The notes below the pieces were generated by a model. That model saw only the letters and a program-made list of their open reading frames with translations. It had not been told where the DNA came from and searched no databases. A program made the position numbers and the translations under genes. Source: Emticicia sp. 21SJ11W-3 (GTDB taxonomy: Bacteria > Bacteroidota > Bacteroidia > Cytophagales > Spirosomataceae). From it: 64,000 nt of DNA. Below, in pieces: positions 1-64,000 of the stretch. Within the stretch, counting starts at the first letter, position 1. The number at the start of each line of letters is the position of its first letter. The stretch spans positions 1,550,001-1,614,000 of the forward strand of contig NZ_CP092074.1 of the NCBI RefSeq assembly GCF_024138715.1, written 5' to 3'.

Positions 1-674
1 ATAGCACCTGCAGAAGCATCTTTAAGGATTTCGATAGACTCAATGTCTTGTGGGTTGATGTCTACCAAAGGGTTAGTTGTACTGGTTGAGATGGCTTGGC
101 TTTCTTGCGTAAGCGGGATACCATCCAATACATAAAGTGGCTGATTAGATGCACCAACCGACGACTGACCGCGAACCCGAACCTGAATACCCTGGCCCAA
201 TTTACCGGTACCCTGGTTTATCTGTACACCGGCGGCCTTACCCTGGATACTTTGCTCAAACGTTGTAGCAGGTACATCAGCAATTTCAGCAGCTTTTATT
301 TTGGCAATATTACCTGTCAAATCACGCTTGATTTGTGAACCATAACCGGTTACAACCACTTCGTTCAAATCTTTAGTAGTTGGTACAAGATTAAAATCAA
401 CAATTCTGCGATTATTAATCGGTTGTTCAAGCGAGGCAAAGCCAATAAAGCTGGCCTGTAGTGTACCATTAGCCGGAACTGAAATTTTGTAGGTTCCGTC
501 TATGTTGGTTGTTGTACCCCTTGTTGTACCTTTAACTGTAATCGAAACACCTGGTAGCGGACTACCGTCTTCGGTAGACGTAACTTTTCCCGTTACATCT
601 ACATCTTGCGCATTTCCCCAAAATGAAATAAAGAGGAACAGGCAGCCTAATGAAACCCGTAAAAGTTTGTTCAT
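1..674 (-). CDS. SusC/RagA family TonB-dependent receptor, N-terminal part (runs off the window)
   Basis: The visible 224 residues begin with a signal peptide (MNKLLRVSLGCLFLF... ending near NAQ). A carboxypeptidase-regulatory-like beta domain follows (VTGKVTSTEDGSPLPGVSI, about residues 25-100). Then comes the plug with the hallmark LNEVVVTGYG near residue 116 and QGKAAGVQI plus VRVRGQSSVG. This is the usual layout of SusC-type outer membrane receptors, which import oligosaccharides or other large ligands with a SusD lipoprotein and TonB. The ATG at 672-674 is followed by a good signal peptide. The C-terminal barrel and any susD partner lie outside the window, so the substrate cannot be named. 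Opposite-strand open frames here are shadows. Confidence 0.93.
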   Translation of the reverse strand, partial: MNKLLRVSLGCLFLFISFWGNAQDVDVTGKVTSTEDGSPLPGVSITVKGTTRGTTTNIDGTYKISVPANGTLQASFIGFASLEQPINNRRIVDFNLVPTTKDLNEVVVTGYGSQIKRDLTGNIAKIKAAEIADVPATTFEQSIQGKAAGVQINQGTGKLGQGIQVRVRGQSSVGASNQPLYVLDGIPLTQESQAISTSTTNPLVDINPQDIESIEILKDASAGA

Positions 675-1377
675 TCGTATTTAGTTTGTTATAGATTAAT
701 TAAAGTGATTAAAAATAAATTAAAATTGCATATATACCTCAAAACATGAGTCAAAATAGCTAATAAATGATGATAAATCATTTATTGTACAAGACAAACT
801 TTATAAAGTACAAAAATAAGGCGTGATAAAAAATGAATTAACTACAGATATAAGTAGCGGTACCGAAGCTTAGATGAAACTGGTGATTTTTAATTTTCAT
901 AGGTCAGATAATTTATAGTATTAGTTTAGTTTTAAAAAATTACCGCAAACTTTACAAAACATTTATTTGCTAAAACAAGACTTAAAGAAAATCATTGCTT
1001 AGTCAAAAGACGAAAGTTTAAAAGATTATGCTGTATTTCAGACATACAATTTTAGAAAATTTTGTGAATTCACAAAAAACTTCTTATAATCTGACAACGA
1101 ATTCTTTATTTGCTGCAATATTTCGGCCTTTTATTGTTTAAAATAAACCACGGGGTTTAAAGTCTGGCCCGGGTGGTTTTACCACATTAAAGGTGAGTAA
1201 GTTTATTAATTGCCTGTTAATATCTGCTTTTTTTTCAATTCTGAAGGGGATGTTTTTTTTATCAGCCAGAAATTAGATGCCTGTAAGCAAATGTAAAAAA
1301 ATATTTCAAATCAAACTCTGGTTTTCAGTTTATTCATTTATTTGCGGCTTTTTCGCCAAAACCACTCATTTTTATAT
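675..1377. other. AT-rich intergenic region between divergent genes
   Basis: There is no convincing gene in these ~700 bases. An inverted repeat (arms 762-770 and 778-786, AATAAATGA/TCATTTATT) lies in the probable 5' leader of the susC gene. A minus-strand TATTTTTG at 811-818 fits the -7 box of Bacteroidota promoters, but no TTG sits at the right distance. A short dyad GTGGTTTTACCAC is near 1172-1184. Nothing else was recognised. Confidence 0.5.
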
Positions 1378-2010
1378 ATGGCCATTGTTAAGGAAAAGCA
1401 ATACAGCAATGAATCATTTCTGGCTGTCTGGAAGATAGAAGAGTCGCATGATGAGCTGCAAGCTTTGTTACCCTCTGAAATATTGACCGATGCCGAATTG
1501 GCAGGCATTAGCCATGCCCAAAAGCAAATTGAGTTTTTTTGCAGCCGGTTAACTATTAAGTATCTGACAGACAAACTGGGAATTGAGTATCTGGGTATTA
1601 AAAAGGATCAATATGGTAAGCCTTTTCTGGTTGGAGCTGATTGGCAGTTTTCATTAACGCATACTGCTGAATACGTGGCTGTGGTAATGCATAAATACCT
1701 GCCATTGGGCATTGATATGGAACACCCAAGCGAAAAATTGCTGAAAATTGCCCACAAGTTTCTGTCAGATGCCGAAAGGGCCGATGCTGCTGGTAATCTG
1801 GATAAACTTTGTATTTACTGGTCGGCAAAGGAGGCGCTTTATAAATTGTATGGTAAGCGCAAGGTAATTTTTAACGATAACCTGCTGATAGCACCTTTCA
1901 GTATCAATCAGCAGGTTATTAATGGCAGGCTCAAGATTAATGAAATAGACCAGACATACCAGATATTTGTAGAGAAAATAGACAAATACTATCTGGTAGC
2001 TGTGTGTTAA
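1378..2010 (+). CDS. 4'-phosphopantetheinyl transferase (Sfp/AcpS superfamily)
   Basis: This 210-residue protein would transfer 4'-phosphopantetheine from CoA to a serine of carrier proteins. It shows the two family signatures: LGIDME in the middle (Mg-binding acidic pair) and WSAKEALYKLYGK about 40 residues later (W-x-x-K-E-x-x-x-K). Length fits the Sfp-like two-lobe form rather than the ~120-residue AcpS form. The start at 1378 (MAIVKEK) is the first ATG; the frame stays open to a TTG 36 bases upstream, which is less likely. Its stop is 1 base from the stop of the convergent SirB1-like gene. The carrier protein it modifies is not visible; it may serve fatty acid or flexirubin-type synthesis, which is inference. 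Confidence 0.9.
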   Translation: MAIVKEKQYSNESFLAVWKIEESHDELQALLPSEILTDAELAGISHAQKQIEFFCSRLTIKYLTDKLGIEYLGIKKDQYGKPFLVGADWQFSLTHTAEYVAVVMHKYLPLGIDMEHPSEKLLKIAHKFLSDAERADAAGNLDKLCIYWSAKEALYKLYGKRKVIFNDNLLIAPFSINQQVINGRLKINEIDQTYQIFVEKIDKYYLVAVC

Positions 2011-2011
2011 T

Positions 2012-2848
2012 TTATTCGGTCAGGAGCTTTAGTACATTTTCTATTTCCTGCGCTCGTTCTACATCCGATACTTTCTCAAACGACACAATCAGGTTTCTCA
2101 ATACTCTGCACACAATATCAAGGTTAGTGCAGGGCTGATAAAAGCTATCTTGTGGCAGCAAGTGCATTTGTTTAATGTAGTTGCTGATATCAATCTTAGA
2201 AAATATTAACCCCCTGTTAAATACATTTATATAAAACTGTATCTGTGGGTTTTTATAGGTCAGTACAAACAAACTGGGTAAATTTACACCGCTTACCGGC
2301 ATGCCCAGCCGCTTGGCCAGTAACATATAGATGATACAAAGCGAAATCGGGTTGCCTTTGCGTTGTTCAAAAACCTGATTCAACATAGAGTTGGCCGGAG
2401 AATGAAAGTTCTTCGTATTGGCCTGAAACTTATACTTATCAAAAAACACCTGATTCAATATCCTTACCTGATCGTGCGGGTGCAAATCGTCCCTGAATTC
2501 CAGCCAGGTATCAAAATAAATATCGTTCAGGCTCTGGCGCAATTTTTCAAGACTGATATCAGGATACTGATACGTTGCCACAATCCACATACCTTCCAGC
2601 AAATCCTGGTGCCCGTTATTTTTCCAATCTACTAATCTGGTAACTAATAAGTTGTATTGCAAGTCATGAATAAGGTCTTCAATTTTCTTTTGCAACACCG
2701 GATTCAACCCGTTTTCCTGCCAATGGTCTTCCAGCAAAGGAATCACCGCGCCACCAATCGTTCTCAATTGTTTTTCTACATGCTGTACTACTTCCATATC
2801 CTCATCGTCGAGAAGTGTTACCAGCGCCTTTATTTCTGATTCTTTCAT
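2012..2848 (-). CDS. SirB1/transglutaminase-like family protein
   Basis: 278 residues. The central part reads NQVFEQRKGNPISLCIIYMLLAKRLGMPVSGVNLP, typical of the SirB1 N-terminal/transglutaminase-like core-2 family. In this family the usual papain-like Cys is often a Ser-Leu-Cys variant. The first ~90 residues are helical and HEAT-like (LVTLLDDEDMEVVQHVEKQL). There is no signal peptide, so it is probably cytoplasmic. In many bacteria this family sits near peptide-release-factor genes, but not here; its molecular role is not established. The gene converges with the phosphopantetheinyl transferase gene. Confidence 0.8.
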   Translation of the reverse strand: MKESEIKALVTLLDDEDMEVVQHVEKQLRTIGGAVIPLLEDHWQENGLNPVLQKKIEDLIHDLQYNLLVTRLVDWKNNGHQDLLEGMWIVATYQYPDISLEKLRQSLNDIYFDTWLEFRDDLHPHDQVRILNQVFFDKYKFQANTKNFHSPANSMLNQVFEQRKGNPISLCIIYMLLAKRLGMPVSGVNLPSLFVLTYKNPQIQFYINVFNRGLIFSKIDISNYIKQMHLLPQDSFYQPCTNLDIVCRVLRNLIVSFEKVSDVERAQEIENVLKLLTE

Positions 2849-3030
2849 ACCTGCTCCGTTACGGCTTTAAATAGCTGACAGTCAGTGTGCTAACTGCTAT
2901 GCTACGGCCATGTTAAAACTTCAAACCTCAAAATTTTCTAATTCCACCTCTAAATTCATACTTTTGCCAAAAAAACAAATAGTTTTGCTAAAAAACTTTT
3001 TCAAAAACTTTAACAGGATAATTTAAGCTT

Positions 3031-4047
3031 ATGAAAATCTTAGTTACCGGCGGTGCCGGATTTATTGGCTCCCACACAGTAGTTGAACTGGTGAACGCCG
3101 GTTATGACCCTGTTATTATTGATAATTTCAGCAATTCTGAAAAAACCATGCTGCAAGGCCTGGAAAAAATACTGGATAAGTCTGTAAAGTATTATGAAAA
3201 CGACTGTAACGATATAGCATCTCTTGAAAAGATTTGTGCAGAAGAAAATATTGAAGGAATCATCCATTTTGCTGCCTATAAAGCCGTAGGTGAGTCGGTG
3301 CAGCAACCGCTTAAATATTATGAAAACAACATAGGCTCAACCCTTAATGTACTGGAGGTGATGCTGAAACTGAATATCAAGAACCTTGTGTTTTCATCGT
3401 CATGTACGGTATATGGCCAGCCAGATTCAATACCTGTAACAGAAGATACGCCGCGTAAGCCAGCGGCATCGCCTTATGGCAACACTAAAACTATCTGTGA
3501 AGACATACTTCGGGATACGATAGCAGCAGGTAATGCTTTAAAAATTATATCATTACGTTATTTTAACCCTATTGGTGCGCACCCTTCTGCTCATATCGGC
3601 GAGCTGCCAAGAGGCGTACCTGGCAACCTTGTTCCGTTTATTACACAAACAGCTATAGGCAAAAGAGAGAAACTGACTGTTTTCGGGAACGACTACGATA
3701 CCCCCGATGGTACCAACGTAAGAGACTTTATACATGTGGTTGATTTAGCAAAGGCGCACGTTTCGGCATTAAAATTGCTTTCAGAGAAACAAGATAATTT
3801 TTATGAGGTATTTAATGTAGGTACAGGCCGTGGAAATACTGTATTAGAGGTTATAAAAGCCTTTGAAAAAGTGAATAATGTAAAACTGAATTATGAGATA
3901 GGGCCGCGCAGGGCCGGAGACGTAGAGAAAATATACGGAAGTGTTGAGAAAGCTGAAAAACTAATGGGCTGGAAAACCGAGAAGTCGTTGGAAGAAAGCG
4001 TGGAAGATGCCTGGCGTTGGGAAAAGAAAATAGCTGAAAACAAATAA
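3031..4047 (+). CDS. galE: UDP-glucose 4-epimerase
   Basis: 338 residues, the usual length of GalE, which interconverts UDP-glucose and UDP-galactose with bound NAD. The Rossmann signature GGAGFIGSH is at residues 7-15. The catalytic Ser124 (SSSCTVYG), Tyr149 and Lys153 (SPYGNTK) fall at exactly the E. coli GalE positions. DGTNVRDFIHVVDLA and the C-terminal RRAGDVEKIY region are also family features. The gene is followed after 71 bases by rfbB on the same strand, so the two probably share a transcript for nucleotide-sugar supply to surface polysaccharide. Confidence 0.96.
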   Translation: MKILVTGGAGFIGSHTVVELVNAGYDPVIIDNFSNSEKTMLQGLEKILDKSVKYYENDCNDIASLEKICAEENIEGIIHFAAYKAVGESVQQPLKYYENNIGSTLNVLEVMLKLNIKNLVFSSSCTVYGQPDSIPVTEDTPRKPAASPYGNTKTICEDILRDTIAAGNALKIISLRYFNPIGAHPSAHIGELPRGVPGNLVPFITQTAIGKREKLTVFGNDYDTPDGTNVRDFIHVVDLAKAHVSALKLLSEKQDNFYEVFNVGTGRGNTVLEVIKAFEKVNNVKLNYEIGPRRAGDVEKIYGSVEKAEKLMGWKTEKSLEESVEDAWRWEKKIAENK

Positions 4048-4118
4048 TGCCATGTACTACAACGCCGGTAGTTAACCTATTTGCCGGCCATTTGTAATAC
4101 CTAAACTGAAATAGAAAG

Positions 4119-5183
4119 ATGCAATCAAAACACATTTTAATAACCGGCGGAGCAGGCTTTATTGGTTCTCATGTAGTTCGCCTATTCGTTACCAAGTATC
4201 CCGATTATCAGATTGTTAATCTGGATAAACTAACCTACGCCGGTAATCTTGAAAACCTGAAAGATATTGAGCACCTGCCTAACTATACATTTGAGAAAGG
4301 AGATATAGTAGATGCTGATTTTCTGAAAGGCCTGTTTCAGAAGTATAATTTTGATGGCGTTATTCATCTGGCAGCTGAGTCGCATGTAGACAGGTCAATA
4401 ACAGACCCGATGGCATTTGTGATGACCAACGTTATAGGCACCGTCAACTTGCTTAATGCGGCCCGCGAGGTATGGAAAGAAAGTAATTATGAAGGTAAGC
4501 GATTCTACCATGTATCGACTGATGAGGTGTATGGTGAACTGCATGACCCGAAGGAGTTCTTCCTTGAAACCACCAGCTATGATCCGCGTTCTCCGTATTC
4601 TGCCTCAAAGGCTTCATCTGACCACTTTGTAAGGGCTTATCATAATACCTACAAGCTACCGGTGGTGGTTTCTAACTGCTCTAATAATTACGGGCCGAAT
4701 CACTTTCCTGAAAAACTGATTCCGCTAATGATTAACAACATCATGCATCATTTGCCTTTGCCGGTATATGGAAAAGGCGAAAACGTGCGCGACTGGCTTT
4801 ATGTAAAAGACCATGCACGTGCCATTGATGTTATTTACCACAATGGCGGTAATGGCGAGACCTACAACATTGGCGGCTTTAATGAATGGAAGAATATTGA
4901 CCTGGTACATTTGCTTTGCAAAATAATGGATGAAAAACTCGGCCGCCCTGAGGGTACCTCTGCCGGATTAATCACTTATGTGCAAGACCGTGCCGGGCAT
5001 GATTTAAGATATGCCATAGATGCCACCAAACTTATGAACGAACTGGGTTGGCAGCCGTCTCTTCAATTTGAAGAGGGCCTTACAAACACAGTAGAGTGGT
5101 ACCTTGAAAACACCACCTGGTTAAAAAACGTAACCAGTGGCGATTACATGAAATACTACGAAAGCATGTACACCGGAAGGTAA
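4119..5183 (+). CDS. rfbB: dTDP-glucose 4,6-dehydratase
   Basis: 354 residues. It converts dTDP-glucose to dTDP-4-keto-6-deoxyglucose, the second step of dTDP-rhamnose synthesis. The NAD-binding GGAGFIGSH is at 10-18, the catalytic Thr134-Asp135-Glu136 (STDEVYGEL) and Tyr160/Lys164 (SPYSASK) are present, and SNNYGPNHFPEKLIP is diagnostic of RmlB. The other rml genes (rmlA, C, D) are not adjacent. The ATG at 4119 gives the normal N terminus. A strong terminator follows 23 bases after the stop. Confidence 0.96.
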   Translation: MQSKHILITGGAGFIGSHVVRLFVTKYPDYQIVNLDKLTYAGNLENLKDIEHLPNYTFEKGDIVDADFLKGLFQKYNFDGVIHLAAESHVDRSITDPMAFVMTNVIGTVNLLNAAREVWKESNYEGKRFYHVSTDEVYGELHDPKEFFLETTSYDPRSPYSASKASSDHFVRAYHNTYKLPVVVSNCSNNYGPNHFPEKLIPLMINNIMHHLPLPVYGKGENVRDWLYVKDHARAIDVIYHNGGNGETYNIGGFNEWKNIDLVHLLCKIMDEKLGRPEGTSAGLITYVQDRAGHDLRYAIDATKLMNELGWQPSLQFEEGLTNTVEWYLENTTWLKNVTSGDYMKYYESMYTGR

Positions 5184-5206
5184 GATTCCGGAAGTTTATA
5201 AAAGAG

Positions 5207-5232
5207 AAAAGCACGGGCAGCCGTGCTTTTTT
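5207..5232 (+). terminator. Rho-independent terminator after galE-rfbB
   Basis: Perfect 10-bp stem AAAAGCACGG/CCGTGCTTTT (5207-5216 and 5221-5230) with a GCAG loop, followed by TT. Because the stem starts with A-tract it can also end the convergent symporter transcript. Confidence 0.85.
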
Positions 5233-5255
5233 GGTATCGCATGATACCGTGAAGA

Positions 5256-6176
5256 CTAATCTACCGGCCTTTTACTCCAGAAGCTGGCAAGCAGCGAGCC
5301 GTTTATGTTCATGATTGGCCCGAATAACGCAGGGGCTATGCCCACTGTAGCCAGTTTACCCATGGCCTTTGCTAAGCCAGAGGCCAGCCCGGCATTTTGC
5401 AGCCCAACCTCTATGGCTACGGTACGGCAATCTTGCTCGGGCAGCTTAAATAATCTGGCGCCCCAGTAGCCCAAAATAAAACCACCAACATTATGAATAA
5501 CAGTAGCAAAAACCAAAGCTAAACCTACGGCTTGAATTGATTTTTGCCCGGCAGCTGTAATTACCACAAGTATTATTGTTATACCCCCCATTGATATAAG
5601 CGGAAGTATTTTCTGTAACAGCGCATTATGATTTTTTAGTAATTTGTTAACCAGAAAGCCAATGCCGATGGGAACAATTATCATTTTAACGATATCTGAC
5701 ATCATAGACCAGAAATTGATTTCAATAAATTGCCCACCAAGCATTTTCATCAGAAAAGGTGTAAGAAAAGGTGCCAGAATGGTTGCAAGTGAGGTGATAG
5801 TAATTGATAAGGCAACATTGGCTTTTGAAATATAAGATATAACGTTTGACGCCAGCCCGCTGGGCGAGCAGCCTACAAGAATAACACCCGCAGCAATTTC
5901 AGGAGGGAAATTGAAGGTACTGGCAATGGCAAAGCCTAAAAATGGCATAATAGTAAACTGGCATACCAGCCCGATAATAACCGCCTTTGGCATTTTTATT
6001 ACTCCCAGAAAATCGTCGTAGGTCATGGTTGTACCCATACCGAACATAATTATCTGCAAAAGAGGGATAATCAGCTCTTTTAACTGAAAACCATTGACTT
6101 CAATAAAATATTGCGGATAAAAATAGGCAAGGCTAACTGCCGCTATCAGGCAGAGGGTGTAGAGGTAGTTTTTCAT
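5256..6176 (-). CDS. Bile acid:sodium symporter (BASS/SBF) family transporter
   Basis: 306 residues with about nine hydrophobic segments. The family core motifs VGCSPSGLASNVISY and EVGLQNAGLASGLA are present; in BASS structures these segments form the two crossing helices with the Na+ sites. Length matches the bacterial ASBT-like group. Substrate is unknown: bacterial members carry bile acids, pantoate or other organic anions. The start was taken as the ATG at 6174-6176 (MKNYLYTL) because the preceding TTG adds nothing to the family N terminus. Convergent with rfbB; 46 bases upstream of its start lies the end of xerC, with the same direction. Confidence 0.88.
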   Translation of the reverse strand: MKNYLYTLCLIAAVSLAYFYPQYFIEVNGFQLKELIIPLLQIIMFGMGTTMTYDDFLGVIKMPKAVIIGLVCQFTIMPFLGFAIASTFNFPPEIAAGVILVGCSPSGLASNVISYISKANVALSITITSLATILAPFLTPFLMKMLGGQFIEINFWSMMSDIVKMIIVPIGIGFLVNKLLKNHNALLQKILPLISMGGITIILVVITAAGQKSIQAVGLALVFATVIHNVGGFILGYWGARLFKLPEQDCRTVAIEVGLQNAGLASGLAKAMGKLATVGIAPALFGPIMNINGSLLASFWSKRPVD

Positions 6177-6222
6177 CAAGAGTCATAGTTATAGGTTGAA
6201 TGTTGCGGTTGGCAGGCACCAA

Positions 6223-7107
6223 TCAGGCCTTTGGATGTGCCTGTTGATATACTTTCTTTAGTTTTTCAATGGTATTGTGCGTGTAAACCTGTGTTGCGGC
6301 CAGGCTGGTGTGGCCCAGCAAATCTTTAATAGCGTTCAGGTCGGCACCCCGGTTAAGCAGATGCGTGGCAAATGTGTGCCTTATTACGTGGGGGCTTTTT
6401 TGTTCAAGAGAGGTAACGGGCGTTAAGTGTTTTTTTACCAGCCGCTGTATAAACATCGGATACGCCTGCACTCCGCTGTCAGTTAAAATCAGGTAAGGGG
6501 TATCTTCGTAATTGCTCAGAAACTCTTTTCTGTAAATCAGATAAACGGCAATGGCATCTGCCAGGCCTTTATTGACAGGAATAACCCTTTGCTTGTTTCT
6601 TTTGCCCAGCACGGTAAGTGTCTGGTTAAATAGATTTACATCAGCCGTTTTTAGGCCTATTAACTCAGCCAGCCGCATACCTGTACCGTAGAGTAGTTCC
6701 AGAACCAGTTTATCCCGGTGTCCGGCAAAATCGGCTTCAAAACCGGTTTCGTCCAGCATCGTTTTCATGGGTTTTTCCTCAACAAATTTCGGCAGGGGTT
6801 TGTCGGTTTTCAATGCCCTTACTTTAAGCATCGGGTCGGCATTGATGGCTTTGCGACGAAGCAGATAATCATAAAAACTGCGGAGAGTGGCTATTTTCCG
6901 GTTGATGCTCCGGTTATCCATTTTTTCTTCAGCCATGCCGGCTATCCAAGACCTTATCATCTGTGAATCGGCCTTTTCAGGCTCTTTCAGTTCGTATTGA
7001 AATAGGAGATAAGACGAAAACTGCTTCATGTCGTTTTCATAAGCGGTAAGTGTATGCCGACTAAGCCGTTTTTCGAATTGGATATACTGTAAAAAATAAG
7101 AAACCAT
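6223..7107 (-). CDS. xerC: Tyrosine recombinase XerC/XerD type
   Basis: 294 residues. The N-terminal SAM-like domain (residues 1-90) is followed by the catalytic domain with a full set of active residues: Arg145 (GTGMRLAEL), Lys169 (GKRNKQR), His240 and Arg243 (HVIRHTFATHLL), His266 (LGHTS) and the nucleophile Tyr275 (QVYTH). Size and the HTFATHLLNRGA motif fit the chromosomal dimer-resolution recombinases rather than phage integrases. It sits next to rpsU, a place consistent with a housekeeping role. The ATG at 7107 (MVSYFLQYIQFEKRLS) matches the family N terminus; the upstream TTG is less likely. Whether it is xerC or xerD cannot be settled from this sequence. Confidence 0.9.
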   Translation of the reverse strand: MVSYFLQYIQFEKRLSRHTLTAYENDMKQFSSYLLFQYELKEPEKADSQMIRSWIAGMAEEKMDNRSINRKIATLRSFYDYLLRRKAINADPMLKVRALKTDKPLPKFVEEKPMKTMLDETGFEADFAGHRDKLVLELLYGTGMRLAELIGLKTADVNLFNQTLTVLGKRNKQRVIPVNKGLADAIAVYLIYRKEFLSNYEDTPYLILTDSGVQAYPMFIQRLVKKHLTPVTSLEQKSPHVIRHTFATHLLNRGADLNAIKDLLGHTSLAATQVYTHNTIEKLKKVYQQAHPKA

Positions 7108-7218
7108 ACTAGCAGTAAACAATTTGCTTTAGGCAATTGAAGCTGCTAATATGGTTTAAAATATATCTATTTACAATTAACCACCGAAATTTAGTTTCGG
7201 TTAGGCTGTCAATTGATT

Positions 7219-7413
7219 TTAGATTTCTTCGTTGCTTCTTAGTTTTGTTACATAACGGGCATGGATAACCTCGTTACGACGAGCTACAGAAGGTTTCTCA
7301 AAAGCCTGACGTTTACGCAACTGACGCAACACACCAGTTTTTTCAAATTTCTTTTTAAAACGTTTCAACGCTTTATCAATAGACTCGTTTTCTTTTACAT
7401 TTACTACTAACAT
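7219..7413 (-). CDS. rpsU: 30S ribosomal protein S21 (bS21)
   Basis: 64 basic residues beginning MLVVNVKENESIDKALKRFK, the classic bS21 N terminus, with a KRFKKKFEKTGVLRQLRKRQ core. In Bacteroidota ribosomes bS21, with bS18 and bS6, helps hide the 3' tail of 16S rRNA (established for Flavobacterium johnsoniae). The gene has its own promoter and an exceptional ribosome binding site, listed separately. It stands upstream of xerC in the same direction, 111 bases apart. Confidence 0.97.
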   Translation of the reverse strand: MLVVNVKENESIDKALKRFKKKFEKTGVLRQLRKRQAFEKPSVARRNEVIHARYVTKLRSNEEI

Positions 7414-7420
7414 ATAGATA

Positions 7421-7430
7421 CACCTCCTTT
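7421..7430 (-). promoter_or_regulatory. Extended Shine-Dalgarno sequence of rpsU
   Basis: On the minus strand the leader reads AAAGGAGGTG, ten consecutive bases complementary to the usual 16S rRNA tail (CACCUCCUUU), with 7 bases before the ATG. Nearly every other gene in this window lacks any AGGAGG-like element, so this is a deliberate exception. In F. johnsoniae the strong SD of rpsU is used for autogenous control by bS21; the same is inferred here. Confidence 0.9.
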
Positions 7431-7441
7431 TGTTTGGGCTG

Positions 7442-7472
7442 CAAATGTAGAAATAATTAATTATTTTTTCAA
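7442..7472 (-). promoter_or_regulatory. Promoter of rpsU (Bacteroidota type)
   Basis: On the minus strand TTG (7470-7472), 20 bases, then TACATTTG (7442-7449), a full match to the -33/-7 consensus TTG and TAnnTTTG. It predicts a very short leader of about 25 nt that begins just before the SD. Confidence 0.75.
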
Positions 7473-7572
7473 GTATCCGTCAGGTTTTTATGAAATTTAA
7501 TCGGGGCAGGTCTGCAAGTCTTTTTTTAAAAGGTGTAGTTTTGCACCGGAAACATCACCAGAATACCGCTTC

Positions 7573-8496
7573 ATGAAAATCGCCGTCATTGATTTAGGAA
7601 CCAATACTTTTCATTTATTGATTGTTGAGAACAAGCAGACTCTCTACCGCGAGTCTATCCCGGCTAAAATAGGGCAGGGGGGCATTAGCAAAGGCATTAT
7701 TTCTGAAGAGGGTATCCAGAGAGCCTTAGGGGTTCTGAGGCATTTCAAGGGCATTATTGATAGCCATGAGATAGAAACTAAACAGGTATTTGCCATTGGT
7801 ACCAGCGCTATCAGAAATGCGGCCAATAAAGATGAATTTGTTAATCGTGTAGCAGAAGAAACCGGTATCATGATTCAGGTTATTTCAGGCGATAAGGAGG
7901 CAGAGCTGATATATTATGGCGTAAAAGAAGCCGTGCCAATTAAAGAAACATCAATGGTGATGGATATTGGCGGTGGCAGTGTAGAATTTATTATTGGTAA
8001 CGAAGACCGGATTTTATGGAAACAGAGTTTTGAAATAGGCGGGCAACGCCTGATGGACAGATTTATGAAGACTGATCCTGTTTCTATGCGCTCGGTGCAG
8101 CAAATGGATGATTACTTCCGCGAGCAGTTATTGCCGCTTGCCAATGCCTGCCATCAGTATGACCCTAAAATTTTAATTGGCTCGTCAGGTTCTTTTGATA
8201 CCTTGATTGATATGCAATACATGCGGGAAAAAGGAGTATTACCTGCAGAAGAACAAGTTGGATTTGAATATTCAATTCAGGAATTTTACAGGGCTTATGA
8301 CGAACTGCTTTTTAAGAACCACGCAGAAAGAATGGCGATTGCCGGAATGATTGAATTAAGGGCTGATATGATAGTAGTAGCGGTTTGCCTAATTAAATAT
8401 GTGATACAGGCTTTTGGAATCAATCAGGTGTTGGTTTCAAGCTATTCGCTCAAAGAGGGCATTTTGTCAAGGATTATGGCAAATCATGCGCTTTAG
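7573..8496 (+). CDS. Ppx/GppA family phosphatase (exopolyphosphatase-like)
   Basis: 307 residues with the ASKHA fold. It has IDLGTNTFHLLI at the N terminus (phosphate 1), FAIGTSAIRNA, SGDKEAELIYYGV, and the second phosphate motif VMDIGGGSVEFI; GSSGSFDTL completes the family pattern. Members release phosphate from polyphosphate or pppGpp. At ~300 residues it is the short form that lacks the C-terminal HD-like domain of E. coli Ppx, as is common in Bacteroidota. Substrate choice between polyP and pppGpp cannot be read from sequence. It ends at a convergent terminator shared with nfu. Confidence 0.9.
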   Translation: MKIAVIDLGTNTFHLLIVENKQTLYRESIPAKIGQGGISKGIISEEGIQRALGVLRHFKGIIDSHEIETKQVFAIGTSAIRNAANKDEFVNRVAEETGIMIQVISGDKEAELIYYGVKEAVPIKETSMVMDIGGGSVEFIIGNEDRILWKQSFEIGGQRLMDRFMKTDPVSMRSVQQMDDYFREQLLPLANACHQYDPKILIGSSGSFDTLIDMQYMREKGVLPAEEQVGFEYSIQEFYRAYDELLFKNHAERMAIAGMIELRADMIVVAVCLIKYVIQAFGINQVLVSSYSLKEGILSRIMANHAL

Positions 8497-8509
8497 TATT
8501 ACGAAAAAA

Positions 8510-8544
8510 GAGCCAAGGCATTGCCCTGGCTCAACAAAATTTTC
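8510..8544. terminator. Convergent terminator between ppx-like gene and nfu
   Basis: GAGCCAAGG (8510-8518) pairs with CCTGGCTC (8525-8532) with one mismatch. An A-run precedes it on the plus strand and a TTTT-rich stretch follows, so it can act in both directions between the two converging genes. Confidence 0.65.
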
Positions 8545-8554
8545 TTTCTTGTCA

Positions 8555-9151
8555 TTACACGCCTTCTGCCACTACTTCTTTTACCTCTGGCACCATTGTG
8601 GTCAATAATCGCTGTATACCGTCGCGCAGCGTAACTGTTGATGAAGGGCAACCGCTGCAAGAGCCTTGAAGGTAAACCTTTACCTGGCCTGTTATTTCAT
8701 CAAAAGAGGCAAAGTTGATAGCGCCGCCGTCAGACTCAACTGCCGGCCGAACGTACTGGTCAAGCGTTGATTTGATTTTGGCTACTACTGCCGAATCATT
8801 GGCGTCAATGATCAATGTATTTTTATCAATGGTTTTTTGTGTAAAAACCGGGTGGTTCTGCTCAAAATATATTTTCAGAAACTTTTTAACATCATAAACT
8901 ACATCTTCCCACTCGGTATCATCATCTTTTGTTATGGTAATAAAATTGGCTGCAATAAAAATTCTTCTTACAAAAGGGAATTGGAAGAGGTCTGCCGCCA
9001 AAGGCGATGCCTTACCTTCTTCTGCAGTAGAAACAATGGTGGGGTAGTCGAAAGACAATCCGTCCGGAGCCAGCTCAAAATTCAATACGAATTTCATTGA
9101 ATTCGGATTCGGGCTCAGCTCGGTATATATCATTGTTTGGCGTTGAAGCAT
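8555..9151 (-). CDS. nfu: NifU-like iron-sulfur cluster carrier protein
   Basis: 198 residues with two domains. The N-terminal Nfu_N domain (TELSPNPNSMKFVLNF, about residues 9-95) is followed by a C-terminal NifU-like domain with DQYVRPAVESDGGAINF and the cluster-binding CSGCPSS (Cys-x-x-Cys). Two such proteins join to hold a 4Fe-4S cluster and pass it to apoenzymes in the cytoplasm. There is no nearby suf or isc gene. The ATG at 9149-9151 was used; an internal ATG six codons on (MIYTEL) is an alternative start. Confidence 0.93.
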   Translation of the reverse strand: MLQRQTMIYTELSPNPNSMKFVLNFELAPDGLSFDYPTIVSTAEEGKASPLAADLFQFPFVRRIFIAANFITITKDDDTEWEDVVYDVKKFLKIYFEQNHPVFTQKTIDKNTLIIDANDSAVVAKIKSTLDQYVRPAVESDGGAINFASFDEITGQVKVYLQGSCSGCPSSTVTLRDGIQRLLTTMVPEVKEVVAEGV

Positions 9152-9226
9152 GACAATTGTTGGTATTTTAAATGAATTAGTGTCTTGTTAAGAACATAAA
9201 AGACCAGAAATAAGTTTAATAAGGCA

Positions 9227-9253
9227 CAAAAAAACCTGCCCGTAAAGGCAGGT
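9227..9253 (-). terminator. Terminator of rplU-rpmA
   Basis: Read on the minus strand: ACCTGCC, a 6-base loop, GGCAGGT (9234-9240 and 9247-9253), then a run of seven T. It lies 26 bases after the rpmA stop. Confidence 0.85.
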
Positions 9254-9278
9254 CTCAAAGTCGTTTGCAGCGTGCTGA

Positions 9279-9536
9279 TTAAGCTTCTGCTACTACGTTA
9301 ACGAATGATTTTCCGTCACGTCCTTTTTTAAATTCTACGATACCGTCGGTTAATGCGAAAAGTGTATGGTCTCTGCCCACACCTACGTTTACACCCGGAT
9401 TATGTTTGGTACCACGTTGACGAACAATGATGTTACCAGCGATAGCCGTTTGGCCACCAAACAATTTAACGCCTAAGCGCTTGCTTTCTGATTCGCGGCC
9501 GTTTTTTGACGAACCGACACCTTTTTTGTGTGCCAT
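9279..9536 (-). CDS. rpmA: 50S ribosomal protein L27 (bL27)
   Basis: 85 residues starting [24 protein letters not shown], the standard bL27 sequence. There is no N-terminal extension of the kind that Firmicutes cleave. It carries [24 protein letters not shown]. bL27 reaches the peptidyl-transferase centre. It follows rplU after 74 bases in the usual two-gene operon and ends at a clear terminator. Confidence 0.98.
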
Positions 9537-9610
9537 GACCTTATTCTCTTTTAATTAGTGAATTGCAATGAATAAATGTTTTTGTTGCTGAGCATTTCAC
9601 TCAACCTGTT

Positions 9611-9922
9611 TTACGCTCCGATTTCGTCAATTTGAATTTTGGTCAAATACTGACGGTGACCGTTCTTTTTAACGTAGCCCTTACGACGTTTTTTCTTGAA
9701 AACAATTACTTTCTCGCCTTTAAGGTGTTCAAGGATGGTTGCTTTTACAGAAGCACCAGCTACGGTTGGAGTACCTACAGAAATGGTTCCACCGTTGTCA
9801 ACAAGGAGTACCTTGTCGAATACAAGTTCAGCGTTCGTTTCGCCCTCTAATCTGTTTGTGTAGAGCGTACGACCCTTTTCAACTTTAAATTGCTGACCTG
9901 CGATTTCTACGATTGCGTACAT
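9611..9922 (-). CDS. rplU: 50S ribosomal protein L21 (bL21)
   Basis: 103 residues, MYAIVEIAGQQFKVEKGRTL at the N terminus and KRRKGYVKKNGHRQYLT near the C terminus, both diagnostic. Length is normal. First gene of the rplU-rpmA operon, with a consensus promoter about 85 bases upstream of the start codon. Confidence 0.98.
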   Translation of the reverse strand: MYAIVEIAGQQFKVEKGRTLYTNRLEGETNAELVFDKVLLVDNGGTISVGTPTVAGASVKATILEHLKGEKVIVFKKKRRKGYVKKNGHRQYLTKIQIDEIGA

Positions 9923-10005
9923 TTTTTGAATGATAGATTTACAATGAATACTGTTTTATTCTGAATAAGCGCTGATTAATGTCTGAAACGCATTATTTAG
10001 GGGTG

Positions 10006-10035
10006 CAAAGTTAAGAATATATTTTTGTTTTTCAA
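10006..10035 (-). promoter_or_regulatory. Promoter of rplU-rpmA
   Basis: On the minus strand TTG (10033-10035), 19 bases, TAACTTTG (10006-10013): a full match to the Bacteroidota TTG/TAnnTTTG consensus, with a leader of roughly 75 nt to the rplU ATG. Confidence 0.75.
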
Positions 10036-10103
10036 ACTATTGCTTTCTATGATTTTTTTTATAAAATTGTAGGAAGTTTCAATCAACCATAACGTACACA
10101 CCT

Positions 10104-10541
10104 ATGAAAATTCGTCAGATATTGCAGAAAAAGAAAATCAATGCCCTGTTCTCGGTTTCGTCTGATACAACTGTATACAATGCACTTGTAGAAATGGCAG
10201 ATAAAAACATAGGGGCGGTTTTAGTAATTGACAACGGAGCCCTTTCCGGAATTTTCTCTGAGCGCGACTACGCCCGCAAGATTGTCTTGAAAGGCCTGCA
10301 CTCAGATGAAACAAAGGTAAAAGATGTAATGACCGCTAAAGTTATTACCATAGATGTGGAAGATAAACTGGAAAATGCCATGCAGATAATGTCTGACAGG
10401 CACATCAGGCACTTGCCAGTAATGGACGGCAGCACGCTGGTAGGCATTATTTCTATCAATGACCTGGTTTCAACGTTAATCAATGAACAGAAGTCTCAGA
10501 TAGCTTCATTGGAAAGTTATATATCGGGCAGCTACGCTTAA
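10104..10541 (+). CDS. CBS-domain pair protein
   Basis: 145 residues made up of two CBS domains and little else. Residues ~8-62 hold DTTVYNALVEMADKNIGAVLV and GIFSERDYARKI; residues ~75-132 hold VMTAKVITIDVEDKLENAMQ and HIRHLPVMDG followed by GIISINDLV. Such pairs bind adenine nucleotides and act as energy or nucleotide sensors. No fused effector domain is present and the partner is unknown. It is followed after 57 bases by the DUF2721 gene on the same strand. Confidence 0.9.
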   Translation: MKIRQILQKKKINALFSVSSDTTVYNALVEMADKNIGAVLVIDNGALSGIFSERDYARKIVLKGLHSDETKVKDVMTAKVITIDVEDKLENAMQIMSDRHIRHLPVMDGSTLVGIISINDLVSTLINEQKSQIASLESYISGSYA

Positions 10542-10598
10542 ATTCTTTACAAACTCTTTGGCTCATGCGAATCGATTGATTTCGCTTAATACTATCTG

Positions 10599-11051
10599 AT
10601 GGAATTGACAATTGGTACTCCGGCACTTCTTTTTTCTACGGTTTCATTACTGATGATTGCTTTTACTAACCGGTTTCTGGCGCTGGCTAGTCTGATCAGA
10701 GATTTGCATTTAAAATACAAAACTGAAGAAGAGAAAGAGAACATAGTTGCACAGATTATCGGTTTACAGCGGCGCATCAGAATTGTAAGGAATATTCAGA
10801 TAATAGCCATTTCGAGCCTGCTTTTAAGTGCGGTTTGTATGTTGTTGATTTTTGTTGGCCGCGAACTGGCAGCCAAATGGATGTTTGGCGGTGCATTGAT
10901 GCTACAGATAGCAGCACTCACTCTGTCGGTACGTGAAATAACATTATCGATGAATGCCCTGAAACTGGAGCTGAGCGATATGGCCGAATTGATTGCTCCG
11001 GAACCGTCTTATCGCAGACGCAAAAAACATGAAACTAAGAGCGACGACTGA
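10599..11051 (+). CDS. DUF2721 family membrane protein
   Basis: 150 residues. TPALLFSTVSLLMIAFTNRFLALASLIRDL at the N terminus is the typical DUF2721 start. There are three hydrophobic helices (about 8-30, 65-87 and 93-112), with a charged helical segment between the first two and a basic tail (YRRRKKHETK). Function is unknown for the family. Its 3' end overlaps the convergent YhhN-like gene by 17 bases. Confidence 0.82.
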   Translation: MELTIGTPALLFSTVSLLMIAFTNRFLALASLIRDLHLKYKTEEEKENIVAQIIGLQRRIRIVRNIQIIAISSLLLSAVCMLLIFVGRELAAKWMFGGALMLQIAALTLSVREITLSMNALKLELSDMAELIAPEPSYRRRKKHETKSDD

Positions 11052-11682
11052 TGAGCAAACCGTGGATAATCAGATATTGCGCTACCACATAAGTACTCAT
11101 TATCAGAAAACCAGCCATCGGCACTGATACTACAAATTTGTTAAGGGCTATAAGCGAATCAGAGGCAATAAATAATACCGCCCCAATGAGTACAACTTCA
11201 TAACTTTTGTCTTTTACCTGCCGCTCGCTGGCACGAATACCCATTAAGGTTATTACTATGGCATACAAAGTTACCGGAATCCTGAAGTCGGTCGGAATTC
11301 TGTGCAATAGAAAAAACAGTAGCAAACAAGCATAAGAAATAAAAGGTAGCCAGCGGAAATGGCGTGATTTACCCTCTTGCCGGAACAATAAAATATAGCA
11401 GACATGCCCAAGCAGAAATGCACCCAGGCCCATCAGAAAGTAATTGGGGTTTAATTGCTGAAACATCAGGAAGGTGTCTCCCAGGCAAGAGAAAAATAAA
11501 GCAATTAACACAAGCCGGTCTCTTTTACTAAATGTGGCACGGGTGTGCAGGTAATAAAACAAACCCAGGGTAATCATCAGCAGCGGTTTAGTAATATAGC
11601 CAAGCCATTCGGTTTCCAGCAAGCCTGAGGCAATGTTTATCGCAGACAGGCCAAAGAAGATAAAAGTCTGGTTACGATTCAT
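11035..11682 (-). CDS. YhhN/TMEM86 family membrane protein (lysoplasmalogenase-like)
   Basis: 215 residues with about seven or eight membrane helices. Family motifs are KPLLMITLGLF, FFSCLGDTFLM, GLGAFLLGHVCYILLF, YAIVITLMG and GAVLFIASDSLIALNKF. The human relative TMEM86B cleaves lysoplasmalogens; bacterial members are less studied, so the enzyme activity is inferred from family only. It overlaps the end of the DUF2721 gene and starts 10 bases after the M28 peptidase stop, so those two may be cotranscribed. Confidence 0.85.
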   Translation of the reverse strand: MNRNQTFIFFGLSAINIASGLLETEWLGYITKPLLMITLGLFYYLHTRATFSKRDRLVLIALFFSCLGDTFLMFQQLNPNYFLMGLGAFLLGHVCYILLFRQEGKSRHFRWLPFISYACLLLFFLLHRIPTDFRIPVTLYAIVITLMGIRASERQVKDKSYEVVLIGAVLFIASDSLIALNKFVVSVPMAGFLIMSTYVVAQYLIIHGLLISRRS

Positions 11683-11692
11683 AGTAAGGTGT

Positions 11693-12838
11693 TTAAGTAA
11701 TATTGAGTTGTTCTCCGATTTTCTCTGCTAATATAACAGCCTTTTCCATAGGTAAAAAATCTACGTTTGCCAGCACATCTGTTGGTCGGTGGATGTTAGG
11801 CATTCGGCCGTGTGCATCAAGTGCTGCCAGCGTTACAGCCGGAATGCCCGCCCGCTGAAACCAGACTGAATCAAAGTCAGCCGTATGCCAGGCTCCTGTG
11901 GTTACATTTTTAAGAGCCGGAAGCTGTGCAACGGTTTGTTTGGCTATTTGTATCAACTGGTTGTCATACACAATGTTAGACCAACTGCCGGTTTGGGTTA
12001 TGATTTTCAGATTACCGCTGCCCAATGTATCAAAATTAATCAGATAGGTTTCCTTGTTAAATTCGGTATAATGTTTTTTCATGTAGGCTCTGGCGCCTAT
12101 CATGCCTACTTCTTCGGCACCTGTCAGAACCAGTTCCACATCCAGATTGTCTAAATTTTTAGCCCACAACTTCTCGGCGGTGGCAACAGCGGCGGCTACT
12201 CCGGTAGCATTGTCAGAAGCGCCGTTTGAATAGCCTAGGCGGAAATAGTCTACCGTACCCACTACCCCCTGCAACAGAAAGTAAAAAGCTAATACGTTGC
12301 CTATCATCATAATGAAATTGTTTGGCGCCAGAAACTGAGAAATGGCTATAAATTGCGCCACAATCATCAAAAACAGGCTCATTTTTAAAGACTTCCGGAA
12401 GTTGCCAACCATCTCGGGGCGATAAAGAACCGAAATAGGGGCGGTGTCCCAATGCGCCATCAGGATGAGTTTCTTAGGTTTGCTGGTTGCTTTACTTTTA
12501 GGCTTAACTACGAGGTTATACGAAGTAACCAGTGGAGGAAAACCCGTAACCGGCGATGCGTACCAGTTGAAATACAGCATTGCCAGTGTTACAAATATCA
12601 GTGTGATAAAAAGCCCGGCAATTGGAGAGAAATTAAGAGTTAATAAACCGGCAAACAAACCACCGATGAGCCACCAGACAATAGAAATGTAAGTTTTTGG
12701 CGTTTTGAACGACTCCCTTGATACTTCCTGTTCCGGAAACAAACTGCTGAGATAATCAAGCACAGGTATTTCATTAGCGGTGGCTACACCCCTGTTAGGA
12801 AAAGCTGCCAGTTTTTCTACAATTTGTTTTGCGGTCAT
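11693..12838 (-). CDS. Membrane-anchored M28-family zinc aminopeptidase
   Basis: 381 residues. All metal and catalytic positions of family M28 are present: His129-x-Asp131 (MAHWDTA), Asp209 (SNGASDNATG), the pair Glu242-Glu243 (TGAEEVG), Asp270 (INFDTLG) and His350 (NIHRPTD). Four hydrophobic segments (about 52-70, 72-92, 152-170 and 174-195) are inserted before and between the metal ligands, so the peptidase is membrane-bound, unlike the usual secreted M28 enzymes. There is no cleavable signal peptide. The substrate is unknown. The membrane topology that puts the active site on one face is not resolved. Confidence 0.88.
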   Translation of the reverse strand: MTAKQIVEKLAAFPNRGVATANEIPVLDYLSSLFPEQEVSRESFKTPKTYISIVWWLIGGLFAGLLTLNFSPIAGLFITLIFVTLAMLYFNWYASPVTGFPPLVTSYNLVVKPKSKATSKPKKLILMAHWDTAPISVLYRPEMVGNFRKSLKMSLFLMIVAQFIAISQFLAPNNFIMMIGNVLAFYFLLQGVVGTVDYFRLGYSNGASDNATGVAAAVATAEKLWAKNLDNLDVELVLTGAEEVGMIGARAYMKKHYTEFNKETYLINFDTLGSGNLKIITQTGSWSNIVYDNQLIQIAKQTVAQLPALKNVTTGAWHTADFDSVWFQRAGIPAVTLAALDAHGRMPNIHRPTDVLANVDFLPMEKAVILAEKIGEQLNIT

Positions 12839-12880
12839 ATTGGGTTTTAGTTAGGGTGTCATTAAGTGATTCAAAGCAGT

Positions 12881-13756
12881 TTAGTCAAGTATTTCATAAT
12901 CTATAATATCGAGCTTCGCCGTAGAAGATATTTGTATTTTTTTAATCAGTTTATTTTTTATTCGCCAGTCGTAATCACTTTTTGAAACAGTAAGCTTTAT
13001 GGTTTTGTCTTGATGTACATATTTCGGGTTACCGTAATTATAATTATAAGTTTTGAAAACATTTTTATCACTGGTAATAAACCTTATTGTGGGATAGCCG
13101 TAAAGTTCTAATTCAACATCGTGCTTGGCAAATGTAATCTTGCTTATTTGGCTAGTAAAATATAATTTTTCTTCTGATTCTACTTTTGTTCTAACAATTA
13201 ACCAAAACACAAATGGTATAAGTATAAACAATGAGATAATTAATGAAATCAGTCTTTTTTCAGATGAAGTTATTATTTCTTCTTGTTCTTTTGTACCTGT
13301 TGATTTTAGGTTTTTGTCAATTGGTAAATTTAACCTATTTAAATAATCAATAAACTCTGAATAATTTTTGTAATCATTTTTATCTATAATTAATAATCTG
13401 GTTTCAGTACAAATAATTAAACTAGTATCAATACCATCTTTTCCTCTGTCATTAATTTCTTCGTTCCAGGCTGCTATATCGTTTACATCTATTTCATCCA
13501 GATATTCATTTTTATGTGTTTCAATAACTATTTTGTCTTCATAAAAATGATATATTCTTTTGTGAAAGAAAAGTAATCTAATAACACCAGAAAAGAGAAA
13601 AAATAGTGAAATAAGCAAGCCCCACCATGAAGCATTAATAATAGATTGTTGAAATACTAAAGCGTAAATTCCTAACCAAAATATCGATTCTATTATTCTT
13701 AGTAGGTAATGATTATTTGGTTTTGAGATGATGGGGTTTTCTTCACTTATTTTCAT
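12881..13756 (-). CDS. Hypothetical membrane protein
   Basis: 291 residues, not recognised. Two hydrophobic hairpin segments lie at about 25-65, then a soluble stretch rich in Asp, Glu, Lys and Asn. A single membrane helix follows near 170-190 (ISLIISLFILIPFVFWLIV), then a C-terminal beta-rich domain. The first soluble part (FYEDKIVIETHKNEYLDEIDVNDIAAW) looks like the PH-like domain seen behind two membrane helices in other small membrane proteins; this is only an impression. Codon use is more AT-rich than its neighbours, which may mean recent acquisition. Confidence 0.6.
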   Translation of the reverse strand: MKISEENPIISKPNNHYLLRIIESIFWLGIYALVFQQSIINASWWGLLISLFFLFSGVIRLLFFHKRIYHFYEDKIVIETHKNEYLDEIDVNDIAAWNEEINDRGKDGIDTSLIICTETRLLIIDKNDYKNYSEFIDYLNRLNLPIDKNLKSTGTKEQEEIITSSEKRLISLIISLFILIPFVFWLIVRTKVESEEKLYFTSQISKITFAKHDVELELYGYPTIRFITSDKNVFKTYNYNYGNPKYVHQDKTIKLTVSKSDYDWRIKNKLIKKIQISSTAKLDIIDYEILD

Positions 13757-13783
13757 AAATACAAGGTCATTTTTGAATGGACT

Positions 13784-14323
13784 TTAACTTTCATTCTCAA
13801 AAAAAGCCTCAATTTCTTTCCATGATTTGAATCTTTGATAACCGGTTACCTTCTGATTATGAATGGCGCTGAACATCAGCGGTTTACCTTTAAAGGTTTT
13901 CAGGTTTTTCTCGTGGTCGTCAATCATATAATCGGCGGCTACAATGCTTTTATCTCCGCAAAGCACAATGTTTCGCCATGATATAAACGGAAAATGCTCT
14001 TCCAGCCAGTCCATTTTGTCTTTCAATGAATTAGGAAACTCAGTAGCTGCCGATACAATAAATACTTCATATTGCTCATGCAGTTTTTTTATTACCTCTA
14101 CGGCATCTGCCATTACCTCTACATCTCTGAAAAAGCCCGGTTTAAATATTTCAACCCGAATTTTATGATAGTTTTTTTCTTCAAAAATTTCAAAGTAAGC
14201 TTTGTTTTCAAAATGTTGCTCGGTGAAAGCCGTACCGATAATGTGGTTATAAGTTTTAAGGATTTTCTTTCCTGTGGCCGCCATTACGTCATCCATATCA
14301 ATGGCAATTCTCTTTTTGGTCAT
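13784..14323 (-). CDS. 5'(3')-deoxyribonucleotidase (NT5C family, HAD fold)
   Basis: 179 residues. The HAD motif I IAIDMDDVMA holds the nucleophile Asp (residue 9) and the acid Asp11. Motif II is FIVSAATEFP, and the last motif is ADYMIDDHEKNL. This pattern and size match bacterial NT5C-like enzymes (YorS/YqfW type) that dephosphorylate nucleoside monophosphates. The substrate is inferred from family. It lies divergently from the cobalamin riboswitch. Confidence 0.85.
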   Translation of the reverse strand: MTKKRIAIDMDDVMAATGKKILKTYNHIIGTAFTEQHFENKAYFEIFEEKNYHKIRVEIFKPGFFRDVEVMADAVEVIKKLHEQYEVFIVSAATEFPNSLKDKMDWLEEHFPFISWRNIVLCGDKSIVAADYMIDDHEKNLKTFKGKPLMFSAIHNQKVTGYQRFKSWKEIEAFFENES

Positions 14324-14466
14324 TCTTGATTAAGGTTTTGTTTGTGCGAATATAAACATAAGATTTTACAACCCTTCATTTGTGTTTATAAGTGTTTCAG
14401 ATTTTCATAAAGGCACTGCCCAATACTATTTTTTGTGCCTGTTGCTGTTATTTTTAAAAATCATTT

Positions 14467-14474
14467 TACCTTTG
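14467..14474 (+). promoter_or_regulatory. Possible -7 box of the btuB-type operon
   Basis: TACCTTTG fits TAnnTTTG and lies about 7 bases before the first riboswitch bases. A TTG at 14442-14444 is 22 bases upstream, slightly more than the spacing seen elsewhere in this window. Confidence 0.5.
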
Positions 14475-14480
14475 CAACAG

Positions 14481-14660
14481 TTTTAGGTGCCTTATACAGC
14501 TTCCGATAGTTGTTTCAAGGCTTAAAAGGGAATCCCGTGTAAACCGGGAGCTGTCCCCGCAACTGTAAGTTTCTTGAGTGCATTTCAACTGCATGGCCAC
14601 TGTTATACGGGAAGGCCGGAGATGCTGAAACGAGTCAGGAGACCTGCCCAAAGCTATCCT
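14481..14660 (+). ncRNA. Cobalamin (adenosylcobalamin/B12) riboswitch
   Basis: Conserved core elements appear in order: AGGTGCC near 14485, AAAAGGGAA at 14524-14532, CTGTCCCCGCAACTGTAA around 14551-14568, GGAAGGCCGGAGATG after 14609, and the B12 box GAGTCAGGAGACCTGCC at 14632-14648. The expression platform is probably the stretch 14655-14682, where ATCCT can pair with AGGAT just at an ATG. It precedes a TonB receptor and lipoprotein, so it should repress them when B12 is plentiful. Confidence 0.95.
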
Positions 14661-14679
14661 TATTTGCGCTTTACGGAGG

Positions 14680-14733
14680 ATGAAGCCAACTGAGCGACAG
14701 ACTATCATTCATTTTACATGTTTAATTAATTGA
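14680..14733 (+). CDS. Candidate 17-residue leader ORF overlapping the btuB-type start
   Basis: ATG directly after GGAGG opens a 17-codon frame (MKPTERQTIIHFTCLIN) whose TGA (14731-14733) overlaps the TTG (14730-14732) that must start the TonB receptor. The layout would allow translational coupling. No protein evidence is visible and the frame could be chance. Confidence 0.35.
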   Translation: MKPTERQTIIHFTCLIN

Positions 14734-16652
14734 GCATTTTTATCAGATGCTTTTGCCTGAGGGTTTTACCCTTTGCCTTTGCGTGGCTTCTGCTGTCGCA
14801 GGAAATGGTATTGGGCCAGACTGACTCAACCAGAATGCTGGACGAAGTGTTGGTGAAAACCTTCGCTCCAACCCGGTTTATGGCAGGGCTAAAGATTCAG
14901 CGTATTGATTCAGCCACAATTGAGCAGGCAAAGTTTCAGACCCTGGCCGAATTTCTAAACTTTCTGGCACCGGTTAATTTCCGGCCCTATGGAAACGGGC
15001 AACTGACAAGTATAGGATTACGAGGTACTTCAAGCAATCATACGGCTGTAGTCTGGAATGGCATCAATATCAACTCACCAAGTACAGGGCAGAGCGATTT
15101 CTCCACTTTGCCTGCTGCAGGTTTCGACCTCCTGGCTATTCAATACGGGTCATCGTCATGTGTGGTAGGATCAGATGCAGTTGGAGGCAGTATACTGCTC
15201 GACTCAAGGCCTGTCTGGGAAAATAAAATGCAGTTGAGTTTCGGGCAGCGGATGGCCAGTTTTAATAACCGCCAAACACAGTTAAGCGCCCGGGTTTCAG
15301 GCAACAGGGTTTCGTCAAAGACGGTGTTTTATAGTGGCGTTTTGAATAACAATTACCCTTATACAGAGCGGAACTATTATCCGGTTGAGCGTTCAACCAC
15401 TTCTTCAAGAGGCTTTATTCAGGATTTGTTTTATCTCACCAAAAAACAAAACCAGCTTTCGCTGAACGTCTGGGTTTCTGATAATAATGTCGAAATATCG
15501 CCGCAGTCAATCCATACAAGAGAGGTTTTGCAAACGCAGGCTGTCAGGATTCTGAATACCTATCAATTTAAAAAACTGACTGTCAGAGGAGGTTATGTGC
15601 AGGATATCACCAATTATGGTAAGGGTAATTTTGTTAAACCCAGCCGGACAGCCATTGACCGGTTCTTGATTCGTGCCGAACATGCATGGAAGATTTCAAA
15701 ACTTACTGCCCATATTGGCACTGAGGCAGCGCATGTAATAGCACATGTTGACGAATATGAAAAGAACACCATTGCAGAGAACAGATTAGACATTTTTGCC
15801 TGGCTGAGGTACCAGGTTTCAAAAAGATTACTTGCCTCTCTTAATGTGCGTCAGGCCTTTGTAAAAGGCTTTGAGCCACCCTTAGCCCCTGCTTTGGGGT
15901 TTGAATATCAACTTACTGAATCCACCAAATTAACGGGCAATGTTTCACGCAGCTACCGGGTGCCTACCATGAACGAACGCTATTGGTCTGAATTAGGCAA
16001 CCCGGAGCTGAAGCCCGAAGACGGATTTAATAAAGAGATGGGTATTAGCTGGAATAAGCAGCACCATACTTTCAGTTTTAGCTCGTCGATGAATCTGTAT
16101 CATAATCTGATTGACAACTGGGCCTACTGGAATCCGGATTTGAATTACAAGGTACAGAATCTGCAACAGGTATTGGCCAAAGGTCTGGAGCTTACACACA
16201 AAACGCAATATCAGCGCGAGCAACTAGCGGTTGGGTTTCATGCCCAATATGCTTACACGCATTCTTCGCAGCAGAAAGCTTATAATGTTTTCTCTGCCGA
16301 TGTAATAGGTAAGCAGCTGATTTACATACCGAAGCACAATTTTACCGCCAATTTATATTACCAGACAAACGGGAAAACCGGGTGGCTGAAAAAACACGGA
16401 ACGCCGTTCCGTGCAACGCTTCAATGGCAAGCCAATAGCCGCCGGTATTACACGTTCGACAATTCTAAATGGCTCGATGGCCAGCATTTGGCAAACCTGA
16501 TACTTGAAAGTGGCCTGAAATGGAAGCATGCCGATGGTCGCTTGTTTTTTCAGATAAACAACCTGTTTGACGAGCTCTACCTAAACTCAAAACGCAATGC
16601 CATGCCCGGCAGAAATTATGCAATCAACTTTGTTTTTAACATAAATAAGTAA
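14730..16652 (+). CDS. btuB: BtuB-like TonB-dependent receptor (vitamin B12 uptake)
   Basis: 640 residues. A signal peptide (LRVLPFAFAWLLLS, cut near VLG-Q) is followed by a TonB-box-like stretch (LDEVLVKTF). The plug has TLAEFLNFLAPVNFRPYG, GLRGTSSNHTAVVWNG and GSDAVGGSILLDS, and the rest is a 22-strand-type barrel that ends with FFQINNLFDELY and a terminal ..INFVFNINK strand. Length is near E. coli BtuB. An in-frame stop lies immediately upstream, and no ATG precedes the signal peptide, so TTG at 14730 is the only sensible start. The riboswitch upstream and a lipoprotein 5 bases downstream make corrinoid import by far the best reading. Confidence 0.88.
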   Translation: MSIFIRCFCLRVLPFAFAWLLLSQEMVLGQTDSTRMLDEVLVKTFAPTRFMAGLKIQRIDSATIEQAKFQTLAEFLNFLAPVNFRPYGNGQLTSIGLRGTSSNHTAVVWNGININSPSTGQSDFSTLPAAGFDLLAIQYGSSSCVVGSDAVGGSILLDSRPVWENKMQLSFGQRMASFNNRQTQLSARVSGNRVSSKTVFYSGVLNNNYPYTERNYYPVERSTTSSRGFIQDLFYLTKKQNQLSLNVWVSDNNVEISPQSIHTREVLQTQAVRILNTYQFKKLTVRGGYVQDITNYGKGNFVKPSRTAIDRFLIRAEHAWKISKLTAHIGTEAAHVIAHVDEYEKNTIAENRLDIFAWLRYQVSKRLLASLNVRQAFVKGFEPPLAPALGFEYQLTESTKLTGNVSRSYRVPTMNERYWSELGNPELKPEDGFNKEMGISWNKQHHTFSFSSSMNLYHNLIDNWAYWNPDLNYKVQNLQQVLAKGLELTHKTQYQREQLAVGFHAQYAYTHSSQQKAYNVFSADVIGKQLIYIPKHNFTANLYYQTNGKTGWLKKHGTPFRATLQWQANSRRYYTFDNSKWLDGQHLANLILESGLKWKHADGRLFFQINNLFDELYLNSKRNAMPGRNYAINFVFNINK

Positions 16653-16657
16653 TCCAG

Positions 16658-17719
16658 ATGAACTACAAAAAATTATTGTTACTTGGTTTTGTTTCTATTG
16701 CTTTATTCTCTTGCGAAACCAAGGATGCAGAACCCGCACAACCATACGACACAGGTGTGATAGTGATTAACGCCGGCAACTTTTTTGATAACAACGGCAC
16801 ACTATCTTTTCTGAAACGAGATTCTACAAAAGCTACCCTTGATGTTTTTCAAAAAGAAAATAAACGCTCAATTGTAGGGGGTATTACAGAATACGCAGAA
16901 ATAGACGGTAAAGGAATTATATTAGTAGATAACTCTACTGACGGCCAAGACGCCATAGAAATTGTAAATGCCCGTTCCTTTAAGTCGGTGGCGTCAATAA
17001 AAGAAGTTGAAAACCCACGCAACGCTATCAAAGTTGCTTCTAATAAAGCTTATGTAGTTTGTTGGGACGTGCTGAATGCCGATTATTCATACAAGCCAGG
17101 GTATGTTCTGGTAATTGATTTGAACACTAATAAAGTAACTAAAAAAATTGCTGTGCAAAATGGCGCCGAAGGAATTGTGGTTGTAGGTAATGAAGCCTTT
17201 ATTGGTAATGACCCGTACTCAGGCAAGAGCGAGATTACCGTAATTGATATTGCCAAAGATGAGGTGTCTGGTAAAATTTCGATGAAAGGCGGTACCACCA
17301 ATCTTGTAGTTGATGCCAACAACAAGATTTGGTGTTCGGTTGGTAAAGAAGTTTTCCGTATTAATCCATCTACCAAATCAATCGAAGCTACTTTAAGTAC
17401 CGAAAAAACAACAGGTAAAGTACCCGGAGAATTGGTTTTAAGTGCCGACAAAAGAACTATCTATTTTGATTATTCGAATTGGAGTGAAGGCGGAGAAGTA
17501 TATAGCTTTAATATAAGTGATGCGGCAATATCAAACGCCAAGCCCTTAATCAAGCGTACATTGTCTGGCCTGGGATTTGATACAAACGCAAATATTATCT
17601 ATGCTGGTGTTACGCCGTCTTACAAGCAGGCAGGTTATGTTTTCAGGTATAAAGTAACCGGAGAACTGATTGATTCTGTAAAAGTAGAAATTGCACCCAG
17701 TAAGTTTTTCTTCAAATAA
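16658..17719 (+). CDS. Surface lipoprotein with beta-propeller repeats, BtuG-like (DUF5074/YncE type)
   Basis: 353 residues with a lipoprotein signal (lipobox LFSC, Cys19). After it comes a run of blade-like repeats of the YncE kind: AIEIVNARSFKSVASIKEV, VLVIDLNTNKVTKKIAV, ITVIDIAKDEVSGKISM, EVFRINPSTKSIEATL. It starts 5 bases after the TonB receptor and shares its B12 riboswitch. In Bacteroides thetaiotaomicron the comparable lipoprotein BtuG is a propeller that captures B12 on the cell surface and hands it to BtuB. The same role is inferred here from architecture and context, not from residue-level comparison. Confidence 0.78.
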   Translation: MNYKKLLLLGFVSIALFSCETKDAEPAQPYDTGVIVINAGNFFDNNGTLSFLKRDSTKATLDVFQKENKRSIVGGITEYAEIDGKGIILVDNSTDGQDAIEIVNARSFKSVASIKEVENPRNAIKVASNKAYVVCWDVLNADYSYKPGYVLVIDLNTNKVTKKIAVQNGAEGIVVVGNEAFIGNDPYSGKSEITVIDIAKDEVSGKISMKGGTTNLVVDANNKIWCSVGKEVFRINPSTKSIEATLSTEKTTGKVPGELVLSADKRTIYFDYSNWSEGGEVYSFNISDAAISNAKPLIKRTLSGLGFDTNANIIYAGVTPSYKQAGYVFRYKVTGELIDSVKVEIAPSKFFFK

Positions 17720-17784
17720 GATGTTGGCTTGTTGCGCAATTCCGTAAACCGGGCAAGGCGAAAGCAACCATAAACCTATAAAAA

Positions 17785-17826
17785 AATGCACAGAATTGCC
17801 GATGTTTTGGCCTTTCTGTGCATTCT
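17785..17826 (+). terminator. Hairpin after the B12 operon
   Basis: AATGCACAGAA (17785-17795) pairs with TTCTGTGCATT (17814-17824) in an 11-bp stem with an 18-base loop. Only a weak T-rich tail follows, so termination is likely but not certain. Confidence 0.55.
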
Positions 17827-17880
17827 TCGTTTCTAAATGCTATCTTTACATTTTTACCAATCAAAATTATTAATTAAAAC

Positions 17881-19128
17881 TTGCAATTTAGCGAATTTAA
17901 CCTACATGAAGACCTGTTGTCTGGCGTAAACGCCATGAATTTCGTACAGGCTTCTCCTATTCAGGAGCAAACCATTCCTATTATTCTTTCAGGAAAAGAC
18001 CTTCTTGCTTCTGCGCAAACCGGCACTGGCAAAACCGCTGCCTTTCTTATTCCTTTGCTAGACCACGTTGTGCGAAACCAAAGTAACCAGACCTCGGTGC
18101 TGGTGCTTGTGCCTACGCGTGAGCTGGCTAAACAAATAGATGAACAAATAGAAGGATTCAGTTATTTTATTAATGCCACCAGCATTGCCATTTATGGCGG
18201 CGGAGTAGGGGAAGAGTGGAATCAGCAGCGAAAAGCCCTTGTACATGGTGCCGATATTATTATTGCAACACCCGGGCGTTTGATGGCGCACATGAAAGCA
18301 ACCGACCTGAAGTTTGACCACATTAAATGTCTGGTACTTGATGAGGCCGATAAGATGCTTGATATGGGTTTTTCAGACGACATTATGTATATCCTGAAGC
18401 ACCTGCCGGTGCAACGGCAGAACTTGATGTTTTCGGCAACTATGCCTAAAAAAATAAGAGATTTTGCCAACAGAATACTGAAAGACCCCGCAGAAGTGCG
18501 GCTGGCCACATCAAAGCCAGCGGTAGGTATAGACCAGCAGTTTTATATGGCCACCGATACCCAGAAAATACCTTTGCTGGCACATTTGCTCAAAAATGAC
18601 AATGTACAGTCGGTGATTGTGTTTTCGTCGCAGAAAATGATGATTGAAAAAATCATCAGGGCTTTAACAAAACTAAACCTGGATGCCCGGGGGATATCAT
18701 CCGATAATTCGCAGCAGGAACGCGAAAACGTATTGCGCGACTTCAAAAATAAGCAATTTAAGATTCTGGTAGCTACCGATGTGCTTTCAAGAGGTATAGA
18801 CATCAATAATCTGAGCCATGTAGTAAATTTTGATGTGCCGCGCGATGCCGAAGACTATATCCATCGTATCGGGCGCACAGCCAGAGCAGAAACCACCGGT
18901 ACGGCTATTACATTTATTAATGAAAGAGACCAATACCGTATTGTAAATATTGAAAAGCTATTGGAGCGCGAAGTTGAAAAGCAAAGCGTTACCGAAAGCC
19001 TGGGCCTGGGTGCTGCTCCTGAGTATAAAGGGCAGAACAGAAATGCAAGGACCCCAAAGCCTGACGGCCAGACAGGTAAACCGAAAAAGAAATTTTTTCG
19101 TCGTAATAACAAGCCGGCAGGTAACTGA
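17881..19128 (+). CDS. DEAD-box ATP-dependent RNA helicase
   Basis: 415 residues. Motifs in order: Q motif (ASPIQEQTIP), Walker A AQTGTGKT (45-52), PTREL (78-82), TPGRL (130-134), DEAD (154-157), SAT (185-187), then in the second RecA domain TDVLSRGIDI and HRIGRTARAE. A basic, Asn/Lys-rich tail (GKPKKKFFRRNNKP) is typical of RhlE-like cold-shock or ribosome-assembly helicases. A stop codon lies two codons upstream and there is no ATG before the first helicase residues. The TTG at 17881 therefore is the start; LQFSEFNLHEDLL matches the family N terminus. The preceding intergenic stretch has no recognised promoter. Confidence 0.93.
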   Translation: MQFSEFNLHEDLLSGVNAMNFVQASPIQEQTIPIILSGKDLLASAQTGTGKTAAFLIPLLDHVVRNQSNQTSVLVLVPTRELAKQIDEQIEGFSYFINATSIAIYGGGVGEEWNQQRKALVHGADIIIATPGRLMAHMKATDLKFDHIKCLVLDEADKMLDMGFSDDIMYILKHLPVQRQNLMFSATMPKKIRDFANRILKDPAEVRLATSKPAVGIDQQFYMATDTQKIPLLAHLLKNDNVQSVIVFSSQKMMIEKIIRALTKLNLDARGISSDNSQQERENVLRDFKNKQFKILVATDVLSRGIDINNLSHVVNFDVPRDAEDYIHRIGRTARAETTGTAITFINERDQYRIVNIEKLLEREVEKQSVTESLGLGAAPEYKGQNRNARTPKPDGQTGKPKKKFFRRNNKPAGN

Positions 19129-19210
19129 AGCATCATAAATAGCCATGTAGACCCACTATGTGGCTATGTATGCTGTGGTTAAATTTACAGCGTAAAAGAA
19201 GTCTGATACC

Positions 19211-19684
19211 TCAATTAAACTTCTTTATGGGTTCTGTATTTTGTAAAACGTAGTTCAGCTCTTCTACGTTGTCTATGTTTAGTTTTAATATGCCTTTTAC
19301 GGTCCATATCTCGTCAGTAGCAAAGCGGCGGGGTTGTTTCAGTTTCAGTTGTATGATTGATTCAGGCCCCGAGCCTCCGCAGAAAAAACAGGCAGCCATA
19401 GGATTGGCCGAAAGCACAAATACGTTTTCAGCCGGGTCAACCGGAATCATATATCCTCTTATTTGTATCACTTTTCCTTCCAGTGCTTTCACACGCTCGC
19501 CAAATTCAGGGTAAAGAAAAAACATATTCTCCTGTTTGTTAAATTTCTTCTTAAAGCGTACATCCTGCAGGTCTTTCCATGTAATGTGCTGGGTTTCGGC
19601 CTGCACTTTAAAGCCGGTATTAATGATGCCTGCCACTACAATGAGTATTAGCCCTACCGAAAAATATGAACTGAATTTTTTCAT
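19211..19684 (-). CDS. Exported DUF3299-like protein of a metal-linked locus
   Basis: 157 residues with an N-terminal signal or anchor (SSYFSVGLILIVVAGIINTGF). The mature part reads FGERVKALEGKVIQIRGYMIPVD, then a Cys-containing PMAACFFCGGSGPESIIQL. The IxGYMIP-type OB-like start and the Cys pair recall DUF3299 proteins, some of which are in Zur-regulated clusters (the Vibrio zrg genes, from memory). The assignment is tentative. The ATG at 19682-19684 was chosen over the TTG at 19714, because the latter would place the start inside an operator. It is transcribed divergently from the MerC-like gene. Confidence 0.65.
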   Translation of the reverse strand: MKKFSSYFSVGLILIVVAGIINTGFKVQAETQHITWKDLQDVRFKKKFNKQENMFFLYPEFGERVKALEGKVIQIRGYMIPVDPAENVFVLSANPMAACFFCGGSGPESIIQLKLKQPRRFATDEIWTVKGILKLNIDNVEELNYVLQNTEPIKKFN

Positions 19685-19698
19685 AGTAAAATTGTTTA

Positions 19699-19713
19699 TG
19701 CAATAATGTTGCA
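19699..19713. promoter_or_regulatory. Fur-family-type operator, site A
   Basis: TGCAATA-A-TGTTGCA: inverted repeat with one mismatch to the perfect form found at 36555-36577. On the minus strand it overlaps TATATTTG, a perfect -7 box for the DUF3299-like gene, so binding should block that promoter. The spacing TTGCAA-N5-TTGCAA recalls Fur-family (Nur/Zur-type) boxes. Confidence 0.6.
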
Positions 19714-19736
19714 AATATAGTCAGAGAGATTTATTT

Positions 19737-19753
19737 TTGCATCATTGTTGCAA
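19737..19753. promoter_or_regulatory. Fur-family-type operator, site B
   Basis: TTGCATCA-T-TGTTGCAA, one mismatch from a perfect 17-bp palindrome. It lies 23 bases from site A and about 70 bases upstream of the MerC-like gene, over the likely -33 region of the divergent promoter. Confidence 0.6.
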
Positions 19754-19821
19754 GTATTTCATCTATTAAAGTTCAGGTATTTCTACATATACTTATCTGC
19801 CTGTCATTAAATTATAGTATT

Positions 19822-20172
19822 ATGACAAAAGTATTGTTAGGATTCCAACTGGTTACCGCTTCTTTCGTTCACCTGATTTGCTGTGGTTTACCATTGCTGC
19901 TGAGTATCAGCGGTGGTTTAAGCATTTTTATAGCCTTGCAGGCGTATGCGCCTCTTTTACTGTGTTGCCAGTTAATTATTTTCGGGGTTACTTTTTATCA
20001 GGTGTACAAACCTGCCGGCAAGGCCTCAAAAGTGCAGCGCACCGGATTCTGGTTTATTTCTCTGGTTTCAATTGTTTTCTATTTTTATCCGCCGGTTCAT
20101 TGGTTTAAGTCAGAAGAAACCCGGTTAAAAGAGGCACAGATACAACGTTTTTTCAAGCATAAAACACAATAA
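19822..20172 (+). CDS. MerC-like small membrane protein
   Basis: 116 residues with three hydrophobic segments. The first holds HLICCGLPLLLSISGG; the vicinal Cys-Cys-Gly-Leu-Pro is the mark of MerC-type mercury/metal membrane proteins. In Bacteroidota such MerC-domain proteins are often found with zinc-related genes and not with mer operons, and none of merA/T/P/R is present here. It overlaps nothing, starts downstream of two operators and is followed after 4 bases by the His-rich lipoprotein. Proposed role: metal (likely zinc) handling at the membrane, by inference. Confidence 0.68.
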   Translation: MTKVLLGFQLVTASFVHLICCGLPLLLSISGGLSIFIALQAYAPLLLCCQLIIFGVTFYQVYKPAGKASKVQRTGFWFISLVSIVFYFYPPVHWFKSEETRLKEAQIQRFFKHKTQ

Positions 20173-20176
20173 TGAA

Positions 20177-20620
20177 ATGAATAAAATTCTTTTGTTTTTC
20201 GCAGCAATTGCAGTAATGGGGTGCTCGTCAAAAAATCCGAAAGACAACCCCGTATTGGTAGAGGCCAATGAGGTACACATGCAGGCAGAGGCTATTCAGG
20301 AGCAAGTTGAGCCTGAAATAGATAAGCTCGACAGCCTTAGTAACCTTTTACTTGCAAAAAAAACTTTAAAAGCTGATTCGTTAGCCAGGGAATTGACAAC
20401 CTTGAAGGCTGACTTTAATACTTGGGAGAAGAACTTCTTTGCGGTGCCGGGGTTTGAACATACCCATGAAAGTGGCCATGAGCATGAACACCATCACCAC
20501 AATTCGGTGCCTGATTTACCTGCCGAAAAAATGCTGGAGGTGCAAAAAGAAATTAAACAAAATATTGAGCAGATTAAAACACGCCTGGAAAGTATTTCTG
20601 TAGCGGTTAAGCAACTCTAA
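20177..20620 (+). CDS. Histidine-rich lipoprotein, probable metal binder
   Basis: 147 residues. Lipobox VMGC with Cys16; then a helical, acidic coiled-coil-like body, and a metal-binding-type cluster at residues 95-108 (HTHESGHEHEHHHH) between two helices. A C-terminal helix (LEVQKEIKQNIEQIKTRL) ends the protein. It starts 4 bases after the MerC-like stop, so the pair forms an operon under the two Fur-family-type sites. A role as periplasmic zinc or nickel scavenger or buffer is inferred. It converges with the minus-strand aerotolerance block, 19 bases apart. Confidence 0.75.
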   Translation: MNKILLFFAAIAVMGCSSKNPKDNPVLVEANEVHMQAEAIQEQVEPEIDKLDSLSNLLLAKKTLKADSLARELTTLKADFNTWEKNFFAVPGFEHTHESGHEHEHHHHNSVPDLPAEKMLEVQKEIKQNIEQIKTRLESISVAVKQL

Positions 20621-20639
20621 GATAACGAAGCATTACTTT

Positions 20640-22313
20640 TCAATTCAGTTTGGGTTCTACCCAGAGCGCTACTAAACCCACCAATATAATCAAATACCAC
20701 GCCCAGTCTGGCAAAGTGGTGGTAAGTGACTGTAAAGATGCTTTACCACCACTAAAAGTACTTATGCGCTGATGCGCCTGTAAGGCTTCTTGTATTTGTG
20801 TGGCTTGCTTAAGCCCTCTTGTGTTTTCTTCCACATAAAGCGATAACGAATCCTGAAATGATTGCCAGCCCGGTTTTCTGAAAACATAGCTTCCTGAATA
20901 GGTAAGTGGATTGACTGGCGATTGAGATAAAATACTCGTATCTGTATCTATCCTGATTTTTGAAGAAACCACAGTAGGATTATTAATAACAATAGATGTT
21001 TGCGTATCGGTAAAAACAGGAGCATCAATCAGAATATTGTCGGTAACAGAAGGAGCCAGTTGTTGAAATACCGACGACCAGATACGGGCATAGCCGAGGC
21101 TATCGCCACTTAGTTTCAACGGGAAAGTCTCATTCAGAAAACTCAAACCAATTGACCCGGCTTTCTTCTGAATAGCTATGGGGTATTTACCAATTAATTT
21201 CTGGTTAACGGCCGGTTCAGGCACATAAGGCAGTGCTGTAAGATTATCAGCAACGATTATTGTTTGGTCGTTTGATGTTTTTTTTATGCGCCAGTTAGTG
21301 CCCAAAGCCAGATTCAGCGTTTTAGCGTCTTCTTCGGGTTTAGTGCAGTTAATAAACAAGACACTTTTGCCTTCGGCAGCTGCTTTTTTTACCAGTGTAT
21401 GCGTTGCATTGGCAGGGTCGGTTATTAAAATATCAGCGTCGAAAGATTTAGTATCGCCGGGCTTATTGATAGTAACCTTGCTTTGGGCATCTTTTGCAAT
21501 GGTAGTAATAATCTCAACCTGATAATTGTTTCTGCCCAGCCACTCTGATAGATTTTTGCTTTCAAAATCAGGATTGCCTAATACGAAAAGTACTTTACGT
21601 GGCTGTGGAGCATGTGCAAAAAAATGAATGCGCTCAAGCGGCGCCTCATCCAGTGTTAATACTGCCTCGGTACGACCAATGGTAAAAACCGGAAAACTGA
21701 AATGAAAAGTATTATGGCCTTTTTGCAGTACGAGGCTATCTAACGTTTGATGACCATATTTAATGGCGAGTGTCTGAGGTTTATTAACGGTTAATTTACC
21801 GCTCAGCTCTTGTATGTCTCCCTTTTTTACAATGCTTTTATATCGTAAATTCTGTAGTTGTCCTTCGTCAAAATAGGGTATCCAGTTCAGGTTCCTGTTA
21901 CTCAACCAGCTGAGGGTTTTAGGGCTGAAATTCTGCCCTAAGAGATAAACATTGCCGGGGCTGTCAGCAAATTGCGGATTATTACTGATTAAGCGGTTAA
22001 AGTCCTGCTCATTGAAAGAATCTGCAATTTGAAGGCTGTCTTTTATTTTCTGAACATAAGCCTTGGGTATTTTGGCGGCAGCCAATAAAAATTTGTTGCC
22101 ATTGGTAGTATGCTTAATACCCGGCTGAAAAACAAAAAGAAAAACTGCCAGCCAAACGAATAGATTCAGCCCCAGGCGTATCAGTAAGCGTTTTTTAGGC
22201 AGAGATTTGGACCGCCACAACAACCATAATTGGATAATCAATAGAAACACCAGGCCTATATAAAGTATCCACTTTGACTGGAAGACTGATAATATGAGTA
22301 AGTTAAATGCCAT
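20640..22313 (-). CDS. Large membrane protein of the MoxR/BatA locus
   Basis: 557 residues. Two N-terminal membrane helices (about 12-30 and 45-65) and one C-terminal helix (WAWYLIILVGLVALWV) flank a large periplasmic part. The middle stretch RKVLFVLGNPDFESKNLSEWLGRNNYQVEI followed by DADILITDPA resembles the glutamine-amidotransferase-like fold found in BatA-associated membrane proteins, without an obvious catalytic Cys-His set. It is the last gene of the minus-strand operon. Function in the family is not established. Confidence 0.65.
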   Translation of the reverse strand: MAFNLLILSVFQSKWILYIGLVFLLIIQLWLLWRSKSLPKKRLLIRLGLNLFVWLAVFLFVFQPGIKHTTNGNKFLLAAAKIPKAYVQKIKDSLQIADSFNEQDFNRLISNNPQFADSPGNVYLLGQNFSPKTLSWLSNRNLNWIPYFDEGQLQNLRYKSIVKKGDIQELSGKLTVNKPQTLAIKYGHQTLDSLVLQKGHNTFHFSFPVFTIGRTEAVLTLDEAPLERIHFFAHAPQPRKVLFVLGNPDFESKNLSEWLGRNNYQVEIITTIAKDAQSKVTINKPGDTKSFDADILITDPANATHTLVKKAAAEGKSVLFINCTKPEEDAKTLNLALGTNWRIKKTSNDQTIIVADNLTALPYVPEPAVNQKLIGKYPIAIQKKAGSIGLSFLNETFPLKLSGDSLGYARIWSSVFQQLAPSVTDNILIDAPVFTDTQTSIVINNPTVVSSKIRIDTDTSILSQSPVNPLTYSGSYVFRKPGWQSFQDSLSLYVEENTRGLKQATQIQEALQAHQRISTFSGGKASLQSLTTTLPDWAWYLIILVGLVALWVEPKLN

Positions 22314-22340
22314 GTATTAGTATTGGTCTGACAGGTAGCA

Positions 22341-24575
22341 TTACCTGATATTTTTCCAGAATGCCTTCTCTAGTTTTTTTTCTGCCGAATAAGATTTGTT
22401 CAATATGCCTTTTGGCTGGGTAATACCGGTTAGCTGGTATAATTTGGTCTTTAGCTCCGCTTTTTCGTCAGTCGATAAATCCTTATCGTTGATTAAATTC
22501 TGAAGCTGGCTTAAAACAGACCAGTTGCTCAACTTGCTATTCATTATCTTGCCACTCAGGTAAGTACCTAAAAGCAATAAGCTTTGTTTTTGATACCCGT
22601 TTAGTTTCTGGCCTTCTTTTTGGGTATCTATAATACCCAGCACCTGAGCTACCAGGAGTTCTAACTTTTGTTGAGAAAAATTCTTTTCATAGCTGAAGGC
22701 CTCGTTGAACTTCGTCAACTCGCCTGTCATGCGCTTTTCCTTTTCTTTGATGGGCGGTGGGTCAAAGCTGGTTTTCTTTACAAATGTACGCGCCTTTTGC
22801 TGTGCCGATTTTAGAAATTCGAGAGCCTTTTTTTCAAATGGTAAGGCTTTTTCAGGCTCGTAAAGACGCAGGTGCAATTCTGACTGCCACATTTGTTCGA
22901 GCGACATTTTTAACAAACTTCGGGTAGATTGTTCGTAGAAAGTATTGGCTTCGCCATCATCATGCGAGTGCACGTAGTCTTTCAGAATAGCTGCCAATGG
23001 GTCTTCGTTGTCCTGATTACCTTTAGTTTCTGCGACGTGGTCATGGCTATGTCCATTGGCCTGGTGCTTTTCACCATCTTCATGGTCGTGCTCTCCTTCG
23101 TCATGTGCATGAGTAAAGCCTTTCAGCAGGTCGCCACCCATAGCCGAGCCGCTGATAGCGTCTGACGGAATAGGGTCTCCGCCACCAATAGAGTTTTCAA
23201 ACTCTTCACCCAGATACTGTCCGTAACGGAGGCGTAACGCTTTCTGGTCAAAACCTATTTCATTAGATGTACTCTTAAAATCTTTCAGGCTGATTTTATT
23301 TCTTTTGGCGATGAGTTTTTCAGTATCAATAATAATCTGGCGCTGGCTTCTGAAATACTCAGGAAGAATATTCATGGCCATGGTAGCCATCTCGGCTTCC
23401 TCTGTTTTTGAGGTATCTTTATAAACAATAAAGTAGGTGTCAGACTTGGTATAGTTGGGTTCCGGCTTTTTATTGTCAATGGCGGCCCAGTAATAATAAA
23501 GCTCATCGCCGGGGGCAAAGTTTAGCGCCTTTAAATCAATGGTTTTGTTGATGAAAGCCTCCTTGAAATGAGCCTGATATATAGGTAATTTAATTTCTCT
23601 GAATTTTACGTTCTCTCCTGACCCCCTGGCTACCGTAGCAATGATGAATGCTTGTGTTACCTGAAAATCATCTGATATTTTTGCTGAAATCTGAACGGTT
23701 TTCGGGTCTTTCAGGAAATGGAATTTATACAGTTCTTTAGATGCCGGGTCAATTCTGGGTGCCAAGTCTGGTATGGCTTCCAACCGGTAATAGTCTGACT
23801 GAAATATGAGGGAGTCTTTCCAATAGGCTTTTATGGCATATAAACCAGAGCCTTGCAGCATGTCGGTGTATTCAAAAACTTCTCCTGTTTTCCTGAAAGC
23901 GAGTTCTTCGCCTCTGTTATTGCTCAGTTTCACAGCCAGATTATTGGTATGATTAAACGCTACAAGCCATTTAAGCATAGAACCGCTGATGGCAGAGGCA
24001 TTTAAATCGTCATTTGTTTTGGTTGGTAATTGGGTATAGGCAGGTGGTGTAATGGTTAATTGTGCTGAACTGAACACAGGTGGTTTAACCATTTCCTGCG
24101 GCGATGCTTTGGTGTGGGCCTCAGTGCTTAAGGTTTCTTTGCTTTGATGCTGTTTTATAAGCGGGTACCCTAAATAGATAAGCATAGAAACGATTGCTAT
24201 GGCAATCGGAACCCATATTTTTGAATTGATTGCCGTCGGTGTTCTGTGTCCTTCCAATTTTGAGGCTAATCTTTCCAATTGCAATTGCTCAGCTATGTTG
24301 GGTTGCGACAAGTTGAGTAACTGAAGGCTGTACTCGGTATCTCCGACTGTTTTATGGATTAACCTTACCGCTTCATTTTGTTTATCTTTAAACAATTGTG
24401 TCTGGTAGGCGCTTAAACCAAAGGCAAGCAGGCTGCTTATTAGCGATACCGACAAAGAATCGCTAAAAACCGATACCAATAAAAAGGCGGAAACTGCCAC
24501 CAGCAGACATGTAAAGAATGCCACCGCATATAACTGGAAGCGCACGCCCGATATAATATGTTTGACCTGATTCAT
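22341..24575 (-). CDS. DUF4175 family protein
   Basis: 744 residues. Two membrane helices at about 15-55 and one at 122-140 are followed by a large exposed region. TITPPAYTQLPTK, SDDFQVTQAFIIATV and LDLAPGDELYYYWAAIDN-type beta segments are characteristic of DUF4175 proteins of Bacteroidota. A remarkable His/Asp/Glu-rich insert at roughly residues 480-550 carries THAHDEGEHDHEDGEKH and GHSHDHVAE. The C-terminal third is helical. The stop overlaps the upstream BatA-like stop region by 4 bases in the operon sense, which supports cotranslation. Its role is unknown; it belongs to the cell-envelope/aerotolerance block. Confidence 0.75.
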   Translation of the reverse strand: MNQVKHIISGVRFQLYAVAFFTCLLVAVSAFLLVSVFSDSLSVSLISSLLAFGLSAYQTQLFKDKQNEAVRLIHKTVGDTEYSLQLLNLSQPNIAEQLQLERLASKLEGHRTPTAINSKIWVPIAIAIVSMLIYLGYPLIKQHQSKETLSTEAHTKASPQEMVKPPVFSSAQLTITPPAYTQLPTKTNDDLNASAISGSMLKWLVAFNHTNNLAVKLSNNRGEELAFRKTGEVFEYTDMLQGSGLYAIKAYWKDSLIFQSDYYRLEAIPDLAPRIDPASKELYKFHFLKDPKTVQISAKISDDFQVTQAFIIATVARGSGENVKFREIKLPIYQAHFKEAFINKTIDLKALNFAPGDELYYYWAAIDNKKPEPNYTKSDTYFIVYKDTSKTEEAEMATMAMNILPEYFRSQRQIIIDTEKLIAKRNKISLKDFKSTSNEIGFDQKALRLRYGQYLGEEFENSIGGGDPIPSDAISGSAMGGDLLKGFTHAHDEGEHDHEDGEKHQANGHSHDHVAETKGNQDNEDPLAAILKDYVHSHDDGEANTFYEQSTRSLLKMSLEQMWQSELHLRLYEPEKALPFEKKALEFLKSAQQKARTFVKKTSFDPPPIKEKEKRMTGELTKFNEAFSYEKNFSQQKLELLVAQVLGIIDTQKEGQKLNGYQKQSLLLLGTYLSGKIMNSKLSNWSVLSQLQNLINDKDLSTDEKAELKTKLYQLTGITQPKGILNKSYSAEKKLEKAFWKNIR

Positions 24576-25795
24576 GCGTTTTTAGTGATGGCTATATAAC
24601 GTTCAATGCCCAGAATAATGATGAAAGCAAAAAGTAAGATTCTTGCAAGTTCATTTTCCTGATTTGCATTAACAGCGCCGGATTTAGTAAATATACTTTG
24701 CAATTGCTGATTACTCAAAACCGTAGGTATAGGGTTTAAATCATAATGTTTTATCAGCGTCTCTGCCAGCCATTCAGGAAACTCACCATTAAAAATGGCC
24801 GCAGATGTTTGTGGATTGAGAATGTACGGAATCTGAATAGTATTCTTCTGGTATCTTAATTGGTTTGCCGGAATATTGTCTGTGTTAGAAATGATGTTCA
24901 AAGTTGATTCAGAATCATATTCTGATTTTGAGATTAAAGGTTTATCGCTGAATACCCAGTTGTATTTTTTGTGCTTGTTAACCTCCGTATCTGCTGTCAG
25001 TGTAATTTTATACACTTCTTCCAAAGCTTTTAATGAAGCTAAAATGGTTTGTTTTTCTGCTTTATTCTGATTGAGAATCAAAACCTCGATTGGTGCATTA
25101 TTGGCGGGGCTGCCGGTATAAGTATTGTTGTTGTCTGATTCTGCTTGCAGCGCCAATTGATTGGCAGCGTTTACAAATAGTTTTTTGTTATCAAAAGCTA
25201 AATAGGGCTTCAGGTTGTTTTTGGATGAATCAACTATGGTATGCAGATTGAAAGCAGATGGTACAAAAATTTTAGGTACTTGTGCCAGGTTCTGACTATT
25301 AATCAAATAAAGCGCTATATCTTCTTTTTTGATGGTTTGCGCTAATTTATTAAGGCATGATTGCAAAAGTAGCGGATTAAAGTTATCGGTTTGGGGTACA
25401 TTGCCCAGGTCATTCGCTAAGGTTAAAGCGGGTTGAATCCAATAGATTTTTTCACCTTTTTTAAGCGCATCCTGCAATTCAAACTTAAAGTTATCAATTA
25501 TCAGTTTGTTTGGTTGAACCAGATGTATTTTCTGAGACGAAGATGACGCATCAGACCAGTCGAAAACAGGCTTGCTTAATAAAAAGCAAAGCAGCAATAG
25601 AAGCAGGCACCTAAGCAGTAGCAATAGAATATTATCCAGCCGGATGCCTCTCGACTGCTGAAGGTTTTTTTCCAGAAGCCACTGAGTGGCAGCCCATGCT
25701 AAAACTTTACCTTTTTTCTGATGCCAGAAATGGATAATAATGGGTATGGCAATGGCCAAACCACCCCAAAGCATCAGAGGATTTAACAATTCCAT
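24572..25795 (-). CDS. BatA-like membrane protein (aerotolerance regulator N-terminal domain)
   Basis: 407 residues. The first 85 are the BatA N-terminal domain: MELLNPLMLWGGLAIAIPIIIHFWHQKK, then a second helix with LLLLLRCLLLLLLCFLLSKP. The rest is a periplasmic domain with no MIDAS (DxSxS) motif, so it is not a von Willebrand factor-type Bat protein. One C-terminal helix (ARILLFAFIIILGIERYI) is present. Its 3' end overlaps the DUF4175 start by 4 bases and it follows the DUF58 gene by 2 bases. The three form a tight operon. Confidence 0.82.
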   Translation of the reverse strand: MELLNPLMLWGGLAIAIPIIIHFWHQKKGKVLAWAATQWLLEKNLQQSRGIRLDNILLLLLRCLLLLLLCFLLSKPVFDWSDASSSSQKIHLVQPNKLIIDNFKFELQDALKKGEKIYWIQPALTLANDLGNVPQTDNFNPLLLQSCLNKLAQTIKKEDIALYLINSQNLAQVPKIFVPSAFNLHTIVDSSKNNLKPYLAFDNKKLFVNAANQLALQAESDNNNTYTGSPANNAPIEVLILNQNKAEKQTILASLKALEEVYKITLTADTEVNKHKKYNWVFSDKPLISKSEYDSESTLNIISNTDNIPANQLRYQKNTIQIPYILNPQTSAAIFNGEFPEWLAETLIKHYDLNPIPTVLSNQQLQSIFTKSGAVNANQENELARILLFAFIIILGIERYIAITKNA

Positions 25796-25797
25796 AC

Positions 25798-26658
25798 TTA
25801 TAATTTTCTTTTCTTTAATGACTCGGCAATGACTCTTGCGATGGCTTCATTAAGTGTAACTCTGATTAAACTAACGTTTGGAATCTGTAATACAGTTTCC
25901 AGATTTTCCAGATAAGCCATCATACCGGCTTTAAATTCGGCCTTTACTGCTTCTGCCTGTAATTCTATTTCCTTTTGCGTTTCTAAATCTTTGAATCGGT
26001 AAAATCCATTCAGGTTGAAGTTGATTTCGTCTTCTCCCAAAACCTGAAATATTACAATATCGCGTCTGGGGTTGGCAATATTCCTGATTAGCTGTATCCA
26101 TTCGTTATCTGCCTGCAGAAAATCAGAAGCCATTACAATCAGCTCTTTTTGCTTCTGTTGAAATTCAGCAAATTTCGGGTCGTTATTTTGCCAGGGCCCT
26201 TCTGCTTCTGCCTTTTCAAGGGTATATAAAATTCGGTGAAAAGATTGCTTGCCAGACGGCACCAATGTTTGCAGATTGCCATTTTTAAGTGAATAAAGAC
26301 TCATCTGATCGCTTTGCCGATACCCGAGATAAGCCATTGAAGCCAACAGGATTTTGCAATATTGCAGCCGGCTTACAGATTTTTCCTGGTAGTTCATTGA
26401 ACCAGATAAATCAAGCACAAACCGGATATGCAGGTTACTTTCCGTGGCCGATTCTCTCACCAGGTGTTTTTGAGTACGGGCAAATAGTTTCCAGTCTATT
26501 CTTTTAGGGTCGTCGCCCGGTTCGTAGTGTCTGTATTGTTCAAACTCTGTACCGATACCTGAACGTTTACTGCCATGGATACCCAGCATCACTTCTTCAC
26601 TAACCAAGCGGCCAGCCAGTTGCAGATTATTTAATTTAATGAGTTCGGTAGTGAGCAT
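25798..26658 (-). CDS. DUF58 / vWA-like protein of the MoxR-associated group
   Basis: 286 residues. EFEQYRHYEPGDDPKRIDWKLFART is the DUF58 signature (YxxGDDxRxIDW). FVLDLSGSMNY provides the DxSGS metal-ion-dependent adhesion site of the vWA fold. Members of this group are thought to be remodelled by MoxR AAA+ ATPases. It would normally follow moxR directly. Here a transposase gene and a 1-kb repeat array lie between the two. Confidence 0.88.
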   Translation of the reverse strand: MLTTELIKLNNLQLAGRLVSEEVMLGIHGSKRSGIGTEFEQYRHYEPGDDPKRIDWKLFARTQKHLVRESATESNLHIRFVLDLSGSMNYQEKSVSRLQYCKILLASMAYLGYRQSDQMSLYSLKNGNLQTLVPSGKQSFHRILYTLEKAEAEGPWQNNDPKFAEFQQKQKELIVMASDFLQADNEWIQLIRNIANPRRDIVIFQVLGEDEINFNLNGFYRFKDLETQKEIELQAEAVKAEFKAGMMAYLENLETVLQIPNVSLIRVTLNEAIARVIAESLKKRKL

Positions 26659-26671
26659 TAATTGTATTAAT

Positions 26672-27133
26672 TCAAATCAATTCTTTAAAAATGTATTTTT
26701 CATTATATTCTACTTCGAACTTTTTAAGAAAGTTTAAGTATTCTTCTCTAAATGGTTTAATTCGGTGGTGTTCTTCCTGATTTTCAATGTATTTGATTAC
26801 ATCTTTTACTTGAGATTTACTATAAGAAAAAGCGCCATAACCTTCTTGCCATTCAAATTTTCCTAGAACTAGTTTTCTTTTGTTAATCCAGGTTGAAGAA
26901 TTCCCTTTAATATCCTGAACCAATTCAGAAATTGATTGGGTTGGATGCATTCCAATCAAAATATGTAAATGGTCGGGCATTCCATTGATAATGATTAATT
27001 TATGTTTTTGCTCCTGAATTACTCCTGTTATGTATTTGTAAAGTTCATTTTTCCAAGATGCTTGAATAACTCCTTCTCTATATTTTACAGCAAATATTAT
27101 ATGCAAATAAATTTGAGTATAAGTATTAGCCAT
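26672..27133 (-). mobile_element. REP-associated tyrosine transposase (RAYT, IS200/Y1 superfamily)
   Basis: 153 residues. The HUH motif is His55-Leu-His57 (GMPDHLHIL) and the catalytic tyrosine is Tyr104 (AFSYSKSQV), the order of Y1 single-strand transposases; the GAFSYSKS context and size fit RAYTs, not mobile IS200 with its own ends. It is intact. Its start faces five tandem copies of a palindromic repeat directly upstream, which supports the RAYT reading. The gene plus repeats separate moxR from its usual DUF58 neighbour. RAYTs are normally single-copy domesticated enzymes that mobilise or maintain REP elements. Confidence 0.88.
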
Positions 27134-27150
27134 AGTTTTTAAAGCAGTTC

Positions 27151-28140
27151 TAGTCCCATAGGGACGATATATCAGTAGAAAAGAGTATTAAAATTATGTT
27201 TTGTGTATCCCGTAGGGATAATATATTATTTATTCGTTGCTTTTAATATACCGTCCCTACGGGACTTTGATATCTGGGCTTACCTTTTATCTACTGATTA
27301 TGTTATCCCTAACGGGATATTTTCTAAACTAACAATTATTATTTTCAATTACTTAGTCCCATAGGGACGATATATCAGTAGAAAAGTGCATTAAAATTAT
27401 GTTTTGTGTATCCCGTAGGGATAATATATTATTTATTCGTTGCTTTTAATATACCGTCCCTACGGGACTTTGATATCTGGGCTTACCTTTTATCTACTGA
27501 TATGTTATCCCTAACGGGATATTTTCTACACTAACAATCATTGTTTTCAATTAGTTAGTCCCATAGGGACGATATATCAGTAGAAAAGTGCATTAAAATT
27601 ATGTTTTGTGTATCCCGTAGGGATAATATATTATTTATTCGTCGCTATTAACATACCTTCCCTAGGGGACTTTGAATATTTGGGCTTACTTTTTTTTCTA
27701 CTGATATGTTATCTCTAACGGGATATTTTCTACACTAACAATTATTGTTTTCAATTACTTAGTCCCATAGGGACGATATATCAGTAGAAAAGTGCATTAA
27801 AATTATATTTGTGTATCCCGTAGGGGTAATATATTATTTATTCGTTGCTTTTAATATACCGTCCCTACGGGACTTTGATATCTGGGCTTACCTTTTATCT
27901 ACTGATATGTTATCCCTAACGGGATATTTTCTACACTAACAATCATTGTTTTCAATTAGTTAGTCCCATAGGGACGATATATCAGTAGAAAAGTGCATTA
28001 AAATTATATTTTGTGTATCCCGTAGGGGTAATATATTATTTATTCGTTGCTATTAATATACCGTCCCTACGGGACTTTGATATCTGGGCTTACCTTTTTT
28101 TCTACTGATATATTATCCCCAGGGGGATATTTTAACTCCA
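27151..28140. repeat. Five tandem ~202-bp mosaic palindromic repeats (REP/BIME-like array)
   Basis: Units begin TAGTCCCATAGGGACG at 27151, 27354, 27556, 27760 and 27961 (periods 203, 202, 204, 201); the last ends near 28140. Each unit carries four short dyads, in order GTCCCATAGGGAC, ATCCCGTAGGGAT, GTCCCTACGGGAC and TATCCCTAACGGGATA. Flanks CAGTAGAAAA on the left and TTTTATCTACTG on the right are complementary, so a whole unit can fold as one long stem. Copies differ by point changes (for example the third copy has a damaged third dyad). No open frame of interest lies inside. Confidence 0.9.
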
Positions 28141-28179
28141 AAACAGATTTCTTTTAAGAAATTCAATATAATCGGATTC

Positions 28180-29160
28180 TTATTTGCTCTTCAACAACTC
28201 CCCAATTACGTTGTCAGTAGTTATATTTTCAGCTTCGGCACGGAAATTCAATGCAATTCTATGACGAAGCACCGGATACGCCAGTGTCTCAATGTCTTCC
28301 GGAACGACCGAGAAGCGTTCGTTTAATACCGCTCTTGCTTTTGAGCATAAAATGAGCGCCTGACCTGCGCGGGGGCCTGCGCCCCAGTCGCACCATTGTT
28401 TTACAAATTGAGAAGAACTATTGGCCGGGCGGGTATTTCTTACCAATTGGTTTACTTTCACAATCAATTCATCACTGATATGTACCTGTCTGGTTAGTTT
28501 TTGTAAATCTATTATCTCGTTATCTGTCAGCACGGTCTGCAAAGTTTGTTTGCTGCTGCCTGTTGTACTTTTCAGTACGTTGAGTTCTTCCTGTTCAGAC
28601 GGGTATCCCAGTTTAATATAAAGCAGGAAACGGTCAAGCTGAGCTTCTGGCAGGGGATAAGTACCAGCCTGTTCAATAGGGTTCTGCGTAGCAATAATCA
28701 GAAAGGGCAGGGGCAGGTCATAATTGGTGCCGGCGTATGTAACTTTATATTCCTGCATGGCTTCCAGCAAAGCTGCCTGAGTTTTGGGTGGTGTACGGTT
28801 AATCTCGTCTGCTAAAACAATATTGGCAAAGATGGGCCCGCGGTTAAATTTGAAAAACTTCTTACCTGTTTCGTGGTCTTCTTCCAATATCTCGGTACCA
28901 ATAATATCGCCCGGCATTAGATCCGGGGTAAATTGTACTCTTTTGAATTTCATGTCAAGCGCTTCTGACATGGTTTTTACCATCAGTGTTTTGGCCAGCC
29001 CGGGCACACCTTCCAGCAAACAATGGCCACCCGCCAGTAAACTAATCAATATTTCATTGATGGCTTCTTCCTGGCCGACAATAACTTTACCAATCTCTTT
29101 TTTTAAGTGTGGTAGTTTAGATACCAGCGTTTTATAGTGATTCAGATTCTGTGTTTCCAA
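28180..29160 (-). CDS. MoxR-family AAA+ ATPase
   Basis: 326 residues. Walker A is GVPGLAKT (GxxGxGKT form with Ala), Walker B is VLADEINR, and sensor 1 is [24 protein letters not shown], the MoxR hallmark. [16 protein letters not shown] is the lid region. MoxR ATPases act as chaperones for vWA/DUF58 partners in envelope stress tolerance. DUF4159 ends 3 bases upstream and the DUF58 gene, its usual next neighbour, is about 1.5 kb downstream beyond the repeat array. Confidence 0.93.
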
Positions 29161-29163
29161 TGT

Positions 29164-29778
29164 TTAAACTGTTAATGCGTAATTGATGATATTTACCCCA
29201 AACTTGGTGTTGTCTTCTGCCAGCCAGCGTTTATTTCTGAAGTCGTAGTCCCATTCGCAACCATAATCTTTATTGCTGTAAAGAAGGCCGATTTTTCCGT
29301 TAATTTGTATGGCTTTCAGGTAGTCGTGTACCAGGTCATCGCCCCAGCCGTTCAGCTCGAAACTGGTTGTAGGTGGGCCATCAAAATGAAAAAATGAATG
29401 GTAAATGGGATGAGTGTTGGGTATTTTCTGAAGTGCTTTGGCTCCAAAAGTGCGAGTCATTTCCTGCTCAAATGATTTGGCAAACAATCCGTCGATATCA
29501 TGGTTACAGTCGTCGACAAAGACAAAGCCACCGTTTTCGACATATTTTCTGAAGTGCTCTCTCTCCTGACTTGAAAACTCTACCAGCTTATGGCCACTTA
29601 AATAACAGAAGGGGCTTCTGAATATTTCGTTACCGCTCAATAACACTACTTTCTCTTTTTCATCAACGGGTATGGTAGTGTATTCTACCAGCGAATTAAG
29701 GATATTGGAAGGCATGCGCTGATCTGTATCCCAATCCCCCGAAGTGTATTGAATCCGAGTGAAAACGAAAGGTTTCAA
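29164..29778 (-). CDS. DUF4159 family protein
   Basis: 204 residues from the TTG at 29776-29778 (KPFVFTRIQYTSGDWDTDQRMPSN). The DUF4159 core is recognised from VEFSSQEREHFRKYVENGGFVFVDDCN, PIYHSFFHFDGPP and LLYSNKDYGCEWDYDFRN, an amidotransferase-like fold often found with MoxR and BatA genes. No ATG occurs near the N terminus: the frame stays open upstream for over 50 bases (reading LLLKINTSQHLKPF) without an ATG, so the true start could be this TTG or a CTG upstream. No cleavable signal peptide is seen in the short form. Confidence 0.72.
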   Translation of the reverse strand: MKPFVFTRIQYTSGDWDTDQRMPSNILNSLVEYTTIPVDEKEKVVLLSGNEIFRSPFCYLSGHKLVEFSSQEREHFRKYVENGGFVFVDDCNHDIDGLFAKSFEQEMTRTFGAKALQKIPNTHPIYHSFFHFDGPPTTSFELNGWGDDLVHDYLKAIQINGKIGLLYSNKDYGCEWDYDFRNKRWLAEDNTKFGVNIINYALTV

Positions 29779-29826
29779 ATGTTGTGAAGTGTTAATTTTC
29801 AGTAATAATTCCTGGTAATTTGGCTT

Positions 29827-29920
29827 GAGATAATAGAGAAAGTGACTTCTCTATTATCTCGGTTTTTTCCATAACCGCGGACTATCAGTCCGTGGTACTT
29901 TCAACGGACTACCAGTCCGT
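29827..29920. repeat. Three hairpins between tldE and DUF4159
   Basis: A perfect 14-bp stem GAGATAATAGAGAA/TTCTCTATTATCTC (29827-29840, 29847-29860) is followed on the plus strand by GGTTTTTT. Two related dyads then occur: ACCGCGGACT-ATC-AGTCCGTGGT (29874-29896) and ACGGACT-ACC-AGTCCGT (29904-29920), the last touching the stop of the tldE-like gene. The two GGACT/AGTCC dyads look like a small interspersed repeat family; they are distinct from the CCC/GGG units at 27-28 kb. Confidence 0.75.
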
Positions 29921-31257
29921 TATACGGCATCAGAAAGTGAAGAGAACGTAAATTCTCTGATTTTCATGGGTGGTACAATGTAATTCTGGTTCGATTCGGT
30001 ACTCACAACGCGCTCTGGCTTGCCCAGCGTTTCAAGGTTGTTAAGCATGATAATCGGGCTCTCATTAAAACGGAAGTTTTTAATCGGATGTTTAATTTTG
30101 CCATCTTCAATGTAGAAAGTTCCGTCGCGGGTAAGACCCGTTTGTAACAAAGTCTGAGGGTCTACCGAGCGGATATACCATAACTTAGTAACCAATATAC
30201 CTCTTTTGGTGCTTTTTATCATTTCATCAAGGGTTGCTGTGCCACCTTCCATAATCATGTTGTTTGGATAAGGCACCGGCTGTACGCCCTTTTGTTTGGC
30301 CCAGAATCTTGAATAGGCCAGATTTTTTACAACCCCTTTCTGAACCCAGAACAATTTCTTCTGCGGCTGCCCATCGCCCGACCAGGCTGCTGCCGGTAAT
30401 TCAGGGTTTTGTGGGTCTGAATAAAAAGTAACGCGTTCATCTACAATTTTTTCGCCGAGTTTGGTTTTGCCACCCGGTTTGCTCATGGAAGACCGCCCTT
30501 CGTCGGCACTACGGGCGTCCATATCAAAAAAGAGGTTTTCTAAAAGCACAACAGCGGCAGTAGGCTCTAAAATAACAGTATATTTGCCCGGCTCCAGCGC
30601 TTTGGCGCCAACAGAGCCTACCGATTTCTGAATGGCAATTTTAGTAGCTGCGGCTGTATCCAGTTTATTAATATCGTTATAGCCTCTGGCTACGTAGCCA
30701 GAACCGGTCCCATCCTGCGTGCGGACGGTTAACGAAAAGTTAACGTTTGAGTCCAGATAATAAGCAAACAACCCTTTTGAGTTCATCATGGCATTGTAAC
30801 CGTGGCGGTCTTCAAGGAAACCGGCCGCCACCAGATTTTGCGCTCTTGATAATTGAAGGCTCTTATCTACGGCCTCTGCACGTGTGGCAGGAGTAATTTT
30901 TGCGGTAGAGTCGTAATGTCCGCTTGATTTAAGATATTGCTGGGGCTCTAAAATGCCTACGTATTCCGGGTTTTCGGGGGCTAATCTGGCTAATTCTTCA
31001 GAGCGACGAACCACTTTTTCAATAGAGGCGTCATCCAGCTCATCAATGGTGGCGACACCAACTTTTTTGCCAAAAGCAGATTGCACCTGCAGGTTTTTAT
31101 TAATTAAAGAGCCACTGGTAGATACCTCGTTACGGGCATAGCGGATATTTCCACGTATCTCGCCAAGCAGATTTACTTCACATTCATCTGCTTTTGAATA
31201 ACTCAAAACCTTTTTCAGCAAGGCTTTAGCTTCTTCTTCGGTTAATATAACAGACAT
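29920..31257 (-). CDS. TldE/PmbA-like subunit of the TldD/TldE protease, copy 1
   Basis: 445 residues with the modulator-of-gyrase fold: N-terminal ALLKKVLSYSKADECEVNLLG, then GNIRYARNEVSTSG, and a C-terminal part with FFDMDARSADEGRSSMSKPGG, KNLAYSRFWAKQKG and GLTRDGTFYIEDGKIKHPIKNFRFNES. It lacks the HExxxH zinc motif of TldD, as expected for the non-catalytic TldE/PmbA partner. There is no signal peptide. It lies 127 bases downstream of a TldD gene on the same strand. Confidence 0.9.
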   Translation of the reverse strand: MSVILTEEEAKALLKKVLSYSKADECEVNLLGEIRGNIRYARNEVSTSGSLINKNLQVQSAFGKKVGVATIDELDDASIEKVVRRSEELARLAPENPEYVGILEPQQYLKSSGHYDSTAKITPATRAEAVDKSLQLSRAQNLVAAGFLEDRHGYNAMMNSKGLFAYYLDSNVNFSLTVRTQDGTGSGYVARGYNDINKLDTAAATKIAIQKSVGSVGAKALEPGKYTVILEPTAAVVLLENLFFDMDARSADEGRSSMSKPGGKTKLGEKIVDERVTFYSDPQNPELPAAAWSGDGQPQKKLFWVQKGVVKNLAYSRFWAKQKGVQPVPYPNNMIMEGGTATLDEMIKSTKRGILVTKLWYIRSVDPQTLLQTGLTRDGTFYIEDGKIKHPIKNFRFNESPIIMLNNLETLGKPERVVSTESNQNYIVPPMKIREFTFSSLSDAV

Positions 31258-31384
31258 TTGATTTCAGATTTTAAATGGTTTGATTTTAGGGATTGGACGA
31301 GGAACATGGTTAAGAACAAGGAATCTGAAAAAGTATTTTTTTCAACCCTTTCTCCATTTTTCATTCTCCACTCTCTGGTGTAAA

Positions 31385-33025
31385 TTAGATTTTACGTGCT
31401 GTATTAATGACGTTAACCCCATTAAAACGAGCGGTTGAACTACCATGAGATACCGCGCTTGACTGCGAAGGTTGCCCTTTGCCGTCGAAGAACGAACCAC
31501 CCAAACGATAATCTTTTTCGTCGCAAATCTTCACACATGAGTTCCAGAACTCCTGTGTGTTTGATTGATAGGCTACGTCTTTCAACATACCTTCAATCTT
31601 TCCATCTTTAATTTCATAAAACAATTGTCCGCCGAACTGAAAGTTGTAGCGTTGCTGGTCTATTGAGAAAGACCCGTCACCAATAATATATATACCTTTC
31701 TTCACGTCTTTTATCATTTCTTCAACTGATAGCGGAGCCTTACCCGGAGCCAAAGATACATTGGCCATGCGTTGGAACTGCACCGAAGACCAGCTGTCTG
31801 CATAGCAACAACCGTGCGATTCTTTTTCGCCAATAATATGTGCCTGGTCTCTGATAGCCTGATAATTTACCAGAATACCGTCTTTCACTAAATCCCAGCG
31901 TTTGGTTTGTACGCCTTCGTCGTCCCAACCGACTGCACCTAATGACCCTACCTGCGTTTTATCTGCAAAAAGATTCACTTCTTTGCTACCGTAGTTGAAA
32001 TTTTTGCTTTGCCATTTATCCAGCGTGGCAAATGAGGTTCCGGCAAAGTTGGCTTCATAACCCAACACGCGGTCAAGCTCTAAAGGGTGGCCTACTGACT
32101 CGTGAATAGTTAGCCACAGGTGAGAAGGGTCAAGAACCAGGTCATACTTGCCTGCCTCAACCGATTTCGCGGTTAGTTTTTCTTTGGCTTGTCTGGCAGC
32201 GGCGGTTACGTCTTCCAGCATATCATAGCCTTTATTATAGCGGGTGGTTACACCTACTACTTTATCTGACGGATTAGCCTGTAAATATTCATAACCCATA
32301 CCCATTGGGGCGCTTAATGCCTGGCGGGTTTCAAACTTGCCCGTTTTGGGGTCAATGGCTGTAACCGCAGCAATGGGCCATATACGGTGGATGTCCTGGT
32401 CTATATATGAGCCATCAGATGAAGCAAAGTATTTTTGCTCATTAACCATAAATAGCACTGAGTTAACGTAATTGGCGCCGTTTTTAAGGGCTGCATCGTT
32501 TACACTCAGCAATAAATCTACTTTTTCTTTAATAGGTACTTCAAACGAATTCTTTTTGATGGGTGCTTTCCAGCTAACCTCGCCATAGCCTTTTTGAGGT
32601 GCCAGCTGTACCGGCTCTTTCATTAGCCGGGCATTGGCTTTGGCAATGGCCACCGCTTCTTCTGCGGCTCTGGCTGTATCTGCTTCGCTTTTAGCATCTA
32701 CAACAGCGGCGAATCCCCAGCAACCATCGGCAATTACTCGCACACCAACCCCATAAGACTCGGTGTTGACAATGTTCTGCACTTTGTCTTCGCGCGTGAC
32801 AACAAACTGATTAAGGTACCGGCCAATGCGGATGTCGGTGTAGGTAGCACCTTTTGCCTTGGCGGCGTTAAGGGCGGCATCAGCTAAACGTTTTTTTACG
32901 GCTACATCAATTCCGCCGTCCAGCAGGGCTTCTTGCGAAACAGCATTGCCCACAAGCGGAATATTGGGCAGCATCATAGCTCCGAAGCCCATTCCGGATA
33001 ATTGGATAAAGTCTCTTCTTTTCAA
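31385..33025 (-). CDS. TldD-like metalloprotease with Tat signal, copy 1
   Basis: 546 residues. The zinc motif is His308-Glu309-Ser-Val-Gly-His313 (LTIHESVGHPLELDRV), and SHGCCYADSW plus YNFQFGGQLFYEI are further family blocks. The N terminus MKRRDFIQLSGMGFGAMM is a twin-arginine signal, so this protease is probably exported folded, unlike cytoplasmic E. coli TldD. The start is a TTG: the second copy has an ATG at the equivalent position and no ATG precedes here. It pairs with the TldE-like gene downstream. Confidence 0.9.
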   Translation of the reverse strand: MKRRDFIQLSGMGFGAMMLPNIPLVGNAVSQEALLDGGIDVAVKKRLADAALNAAKAKGATYTDIRIGRYLNQFVVTREDKVQNIVNTESYGVGVRVIADGCWGFAAVVDAKSEADTARAAEEAVAIAKANARLMKEPVQLAPQKGYGEVSWKAPIKKNSFEVPIKEKVDLLLSVNDAALKNGANYVNSVLFMVNEQKYFASSDGSYIDQDIHRIWPIAAVTAIDPKTGKFETRQALSAPMGMGYEYLQANPSDKVVGVTTRYNKGYDMLEDVTAAARQAKEKLTAKSVEAGKYDLVLDPSHLWLTIHESVGHPLELDRVLGYEANFAGTSFATLDKWQSKNFNYGSKEVNLFADKTQVGSLGAVGWDDEGVQTKRWDLVKDGILVNYQAIRDQAHIIGEKESHGCCYADSWSSVQFQRMANVSLAPGKAPLSVEEMIKDVKKGIYIIGDGSFSIDQQRYNFQFGGQLFYEIKDGKIEGMLKDVAYQSNTQEFWNSCVKICDEKDYRLGGSFFDGKGQPSQSSAVSHGSSTARFNGVNVINTARKI

Positions 33026-33294
33026 AGCTTTTTCAGTTTTTAATTTGTGAGTGATAGAATAATTGTTCAGGACTATAAAAGTAAGAATTAAAATGATTTC
33101 ATGGATATCCCATCCGTGGGGATTTTGATAAACGGGCTAATAAATGGCTTAGCGGATAGTTAAAAAATGTTAATTGTAGCATTAAACCGTGCATTAAGCT
33201 ACCCAGGCAGGTAGCTTAACGCACGGTAAATCCTGCGCATAGATAAACCAGAGCCCCTCCCCGAAAACGAAGAGGGGCATGGCAGGGTAAAATT

Positions 33295-34611
33295 TTATAC
33301 CGCGTCTGAAAGAGACGAAAAGGTAAAGTCACGGATTTTTAATGGAGGAATCAGGTTTCCGCTTATTCGTACCGGCGCACCCATGGCTTCAAGGTTGTTT
33401 AGCATGATTACCGGGCTTTCATTGAAACGGAAGTTTTTTACAGGGAATTTGATTTTCCCATTCTCGATATAGAAAGTTCCGTCACGGGTAAGCCCTGTAT
33501 ATAATAAGGTTTGAGGGTCAACGGCGCGTATATACCACAAACGCGTTACCAGAATCCCTTTTTCAGTACCTTTAATTAAATCGGCTAAAGACTGTGTTCC
33601 GCCGGCCATAATAAATCCTGATGGTGGGGGTACGGCTTTAACGCCTTTTTTATCAGCCCAGAATCTTGAATAGGTCAGGTTTTTCACCACTCCGTTATCA
33701 ATCCAGGTTACTTTTTCCTGAGCCCGGCCGTCTCCGGTAAAACCAGACGTAGGTGCATCCGGATTCGTCGGGTCAGAATATATAGTTACTCTTTCGTCAA
33801 AAAGTTTTTCGCCCAATCGCACCCCACCACCTTTTTTACTCAGAAAGCTTCTGCCTTCATCGGCACTGCGGGCATCAAAGCTGCGCATCATGTTTTGCAG
33901 TAAGTCTACTGCGGCAGCGGGCTCAAGAATAACCGTGTATTTACCCGGCTCTAATGCCTGTGCCGAAACAGAGGCAATAGCCTTTTGCATGGCTACTTCA
34001 GTAGCAGCTTTGGTATTCAGTTTCGATACGTCGTTATAATCTTTAATAGCATAGCCTGAGCCAAGGCCATCGGCCGTACGTACTGTAATTGAGAAGTCTA
34101 CCGAGGTTGATTTGTTATAAGCAAACAAACCCTTGCTGTTGCCTGTTGCAAAAAAGCCGGTGGTGTCTTCCAGATACCCGGCTGCTACCAGATTTTTCCT
34201 GGTGCAGGGGTCAATGCTGTCGAAAGCCGCTTTCGCTCTGAACGCAGGGTCAATATTGGCTGTGCTTTGCACAAAAGTATTTGACTCCAGAAATTGCTGC
34301 GGCCCTAGCATAGGCATATATTCAGGGTTTTCAGGTGCCAGTTTGGCTATCTCTTCTGCCCTGCGAACCGTTTTTTCTAACGATTTATCGTCAAACTCAT
34401 TGATAGTTGATGTTCCGCTACGTTTGCCATAAACTGCCGTAACAGCCAGCGATAGGTCGGTTGACTCGCCACTTGTAGAAACTGTATTGCGTGCGTAACG
34501 AATATTGCCCGTGCGACGCCCGGTAAGGGCCACACTCATTTCGTCAGCTTTTGAGAAGGCCAATACCTTGTCAATTATTTTCTTAGCTTCTTCTTTTGTT
34601 AATATAGCCAT
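33295..34611 (-). CDS. TldE/PmbA-like subunit, copy 2
   Basis: 438 residues, clearly related along its whole length to copy 1 (for example FDARSADEGRSFLSKKGG, KNLTYSRFWADKKG, GLTRDGTFYIENGKIKFPVKNFRFNES). It lacks an HExxxH motif and has no signal peptide. The C terminus KIRDFTFSSLSDAV is shared with copy 1 (REFTFSSLSDAV). It follows the second TldD gene after 23 bases, and the ATG at 34609-34611 fits the family start MAILTKEEAKKIIDKV. Confidence 0.9.
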   Translation of the reverse strand: MAILTKEEAKKIIDKVLAFSKADEMSVALTGRRTGNIRYARNTVSTSGESTDLSLAVTAVYGKRSGTSTINEFDDKSLEKTVRRAEEIAKLAPENPEYMPMLGPQQFLESNTFVQSTANIDPAFRAKAAFDSIDPCTRKNLVAAGYLEDTTGFFATGNSKGLFAYNKSTSVDFSITVRTADGLGSGYAIKDYNDVSKLNTKAATEVAMQKAIASVSAQALEPGKYTVILEPAAAVDLLQNMMRSFDARSADEGRSFLSKKGGGVRLGEKLFDERVTIYSDPTNPDAPTSGFTGDGRAQEKVTWIDNGVVKNLTYSRFWADKKGVKAVPPPSGFIMAGGTQSLADLIKGTEKGILVTRLWYIRAVDPQTLLYTGLTRDGTFYIENGKIKFPVKNFRFNESPVIMLNNLEAMGAPVRISGNLIPPLKIRDFTFSSLSDAV

Positions 34612-34634
34612 TGTTGATGTTCTTTTGTGTTTGG

Positions 34635-36281
34635 TTAACCAATTTTTCTGCCGGTGTTAATCACATTTACACCATTGAAACGGGTAGTAGAACTACCATG
34701 CGACACAGCGCTTACCTGCGATGGCTGCCCTTTGCCGTCAAAGAAAGACCCGAAAGTGCGGTAATCGTCCTTATCACATATCTGTGCGCATGAGTTCCAG
34801 AATTCCTGTGTATTTGACTGGTAGGCTACGTCGTCAATCATTCCGGTTATTTCACCATTTTTGATTTCGTAGAAAAGTTGTCCGCCAAACTGGAAGTTGT
34901 AACGTTGCTGGTCAATAGAGTAAGAGCCACGGCCAATGATGTAAATACCTTTCTCAACGCCCTTAATCATGTCCATTACGTTCAGTTTGCTTGTGCCCGG
35001 GCGAAGGGATACGTTTGGCATACGCTGAAACTGAACCGAATTCCAGTTGTCGGCATAACAACAGCCATGCGATTCTTTTTCGCCGAGTATATTCACCTGG
35101 TCTCTTATGGCCTGGTAATTTACCAGAATACCGTCTTTAATCAGATCCCACTCCTTGCAAGGTACGCCTTCGTCGTCATATCCTACGTTTCCCAGTGTAT
35201 AGGGTTGGGTTTTGTCAGCCACTATATTTACCAGTTTACTGCCGTAGTTAAAGTTTTTCGATTTCCATTTGTCCAGCGTCGCAAAGCTGGTGCCGGCATA
35301 GTTGGCTTCATAACCTAATACACGGTCTAGCTCTGTCGGGTGGCCTACCGACTCATGGATGGTCAGGCCCAGGTGGTTAGGGTCAAGTACCAAATCATAT
35401 TTACCCGGTTGCACCGACCGCGCCGTCATTTTTTCTTTGGCCTGTTTGGCTGCATTGATGGCGTCTTCTACCATATCATAAGAGTTACGGTAGCCCACCA
35501 AACCATTTGGCCCGGGAATTTTCTCACTGGCCAAACCGTCCAGGTATTCATAGCCCATACCCATCGGCGAGCTGATGGCATCGCGGGTTTTAAATTTACC
35601 GGCTTGTCTGTCTACGGCAGTTACGGTAAAAGTAGGCCAGATGCGGTGCACATCCTGGTCAATATAAGAGCCGTCAGAAGAAGCAAAATATTTTTGCTCG
35701 TTCACAAAAAACAGGTTAGAAGTTACAAAACCTGCTCCGTTTTTCATGGCTTCGCTGTTAACTTTCATTAACAGGTCTATTTTTTCCTGAACCGGAATCT
35801 CAAAAGCGTTTTTCTTGATAGGGGTTTTCCAGGTTACCTCGCCCACACCTTTTTGTGGTGCCAGTATTACCGGCTCAGTTTGTATTTTGGCATTGGCTTT
35901 GGCAATGGCAACGGCGGTTTCGGCACATTTGGCAATGCCTGCGCTGCTTACGTCGCTGGTGGCGGCAAAACCCCAGGTACCATTGGCTATTACCCTGATG
36001 CCCACACCGTACGATTCGGCATTGACAATGTTCTGAACTTTATTTTCACGTGTAAAGAGGTACTGTTGCAGATACCGGCCTATACGCACATCGGTATAGG
36101 TGGCTCCTTTGGCTTTGGCGGCATTAAGTGCCACATCGGCCATTTTCTTTTTTGCGGCGGCGTCAGCCTTGGGCTCTAGTAATTGTTCAACAGGAACGAT
36201 ATTACCTAAAACAGGTATGGTTGAACCCACCATAGCCCCCAGACCCATACCCGACAATTGGATAAAATCCCGTCTTTTCAT
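34635..36281 (-). CDS. TldD-like metalloprotease with Tat signal, copy 2
   Basis: 548 residues, start at the ATG 36279-36281 (MKRRDFIQLSGMGLGAMVG), a twin-arginine signal like copy 1. Zinc motif HESVGH in LTIHESVGHPTELDRVLGYEA; SHGCCYADNW and RYNFQFGGQLFYEI are also present. The longer open frame to 36407 adds an unlikely hydrophobic stretch. It is the first gene of the four-gene tldD-tldE-tldD-tldE block. The paralogues have diverged in the central region (for example PNGLVGYRNSYDM here), so the duplication is not recent. Confidence 0.9.
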   Translation of the reverse strand: MKRRDFIQLSGMGLGAMVGSTIPVLGNIVPVEQLLEPKADAAAKKKMADVALNAAKAKGATYTDVRIGRYLQQYLFTRENKVQNIVNAESYGVGIRVIANGTWGFAATSDVSSAGIAKCAETAVAIAKANAKIQTEPVILAPQKGVGEVTWKTPIKKNAFEIPVQEKIDLLMKVNSEAMKNGAGFVTSNLFFVNEQKYFASSDGSYIDQDVHRIWPTFTVTAVDRQAGKFKTRDAISSPMGMGYEYLDGLASEKIPGPNGLVGYRNSYDMVEDAINAAKQAKEKMTARSVQPGKYDLVLDPNHLGLTIHESVGHPTELDRVLGYEANYAGTSFATLDKWKSKNFNYGSKLVNIVADKTQPYTLGNVGYDDEGVPCKEWDLIKDGILVNYQAIRDQVNILGEKESHGCCYADNWNSVQFQRMPNVSLRPGTSKLNVMDMIKGVEKGIYIIGRGSYSIDQQRYNFQFGGQLFYEIKNGEITGMIDDVAYQSNTQEFWNSCAQICDKDDYRTFGSFFDGKGQPSQVSAVSHGSSTTRFNGVNVINTGRKIG

Positions 36282-36554
36282 AATTGGGTGAGCGATTGAA
36301 GTTTGAAAGATGAAATACTGTAATGTAAAAATGAAAAAAAACTGCACACTAACCAATTTATCTCCTGAATTTTGCCCGTTATGGGTTAAATCCAGAGCCA
36401 TTTGCATGGGCAGATTAAAATTTTCTTTGGATAAATGATTTTTAAAAATAGATAAAAATACGCATAGTTTGGCTTATGCTCGACAAAAGATTGTTTTTTA
36501 GCGACTAACCGAAACGTATAATTACTATTTGGGAGGGTTTATGCTATAAAATTA

Positions 36555-36577
36555 TTTTTGCAACAATGTTGCAAAAA
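36555..36577. promoter_or_regulatory. Perfect 23-bp Fur-family-type palindrome (site C)
   Basis: TTTTTGCAACA-A-TGTTGCAAAAA: 11-bp arms around one central base with no mismatch. It is the perfect version of sites A and B at 19.7 kb. The TTG at 36569-36571, which is the -33 element of the promoter that follows, lies inside its right arm, so a bound repressor should prevent transcription of the small RNA. Confidence 0.75.
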
Positions 36578-36599
36578 TAAAAATTAACACCTACTTTTG
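36569..36599 (+). promoter_or_regulatory. Promoter of the candidate small RNA
   Basis: TTG (36569-36571), exactly 20 bases, TACTTTTG (36592-36599): perfect match to the Bacteroidota -33/-7 pattern with the same spacing as rpsU and the SRP RNA. The expected start is about 36605. Confidence 0.72.
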
Positions 36600-36604
36600 T
36601 ATTG

Positions 36605-36698
36605 TAAAACCAACAGGTAGGTTTTTATCAGTAGAGATACTGTTTATAGATGTTTTTATTGTGAAATCCGGAGGTTGCTGACCTCCGGATTTTTATTT
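36605..36698 (+). ncRNA. Candidate metal-regulated small RNA (~94 nt)
   Basis: It lies between the promoter above and a strong terminator. It contains no open frame beyond four codons (ATG at ~36650 ends at once). A 5' hairpin AAAACC/GGTTTT (36606-36611, 36620-36625) is followed by a single-stranded AU-rich stretch and the terminator hairpin, a layout seen in regulatory RNAs such as RyhB. The next plus-strand gene starts 200 bases after the terminator, so this is not a plain 5' leader. Target RNAs are unknown. This is a prediction from signals only. Confidence 0.55.
36664..36698 (+). terminator. Strong intrinsic terminator of the candidate small RNA
   Basis: Perfect 12-bp stem AAATCCGGAGGT/ACCTCCGGATTT (36664-36675, 36681-36692) with loop TGCTG, followed by TTATTTT. 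No protein gene precedes it on the plus strand, which is what points to a stand-alone RNA. Confidence 0.85.
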
Positions 36699-36901
36699 TC
36701 GGTTAAATTAGCTGGCTTTAATCGCAATTTGCTTCTTCACTAAACCCTGGCCCGACAAATCTTGTTCAGAATGGTTCAATTAAATACCAGCCTATTTCTT
36801 TCTTGTTTGGTACCGCCGGGCAGGCCGCATACATAATCATGCCCGGAAATGATTAAAATTTAATATTTTTTGGTTTACTTGCCATTAATATTTATGGTTT
36901 T

Positions 36902-37219
36902 ATGAATCTCCTTTTTGTATGTAGCCGAAACCAATGGCGAAGCCCCACGGCAGAGGCCATCTTTAAAAATTATGCCGGGCATCAGGCAAAATCCGCCGGT
37001 ACTGAGCCATCTGCGCGTATTAAAATCAACGAAAAGCTTATTTTGTGGGCAGATATAATTTTTGTGATGGAGAAAAAACACCGCATCAGGATTCAGGAAA
37101 AGTTTCCGTACATAGCTAATGGAAAACCTATGATAGTGCTTGATATACCCGATGAGTATCAGTTTATGGACGAAGATCTGGTGCTGTCGCTGAAAACAGC
37201 AGTTTTGCCTTATTTGTGA
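36902..37219 (+). CDS. Low-molecular-weight phosphatase-like protein
   Basis: 105 residues. The P-loop Cys7-Ser-Arg-Asn-Gln-Trp-Arg13-Ser (C-x5-R) sits right after the first beta strand, as in low-molecular-weight protein tyrosine phosphatases, and DIPDEYQFMDEDL supplies a possible acid (Asp of DIPDEY). It is shorter than classic LMW-PTPs (~150) and belongs to the predicted phosphotyrosine-phosphatase group of that size. Substrate unknown. It may or may not act on proteins. Confidence 0.82.
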   Translation: MNLLFVCSRNQWRSPTAEAIFKNYAGHQAKSAGTEPSARIKINEKLILWADIIFVMEKKHRIRIQEKFPYIANGKPMIVLDIPDEYQFMDEDLVLSLKTAVLPYL

Positions 37220-37322
37220 AAATTTTAATATTTTATATTACATATCTACCATCATTGTATTAAATTTAAAAATTCAACCAGACGGAAACTTCCGGCATCT
37301 ATTTAAAACCTATAAGTAAACT

Positions 37323-38228
37323 ATGAAACGAAGAGACTTCCTGCAAAAAGGGGCTATGGCATTTGCCGCTTCCACGGCCTTATCTCATGAATTATTTGCC
37401 GGCAAAAAGAAAAATGAAATTGTTGGGGTGCAGTTGTATTCAGTGCGCACTGATATGCAGAAAGACCCACTGGGTACTTTAAAAAAAGTGGCCGAAATGG
37501 GCTACAAGAATGTAGAACACGCCAATTATGTTAACCGTAAGTTTTATGGTTTCTCTGCCACTGAGTTTAAAAAAGTTTTAGACGACCTGGGCCTTAAAAT
37601 GCCTAGCGGGCATACTGTAATGGGCAAACAACATTGGGATGAAGCCAAAGGTGAATTTACTGATTTGTGGAAACAGACAGTTGAAGATGCTGCCATCTGT
37701 GGACAGAAATATGTAATAAGCCCCTGGCTGGATGTGAGCCTGCGCAAAGACCTGGACAGCCTGAAACGCTTCATGGATGTGTTTAATAAATCTGGTGAAC
37801 TGTGCCAGAAGTCGGGTATGAAATTTGGGTATCATAACCATGATTTTGAGTTCAGCCTGAAACTGAGCAGCGTGAAAGTGTATGATATTATACTCCAGAA
37901 TACTGACCCTAAACTGGTGGTACAACAGCTGGATATAGGCAATATGTATGGCGGTGGCGGAAGAGCCGTTGAACTGCTGAAACAATACCCGGGTCGTTTC
38001 GAATCGATGCACGTAAAAGATGAAATTGCCGTTTCAGGTGCCAACGAAAAATATGAAAGTACGATTCTGGGTACCGGAATTATCGGCGTTAAAGAAGTGC
38101 TTGACCTGGGTAGAAAAATCGGAGGCACCACTCACTTTATTGTTGAGCAGGAGTCATATCAGGGCAAAGCGCCGATTGACACCATTAAAGAAGATATTCA
38201 GATATTGAATAAATGGGGGTATAAGTAA
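37323..38228 (+). CDS. Exported sugar phosphate isomerase/epimerase-like protein (TIM barrel)
   Basis: 301 residues. MKRRDFLQKGAMAFAASTALSH is a twin-arginine signal. The mature part has the xylose-isomerase-like barrel: VGVQLYSVR at the first strand, YKNVEHANY, KFGYHNHDFEF (metal-ligand region), QLDIGNMYGGG, FESMHVKDE and FIVEQES. The spacing of His and Glu ligands fits divalent-metal enzymes of this superfamily. It may act in periplasmic carbohydrate handling; the substrate is unknown. It is followed by a good terminator. Confidence 0.85.
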   Translation: MKRRDFLQKGAMAFAASTALSHELFAGKKKNEIVGVQLYSVRTDMQKDPLGTLKKVAEMGYKNVEHANYVNRKFYGFSATEFKKVLDDLGLKMPSGHTVMGKQHWDEAKGEFTDLWKQTVEDAAICGQKYVISPWLDVSLRKDLDSLKRFMDVFNKSGELCQKSGMKFGYHNHDFEFSLKLSSVKVYDIILQNTDPKLVVQQLDIGNMYGGGGRAVELLKQYPGRFESMHVKDEIAVSGANEKYESTILGTGIIGVKEVLDLGRKIGGTTHFIVEQESYQGKAPIDTIKEDIQILNKWGYK

Positions 38229-38378
38229 GAAATTTATTTTGAACAATAATTTAACAGATTAGCCTGATTTGATGACTTAGTTATTGGTATTTGAATTAAA
38301 ATAACATGATTTAAACATAGTGGATTGAATTCAGCGAAATCGATAGAACAGGTTAATCAAAGTCTGAAATATAAATTG

Positions 38379-38417
38379 AATAGAGGAGGCCGCAATGCTT
38401 CCTCTATTTGTTTTTAA
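38379..38417 (+). terminator. Terminator after the isomerase-like gene
   Basis: AATAGAGGA/TCCTCTATT 9-bp stem (38379-38387, 38400-38408) followed by TGTTTTT, 150 bases after the stop codon. Confidence 0.8.
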
Positions 38418-38671
38418 TAATCCGACACATATTAGGTCAACTGATATCTTTCAGTCAATAATCAATTGATGCACCTTGGGTGGTCTAAAAAAAATAATAA
38501 ATTTAAAAACGGCACGTCAACTGTTAATTTATCTATACTCTACTTAACTGGTAGATATTTTATCTATTAAACAAAAGGCTGTCAGGCAAAACAGAAGCCA
38601 AACTAATGTATTATTCAAAAAATTATCTGCTATTGTAATAATTTGTTTCAACAACTATTTTTTAAATTTAT

Positions 38672-38679
38672 TATATTTG
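38672..38679 (+). promoter_or_regulatory. Probable -7 box of gcvP
   Basis: TATATTTG fits TAnnTTTG. No TTG is 19-20 bases upstream, so the -33 element is weak. Transcription would start near 38685, giving an 84-nt leader. Confidence 0.5.
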
Positions 38680-38692
38680 CAGAACAATCAGG

Positions 38693-38737
38693 AATGAACC
38701 TGTTGTTTTATCAGCAATGGTTCATTTACCGCAACAG
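38693..38737 (+). promoter_or_regulatory. Possible pseudoknot in the gcvP leader
   Basis: AATGAAC (38693-38699) pairs with GTTCATT (38720-38726), and CTGTTG (38700-38705), inside that loop, pairs with CAACAG (38732-38737) downstream. The two perfect stems cross, so an H-type pseudoknot could form right at the 5' end of the predicted transcript. It does not match the glycine riboswitch. Chance pairing cannot be excluded. Confidence 0.4.
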
Positions 38738-38768
38738 CGGGGCGTTCTTAAACACATCAAAAATCCCG

Positions 38769-41642
38769 ATGAAAATAAATCTCAATTCGCAAGAGTCCTT
38801 TGAGAGCCGTCACCATGGCAAAAGCGAGGCCGATTTGCAGGCAATGCTGAAAACTATCGGCGTCGATTCACTGGACACACTCATCAACCAGACTGTACCG
38901 CAGCAGATTCGTCTGCAATCACCACTAAATCTGCCAAAAGCTAAATCTGAAGCTGAGTTTCTGGCCGATTTTAAAGCGTTGGCTCAAAAGAACAAAATCT
39001 TTAAATCTTATATCGGAACAGGCTACTACGACACCGTAGTACCCAACGTGATTCTGAGAAATATACTGGAGAATCCGGCTTGGTATACGGCATATACACC
39101 GTATCAGGCTGAGATAGCGCAGGGGCGTCTGGAAATGCTATTGAACTTCCAGACCATGGTAATTGACCTTACAGGCATGGAAATCGCCAATGCATCATTA
39201 TTAGATGAGGGTACTGCCGCTGCCGAAGCCATGGCTATGCTGCACAACGTGCGCCCTGCTGCCAAGAAAAACGCCAATACTTTCTTTGTGTCAGAGCTTT
39301 GCCATCCGCAAACCATTGATGTGGTTTTAGGCCGGGCCAAACCTATGGGTATTACTGTGGTAGTAGGTAACCATGAAACCTTCGACCTTACGCAGGAAGA
39401 CATTTACGGTGTTTTGTTGCAATACCCTGCCACCAACGGCGAGGTATATGACTATACAGACCTCATTACCGCAGCCCATGAACTGAATATCTCTGTGGCT
39501 GTTGCTGCCGATTTACTGGCATTGACGCTTTTGACACCTCCGGGCGAAATGGGCGCTGATGTAGTGGTGGGTTCAGCACAAAGGCTGGGCGTACCTATGG
39601 GTTATGGTGGGCCGCATGCCGCTTTTTTTGCCACCAAAGAATCTTTCAAACGCCAGATTCCGGGTCGTATTATCGGGGTATCTGTTGATGCACAGGGCAA
39701 TCGTGCCTTGCGTATGGCATTGCAGACCCGTGAGCAGCACATTCGCCGCGAAAAAGCCACTTCTAATATATGTACAGCACAGGTTTTATTATCCGTTATG
39801 GCTGCTGCTTATGGTATTTATCATGGCCCGCAAGGCCTTAAGAACATAGCCGGTAAAGTACATGGTCTGGCAAAATTATTTGCCGAATCAATAGAAGGCC
39901 TCGACTATCAGTTATTGACCCGTAACTTTTTTGATACAGTTACTATTCATACAGAAGACAGCACCGCTCTACGCGCCATTGCGGAAAGAGAAGGGGTGAA
40001 TTTCCGATATTTAGAACAGGGTAATGTGAGCATCTCTTTTGATGAGAACAAAACACTGGCCGATGTAGCACAATTGCTGAATATTTTTGCAGAGGCCAAT
40101 GGTAAAGAAACCATCATTAATCTGAAGTCTGAAATAGATGTGGCTTTTGTACCAAGCCTGAACCGCACTTCGGCGTTTATGACCCATCCGGTATTCAGTA
40201 GTTACCATACCGAACACGAGATGCTGCGTTATCTGAAGTCATTAGAAAACAAAGATTTGTCTTTGGTGCATTCAATGATTTCACTCGGTAGTTGTACCAT
40301 GAAATTGAATGCCACTGCCGAAATGATTCCGGTTACCTGGCCGGAGTTCGGGCAACTGCACCCATTTGCACCGCAAGAACAGGTATTGGGGTATCAGCAA
40401 TTGTTTGAAGAACTGAACGACTGGCTTTGTGCCATTACAGGCTTTGCAAAAATGTCGTTGCAGCCCAATTCTGGTGCGCAGGGAGAATACGCCGGTCTGA
40501 TGGTTATCAGAGCCTATCATGAAAGCAGAGAAGAAGTACACCGCAATATAGCTTTGATTCCGTCTTCGGCACATGGTACCAACCCGGCGTCAGCTGTTAT
40601 GGCTGGTATGACGGTGGTGGTTACCAAATGTGATGAAAGAGGTAATATAGATGTGGCAGACCTGAGAGCCAAAGCAGAGCAATATGCCGACAACCTGGCT
40701 TGTCTGATGGTTACTTACCCGTCAACGCACGGCGTGTTTGAAGAGTCTATTAAAGAAATATGTGAAATTGTACATGCCAATGGCGGACAGGTTTACATGG
40801 ATGGTGCCAATATGAATGCACAGGTGGGGCTTACTTCTCCGGCATCTATTGGGGCAGACGTTTGTCACCTCAACCTACATAAAACATTCTGTATTCCGCA
40901 TGGTGGCGGTGGCCCTGGTATGGGGCCAATTGGTGTGGCACAGCACCTGGTGCCATTCCTGCCTAATCATAAAGTAGTGCCGGTATCTGGCTATGAGGGT
41001 GTTCATGCTATTTCGGCAGGGCCTTATGGCAGTGCCAGCATCCTTACTATCTCTTATGCCTATATTGCCATGATGGGTGCAGAAGGGCTAACCAATGCCA
41101 CCAAAAACGCCATTCTGAACGCCAATTATATTAAAGCACGCCTGGCTGAAAAATACCCGATTCTTTACACTGGCAGTAATGGCCGTTGTGCCCATGAAAT
41201 GATTGTAGACTTACGTCCGTTCAAATCATCGGCAGGAGTAGAGGCAGAAGACGTTGCTAAACGTCTGATGGACTATAATTTCCATGCGCCAACGCTATCG
41301 TTCCCGGTTGCTGGTACTTTAATGATTGAGCCGACTGAATCTGAATCTAAAGCCGAGCTGGATCGTTTCTGTAATGCCTTGCTGACTATCAGAGAAGAAA
41401 TAGGTGAAATTGAAGCAGGCAATGCCGATAAAGCCAATAACGTATTGAAAAATGCACCGCATACGGCATCGGTTGTTTTAGCTGAAACCTGGGATAAACA
41501 ATACAGCAGAGAGAAAGCGGCCTTCCCGTTACCTTATGTAAAAGCTGATAAATTCTGGCCAAGTGTAAGCCGTGTTGATTCTGCTTATGGTGATAGAAAT
41601 CTGATTTGTGCCTGCCCTCCGGTTGAGGAGTATGAGGGATAA
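38769..41642 (+). CDS. gcvP: Glycine dehydrogenase (decarboxylating), P protein
   Basis: 957 residues from the ATG at 38769, the same length as E. coli GcvP. It decarboxylates glycine and passes the aminomethyl group to the H protein in the glycine cleavage system. The PLP-binding Lys705 lies in [36 protein letters not shown] and [11 protein letters not shown] are further family blocks. The N terminus [18 protein letters not shown] is typical, so the longer open frame from 38643 is not the real start. Full-length single-chain type; gcvT and gcvH are not adjacent, as usual in Bacteroidota. A strong terminator follows. Confidence 0.97.
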
Positions 41643-41685
41643 AATTCTCATTCAACATCAATCATTCAGGGTTCATACTAATAAC

Positions 41686-41725
41686 AAGAGCGTATTACAT
41701 AATTGATGTGATACGCTCTTTTGTT
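41686..41725 (+). terminator. Terminator of gcvP
   Basis: AAGAGCGTAT-T-ACAT (41686-41700) pairs with ATGT-G-ATACGCTCTT (41706-41720), a 14-bp stem with one internal mismatch, followed by TTGTTT. Confidence 0.85.
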
Positions 41726-41826
41726 TAATTGTTTGATTAGATTTGAAGAGGCTATAATTATGATTATTTTGGATCATTGAAACCTACGCTGATTATAGGT
41801 AAAAACCGAATCTTAATACCCCAAAC

Positions 41827-42990
41827 ATGACCAGACAAAACAAAGGTGCCATCACAGGTGCAGCTTTCCTGATGGCTACTTCTGCCATTGGCCCGGGCTT
41901 TCTGACGCAGACAACCGTTTTTACCGGGCAGTTGCTGGCAAGCTTTGGCTTTGTTATTTTGTTATCAATTCTGTTGGATGTGGCGGCTCAGCTGAACATC
42001 TGGCGGGTGGTGGCAGTGAGTAACAAAAGAGCCCAGGATTTAGCCAATGATTTGTTACCGGGGCTGGGCTATTTGCTGGCGGTTTTAATTGTGATAGGTG
42101 GCCTTGCTTTTAATATTGGTAACGTAGCCGGGGCAGGCTTGGGCTTTGAGGTACTTTTGGGTATTGATGTAAGGATAGGGGCTGTTATCAGCGCGGCTTT
42201 GGCTATTGGCATATTTTTGTCGAAAGAGGCAGGCAAAGTGATGGACAACTTTGCCCGGGTTCTGGGCCTGGTTATGATAATACTTATTTTATATGTAGTA
42301 TTTGTTGCTCAGCCTCCATTACTTGAAGCGGTTCATAGAACCCTTATCCCTCAGAAATTTGATGCGTTGGCGACTATTACACTGGTAGGAGGGACAGTAG
42401 GCGGATACATTACTTTTGCGGGGGTACACCGACTAATAGATGCCGGAGTAAGCGGCGAAGAGAGCCTGCCACAGATAAACAAAAGCGCTACAACGGGTAT
42501 TCTGGTTACGGCTGTTGTTCGGTATCTGCTGTTTCTGGCTTCTTTGGGTATTGTATCGGCAGGTTTCAGTCTTAATGCAGATAATCCGGCTGCGTCGGTG
42601 TTTCAAAGTGCTGCGGGCAATCTGGGCTATAAGTTTTTTGGGGTGGTTATCTGGAGCGCCGCTATAACTTCAGTTGTGGGGGCAGCATATACTTCGGTTT
42701 CGTTCTTACGCACTTTTCATCCTTTTTTTGAAAAATATAACCGGCAGATTATCATTGGCTTTATTGTATTTTCTACCATGGTTTTTGTAGGCGTGGGCAA
42801 ACCCGTAAGCATTCTGGTTTGGGTAGGCACTATCAATGGTTTTATTCTGCCGGTTGGGTTGGCCATTATTCTTGTGGCAAGTCGTAAAACCAGGCTGATG
42901 GGTACATACAGGCACTCAGTTTTTTTGCAGATAATTGGCTGGGTGGTGGTGGCTGCCATGCTGGGTATGGCTATTAAGGCTGTTATTTAA
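41827..42990 (+). CDS. NRAMP-related membrane transporter
   Basis: 387 residues with about 11 membrane helices. The first helix reads TSAIGPGFLTQTTVFT, the form seen in the B. subtilis YcsG group, rather than the DPGN metal-binding motif of true NRAMP Mn/Fe carriers. Further stretches are GGTVGGYITFAGVHRL in the middle and SAAITSVVGAAYTSVSF in the NRAMP helix-6-like region. Without DPGN and a helix-6 Met-Pro-His, transition-metal transport is doubtful. YcsG is encoded beside 5-oxoprolinase subunits in Bacillus; no such genes are near here. Substrate unknown. Confidence 0.8.
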   Translation: MTRQNKGAITGAAFLMATSAIGPGFLTQTTVFTGQLLASFGFVILLSILLDVAAQLNIWRVVAVSNKRAQDLANDLLPGLGYLLAVLIVIGGLAFNIGNVAGAGLGFEVLLGIDVRIGAVISAALAIGIFLSKEAGKVMDNFARVLGLVMIILILYVVFVAQPPLLEAVHRTLIPQKFDALATITLVGGTVGGYITFAGVHRLIDAGVSGEESLPQINKSATTGILVTAVVRYLLFLASLGIVSAGFSLNADNPAASVFQSAAGNLGYKFFGVVIWSAAITSVVGAAYTSVSFLRTFHPFFEKYNRQIIIGFIVFSTMVFVGVGKPVSILVWVGTINGFILPVGLAIILVASRKTRLMGTYRHSVFLQIIGWVVVAAMLGMAIKAVI

Positions 42991-43138
42991 AAAAAGAGAT
43001 TAACTTAGTATTAACAGGTATAAAGCGCAGGGCGTAAAAAAATGAATATATTTTTTTTGATTTTTTTATAGAACACAGCCTGCATTTATGGGTTTTTGTT
43101 GTATTTTTGTGGGGTAGAAACTTAAAATAAAAACGAAT

Positions 43139-43249
43139 ATGTTCGGTTATCAATATCCAACCTGGGTTGCTATTCTTTTTTTCGTAGTATTAATGGTTCT
43201 TGCGTATGCAGTTGGGAAGTGGCTTGTAAAGAAGGACAGAAATTATTAA
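43139..43249 (+). CDS. 36-residue single-span membrane peptide
   Basis: ATG at 43139 opens MFGYQYPTWVAILFFVVLMVLAYAVGKWLVKKDRNY. It has one strong hydrophobic helix (about 9-27) and a positively charged tail (KWLVKKDR), so the C terminus faces the cytoplasm. TATTTTTG (43102-43109) fits a -7 box about 30 bases upstream, and a perfect hairpin terminator follows 20 bases after the stop. Promoter, ORF and terminator together support a real small gene. Function unknown; size and shape recall small accessory subunits of respiratory or transport complexes. Confidence 0.6.
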   Translation: MFGYQYPTWVAILFFVVLMVLAYAVGKWLVKKDRNY

Positions 43250-43268
43250 TGATTGTGAATTAATGTAT

Positions 43269-43310
43269 AAGTATCAATAAGTAATAACCTTGCTTATTGA
43301 TACTTTTTTA
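43269..43310 (+). terminator. Terminator after the small membrane peptide
   Basis: Perfect 13-bp stem AAGTATCAATAAG/CTTATTGATACTT (43269-43281, 43293-43305) with an 11-base loop, then TTTT. It abuts the convergent rhodanese gene and may serve both. Confidence 0.82.
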
Positions 43311-43592
43311 ATAGATGCCTTCTTCCAGGTGCAATATTTCTTTTGCGGGTAATTTTTTAGCTAAAAGACGAGCCACAATACTACTTCGGGTGCCATTAGA
43401 GCAGGCCACAATGATTGTCTCATAGTTGCTCAGTTCGTCCAGCTTCTCTGTTATTTCATGTGGGGGTATATTCAGGCCTCCGATGTTAAAATCAGCAAAT
43501 TCCCATACCTCCCTTACATCCAGAAACAATGTTGCCGGCCGGTTTCTTAAGGCCTCCAGGTCTTTTTGTGATATTTCGGTAAAATCAGCCAT
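43308..43592 (-). CDS. Single-domain rhodanese-like sulfurtransferase
   Basis: 94 residues, one rhodanese domain. FLDVREVWEFADFNIGGLNIP is the first half of the fold and VACSNGTRSSIVARLL holds the active-site cysteine loop (Cys-Ser-Asn-Gly-Thr-Arg). Such small proteins carry persulfide sulfur. No signal peptide, so cytoplasmic. It is separated from the ABC-F gene upstream by a hairpin. Confidence 0.9.
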   Translation of the reverse strand: MADFTEISQKDLEALRNRPATLFLDVREVWEFADFNIGGLNIPPHEITEKLDELSNYETIIVACSNGTRSSIVARLLAKKLPAKEILHLEEGIY

Positions 43593-43612
43593 TTTGTGTT
43601 TAATTTATAGAA

Positions 43613-43652
43613 ATACCCATGCCTTTCAAATACTTTCTCAGGGCATGGGTAT
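43613..43652 (-). terminator. Hairpin between the ABC-F and rhodanese genes
   Basis: ATACCCATGCC (43613-43623) pairs with GGCATGGGTAT (43642-43652), 11 bp, after the ABC-F stop codon in the minus direction. The T-tail is poor (TTTCTA). Confidence 0.55.
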
Positions 43653-43676
43653 AATTTATTTTTCGCTTAAAATAAA

Positions 43677-45296
<1,620 letters not shown>

Positions 45297-45360
45297 TTAT
45301 TTCTAATAAAATTTATAATGTCAGATTCAATCAATGGATGTGAAATCAGTTTTACCGCAT

Positions 45361-46041
45361 TTAAAATATACCCTCATCTGCAAAGCTGAAATACCCGTTA
45401 TCTCCAAAAATGAGGTGGTCAAGTACAGGTACGTCCAGCAGCCGGCCAGCCTCTTTTACCCTTCGTGTCAGGTCTTTGTCTGCCTGGCTGGGTGTCAGAT
45501 TCCCTGATGGATGATTATGGACAAGAATAATGGCTGAGGCCAGGTATTCAATGGCACATTTGAAAATTATTTTGGGGTCGGCTACTGTGCCTGCCACACC
45601 TCCTACGCTTACCTGCACAGGCCTGATGATTTCATTGGCCCGATTAAGGAGCAAAACCCAGAACTGTTCATGCGATAAATCCAGCAGATACGGGCGTACA
45701 GCCTGGTAAGCATCATAAGAAGATGTTACTTTGGCTTTTTTCTGTACCTCACTTTCCTTGCGGCGTCTGCCTAATTCAAGCGCTGCTGCAATAGATATGG
45801 CTTTGGCATCACCAATACCTTTAAACTTCATGAGATCGTTGATACTGAGTTTAGCCAACTCGTTCAGGTTATTTCCTACGCTGTTGAGAATAACCTTTGA
45901 CAAATCAACGGCTGAAAGCTCTCTGGTGCCGGAGCCAATCAGAATGGCAATCAATTCTGCATCTGATAACGCGGCTCTGCCTTTCAGCATCAGTTTTTCT
46001 CTTGGTCGGTCTTCTTCAGCCCAGGAAAGTATGTTGTTCAT
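45361..46041 (-). CDS. radC: RadC family protein (JAB/MPN metalloprotease-like)
   Basis: 226 residues from the ATG at 46039-46041 (MNNILSWAEEDRPREKLMLKG). Helix-hairpin-helix-like segment KFKGIGDAKAISI in the first half. The JAMM signature is HNHPSGNLTPSQADKDLT, with an upstream Glu in the RANEIIRP/VGG segment. RadC proteins are widespread, and despite the name a DNA-repair role is not supported; they may act in natural transformation. The open frame upstream of 46041 would add an unlikely TTG-started stretch. Confidence 0.92.
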   Translation of the reverse strand: MNNILSWAEEDRPREKLMLKGRAALSDAELIAILIGSGTRELSAVDLSKVILNSVGNNLNELAKLSINDLMKFKGIGDAKAISIAAALELGRRRKESEVQKKAKVTSSYDAYQAVRPYLLDLSHEQFWVLLLNRANEIIRPVQVSVGGVAGTVADPKIIFKCAIEYLASAIILVHNHPSGNLTPSQADKDLTRRVKEAGRLLDVPVLDHLIFGDNGYFSFADEGIF

Positions 46042-46133
46042 CACAGCAGTGTATCGTTTAAAAAATTTAACAATACTAAACAAAAAATGCCCACGGAGTT
46101 GTTTCCATGAGCAAAATATTGTTTCTCAATCAA

Positions 46134-46388
46134 TTACGCTAACGAATTGATGTGTTTCGCTAAACCAGATTTTAAGTTTGCTGCTTTATTTTTGTGGATA
46201 ACGTTCTTACGAGCCAGTTTATCCAACATAGAAGCCGCTGATTTGAACAACTCTAATGCTGCTACTTTATCTGAAAGACCACGTAGTTTTCTTACGATCG
46301 TACGGGTTGTTTTGTGTTGGTAACGATTTCTCAAGCGTTTTGCCTCATTTGCTCTGATACGCTTTAATGCCGACTTATGATTTGCCAT
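46134..46388 (-). CDS. rpsT: 30S ribosomal protein S20 (bS20)
   Basis: 84 residues, [22 protein letters not shown], standard bS20 N terminus, and [22 protein letters not shown] at the C terminus. Monocistronic, with its own promoter about 60 bases upstream. Confidence 0.98.
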
Positions 46389-46440
46389 TTTATTGTAATA
46401 ATTTGTCTGTTCTTATTTGGTAGAAATCCAATTGAGGGTG

Positions 46441-46470
46441 CAAAAATAGAAATTTTATTAATAATAACAA
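46441..46470 (-). promoter_or_regulatory. Promoter of rpsT
   Basis: On the minus strand TTG (46468-46470), 19 bases, TATTTTTG (46441-46448), a full consensus match; leader of about 45 nt. Confidence 0.75.
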
Positions 46471-46542
46471 AACAGAACTATAAAAATATGCCTAGTACTA
46501 CTGTATTTATTGCATTCGTTTATTTGCAAGCCTCTCATAAAT

Positions 46543-46572
46543 AAAAAAAGTACACCTCGTGGCGTACTTTTT
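46543..46572 (-). terminator. Terminator of the Dabb-domain gene
   Basis: Minus strand: AAAAAGTAC-G-CC, loop, GG-T-GTACTTTTT (46545-46553 with 46564-46572), followed by T-rich sequence. It is 30 bases after the stop. Confidence 0.8.
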
Positions 46573-46601
46573 CTGTTATCTCTTTGATACCAGAGCTAAA
46601 A

Positions 46602-47015
46602 TTATTTTATCTCTGAGTTAATAACCAAAACTTTTTCCCAGTTAGCTTCATTTGATTTCTCAAAAGCTTTGTATTGGGCACTTTCACGAAACTTCTCCAT
46701 TTCACCATCAGTTCTGAAAGTCAGATAGTGTAAAACATCATAATCTGCATTTTCACCTTTTTCAGAAAGGGTGTTTCCTGCAGAGTAACTAACTATTTCA
46801 GGTAGATCGCGTTTCAATTCCTGAAACTGTTGCATGTGTTGTTTGATAGCCTCCTGAGAGGTACCTTGTTTGAATTTGAAACATACAATGCGTTGCTTTT
46901 GGGCTTTTGGCGGCGTGTATGCCGAGCCATAAGCTACCATTAAAAATGCAAATACGCCCAAGGCAATTGCAGGCATCAAATATCTTAAAAGCGATTTTTT
47001 CTGTATAGAACTCAT
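46602..47015 (-). CDS. Membrane-anchored Dabb (stress-responsive A/B barrel) domain protein
   Basis: 137 residues from the ATG at 47013-47015 (MSSIQKKSLLRYLMPAIAL). One N-terminal helix (PAIALGVFAFLMVAYGSAY) anchors or exports it. The rest reads IVCFKFKQGTSQEAIKQHMQQFQEL, DYDVLHYLTFRTDGEMEKFRES and KAFEKSNEANWEKVLVI, the Dabb dimeric ferredoxin-like fold. Catalytic role unknown. A minus-strand TATATTTG near the upstream 47045-47055 may be its -7 box. Confidence 0.78.
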   Translation of the reverse strand: MSSIQKKSLLRYLMPAIALGVFAFLMVAYGSAYTPPKAQKQRIVCFKFKQGTSQEAIKQHMQQFQELKRDLPEIVSYSAGNTLSEKGENADYDVLHYLTFRTDGEMEKFRESAQYKAFEKSNEANWEKVLVINSEIK

Positions 47016-47360
47016 ATGTCTTTTCCGAATAATATTTTGTAATACTTTGCAAATATAACGGAAATTATACAAAATAGTTGCACTTTTTTTAGAAAATATT
47101 TTATTGATTTTATATTTTTATATTATTGCCAAATAATATTTTGTTTTATGTGGTTTTAGTGAAATGCGTTAAATCTGAATAAAATATAGAATCCGGCATA
47201 ATGTGTTTTGATTTTTGTTGTTTTTTTCTTAAAAATTAAAAATCTCAAACTGGCAGGTTGCAAATTTGAGATTCTTTAAAGGAAAAATATATTTTCGGCC
47301 TTTTTTGAGTGAAAAGTCTCTTTTCAGGTATTTTTCAATTAATTTAAAATAATATTTGGG
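47016..47360. other. AT-rich intergenic region
   Basis: There is no gene here. Two hairpins are seen: AATCTCAAA/TTTGAGATT (47241-47249, 47265-47273), and TGAAAAG-AGA-CTTTTCA near 47311-47327 in minus sense, just after the secreted hydrolase, which may be its terminator. Confidence 0.5.
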
Positions 47361-48347
47361 TTAATTTAAAAACGCTTTCAGGGCATTTTTGAGCTTTTCA
47401 CCTTCACATCCGGTTGCTATATGCCCGCAGTCTCCGGTTAATTCCAAATATTCAGTATTCAGGGCTTTAGCAAACTCTATGGCAGCAGCCGGGTTTACCA
47501 TTTCGTCTCTGGTGGCCACTACTACCAAAACTCTGGCCTTTACATAATTGCGCATTTCAGACAGCGGTATCCCTGAGGTGCGATAAATATCCTGCGATAA
47601 CATCGCCTTTATCTGGCAAATCCAGTTTTCAGGGTTATTGTTTTTTATGTAATCGTCTCCCATTTTCTGTATTTTCTGATCTGCGTTTTCTGCTTTTTCA
47701 GTGCGCACGTAGTAGTCTGGGGTGGCCAGGTTCAGATTATGCACTGCCGCCACCAGGCGCATAGAATTTTTTCTGTCCTCGGGTTTCTTACCCGCCTGTT
47801 CAATAATGTTCCATTCGGTTTTCCAGAGCAACAGGTCATAATAAGATTGTCTGGGGGTACCCACAATGGGTATCACTTTATCCATAAAGTCCGGGTACGC
47901 CGTTAGCCATTCAAAAGCCTGCATACCACCCATCGATATACCCATAACAGCCGTTAAATGATTAATTCCCAGTTTTTGCGTTACCAGTGCATGCTGTGAG
48001 TTAACCATATCGCGGATTGTAATATCAGGAAAGTCTGCCGTGTTTGACGGCGAACTGGAAACACCGTTCCCTAACGCATCTACCAGAATCAGATAGAAAC
48101 GGGTGGTATCAATGGTAGTGCCTGCATGGTTTATCAGATTCTGGCTTTTTCCGCCAAACCAGGTTGGCCACAATATTGCATTACTTTTGCTTGTATTCAG
48201 GCGTCCAAAAGTACGGTAAGCCAACTTGCAGTTGGCTATGGTTTTACCTGTCTGCGTTTTAAATGCAGGTATTGTATAAACCTTCAGTGGGTCTTGTGCG
48301 CTGGCAGATACGGCAATGAAGTAAAAGAAAATCAGAAACCTTTTCAT
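47361..48347 (-). CDS. Secreted alpha/beta hydrolase of the MetX (homoserine O-acetyltransferase-like) group
   Basis: 328 residues with a signal peptide (FLIFFYFIAVSASA-QDP). The nucleophile elbow is GISMGGMQAFEW, the acid lies in VVVATRDEMVNPAAA, and the His in GHIATGCEG, the order and spacing of the MetX/Est30-like acyltransferase group. A cytosolic MetX would not have a signal peptide, so this exported relative is more likely an esterase or acyl hydrolase. Convergent features: its terminator region is a simple hairpin. Substrate unknown. Confidence 0.83.
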   Translation of the reverse strand: MKRFLIFFYFIAVSASAQDPLKVYTIPAFKTQTGKTIANCKLAYRTFGRLNTSKSNAILWPTWFGGKSQNLINHAGTTIDTTRFYLILVDALGNGVSSSPSNTADFPDITIRDMVNSQHALVTQKLGINHLTAVMGISMGGMQAFEWLTAYPDFMDKVIPIVGTPRQSYYDLLLWKTEWNIIEQAGKKPEDRKNSMRLVAAVHNLNLATPDYYVRTEKAENADQKIQKMGDDYIKNNNPENWICQIKAMLSQDIYRTSGIPLSEMRNYVKARVLVVVATRDEMVNPAAAIEFAKALNTEYLELTGDCGHIATGCEGEKLKNALKAFLN

Positions 48348-48394
48348 TTTAATGAAATACGTATAATATTAGGGCAATAATTAAACTGTTGCTA

Positions 48395-49459
48395 ATGAAG
48401 CAAATAAAACAAGCTTTTGCAAGACTAAATAGTTATTTAAAACAAGGCCTGGCGGTAGCCGGGCTGGTATTTGTTTTTCACGCCGGTCTGGCGTGTTCTG
48501 TGGTTATCGTTCCTGAATTACCGAAAGATGGCCTTTCCGGCCAATCCATCCTTTGGGGCTTTTTTGCGCATCAGCGCATTAACCGGCTGGCGGTGTTTAT
48601 GCTGCCGCCTGAAATGTTCGGCTTTTACAAACTCAATATTGATTTTTTAGCCGCAAATGCTGTCAATGCCGACCGCAGACGTTATGCTGTGCCCCGTGAG
48701 GCCCCCCGCCATTTTATAGATTTAGACAATTATGCCGATTCTGTAAGAAATCGACTGCCAGCGTATTCATGGAAAGAAGCTGTTGAAAGGGTGGGAGAAG
48801 ATACACTTTATCTTCATGGCATTGTTCCCTGGCACATTAATGCCATAAAGTACCAACTGACAGAGGCTTTCAGAAAAAAAGATGTTAAACGTATTTTAAG
48901 CCTTTCGGCAGATTTAGGGCATTATATTGCAGATGCGCACGTGCCTTTGCATACCACCCGTAATTACAATGGCCAACTGACTAATCAGGTTGGAATACAC
49001 GGCCTTTGGGAGAGCCGATTGCCCGTATTATTTGCCGAAAACTATGATTTGATGATGGGGCAGGCAACTTATGAAGAACACCCCGACAAAAGAGCCTGGC
49101 AGGCAATAATAACGGCGCACACAGCCCTGGACTCAGTGCTGATTTTAGAGAAAGGGTTGAGCAATGAGTTCTCTGAAGACAAAAAATATAGTTTTGAAGA
49201 GGTAAACAATGTTACTACCCGCGTTTACTCCAGAGCTTTTTCGGCCAGATATCACACAATGCTGAAAAATCAGGTAGAAAGGCAAATGCGTGCTTCTATA
49301 AAAATGATTGGTGATTTCTGGTTTACCTGCTGGGTTGATGCTGGCCAGCCCGATTTGGGTGCATTTAAAAAATATGAACCGAACCCAAAGGAAGAGGAAG
49401 AAGAAAAAACACTATGGCTTAAGCGATTATTTGAAGCCAGAAAGGAAAGCGATAATTAA
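48395..49459 (+). CDS. Zinc-dependent phospholipase C / S1-P1-like exported protein
   Basis: 354 residues with an N-terminal hydrophobic segment (GLAVAGLVFVFHAGLAC). The mature N terminus ILWGFFAHQRINRLAVFMLPP matches the zinc-binding start of the phospholipase C/S1-P1 nuclease fold, and SLSADLGHYIADAHVPLHTT adds the second His/Asp metal cluster. GIHGLWESRLPVLF is also typical. The ATG at 48395 was preferred to TTG at 48389. The C-terminal tail is rich in Glu/Lys (PKEEEEEKTLWLKRL). Substrate unproven; family includes lipases and nucleases. Confidence 0.8.
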   Translation: MKQIKQAFARLNSYLKQGLAVAGLVFVFHAGLACSVVIVPELPKDGLSGQSILWGFFAHQRINRLAVFMLPPEMFGFYKLNIDFLAANAVNADRRRYAVPREAPRHFIDLDNYADSVRNRLPAYSWKEAVERVGEDTLYLHGIVPWHINAIKYQLTEAFRKKDVKRILSLSADLGHYIADAHVPLHTTRNYNGQLTNQVGIHGLWESRLPVLFAENYDLMMGQATYEEHPDKRAWQAIITAHTALDSVLILEKGLSNEFSEDKKYSFEEVNNVTTRVYSRAFSARYHTMLKNQVERQMRASIKMIGDFWFTCWVDAGQPDLGAFKKYEPNPKEEEEEKTLWLKRLFEARKESDN

Positions 49460-49614
49460 CGTAATAAATATGTTTTGAAACTTTCCGAACTTAATGCAAC
49501 CTCGAAACCCACCCCCGCCCGTAAGTGGGGCGGCTACCCCAACATAAAGAAGCAGGTTATATGTTCCCTCCCCATGGTCGGGGAGGGTCAAGAAGGGTTC
49601 TTTTTTGACTTTCA
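49460..49614. repeat. GC-rich dyads between convergent genes
   Basis: CCCTCCCC-N6-GGGGAGGG (49566-49573, 49580-49587), preceded by a C-rich/G-rich stretch (AACCCACCCCCGCCCGTAAGTGGGG) near 49505. The high GC content is out of place here and the first dyad is of the kind dispersed as small repeats in Cytophagia genomes. It may also end the two convergent transcripts. Confidence 0.6.
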
Positions 49615-50799
49615 TTAAATCCTTATAAACAGCTTTCTGTTATACATCCATCTCAAAATCAGCCAATCAATCAGCAATATCAGAAAGCCGTGCACCAGTG
49701 TCTGGTAAGGTTCGCCAAATATGGCAGCGTAGTTTTGCCCCAGATGAATTTTCAACGATGAAGAGACATAAGAGTTAAAGCCATCAGCTATCACATAGGC
49801 AGCAATCGAGTTCATACCTATAACAGTAAGTATAAAAAACCAGTTACGTTTTTGGAGAATGTCTACTGTCCAATAAAAAAAAGATAGTAACAAAAAGCAC
49901 CAGCCCCCACTGAAAAGAACCCAGGTGGGTGTCCAGATTCTTTTTACATTCGGGCAAATACCCGACCAATTCAGAAACAACCCCAGCACAAGACCCGAAA
50001 CACCAAGAATGATGAAAATCTTTAATTTATCCTGCTGTTTTTTGTTAGATTTCAACAGATTTCCGGCAACTAAACCCAAAAGCATAGTACCTAAAGTGGG
50101 TATGAAACTGAGCGTTGCATAGCCACCCCGGTTATGCAGGAACGGCTCTGCTCTCGGAAAAAGATTCAGAAACCAGCGGTCAAATGCCCAGGCAAGATTG
50201 GTGTTTTTGTTCCAGTGCGCAGCAAAACCGGTCAGATTATGTTCCCAGTCTTTTAAGGCTCCGGCGTTCGCATAATCAAAATTGGCATCAGGCAACGGGT
50301 AAATTGCAAAAGCAGCCCAGTAGCCAACCAGTATAACAACTAATGCACCAATTTGCACACGTTTAGAAGCAAAGCCGAGCAGAAACAAAAAAGGATACCC
50401 CAAGCCTATTTGTGTAAGCGTATCTTCAAAGGTAAAGTTAGTCTGCTCTGCCCATTGAGAACGCAGAAATATGCCCAGTAAAATCAGAATCAATGAGCGC
50501 CATAATGCCCGGCCGAATAGTTTTACGAAACTACTCTCCTGGCTCATTCTGCTGGCTACCGAATAAGGAAGCACAACCCCAACCAGAAACGAAAACGAAG
50601 GCTGTATGAGGTCATGCAGTGAGCACCCCACCCAACTGACGTGGTCTTGCTGGCTGGCAACAAAACCCCAGAAAGAGCTGTTGGGCAAAGCCTCTGAAAC
50701 TTTATGAAAACGAAGTACTTCGGCCATCATGAGCAGCATAACAAAGCCGCGGTAAACATCAGCCGACGCCAGGCGAGGCGGAGTAGTAGTGGTGGTCAT
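49615..50799 (-). CDS. Acyltransferase-like membrane protein (DUF5009 / HGSNAT-related)
   Basis: 394 residues with about 10 membrane helices. RLASADVYRGFVMLLMM at the N terminus matches the R-x-x-S-x-D-x-x-R-G start of the heparan-alpha-glucosaminide N-acetyltransferase-like family, and the periplasmic stretch WAFDRWFLNLFPRAEPF and GMNSIAAYVIAD fit DUF5009 proteins. Such proteins are found in sugar-handling loci and may acetylate glycans across the membrane. The exact substrate is unknown. Coding starts with a Thr-rich segment (MTTTTTPPRL). Confidence 0.82.
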   Translation of the reverse strand: MTTTTTPPRLASADVYRGFVMLLMMAEVLRFHKVSEALPNSSFWGFVASQQDHVSWVGCSLHDLIQPSFSFLVGVVLPYSVASRMSQESSFVKLFGRALWRSLILILLGIFLRSQWAEQTNFTFEDTLTQIGLGYPFLFLLGFASKRVQIGALVVILVGYWAAFAIYPLPDANFDYANAGALKDWEHNLTGFAAHWNKNTNLAWAFDRWFLNLFPRAEPFLHNRGGYATLSFIPTLGTMLLGLVAGNLLKSNKKQQDKLKIFIILGVSGLVLGLFLNWSGICPNVKRIWTPTWVLFSGGWCFLLLSFFYWTVDILQKRNWFFILTVIGMNSIAAYVIADGFNSYVSSSLKIHLGQNYAAIFGEPYQTLVHGFLILLIDWLILRWMYNRKLFIRI

Positions 50800-50872
50800 A
50801 GAAAAGGGTTTGAATAGGAAGGTAAAAATATAAATTTCCGGAATAACTCAGCCTTTAATACTGATATTATTA

Positions 50873-51643
50873 TCACATGTACCCCTCAACTCCTAAACCA
50901 AATAATGCAAAGTCATATTTTACCGGGTCGTTTGGGTCAATCAGCTTTAGATTACCGGTTAATTCTATGGCGGTTTGCCAGTCTGCTTTGGGGCGGCTTA
51001 TTAATCCCAGCTTACGGGCAACGCGCTCTACGTGCACATCGCAGGGGCAAACCAGTTGTGCCGGCGAGATTTTGTTCCAAATGCCAAAATCAACACCTTT
51101 ATTGTCTTTTCTTACCATCCAGCGCAAAAACATATTGATTCTTTTGCATGAAGAGTTTTTGGCTGGTGTGGCAATGTGTTTTCTGGTTCGGGCAGGGTAA
51201 TCTTCCAGACTGAAGAATAACTTCCGGAAGTTTTCAAGCGCGGCTTTTGTATCAACAGATAAGGGTGTAATGCCACCTGTAAAGGCATCTTCTAATGATG
51301 TATGCTTTTTGTAGAAATCTTTGAAGAATTCAATAAAATACAGGGTGTCTGTGGTATTGAAAGTACGGTGTTTAAAAGAAAGAAATCGTTTCAGGTCTGT
51401 GTCCTGATGATTACGGATAAAATCATAAGGGGCGCCATCCATCAAATCTATCAACTCGTTGCATTTGTTGATAATGGTTATGCGTTGCCCCCAGGCAAGT
51501 GTGGCGGCCAGAAAACCCATGATTTCAATATCCTGCTTAACAGTAAATCTATGTGGAATGCTTATGGGGTCGTTCGGAATAAATCCGGGAGCATTAAATT
51601 GTTCGTACTTTTCGTTCAGCAAATCTATGATGTATCCGGTCAT
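50873..51643 (-). CDS. TIGR02757/DUF2400 family protein
   Basis: 256 residues. FLAATLAWGQRITIINKCNELIDLM, RKHIATPAKNSSCKRINMFLRWMVRKD, and KISPAQLVCPCDVHVERVARKLGL are the blocks of the TIGR02757 family, a helix-hairpin-helix-like group related to DNA glycosylases that lacks a known activity. Length is typical. It starts in a run with the small membrane protein gene upstream. No known partner. Confidence 0.85.
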   Translation of the reverse strand: MTGYIIDLLNEKYEQFNAPGFIPNDPISIPHRFTVKQDIEIMGFLAATLAWGQRITIINKCNELIDLMDGAPYDFIRNHQDTDLKRFLSFKHRTFNTTDTLYFIEFFKDFYKKHTSLEDAFTGGITPLSVDTKAALENFRKLFFSLEDYPARTRKHIATPAKNSSCKRINMFLRWMVRKDNKGVDFGIWNKISPAQLVCPCDVHVERVARKLGLISRPKADWQTAIELTGNLKLIDPNDPVKYDFALFGLGVEGYM

Positions 51644-51665
51644 ACTACTGCATTAAGTTATGCGC

Positions 51666-51863
51666 CTACTTTCTGATAAGGCGCAGAAGAAACACCAGAA
51701 CCCGCGAAATAGCCGAAAAAACAGCTACAATGCCTGTAAACAAAAGACCGAACAAGGTAATAACAGGATACATAATTGCAAAGAAGAACGTCCAGACTTT
51801 GTCTTTAGACGAAGCCTCTGCTGGCGATGAGGTATTATTTTCTGGCGGTTCGTGATGCTGCAT
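51666..51863 (-). CDS. Small hypothetical membrane protein
   Basis: 65 residues, not recognised. A polar N terminus (HHEPPENNTSSPAEASSKDK) is followed by one long hydrophobic region (WTFFFAIMYPVITLFGLLFTG, then IVAVFSAISRVLVFLLRL) and a basic end (RLIRK). It lies between the LysM gene, 26 bases upstream, and the TIGR02757 gene, 22 bases downstream, all on the same strand, so it looks like part of one operon. Confidence 0.55.
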   Translation of the reverse strand: MQHHEPPENNTSSPAEASSKDKVWTFFFAIMYPVITLFGLLFTGIVAVFSAISRVLVFLLRLIRK

Positions 51864-51889
51864 GAAATAACAATAAATTGGTGTACTCC

Positions 51890-52951
51890 TTATAAAGCAT
51901 AACTTAAAGAAGCACGGATTCGTTTGTCTCTGGGTTGTAATTTTTGAAATGCCATTGGCGAAATCTTCACGATTGCATCTCCGGGGCCGGTTAATTTACC
52001 AATAACTTTTACCCAAACGCTTTGCCCGTTGGCATCGTTTTCTATTTTAATAAGGGTACCCACCGGAGCCGTTCTATGCAAAGCCAGATACTTATTGGTG
52101 TGCGTACCTGCTTCTATCATCTCTGCTATGCCCTGCTCTGAATATTTTTTGCCCGTTGGTGCATTGGGTATTGCACCTGGTGTTACGCCGGCCAAAGGTT
52201 TGGTTACTACCTGCTGGTTGTTTCTCTCTTCATCTGCAGCGGGAGCAACAACAGTTTTGGGTTTTTCGGCCAATGCCGTGGGTGCATTAGTAGTAGTTTT
52301 TGGTTGTATAGGTTCTTTTTTCTCTTCTCTGGCCGCAGGCGTAATTTTCCCTACAATTAACACCTGGTCAAGCATTAGCCCGTCAGATGTCAGGTTATTC
52401 CATTCTTTTATCTGGGCTACTTTCACATTATATTTTTTGGCAATGCCATACAGACCCTCGCCAGCCATTACTTTGTGTGTTTTTGCGTTGGGGTCAATAG
52501 GCCTGGGGGCTAGTTCCGGTTTGGTTATTGCAACAGTAGTTTCTGTGTCTTTGGGCGTTGCCTCTGGCACATCTACAATTTCAATGCCGTTTTCATCTAT
52601 TCTGCTTTTGGGTCTGGCAGTGTCAGATGTGGTCTCTTGAATCTCAATTACTCTTGAATGGGTAGTAGCCGGTTTATTCCTGCTCTGTACCGGAATAGAA
52701 ATTATCTGTAATGCATTTACCTGGGCATTTTTTTTAAGTTCGGGGTTGGCTTCAAAAAAATCTTTTTCAGTAGACCCGTATCTGCGAAGCAACGAATAAA
52801 GCGTTTCGCCTTGTTCAACTCTATGCAGTACAAAAGTTTTTCCGTTCTTTTTCTCAATACCAAGAGAATCAACAGGGGATAGTCGTGAATTACCAAAAGT
52901 ATCAGTAAGATAAAGCACTAGGAAAGCAATAGTAAAAAAATATCTTAACAT
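51890..52951 (-). CDS. LysM-domain protein with RlpA-like C terminus
   Basis: 353 residues with a signal peptide (MLRYFFTIAFLVLYLTDTF). Two LysM repeats: KTFVLHRVEQGETLYSLLRRYG...IISIP (about residues 36-90) and KTHKVMAGEGLYGIAKKYNVK...VLIVG (about 155-200). A Pro/Thr/Ala-rich linker leads to a beta-barrel-like C terminus (GIAEMIEAGTHTNKYLALHRTAPVGTLIKIEN, then VKVIGKLTG) of the RlpA double-psi type. LysM would bind peptidoglycan; the RlpA-like part may be a lytic or structural domain, and its Asp is not obvious. The ATG at 52951 was used. Confidence 0.85.
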   Translation of the reverse strand: MLRYFFTIAFLVLYLTDTFGNSRLSPVDSLGIEKKNGKTFVLHRVEQGETLYSLLRRYGSTEKDFFEANPELKKNAQVNALQIISIPVQSRNKPATTHSRVIEIQETTSDTARPKSRIDENGIEIVDVPEATPKDTETTVAITKPELAPRPIDPNAKTHKVMAGEGLYGIAKKYNVKVAQIKEWNNLTSDGLMLDQVLIVGKITPAAREEKKEPIQPKTTTNAPTALAEKPKTVVAPAADEERNNQQVVTKPLAGVTPGAIPNAPTGKKYSEQGIAEMIEAGTHTNKYLALHRTAPVGTLIKIENDANGQSVWVKVIGKLTGPGDAIVKISPMAFQKLQPRDKRIRASLSYAL

Positions 52952-53058
52952 GGTAGTCAAGCGGATTGAATTTTATGCAAATTTAATGATTCTGCGAGAG
53001 ATTAACGCATATAATTTTTTTTTCGTGTAAATTCGCCCCGAATAAAATATTGAGACCT

Positions 53059-53793
53059 ATGAAAATTCTTGGGATAATACCGGCACGATATGCTTCCAGC
53101 CGCTTTCCGGGTAAACCACTCGTTGAAATAAACGGTAAAAGCATGATTCAAAGGGTGTATGAGCAGGCCTTAAAAGCTAAGAGTTTACAAAGAGTGGTGG
53201 TAGCAACTGATGATTCAAGAATACTGAATCATGTTCTGGAGTTTGGTGGAGACGCGATAATGACATCAAGTGACCACCCTACAGGAACCGACAGATGCTT
53301 TGAGGCACTGGAAAAAGCCGGAGGTGTTACCAAGTACGACTACGCCATTAATATCCAGGGCGATGAGCCTTTTATTGACCCTGAAACCATTGACCAGCTT
53401 TCAGGTCTGCTGGATTTTAAAACTGAAATTGCCACGGCCGTTAAGAAGATAAAAGACTATGAAACACTTCGAGACCCCAATGTGGTAAAAGCTGTGCTTA
53501 CTATCAGAAAACAGTGCCTGTATTTCAGCCGCCAGGTTGTGCCTTATGTAAGAGGCTTTGAGCCGGATGAGTGGCTTGACCACGCCGATTTTTATAAGCA
53601 CATTGGCATATATGCTTACCGAAGCGATGTGTTAGAGCAGATTTCGCACATTCCGCTTTCGCCGCTTGAAAACACCGAGAAACTAGAGCAGCTCAGGTGG
53701 TTGGGCTTTGGCTATAAAATATATGCCATTGTAACAAATTATGAAAGTATAGGAATTGATACCATTGAAGACCTGGAACGAATAAAGCAATAA
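53059..53793 (+). CDS. kdsB: 3-deoxy-manno-octulosonate cytidylyltransferase (CMP-KDO synthetase)
   Basis: 244 residues from the ATG at 53059. ILGIIPARYASSRFPGKPL is the CTP-binding loop, VVATDDSRI and QGDEPFIDP are later motifs, and YVRGFEPDEW and YKHIGIYAYRSDVL complete the KdsB pattern. It activates KDO for lipid A core synthesis. The ATG fits better than the TTG at 53050. A strong convergent terminator follows. Confidence 0.96.
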   Translation: MKILGIIPARYASSRFPGKPLVEINGKSMIQRVYEQALKAKSLQRVVVATDDSRILNHVLEFGGDAIMTSSDHPTGTDRCFEALEKAGGVTKYDYAINIQGDEPFIDPETIDQLSGLLDFKTEIATAVKKIKDYETLRDPNVVKAVLTIRKQCLYFSRQVVPYVRGFEPDEWLDHADFYKHIGIYAYRSDVLEQISHIPLSPLENTEKLEQLRWLGFGYKIYAIVTNYESIGIDTIEDLERIKQ

Positions 53794-53801
53794 AAAAAAT
53801 C

Positions 53802-53836
53802 GAATGCGGCAATTAGTAATGCCGCATTCATTTTTT
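53802..53836. terminator. Bidirectional terminator between kdsB and the TMEM220-like gene
   Basis: Perfect 10-bp stem GAATGCGGCA/TGCCGCATTC (53802-53811, 53820-53829), with an A-run before and TTTTTTT after on the plus strand. It serves both convergent genes. Confidence 0.88.
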
Positions 53837-53844
53837 AGTAAGGA

Positions 53845-54195
53845 TTACATCTGCGCTTCAGGTTTCAACAAAGCACAAACCCACATGGCCAAAGTACATA
53901 TACCCAGGCCTAGCGACTCCCTCGCCAATTCAATATTAATTGTCTTCATACCCATCTCATTAAGCACCACACCTTCCCATGCTGGTGGAAACTGGTTAAT
54001 TGCCCACATCAGATATAACAAGCCTATGGTAAAAAACATAATAGGTTCGCCTTTGCCTTTCATTTTATGGTAACATAAAAATACCGGAATCAGGTAGGTG
54101 GGTACCCATACATACGGGTCTGGGTCGTTATATTGTACAATGGCCGCATAAATAAACATAGCCATGAAAATCCAGAGGAGTATTTTTTTTGCCAT
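53845..54195 (-). CDS. TMEM220-like small membrane protein
   Basis: 116 residues with four hydrophobic helices. AAIVQYNDPDPYVWVPTYLIPVFLCYH is the signature of the transmembrane-220 family (QYNDPD...W). Function is unknown. The ATG at 54193-54195 (MAKKILLW) is taken; an ATG nine bases upstream (54202-54204) is equally possible. Confidence 0.75.
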   Translation of the reverse strand: MAKKILLWIFMAMFIYAAIVQYNDPDPYVWVPTYLIPVFLCYHKMKGKGEPIMFFTIGLLYLMWAINQFPPAWEGVVLNEMGMKTINIELARESLGLGICTLAMWVCALLKPEAQM

Positions 54196-54454
54196 CGTTA
54201 GCATCAGTTTTTGGTTAGGAATGGTATGTCAAAACAACCTAAAAAAATACATTTTGTCAAGTTAAAAGCTAATTATGTACTTTCTGCTGAAAAAAAACCT
54301 ATAAATTTTACAAGATTTAAATAACATTAAAATTGGCCTGGTTACATTTTTTTAATGCTTCATTATCAGTAGTTTTAGTTTATATTTGTTTGTTGTTAAT
54401 GGCTGTGCAAAAGATAATGCAACCTGCCTGAAAACCGCTTTTTTTGAAAACCAC

Positions 54455-54485
54455 TTGTAGCAACATAAAAAGTTTCATACCTTTG
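54455..54485 (+). promoter_or_regulatory. Promoter of the SRP RNA
   Basis: TTG (54455-54457), 20 bases, TACCTTTG (54478-54485): full Bacteroidota consensus with start near 54489. Confidence 0.75.
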
Positions 54486-54487
54486 CA

Positions 54488-54573
54488 GCGGCAAATTACC
54501 AGCTCCTGCTGAATCCCCCAGGTCTTGACCGAAGCAAGGGTATTGTGGTTGAGCGGTGAATTTGCCATTTTTT
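54488..54573 (+). ncRNA. ffs: Bacterial small signal recognition particle RNA
   Basis: The conserved domain IV is seen: CCCCCAGGTCTTGACCGAAGCAAGGGTA (54525-54543 and on), with the GAAG-like tip and the asymmetric loop. Flanks CAGCTCCTGCTGAAT and TATTGTGGTTGAGCGG pair along the arm, and GGCAAATT/AATTTGCC (54490-54497, 54559-54566) closes the stem, followed by an ATTTTTTG tail that can end transcription. The form is short (about 80-85 nt), typical of Bacteroidota small SRP RNA without Alu domain. Confidence 0.88.
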
Positions 54574-54693
54574 GTTTCTGGCTTATACAAATTGTTCAAT
54601 AAAATATCTATTACTTTCATGTAACTAACTCCCCTAAGGCATGAGAGTTCCTAACAAATAATCCGTTATCCGGATATGGGGTTATGATGAATT

Positions 54694-55353
54694 ATGAAAT
54701 TTTTTATTGATACCGCATCTCTTAAAGAAATACAGGAAGCACAGGATCTAGGTGTGCTTGATGGTGTAACCACTAACCCCTCGTTAATGGCCAAAGAAGG
54801 CATTGCAGGGAAAGACAACGTAATGCGCCATTACAAGGCCATTTGCGACATTGTTGATGGCGACGTAAGCGCTGAAGTGATTTCGACCAGATATGAAGAA
54901 ATGATTGTTGAGGGTGAAGAACTGGCCGAAATTGATGAGCAGATAGTAGTAAAAATACCGATGATAAAAGACGGCATCAAGGCCATTAAATACTTCTCTG
55001 AAAGAGGTATTAAAACCAATTGTACGCTTGTTTTCTCGCCGGGACAGGCCTTGTTGGCTGCAAAGGCCGGAGCCACTTACGTTTCGCCATTTGTTGGGCG
55101 TCTGGACGACATCTCAACCGATGGTATGAATCTGATTGAAGATATCCGTCTGATATATGATAACTACGGATACGAAACCCAGATACTGGCGGCTTCAGTA
55201 CGCCACCCAATGCACATTATTCAATGCGCAAAAATAGGTGCCGATGTAATGACAGGCCCGCTTTCTGCCATTCTTGCATTGCTGAATCATCCGCTTACTG
55301 ATAGTGGCCTTGCCAAGTTTCTTGCCGACCACGCCAAAGTAAATCAGAAATAA
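54694..55353 (+). CDS. Transaldolase-like fructose-6-phosphate aldolase
   Basis: 219 residues. [36 protein letters not shown] is the typical start, the Schiff-base lysine is Lys87 (QIVVKIPM), and [29 protein letters not shown] is the family core. The length and the lack of the long transaldolase N terminus place it in the TalC/FSA-type group. It may act as transaldolase in vivo; the two activities cannot be told apart by eye. Confidence 0.92.
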
Positions 55354-55437
55354 GATTTCTTATACGCTGCCAGACAGTTTTTGCGTTTATTGCTTAAAAC
55401 TGCCTGGCAGTTGCCTTTTAATTCTTACCTCACAAAT

Positions 55438-56118
55438 ATGGAACCCGTTATTTCTCTGCGGAACGCCTATATCTATCAGCGCGAGCAACTGGTTTTGTCA
55501 TCAGTTAACTTTACTATCCATCAGGGCGAATTTGTTTTTCTCATTGGCCGTACAGGGAGCGGAAAATCTTCAGTTTTAAAAACACTCTATGCCGATTTAT
55601 GGCTTGAAAAAGGAACAGGTATTGTGGCCGGTTATGACCTGCATACTATTAAAAGAGCGCAGGTTCCGTATTTAAGAAGAAATATCGGTATTGTTTTTCA
55701 GGATTTTCAGTTATTGAGCGATAGAAACATTGAAAAAAACCTGGTTTTTTATCTGAGAGCAATGGGGTGGGAAGATAAAAATGAAATGAGAAACAGAATT
55801 GATGAGGCCTTAAAACTTGTGAACCTACAGAATATACTTACCAAAATGCCTCACCAGTTATCTGGCGGTGAGCAGCAGAGGGTAGGTATAGCCAGAGCAT
55901 TGCTGAATCACCCACAGATATTACTGGCTGATGAACCTACGGGTAACCTTGACCCGGAGATGTCGGTTGAGATTCTGAAATTATTCAAGGATATCAACGA
56001 GAAATCCAAAACAGCCGTGTTAATGGCTACGCATAACTTTGAACTGATAGAGCGGTTCCCGAGCCGTACACTTTATTGCGATAAAGGACTTATAACCGAC
56101 CTTTCAGACGGCCTTTAG
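55438..56118 (+). CDS. ftsE: FtsE-like cell division ABC transporter ATPase
   Basis: 226 residues from the ATG at 55438-55440. Walker A is GRTGSGKSS (37-45), the Q-loop IGIVFQDFQLLSDRNIEKN is of the FtsE type, the signature is LSGGEQQRVGIARALL, Walker B is ILLADEPTGNLDPEMS, and the switch His is in MATHNFELI. FtsX is not adjacent. In Bacteroidota, ftsE stands alone or near other envelope genes. It overlaps the end of the convergent outer membrane protein gene by 4 bases. Confidence 0.88.
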   Translation: MEPVISLRNAYIYQREQLVLSSVNFTIHQGEFVFLIGRTGSGKSSVLKTLYADLWLEKGTGIVAGYDLHTIKRAQVPYLRRNIGIVFQDFQLLSDRNIEKNLVFYLRAMGWEDKNEMRNRIDEALKLVNLQNILTKMPHQLSGGEQQRVGIARALLNHPQILLADEPTGNLDPEMSVEILKLFKDINEKSKTAVLMATHNFELIERFPSRTLYCDKGLITDLSDGL

Positions 56119-56819
56119 TTAAAACCGGTAATGCCTATTTTAATCAATAACTGATTGGTGGTAGTTAAAATCTGTTTGCTTTTATACTCAAAGTTATTGT
56201 CAATCTCTACCGTATTAGGCTTTACAATTTTGGTGGCATCTGCCTGCTGATAATAAATACCAATATCAAGATAACTGTTTTTCATGGCGCCGAACAGCTT
56301 GATACCTACACCCACACCAATACCGTAATTAGGCGTTACTTTGGTCCATCTTTTCAGCGTTTCCGATTCATCTTCATTCAACAGTTCAACCAGACCCGTC
56401 TGAATCAGTTTTGCACCCGCAAATGCATCGGCATAGGGGTTAAATTTAGAACTCCACAAAACCGGTCTGTAGCGGGCTATTCCGTTAAGAAAAAAAGAAG
56501 TATTGGTAACTCTGAAGTCGCCGTTATAGCTTGTTATAGGATATTCTTTACCGTCTGCCTGTATGCCACCCTCAAGGCCATAAAAAACAGGCGAGGCTTT
56601 TTTTCTGCCGTATGGGTTAAGCAGAATGCCGGCAGAAACACCGAATTTGCCGCCTGATTTATTTCCTTCCTTCAGAACTGTTCTGTAATCGCCCAGCGCA
56701 TTACCCAGTGTAAGGTTAAAGAAGTAAGAGTACTTATCTTCAATGTATTTAGGCTGTTGCGTTTGCGCAACAGCCTTTGTAACTATCAGGCAGAGTATAA
56801 AACCTAGTAAAATTCTCAT
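56115..56819 (-). CDS. Predicted outer membrane beta-barrel protein
   Basis: 234 residues with a signal peptide (MRILLGFILCLIVTKAVAQTQQP). The mature part alternates hydrophobic strands (YSYFFNLTLGNALGDY, KFGVSAGILLNPYG, VFYGLEGGIQ, GIGVGVGIKLFG, YLDIGIYYQQ) with charged turns and ends on a likely terminal strand (LLIKIGITGFN). No family was recognised. It starts just after porX (stop at 56830-56828), so it is probably cotranscribed. The ATG at 56819 is used; an overlapping GTG at 56828 would give a slightly longer form. Confidence 0.7.
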   Translation of the reverse strand: MRILLGFILCLIVTKAVAQTQQPKYIEDKYSYFFNLTLGNALGDYRTVLKEGNKSGGKFGVSAGILLNPYGRKKASPVFYGLEGGIQADGKEYPITSYNGDFRVTNTSFFLNGIARYRPVLWSSKFNPYADAFAGAKLIQTGLVELLNEDESETLKRWTKVTPNYGIGVGVGIKLFGAMKNSYLDIGIYYQQADATKIVKPNTVEIDNNFEYKSKQILTTTNQLLIKIGITGFN

Positions 56820-56827
56820 GAAACTCA

Positions 56828-58390
56828 CTATTTGGCTGTCAGATATGCAAACGGAACTATCATTTCTTCTATCGAGACACCCCCATGCTGGAAAGTATCC
56901 TTATAATGGCTTACGTAGTGGTTATAATTGTTAGGATACGCAAAGAAATAGTCTTCCATTGTAAAGAAATAGGCTGTTGATACATTGGGCTTAGGCAACA
57001 TAAACAGCTCGGGCTTTCTAACAACCAGCACATGGTCGCTTTTATCGTCCAGGTTCAGATTTTTTCCTTGTTTGTATCGCAGGTTTGTATTCACGTTTCT
57101 GTCGCCCACAATTCTTTTCGGATGCCGTACACGTATCATGCCGTGGTCGGTAGTAATAACCAGCCTGCCTTTTTTCTCTGCAATTTTTTTCAGCAAGTCA
57201 AGCAGCGGCGAGTGTTCAATCCATGACCGCGTGATAGAACGGTAAGCCGATTCGTCAGGGGCCAGTTCTTTTATCATGCCCATTTCGGTGCGGGCATGCG
57301 ATAACATATCTACAAAATTATAAACAATGGCAATCAACTGGTTTTTTAGTAAATTATTGAAATTATCTACAAGGCTTTTGCCCTGATTGATGTTCAGAAT
57401 CTTATGGTAAGAAAAGCTGATATTGAGCCTGCTTTTGTCAATCTGGCGTTTCAAAAACTCGGCCTCGTTGTTGTTAAGCGCATCTTCGTTCTCGCCTTCA
57501 TCGTTCACCCATAAGTCAGGGTGCTGGCGTGCCATGTCTGAAGGCATAAGACCCGAAAAAATAGCATTACGGGCATAAGAAGTAGCCGTTGGCAGAATAG
57601 CGTAATAATCGCTTTCTTCTTCTACATTAAAGTAATCGCTTATAACTTCTTCAAGTACTTTCCACTGGTCGTATCTCAGATTATCAATCAGCAGAAAAAA
57701 CAATGGAGAATTGGTTTGCACCAGAGGGAATACTTTTTTCTTCATCAGCTGGTGCGAAAGCAGCGGTTTTTCAACTTTGGGGTCGTTCAGCCAGTCTTCA
57801 TAGTTTTCTTCAATAAATTTACAGAAGTTTGAGTTGGCCTCAGATTTTTGCATTTCAAAAACTTCTTCCATGCTTTTATCTTCCGACTTATCCAATTGTA
57901 ATTCCCAATATATCAGTTTTTTATAGATTTCTGCCCATTCCTGATGCCCGATGCGGTCGTTATACTGCATAGCCAGATTTCTGAAATCTTGCTGATACCC
58001 CAGATTGGTTTTTTCTGATATCAGCCTTTTGTTATCAAGTATCTTTTTTACAGAAAGAAGAATCTGGTTGGGGTTCAGTGGTTTAATCAGGTAATCGGCA
58101 ATGTTTGAGCCGATGGCATCTTCCATTATCCGCTCTTCTTCAGACTTGGTAATCATCACCACCGGTAAGTTAGGTTTAATTACCTTTATCTGCGCCAGCG
58201 TTTCAAGGCCTGTCATACCAGGCATCATTTCGTCCAGAAAAACAATGTCAAAACGCTCGGTTTCCACTTTGTCAATGGCATCGGCCCCACTTGGTACCGG
58301 GGTTACGTCGTAGCCTTTTCCCTGTAAAAATATAATATATGGTTTTAATAAATCAATTTCATCGTCGGCCCACAATATGTTGTATCGCAT
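56828..58390 (-). CDS. porX: PorX-type response regulator with PglZ domain
   Basis: 520 residues. The N-terminal receiver starts NILWADDEIDLLKPY and has the phospho-acceptor Asp53 (IVFLDEMMPGMTG) and the Lys in SNIADYLIKPL. A linker follows, then a PglZ/alkaline-phosphatase-like domain: LLIDNLRYDQW, ATSYARNAIFSGLMPSDM, VITTDHGMIRVRHP, and DKSDHVLVVRKPELF. This receiver-plus-PglZ layout is PorX, which with PorY and the sigma factor SigP controls type IX secretion in Porphyromonas gingivalis. No porY or other por genes are in the window. Confidence 0.93.
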   Translation of the reverse strand: MRYNILWADDEIDLLKPYIIFLQGKGYDVTPVPSGADAIDKVETERFDIVFLDEMMPGMTGLETLAQIKVIKPNLPVVMITKSEEERIMEDAIGSNIADYLIKPLNPNQILLSVKKILDNKRLISEKTNLGYQQDFRNLAMQYNDRIGHQEWAEIYKKLIYWELQLDKSEDKSMEEVFEMQKSEANSNFCKFIEENYEDWLNDPKVEKPLLSHQLMKKKVFPLVQTNSPLFFLLIDNLRYDQWKVLEEVISDYFNVEEESDYYAILPTATSYARNAIFSGLMPSDMARQHPDLWVNDEGENEDALNNNEAEFLKRQIDKSRLNISFSYHKILNINQGKSLVDNFNNLLKNQLIAIVYNFVDMLSHARTEMGMIKELAPDESAYRSITRSWIEHSPLLDLLKKIAEKKGRLVITTDHGMIRVRHPKRIVGDRNVNTNLRYKQGKNLNLDDKSDHVLVVRKPELFMLPKPNVSTAYFFTMEDYFFAYPNNYNHYVSHYKDTFQHGGVSIEEMIVPFAYLTAK

Positions 58391-58527
58391 ATAATTATCT
58401 GTTGTTTAAAAAATTGTGTATTGTTAAAATGGCAAAACCCTGCTTTTATTGCTTATACGTAAATTTAAATTTTCTTAATTAGCTCTGGTGCAATATCGGT
58501 AAAATTCATGAAAACCAAGTTAATTTG

Positions 58528-58535
58528 TATTTTTG
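58528..58535 (+). promoter_or_regulatory. Possible -7 box upstream of the YihY gene
   Basis: TATTTTTG fits TAnnTTTG, 26 bases before the TTG start. No well-placed TTG at -33. Confidence 0.4.
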
Positions 58536-58561
58536 CAAACAAAGTCTAATGAATTTTTAAT

Positions 58562-59479
58562 TTGAAACGAATCCGGCAATTTCTTGAGAGTATCTATCTA
58601 TGGAACACAACCGTTTCATTGTATCATTTGTTGGTAATTCTCTGGAAAAAAATTATAACCTTTGATATCGACCAACGGGCAGCGTCAGTATCATACAGTT
58701 TTTTGCTGGCGGTTTTTCCGGGCATAATCTTCCTTTTTACGCTTATTCCTTATATTCCGATTAACCACCTCGACCGTTTGATTATGGATTTTCTGAGAGA
58801 CGTAATGCCTCAGGGAATTTATGAAAGCACGTCTTACACTATTCTTGAAATTGTAAGCCGAAAACGGAGTGATATCCTGTCATTCGGGTTTTTCTTTACG
58901 GTTTTTGCTGCCACCAATGGTATGATGGCCCTGATGCGGGCATTTAACATGGCGCTGCATGTGAAAGAAAAACGCAGCTACCTTAAAGCAAGGCTGATAG
59001 CGCTTTTTCTTACTATGCTACTTTTTATAGTGCTGGTTTGTGCTATTGTTGTGCTGATTGTAGGCAGGATTATTCTGGACTTTTTATTTGAAAAAGCGCT
59101 CCTGAACGAAAACTTTACTTTTTATCTGTTGCAGATTGTCAGGTACGGCGGAATCTTCCTGATTTTTTACCTGGGTATATGCGTTATTTATTATTTTGCC
59201 CCGGCTGTGCATAAACGCTTGAAATTCTTTAACATTGGGGCATTTATTGCCTCGGTTCTGGGTATTCTGGCCACTAATCTTTTTTCTTATTATCTGGCCA
59301 ACTTCAACTCTTATAATAAATTGTATGGGTCTATCGGTACTTTTATTGCGCTTATGGTTTGGCTATATCTTATTTCTCTTATTCTGGTACTTGGGTTTGA
59401 AATAAACTTATCCATGCGCGATGCCCTGTATTTTTCGAGAAAAGAAAAAGGTGGGGAAACCCCACCTGCAGAAGAATAA
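58562..59479 (+). CDS. YihY/BrkB family membrane protein
   Basis: 305 residues with about six membrane helices. RAASVSYSFLLAVFPGIIFLFTLIP is the family motif (A-x-x-Y-x-x-x-x-x-x-P), and YGSIGTFIALMVWLYLISLILVLGFEIN is the conserved C-terminal part. The N terminus (KRIRQFLESIYLWNTTVSLYHLLVILW) is amphipathic. There is no ATG before it, and an in-frame stop is near upstream, so TTG at 58562 is the start. Function in the family is unclear. Confidence 0.85.
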   Translation: MKRIRQFLESIYLWNTTVSLYHLLVILWKKIITFDIDQRAASVSYSFLLAVFPGIIFLFTLIPYIPINHLDRLIMDFLRDVMPQGIYESTSYTILEIVSRKRSDILSFGFFFTVFAATNGMMALMRAFNMALHVKEKRSYLKARLIALFLTMLLFIVLVCAIVVLIVGRIILDFLFEKALLNENFTFYLLQIVRYGGIFLIFYLGICVIYYFAPAVHKRLKFFNIGAFIASVLGILATNLFSYYLANFNSYNKLYGSIGTFIALMVWLYLISLILVLGFEINLSMRDALYFSRKEKGGETPPAEE

Positions 59480-59492
59480 CAAATGAAATAGC

Positions 59493-60377
59493 TTATTGCC
59501 AGAAGCCCTCGTTAATCATGGCTTTTTCAAGTTTGGCGCCTAACTCTGCCGAAGCTTTTACCAATGGCAGGCGTACCTCTGAGCTGCAAACTCCTTTAAT
59601 CTCCAGGCATTTTTTAATACCCACCGGGTTCGACTCCACGTAAAGCAGGGTGTCGAAATCTAAAAAGCGTCTTTGCAAATCGGCGGCTTTTTTAAAGTCT
59701 CCATTTAAAGCAGCCCATGTCATTTCTCCAAACTCTTTCGGGAATGCATTGGCAATAACCGAGATTACACCTTTGAAACCAATGCTGATTGAGGATGTCA
59801 CGAGATTGTCGTCACCTGACAATAATAAGAAATCCTCAGGACAACGCGTGGCTAGTTCAAGGGCGTTTTCAATAGTGCTGGCATCTTTTATACCTATGAT
59901 GTTCGGGTGTTTAGCCAGTTCAACAACCGTTGGTATCTGCAAATGAATAACCGTGCGGCCCGGAACATTGTAAAGCAACACCGGAACCGGCGATGCATCT
60001 GCAATGGCAGTAAAATGGGCAATGAGCCCAGCCTGCGAAGGTTTATTATAATAGGGGCATACCGATAAAATGGCCGAAACACCACTTAAATCAGTTGTTT
60101 TGATAGTTTCTAAAACGGTTCTTGTATTATTACCCCCCAAACCATACACAATGGGCAGGTTTCTTGGGTTGTTTTCCTTGGCAAGCTTTAATAACTGAGC
60201 TTTTTCTTCAGCAGTTGTGGTAGAGGTCTCGCCGGTTGTGCCTTGCACAACAAAATAATCTACCGCGCCTGCACTTGTAAATTCGAGCAACCTTACGTAA
60301 GCATCATAATCAACTTCGTGGTGCCTGTCAAATGGTGTTATTAAAGCTACACCTACTCCTTCTAACGGATGTGCCAT
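59493..60377 (-). CDS. dapA: 4-hydroxy-tetrahydrodipicolinate synthase
   Basis: 294 residues from the ATG at 60375-60377 (MAHPLEGVGVALITPF). The family Tyr136 (VLLYNVPGRT), Arg141 and the Schiff-base Lys164 (IGIKDAST) are in place, and VVQGTTGETSTTT fits the Thr/Tyr region. It condenses pyruvate and aspartate semialdehyde in lysine and peptidoglycan precursor synthesis. The open frame upstream to 60413 is less likely to be coding. Nested hairpins lie just upstream, listed separately. Confidence 0.95.
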   Translation of the reverse strand: MAHPLEGVGVALITPFDRHHEVDYDAYVRLLEFTSAGAVDYFVVQGTTGETSTTTAEEKAQLLKLAKENNPRNLPIVYGLGGNNTRTVLETIKTTDLSGVSAILSVCPYYNKPSQAGLIAHFTAIADASPVPVLLYNVPGRTVIHLQIPTVVELAKHPNIIGIKDASTIENALELATRCPEDFLLLSGDDNLVTSSISIGFKGVISVIANAFPKEFGEMTWAALNGDFKKAADLQRRFLDFDTLLYVESNPVGIKKCLEIKGVCSSEVRLPLVKASAELGAKLEKAMINEGFWQ

Positions 60378-60406
60378 TTTTTGTTGTAAAAATAATATTG
60401 TCTTGT

Positions 60407-60476
60407 CGGGCAAAGTTCGTCAGAAAATCGGACTTTGAAAAACGATTTGCAAAATCGTTTCTCAGTACTTTGCCCG
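60407..60476. repeat. Nested hairpins upstream of dapA
   Basis: An outer stem CGGGCAAAGT/ACTTTGCCCG (60407-60416, 60467-60476) encloses a perfect inner hairpin AAACGATTT-GCA-AAATCGTTT (60440-60460). It lies between the serine hydrolase and dapA, both transcribed leftward. It could end the upstream transcript or form a leader structure for dapA. It does not resemble the lysine riboswitch. Confidence 0.6.
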
Positions 60477-60482
60477 GTAAAA

Positions 60483-61757
60483 TTATAAAAGTGCCTGATA
60501 AACCAGAATTCTGAAATTACGTACAAACGCTGAATAATGCGCGTAGGGATGAACGTTAGTAAATACCAGTAGAATCAGATCTTCTTTTGGGTCAATCGTA
60601 TATTCTGAACAGTACATACCTCCCCAGGTAAGTGCGCCGGGTGTTGCGTTATCGCCGTAATGAGACTCCGGCGTGATAATCTGTAATCCTAAACCGAATT
60701 TGTCCTGCCTGTCCCACACAAAGCTTTCACCTATCTGGTTCCTGCCCATTAGTTCAACTGTGCTTCTGCTGAGCAGCCTTTTACCGTTAAACTCACCTTT
60801 GTTAAGAATAAACTGGCAAATCTTTGCGTAGTCCTGGATTGTACTTACCAAACCTGCGCCGCCTGAAAAGTATGTTCTTTGGCCACTCACGGCAAAATTT
60901 CTGTAGGTTTCGTTCGTATGCAAACTAAGTTTTGCTTCAGTGTCTGGCTTAGAGTAAAGCTCAACTAATCGGCTGGCTTTTTCTTCAGGCAGATAAAAGT
61001 AAGTATCCATCATGCCTAAGGGGCCTAGTACTTTTTTATGCAGGTATTGGTCAAATGGCATACCTGATAGCACCTCTATTAACCTGCCGACAACATCGGT
61101 GTTCAGCCCGTAGGTAAATTGAGTGCCCGGGTCTGAAAGCAAAGGACGCGCCGCTATTCTGTCAACTACATCTTTCAGTACATCTTTGTCTACTGAGCAA
61201 AAAAAAGGAACCTTGAATTCGGGTAACTCCTGCAATGGATGCTCATAGGGGATTCCTGCCGAATGGCTCAGCAAATGCCTGATAGTAATAGCTGATTTGG
61301 CCGGGCGGGTAATGTACTTGCTACGGTCTTTTTCGTCATAACTTACAAGAACACTCGCATTCTTAAACGAGGGTATGTATTTTGAGACGGGTTCATCCAG
61401 AAAGAATCTGCCTTCTTCAAACAACATCATCAGCCCGATGGTAGTGATCAGTTTTGATTGCGAGGCAATTCTGAAAATATCGTCTTTCTTAAGTGGCGTC
61501 TTCGTTTCCAGGTTGCTAAAGCCAAAAGCTTTCTCATGCACTATTTTGCCTTTTCTGGCAACCAGCATAACTGCATTTGGTGTGATGCCCTTATCGACAA
61601 GTTCCTGAAAATGGGTATCAAGTTTTTTTAGTTTTTCGGTTGAGAAACCAACTTCTTCAGGTGTTTTGGCTGGTGTAAGTGTCTGTGGTTGCTGCGCATG
61701 GATAGCCGTCAGTACAGTTAGCAAAAAGTATCCCGACAGTAGCAGTCTTTTTTTCAT
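60483..61757 (-). CDS. Exported serine hydrolase (beta-lactamase/penicillin-binding-protein-like family)
   Basis: 424 residues with a signal peptide (LLLSGYFLLTVLTAIHA-QQP). The serine motif is FRIASQSKLITT (S-x-x-K), the Tyr motif is FTYGLNTDVVG, and TIRHLLSHSAGIPYEHP is the class-C-like loop. Length and pattern match EstB-like/alkaline peptidase-like members that cleave esters or D-peptides. It is unlikely to give antibiotic resistance. Divergent function cannot be assigned. Confidence 0.88.
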   Translation of the reverse strand: MKKRLLLSGYFLLTVLTAIHAQQPQTLTPAKTPEEVGFSTEKLKKLDTHFQELVDKGITPNAVMLVARKGKIVHEKAFGFSNLETKTPLKKDDIFRIASQSKLITTIGLMMLFEEGRFFLDEPVSKYIPSFKNASVLVSYDEKDRSKYITRPAKSAITIRHLLSHSAGIPYEHPLQELPEFKVPFFCSVDKDVLKDVVDRIAARPLLSDPGTQFTYGLNTDVVGRLIEVLSGMPFDQYLHKKVLGPLGMMDTYFYLPEEKASRLVELYSKPDTEAKLSLHTNETYRNFAVSGQRTYFSGGAGLVSTIQDYAKICQFILNKGEFNGKRLLSRSTVELMGRNQIGESFVWDRQDKFGLGLQIITPESHYGDNATPGALTWGGMYCSEYTIDPKEDLILLVFTNVHPYAHYSAFVRNFRILVYQALL

Positions 61758-61788
61758 TGGGTAGAGCTTACAAATGGACTAAACAGAG

Positions 61789-61835
61789 AAGAATGGTTCA
61801 GCCATTGTGTATGGCACAACGGTTAAACCATTCTT
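61789..61835. repeat. Inverted repeat between the serine hydrolase and the SnoaL-like gene
   Basis: AAGAATGGTT (61789-61798) pairs with AACCATTCTT (61826-61835), with an inner CCATTGTG/CACAA-rich stretch continuing the stem. No clear T-tail, so a terminator role is uncertain. Confidence 0.5.
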
Positions 61836-61855
61836 TCAGAATATGATATAAAAAA

Positions 61856-62296
61856 TCAGTTAGGTCGTTTCAAAGACTGCCATGAGTTTAACTGCCAGCC
61901 GTTTTTCTTGTCTTTTACATATACAACAAGGTATTGCAGCGGCAGCAGGGTAGGTTTGCCATCAACAGGTGGCTGGGTAACCAGTATTTTGCCATTGACC
62001 ACGGCTGTCTGATTATTGTTATATACTCTGATAGAGATGTTCTCAATATCTATTTTAGAGTAAACGCTACCACCATTAAGAACCGAGGCAATATAGGCTT
62101 CTTTGTTATCCATCTTGCCGTTCGAATGCACGTAGATCAAATCATCGGCAAAAACTTTGTTGAGAAAACCTGCATCTTTTGAAACCTGTGCGGCAAAGCG
62201 CTTTTTCTCAAGGTCTTCGATAATTGATTTAACGTCTTGCCCGATAGATAAATGGCTGATAATCAGAAAAATGCTAAATGCAATTAATTTTTTCAT
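61856..62296 (-). CDS. SnoaL-like (DUF4440-type) exported protein
   Basis: 146 residues with a signal peptide (LIAFSIFLIISHLSIG-QDV). EDLEKKRFAAQVSKDAGFLNKVFADDLIYVHSNGKM and DNKEAYIASVL are typical of the SnoaL/DUF4440 cone fold. Small proteins of this sort may be enzymes or binders; no catalytic residue is evident. It lies 25 bases after the MFS transporter gene on the same strand, probably in the same operon. Confidence 0.78.
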   Translation of the reverse strand: MKKLIAFSIFLIISHLSIGQDVKSIIEDLEKKRFAAQVSKDAGFLNKVFADDLIYVHSNGKMDNKEAYIASVLNGGSVYSKIDIENISIRVYNNNQTAVVNGKILVTQPPVDGKPTLLPLQYLVVYVKDKKNGWQLNSWQSLKRPN

Positions 62297-62321
62297 GGTA
62301 AAGTGTATATCGGTTGAATGT

Positions 62322-63617
62322 TTATAGTTCTACCTTTTTCATTTTGGGTACCAGTACATGCATAATTAACCACGCCAACAGATAGGCTGCGCCGCAAATA
62401 CAAAACATTATAAAATATCCGGTTTGTATCTGTCCTATTTTAGTGTAGTACACAAACATGTTTTTCTGTACCAACCATGTAAGTAATATACCTCCCAAGC
62501 CACCAAACATACCGCCAATGCCGGTAACCGAGCCGGTAGCTTTTTTAGGGAACATATCTGAAACGGTTGTAAAGATATTGGCGCTCCAGGCCTGGTGTGC
62601 AGATGCCGCAATACCAATGACCAATACCGCCAGCCACATATTAATGGCACCTAAATACTGGGCAAATAGCACTGGCAATACTGCAAAGGCATATATTAAC
62701 ATACTGGTTTTACGTGCCTTAAAGGCAGGCCAGTTTCTGTTTATAAGGTTCATAGGTAACCAACCGCCAAAGATACTGCCAATACTGCCAATGACATAAA
62801 CCAATGCTGACGGCCAGACGATTTCAGTTGATGTAAGGTTATATTGTTTCATCAGGAAATCAGGTAGCCAGAAAAGATAAAACCACCACACGGGGTCAGT
62901 GAGAAACTTGCCAATGGCAAAAGCCCAGGTTTGTGGAAATTTTAGCAGAGTAGACCAGGGTACTCGTTCTTCAGACACAGGTTCTGATTTATCTGAATTG
63001 ATATATTCAAATTCCGCTGCTGATAAACGCTTCTGTCTTTGGGGTACCTCGTAGTAGATAAACCATAAAATAAGCCAGATGAAGCCTATAAGGCCCGTAA
63101 GAATAAACGCCCATTGCCAGCCCCAGTTTTGGGCAATTAAAGGTACCGAAAGCGGCACAATAATAGCCCCGATGTTAGTGCCTGAGTTAAAAAAACCTGT
63201 GGCCAAAGCTCTTTCTTTTTGAGGAAACCACTCAGCAACCGATTTAATAGCAGCCGGGAAGTTGCCAGCCTCTGTAACGCCAAGAAAAACACGGGCGATA
63301 ATAAAGCCCATTGTGCCGGTACAAAAAGCATGCGCTACCGCTGCCACGCTCCATAAACCTGTGGCAATGGCATAGCCGATTTTTGTGCCGAATTTATCAA
63401 TGAAGCCTCCGGCAAAGAACATCCCGAAAGCATAGGCTAATTTGAAAGCGATTTCAATATTAGAATAGTCAATTACTTCTTGTTCGGGCGTCCAGTTAAA
63501 AGCATCTGCCAGATAGGGCTTCAGGTAGCTGATAACGTTCCGGTCGAGATAATTAATTGTCGTGGCAAGAAAAAGAAGACTACAGATAGTCCAACGATAC
63601 TTTCCGATTTTTTCCAT
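62322..63617 (-). CDS. MFS transporter, anion:cation symporter group (hexuronate/sugar-acid type)
   Basis: 431 residues with 12 membrane helices. YRWTICSLLFLATTINYLDRNVISYL is the typical start of ExuT-like carriers, and RVFLGVTEAGNFPAAIKSVAEWFPQKERALATGFFNSGTNIGAI is a family block (R-x-x-x-G-x-x-E-A-x-x-x-P). The middle loop is short. Sugar acid transport (glucuronate, galacturonate or galactonate) is inferred. It precedes the SnoaL-like gene and follows a glycoside hydrolase end, so the locus looks like one for a uronic-acid polysaccharide. Confidence 0.88.
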   Translation of the reverse strand: MEKIGKYRWTICSLLFLATTINYLDRNVISYLKPYLADAFNWTPEQEVIDYSNIEIAFKLAYAFGMFFAGGFIDKFGTKIGYAIATGLWSVAAVAHAFCTGTMGFIIARVFLGVTEAGNFPAAIKSVAEWFPQKERALATGFFNSGTNIGAIIVPLSVPLIAQNWGWQWAFILTGLIGFIWLILWFIYYEVPQRQKRLSAAEFEYINSDKSEPVSEERVPWSTLLKFPQTWAFAIGKFLTDPVWWFYLFWLPDFLMKQYNLTSTEIVWPSALVYVIGSIGSIFGGWLPMNLINRNWPAFKARKTSMLIYAFAVLPVLFAQYLGAINMWLAVLVIGIAASAHQAWSANIFTTVSDMFPKKATGSVTGIGGMFGGLGGILLTWLVQKNMFVYYTKIGQIQTGYFIMFCICGAAYLLAWLIMHVLVPKMKKVEL

Positions 63618-63676
63618 AGATAAAGGGTTGAATTTTTTTAGGTTAACGAAAGAGGTACTCTCTTTCTGTGATGGAT

Positions 63677-64000
63677 TTATTGTTCAGAAATAAGCCTTAT
63701 GGGGCCAAGTAATCCTGAGGCAACAGGCTTCCATTCGGCAGCGTTAAAGGGTTGATATTTAATGTCTACCATATTGGTATCATAAAATTTCTTCCAATTT
63801 ACTCCTGTTTTATCTAAATACCTAATCCGGTTGGCTGATAAATTGGTAACTTCTATTTCCAGTTTATTGGTTGTACTCAGATTATCGGCCGCAACCGGAA
63901 TCCTGAATGGTAATGACCAGTATTTGCCCAGGTCTTTACCATTGAGTTTTACGGAGGCCATTTCGCGTACGTCGCCTAAATCGAGCCAGCTGTTTTTAAT
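63677..64000 (-). CDS. Glycoside hydrolase C-terminus, GH106-like (runs off the window)
   Basis: The last 107 residues of a larger enzyme. It is open at the window edge: the frame begins IKNSWLDLGDVREMASVKLNGKDLG. LDLGDVREMASVKLNGKDLG is a jelly-roll sugar-binding module of the type found in GH2/GH106 enzymes, and ANRIRYLDKTGVNWKKFYDTNMVDIKYQPF with a final PVASGLLGPIRL fits alpha-L-rhamnosidase-type ends. Family identity from this fragment alone is tentative. It is the first gene of an operon with the MFS transporter. Confidence 0.72.
   Translation of the reverse strand: MKNSWLDLGDVREMASVKLNGKDLGKYWSLPFRIPVAADNLSTTNKLEIEVTNLSANRIRYLDKTGVNWKKFYDTNMVDIKYQPFNAAEWKPVASGLLGPIRLISEQ

Follow-up and report, generated by a model that had tools for sequence, protein, structure and literature searches.

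A short locus in the Emticicia source genome is, on balance, probably a stand-alone non-coding RNA gene that is repressed by zinc-loaded Zur, with an RNA that most likely pairs in trans and, independently of Hfq, adapts the proteome when zinc is short. It lies in a window of 64 kb, the whole stretch of DNA that was analyzed (G000:C1:1550001-1614000; the genome is a single contig of 5,177,490 bases). Four carriers of the RNA were found: the source genome, Emticicia sp. BO119 (G001) and the MAGs C1_MAG_00018 (G009) and EMPMRC01. The features of the locus, in window positions, are given below together with two sites of the same class elsewhere in the window.

36552-36580, no strand assigned: predicted Zur-type operator, a perfect palindrome of 29 bp whose class is also found 5' of zinc-type genes
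36558-36574: core of the palindrome, TTGCAACAATGTTGCAA, 17 bp
36569-36571, plus strand: TTG, the -33 promoter element, within the palindrome
36592-36599, plus strand: -7 promoter element TACTTTTG (Bacteroidota consensus TANNTTTG)
36604-36698, plus strand: predicted non-coding RNA of about 95 nt, its start placed from the -7 element
36606-36625, plus strand: 5' hairpin with stem AAAACC/GGUUUU and a loop containing AGGUA
36615-36627, plus strand: conserved stretch AGGTAGGTTTTTA, in the form common to the four carriers AGGTAGGTTTTWA
36645-36658, plus strand: conserved stretch TATAGATGTTTTTA, with the same letters in all four carriers
36663-36698, plus strand: intrinsic terminator with a 14-pair stem, a loop of 3 and a T tract (stem-loop 36663-36693)
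19698-19714 and 19737-19753, no strand assigned: two more palindromes of this class, 5' of a MerT/MerC-like gene (ATG 19823) and a divergent 157-aa frame

The palindrome, TTATTTTTGCAACA-A-TGTTGCAAAAATAA, had been reported in a preliminary description as perfect and 23 bp long with 11-bp arms; perfect it is, but it spans 29 bp and its arms extend to 14 bp. It is the sole palindrome in the window with arms of at least 11 bp and a spacer of 0-1, and 100 first-order Markov resamples of the window contained a mean of 0.02 and a maximum of 1 of that size. With up to three mismatches, the 17-bp core matched six times in the window (three sites, each on both strands) versus 0.51 expected. The overlap of the palindrome with the -33 TTG of a consensus promoter, likewise described before, was confirmed, as the TTG lies inside the palindrome and is followed after exactly 20 nt by the -7 element (TTG-N20-TACTTTTG). 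The promoter pattern by itself is not rare, since TTG-N19-21-TANNTTTG occurs 11 times in the window. With the -7 element numbered as in F. johnsoniae (PMC6847099, from which the consensus was also taken), transcription would start at about 36604. Zinc-loaded Zur on the palindrome would cover the TTG and thereby block RNA polymerase; when zinc falls, Zur would leave and an RNA of about 95 nt would be made, ending at its own terminator.

To the other side of the palindrome, both the source genome (start 36281, minus strand) and BO119 have a TldD-like gene that runs divergently from the RNA. We regard it as very improbable that the palindrome controls this protease gene and that the plus-strand transcript is incidental. 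The location of the palindrome between the two and the PmbA/TldA metallopeptidase domains of the TldD-like protein would suit such an explanation, but no -7-like element was present at N19-21 from the palindrome on the minus strand. Furthermore, the TldD-like gene is found in all 11 genus genomes, yet among the upstream stretches read (a part only for G004) the source genome and BO119 alone have the palindrome, within one mismatch, together with the RNA; five other upstream regions have only matches with up to four mismatches in scattered places. The syntenic TldD upstream regions of G002 and G008 are without the cassette. The TldD upstream regions of the 11 genus genomes all contain an AGCGAC box after a T-run (window ~36494-36506; by eye, and for G004 from the box list), with surroundings that vary. 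Upstream of TldD in G008 (L107), a stretch aligned to the middle of the RNA (AGTAGAAATA) is either a doubtful remnant of the cassette or chance.

Across the whole genome, the 17-bp core was found at 14 places with up to two mismatches, compared to one for a reversed control, and at 40 versus 12 places with up to three. Five of the 14 contain a TTG that serves as the -33 element of a TTG-N19/20-TANNTTTG promoter, and these belong to the RNA, the MerT/MerC-like gene, a TonB receptor, a ZigA-like GTPase and a lipoprotein; the palindrome-promoter fusion is one design that is used for four protein genes and the RNA alike. The better sites adjoin a COG0523-type GTPase (CobW domains), TonB receptors and a membrane protein with weak MerT matches that sits beside a small His-rich protein, as well as frames named by eye as oxidoreductase-like and as a further lipoprotein-like protein. 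The best NCBIfam model for the GTPase was ZigA (E 1.2e-168, 561 bits, with a cut-off of 600). The recurrence of the palindrome class at a metal locus at 19.7 kb, noted earlier, was reproduced at 19698-19714 and 19737-19753. In other genera of the family, the palindrome was found 5' of a frame beginning like the ZigA-like protein at no fewer than three loci (L007, L021 and L027; by eye). The -33 region of the ZigA-like gene in the source genome lies inside a long inverted repeat with arms of about 25 nt (by eye) and a Zur-type core (G000:C1 ~3770240-3770293; L035, L043).

Three FUR-family proteins are encoded in the genome. For one of them (L051, 139 aa) the best solved relative is the zinc uptake regulator FurB of M. 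tuberculosis, a weak match at 5e-6, and the best NCBIfam model is Zur, which is also weak (5e-7, 29.6 bits) and far below the cut-off of 167. Another (L049) adjoins an apparent TonB receptor (by eye). Because the palindrome class precedes the ZigA-like chaperone, the TonB receptor, the MerT/MerC-like gene and the lipoprotein, and because one Fur-family protein is weakly Zur-like, the metal is most likely zinc and the regulator Zur, as judged from gene context and weak homology. The earlier proposal of metal-responsive control, which had left the metal as a guess, can be narrowed by this context to a probable response to zinc.

No frame of 40 aa or longer overlaps 36605-36698, in agreement with the approximately 94 nt without an open frame described before, and the same stretch folds at -33.5 kcal/mol (z -6.0), a value equaled by 0 of 200 shuffles. 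The 5' hairpin was present as described; the terminator, previously credited with a 12-bp stem, has 14 pairs when G-U is counted, followed by a T tract. Known RNA families were rejected as an explanation, as a scan of the locus gave no Rfam family at gathering score (best sub-threshold match 22.9 bits versus 58.7 needed). The sole Rfam match in the window was a cobalamin riboswitch (107 bits, 14468-14665, plus strand) 5' of a frame starting at 14730. A terminator-like stretch resembling that of the RNA (E 9e-6, 29 bits with the covariance model R1 described below) was seen 3' of a Zur-boxed lipoprotein-like gene at G000:C1:1656502-1656585 (L245).

That the product is instead a very small protein appears extremely improbable. 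One ATG does lie within a conserved stretch (ATGTTTTTA), but the frame following it differs in each carrier, with four codons in the source genome (stop at codon 5), 17 in G009, three in EMPMRC01 (stop at codon 4) and 79 aa in BO119, where it runs antisense to a hydrolase gene. With the frames after the conserved ATG not being conserved, this candidate was rejected. The locus reads, as far as its sequence can tell, as a genuine and probably Zur-controlled non-coding RNA, for which a RyhB-like function is hypothetical.

When the 161-base cassette was compared with 98 related genomes (its own included), BO119 was the sole near-full-length outside match among the matches listed (78%). A second, shorter and more diverged form of the RNA was found past a palindrome in G009 by reading the sequence by eye. 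The gapped pattern of the two conserved stretches occurred in three of 222 family genomes and its reversed control in none. A covariance search, which the preliminary description had proposed, was run over the same 222 genomes with model R1 and returned 113, 107 and 71 bits in the three genomes that built the model, with the next best match at 38. Matches at E <=0.5 were obtained in 40 of the 222 genomes, and those of 38 bits or less include the genus members G003, G006 and G008. A strong RNA match is limited to three of the 11 genus genomes and three of the 222 family genomes; in the other eight genus genomes no strong match was found. EMPMRC01, a MAG close to G009, was added as a carrier by a search of a species collection. 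Spread beyond Emticicia was also considered with this search, in which the gapped pattern returned six stretches. Three were BO119, C1_MAG_00018 and EMPMRC01, and the other three (Lachnospiraceae, Lachnoclostridium and Bacillus) are without the palindrome and were taken as chance, as was a single match in a viral contig.

All four carriers retain the two conserved stretches (13 and 14 nt) and have a TTG-N20 followed by TANNNTTG. The earlier reading had been made dependent on palindrome, promoter and terminator being conserved together. This is the case in BO119, where the palindrome differs from the core at one position, the promoter reads TTG-N20-TATATTTG and the terminator is strong, but holds only in part for the two MAGs, which retain the RNA core. 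In these a better palindrome (two mismatches) sits further upstream, the TTG lies in a second, degenerate box (four mismatches by eye), the -7 element TAATATTG departs from the consensus by one base, and the terminator has a weaker hairpin, which was not called by the terminator scan. The folding of the BO119 RNA had a z of -3.6; that of G009 (z -2.1, 6 of 200 shuffles as good) and EMPMRC01 (z -1.6, 13 of 200) was unremarkable. Three of the 14 stem pairs of the terminator are changed on both sides among three genomes, a covariation that, in these three sequences, showed no clear excess over shuffles (26 to 93 of 500 as high). The hairpin loop and 3' arm, AGGUAGGUUUUWA, are constant even though the 5' arm is altered in the MAGs, and TATAGATGTTTTTA, which forms part of a second hairpin in the source genome and BO119, has no pairing partner in the fold of G009.

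The comparison of the source genome with BO119 bears on whether the locus is a relic, i.e. a Zur promoter and a short terminated transcript left without function after a gene was lost or moved, which we find rather improbable. Its patchy presence would fit a relic, as would G002 and G008, with their syntenic but cassette-free TldD upstream regions and the doubtful remnant in the latter. However, the two RNAs agree in 79 of 92 columns (86%) versus 46/96, 36/70 and 28/64 (44-51%) in sequence beside the cassette, and the 13-14-nt stretches persist even in the diverged MAG copies. The corresponding values were 33/54 for box and promoter and 80/102 for the stretch adjoining TldD.

The surroundings of the RNA in the MAGs raise a different possibility, namely that it belongs to a Zur-controlled TonB receptor gene as its 5' leader and forms an attenuator hairpin, that it still has this role in C1_MAG_00018 and EMPMRC01, and that it stands alone in the source genome and BO119 as a leader-derived sRNA or idle. 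In G009 a divergent ZigA-like gene is followed by the Zur-type boxes, the RNA and a co-directional TonB receptor, with 88 nt between the hairpin and the receptor ATG and no TANNTTTG in between, and the T tract of the hairpin is short (CTTTTC) and uncalled as a terminator. The RNA of EMPMRC01 is likewise located between a ZigA-like gene and the start of a co-directional TonB receptor, recognized from its first codons only. The G009 receptor is 72% identical over 395 aa to a receptor of the source genome that has a separate Zur box and no RNA. This orthologous receptor, on the other hand, has a Zur-type promoter with just 51 nt from -7 to ATG, which leaves no room for the RNA. The gene that follows the RNA in BO119 is convergent, and its stop codon lies about 15 nt from the end of the RNA, so that there is no gene for the RNA to lead into, and between the source genome and BO119 the RNA is kept but the downstream sequence is not. 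We consider the leader explanation unlikely, though a serious alternative, and rate a free trans-acting RNA above it because conservation falls on the RNA itself and BO119 has nothing to lead. The preliminary description of a Fur-family operator fused to the promoter of a terminated non-coding transcript stands at the level of sequence, but its stand-alone character is doubtful in the two MAGs, where the TonB gene follows. To judge from these arrangements, the RNA is best described as a module, either free or attached.

Returning to the free RNA, both conserved stretches look like pairing sites, and pairing in trans with mRNAs through AGGUAGGUUUUWA and UAUAGAUGUUUUUA is its most likely mode of action, which would adjust the proteome to zinc shortage. 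Hfq gave no match in any of the 11 genus genomes in a search that was positive in 5 of 14 control genomes including E. coli; any pairing would therefore be Hfq-free.

A computed target search, also suggested beforehand, was carried out with the complements of the two conserved stretches (up to one mismatch) in three carrier genomes, and no target passed the controls. Complement sites were no more numerous than reversed motifs (141 versus 132 and 53 versus 62). After six self sites were dropped, 9 of 188 sites were located 3-8 nt ahead of the start codon (ATG) of a frame with 100 aa or more, as opposed to 0 in the opposite orientation. The share was lower for shuffles that keep the A-rich start, with 20 of 1347 sites before an ATG (17/1129 and 3/218), and for full shuffles, with 3 of 571 and 3 of 168; these shuffles were run on about 0.62 Mb of non-randomly chosen DNA and with the first motif as a 12-letter version. 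The Poisson tail of 0.002 for the share of start sites is too kind, since orthologues enter the count twice and the phylum typically has A-rich starts (PMC6847099). Four of the nine start sites are in the source genome and belong to a type I phosphodiesterase, a member of the DinB family, a protein whose amidohydrolase match is weak and below the cut-off (first 197 aa scanned) and a Pfam-less protein (first 198 aa scanned); some of the start-site genes are of a metalloenzyme type. It speaks against the phosphodiesterase that its site is also present in G008 and nearly so in G002, both without the RNA, and similar letters in G003, G006 and G009 look like the end of an upstream frame (by eye). 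The amidohydrolase-like candidate is weakened by a leader that is alike across the genus. The DinB site is missing in G002 and G008 and has a weaker form in the carrier BO119 (by eye). Duplex energies of the four sites were ordinary, ranking 18, 43, 14 and 3 of 95 background starts. As neither the evolutionary nor the energy controls were supportive, no target is named. Separately, ACATCTA was noted 5' of the type I phosphodiesterase start codon in seven Emticicia genomes (L350-L355, L357), sometimes as the apparent end of an upstream frame (by eye).

The locus had been compared to RyhB-type RNAs. A terminated RNA under a Fur-family operator is what it shares with them; with no target passing the controls, the comparison holds as an analogy only. 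Like the Fur-controlled iron-sparing sRNAs RyhB, PrrF, NrrF, FsrA and IsrR, it has an operator overlapping its promoter and would be expected when the metal is short, whereas its operator and regulon point to zinc and Zur rather than iron and no Hfq gene was found; the sequence comparison with these RNAs was through Rfam only. The RNAs s-SodF and RsaC derive from the ends of other transcripts. They are tied to nickel and manganese regulators (Nur in Streptomyces and MntR in S. aureus, respectively; PMC9294342), i.e. to other metals and regulators than the Emticicia RNA. RsaX20 of Staphylococcus aureus is an sRNA gene with a Zur motif 5' of it that is co-expressed with Zur-regulon genes; it belongs to another phylum, the likeness is one of description, and its function is given as 'possibly associated with metal homeostasis' (PMC5826253). 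Regulatory sRNAs of the same phylum include GibS, which is reported to target translation initiation regions (PMC7366714), and Rfp18, which reportedly affects metalloprotease mRNAs (PMC9723704); the available text of these two papers reports no tie to a Fur-family operator.

A table in a 2022 review enters 'NR' (none reported) for a Zur sRNA and partner sRNAs for iron, manganese and nickel regulators, and the same review anticipates that more metal-sparing responses depend on sRNAs, including one to zinc (PMC9294342). According to a B. subtilis Zur paper, no zinc-sparing response of the FsrA/RyhB type is reported for that organism, and zinc is spared by other means elsewhere (PMC5007448). The Zur review PMC6103462 uses neither of the terms 'small RNA' and 'sRNA', and the open PMC literature yielded, among the papers listed, neither a Zur-controlled sRNA of Bacteroidota nor anything on Emticicia together with small RNA. 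A metal sRNA controlled by a Fur-family protein is a known kind, and the open PMC literature, as far as its available text goes, does not establish one that responds to zinc through Zur.

A bolder version of our reading, which we put forward as speculation and hold to be unlikely as a whole, is that of a zinc-sparing sRNA that would be the first of its kind: repressed by Zur, independent of Hfq, in the Bacteroidota, and pairing with the translation starts of zinc-using enzymes. It would exist both as a gene of its own and as a leader, ending in a terminator, of a TonB receptor under Zur control, and would bring about uptake and sparing from one promoter. The locus is a short, exactly placed and testable candidate for a zinc sRNA in a phylum where sRNA work is young. 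If the reading is true, the coexistence of free and leader-like forms of a single conserved RNA would illustrate how an sRNA of the metal response can arise from, or become, a 5' leader.
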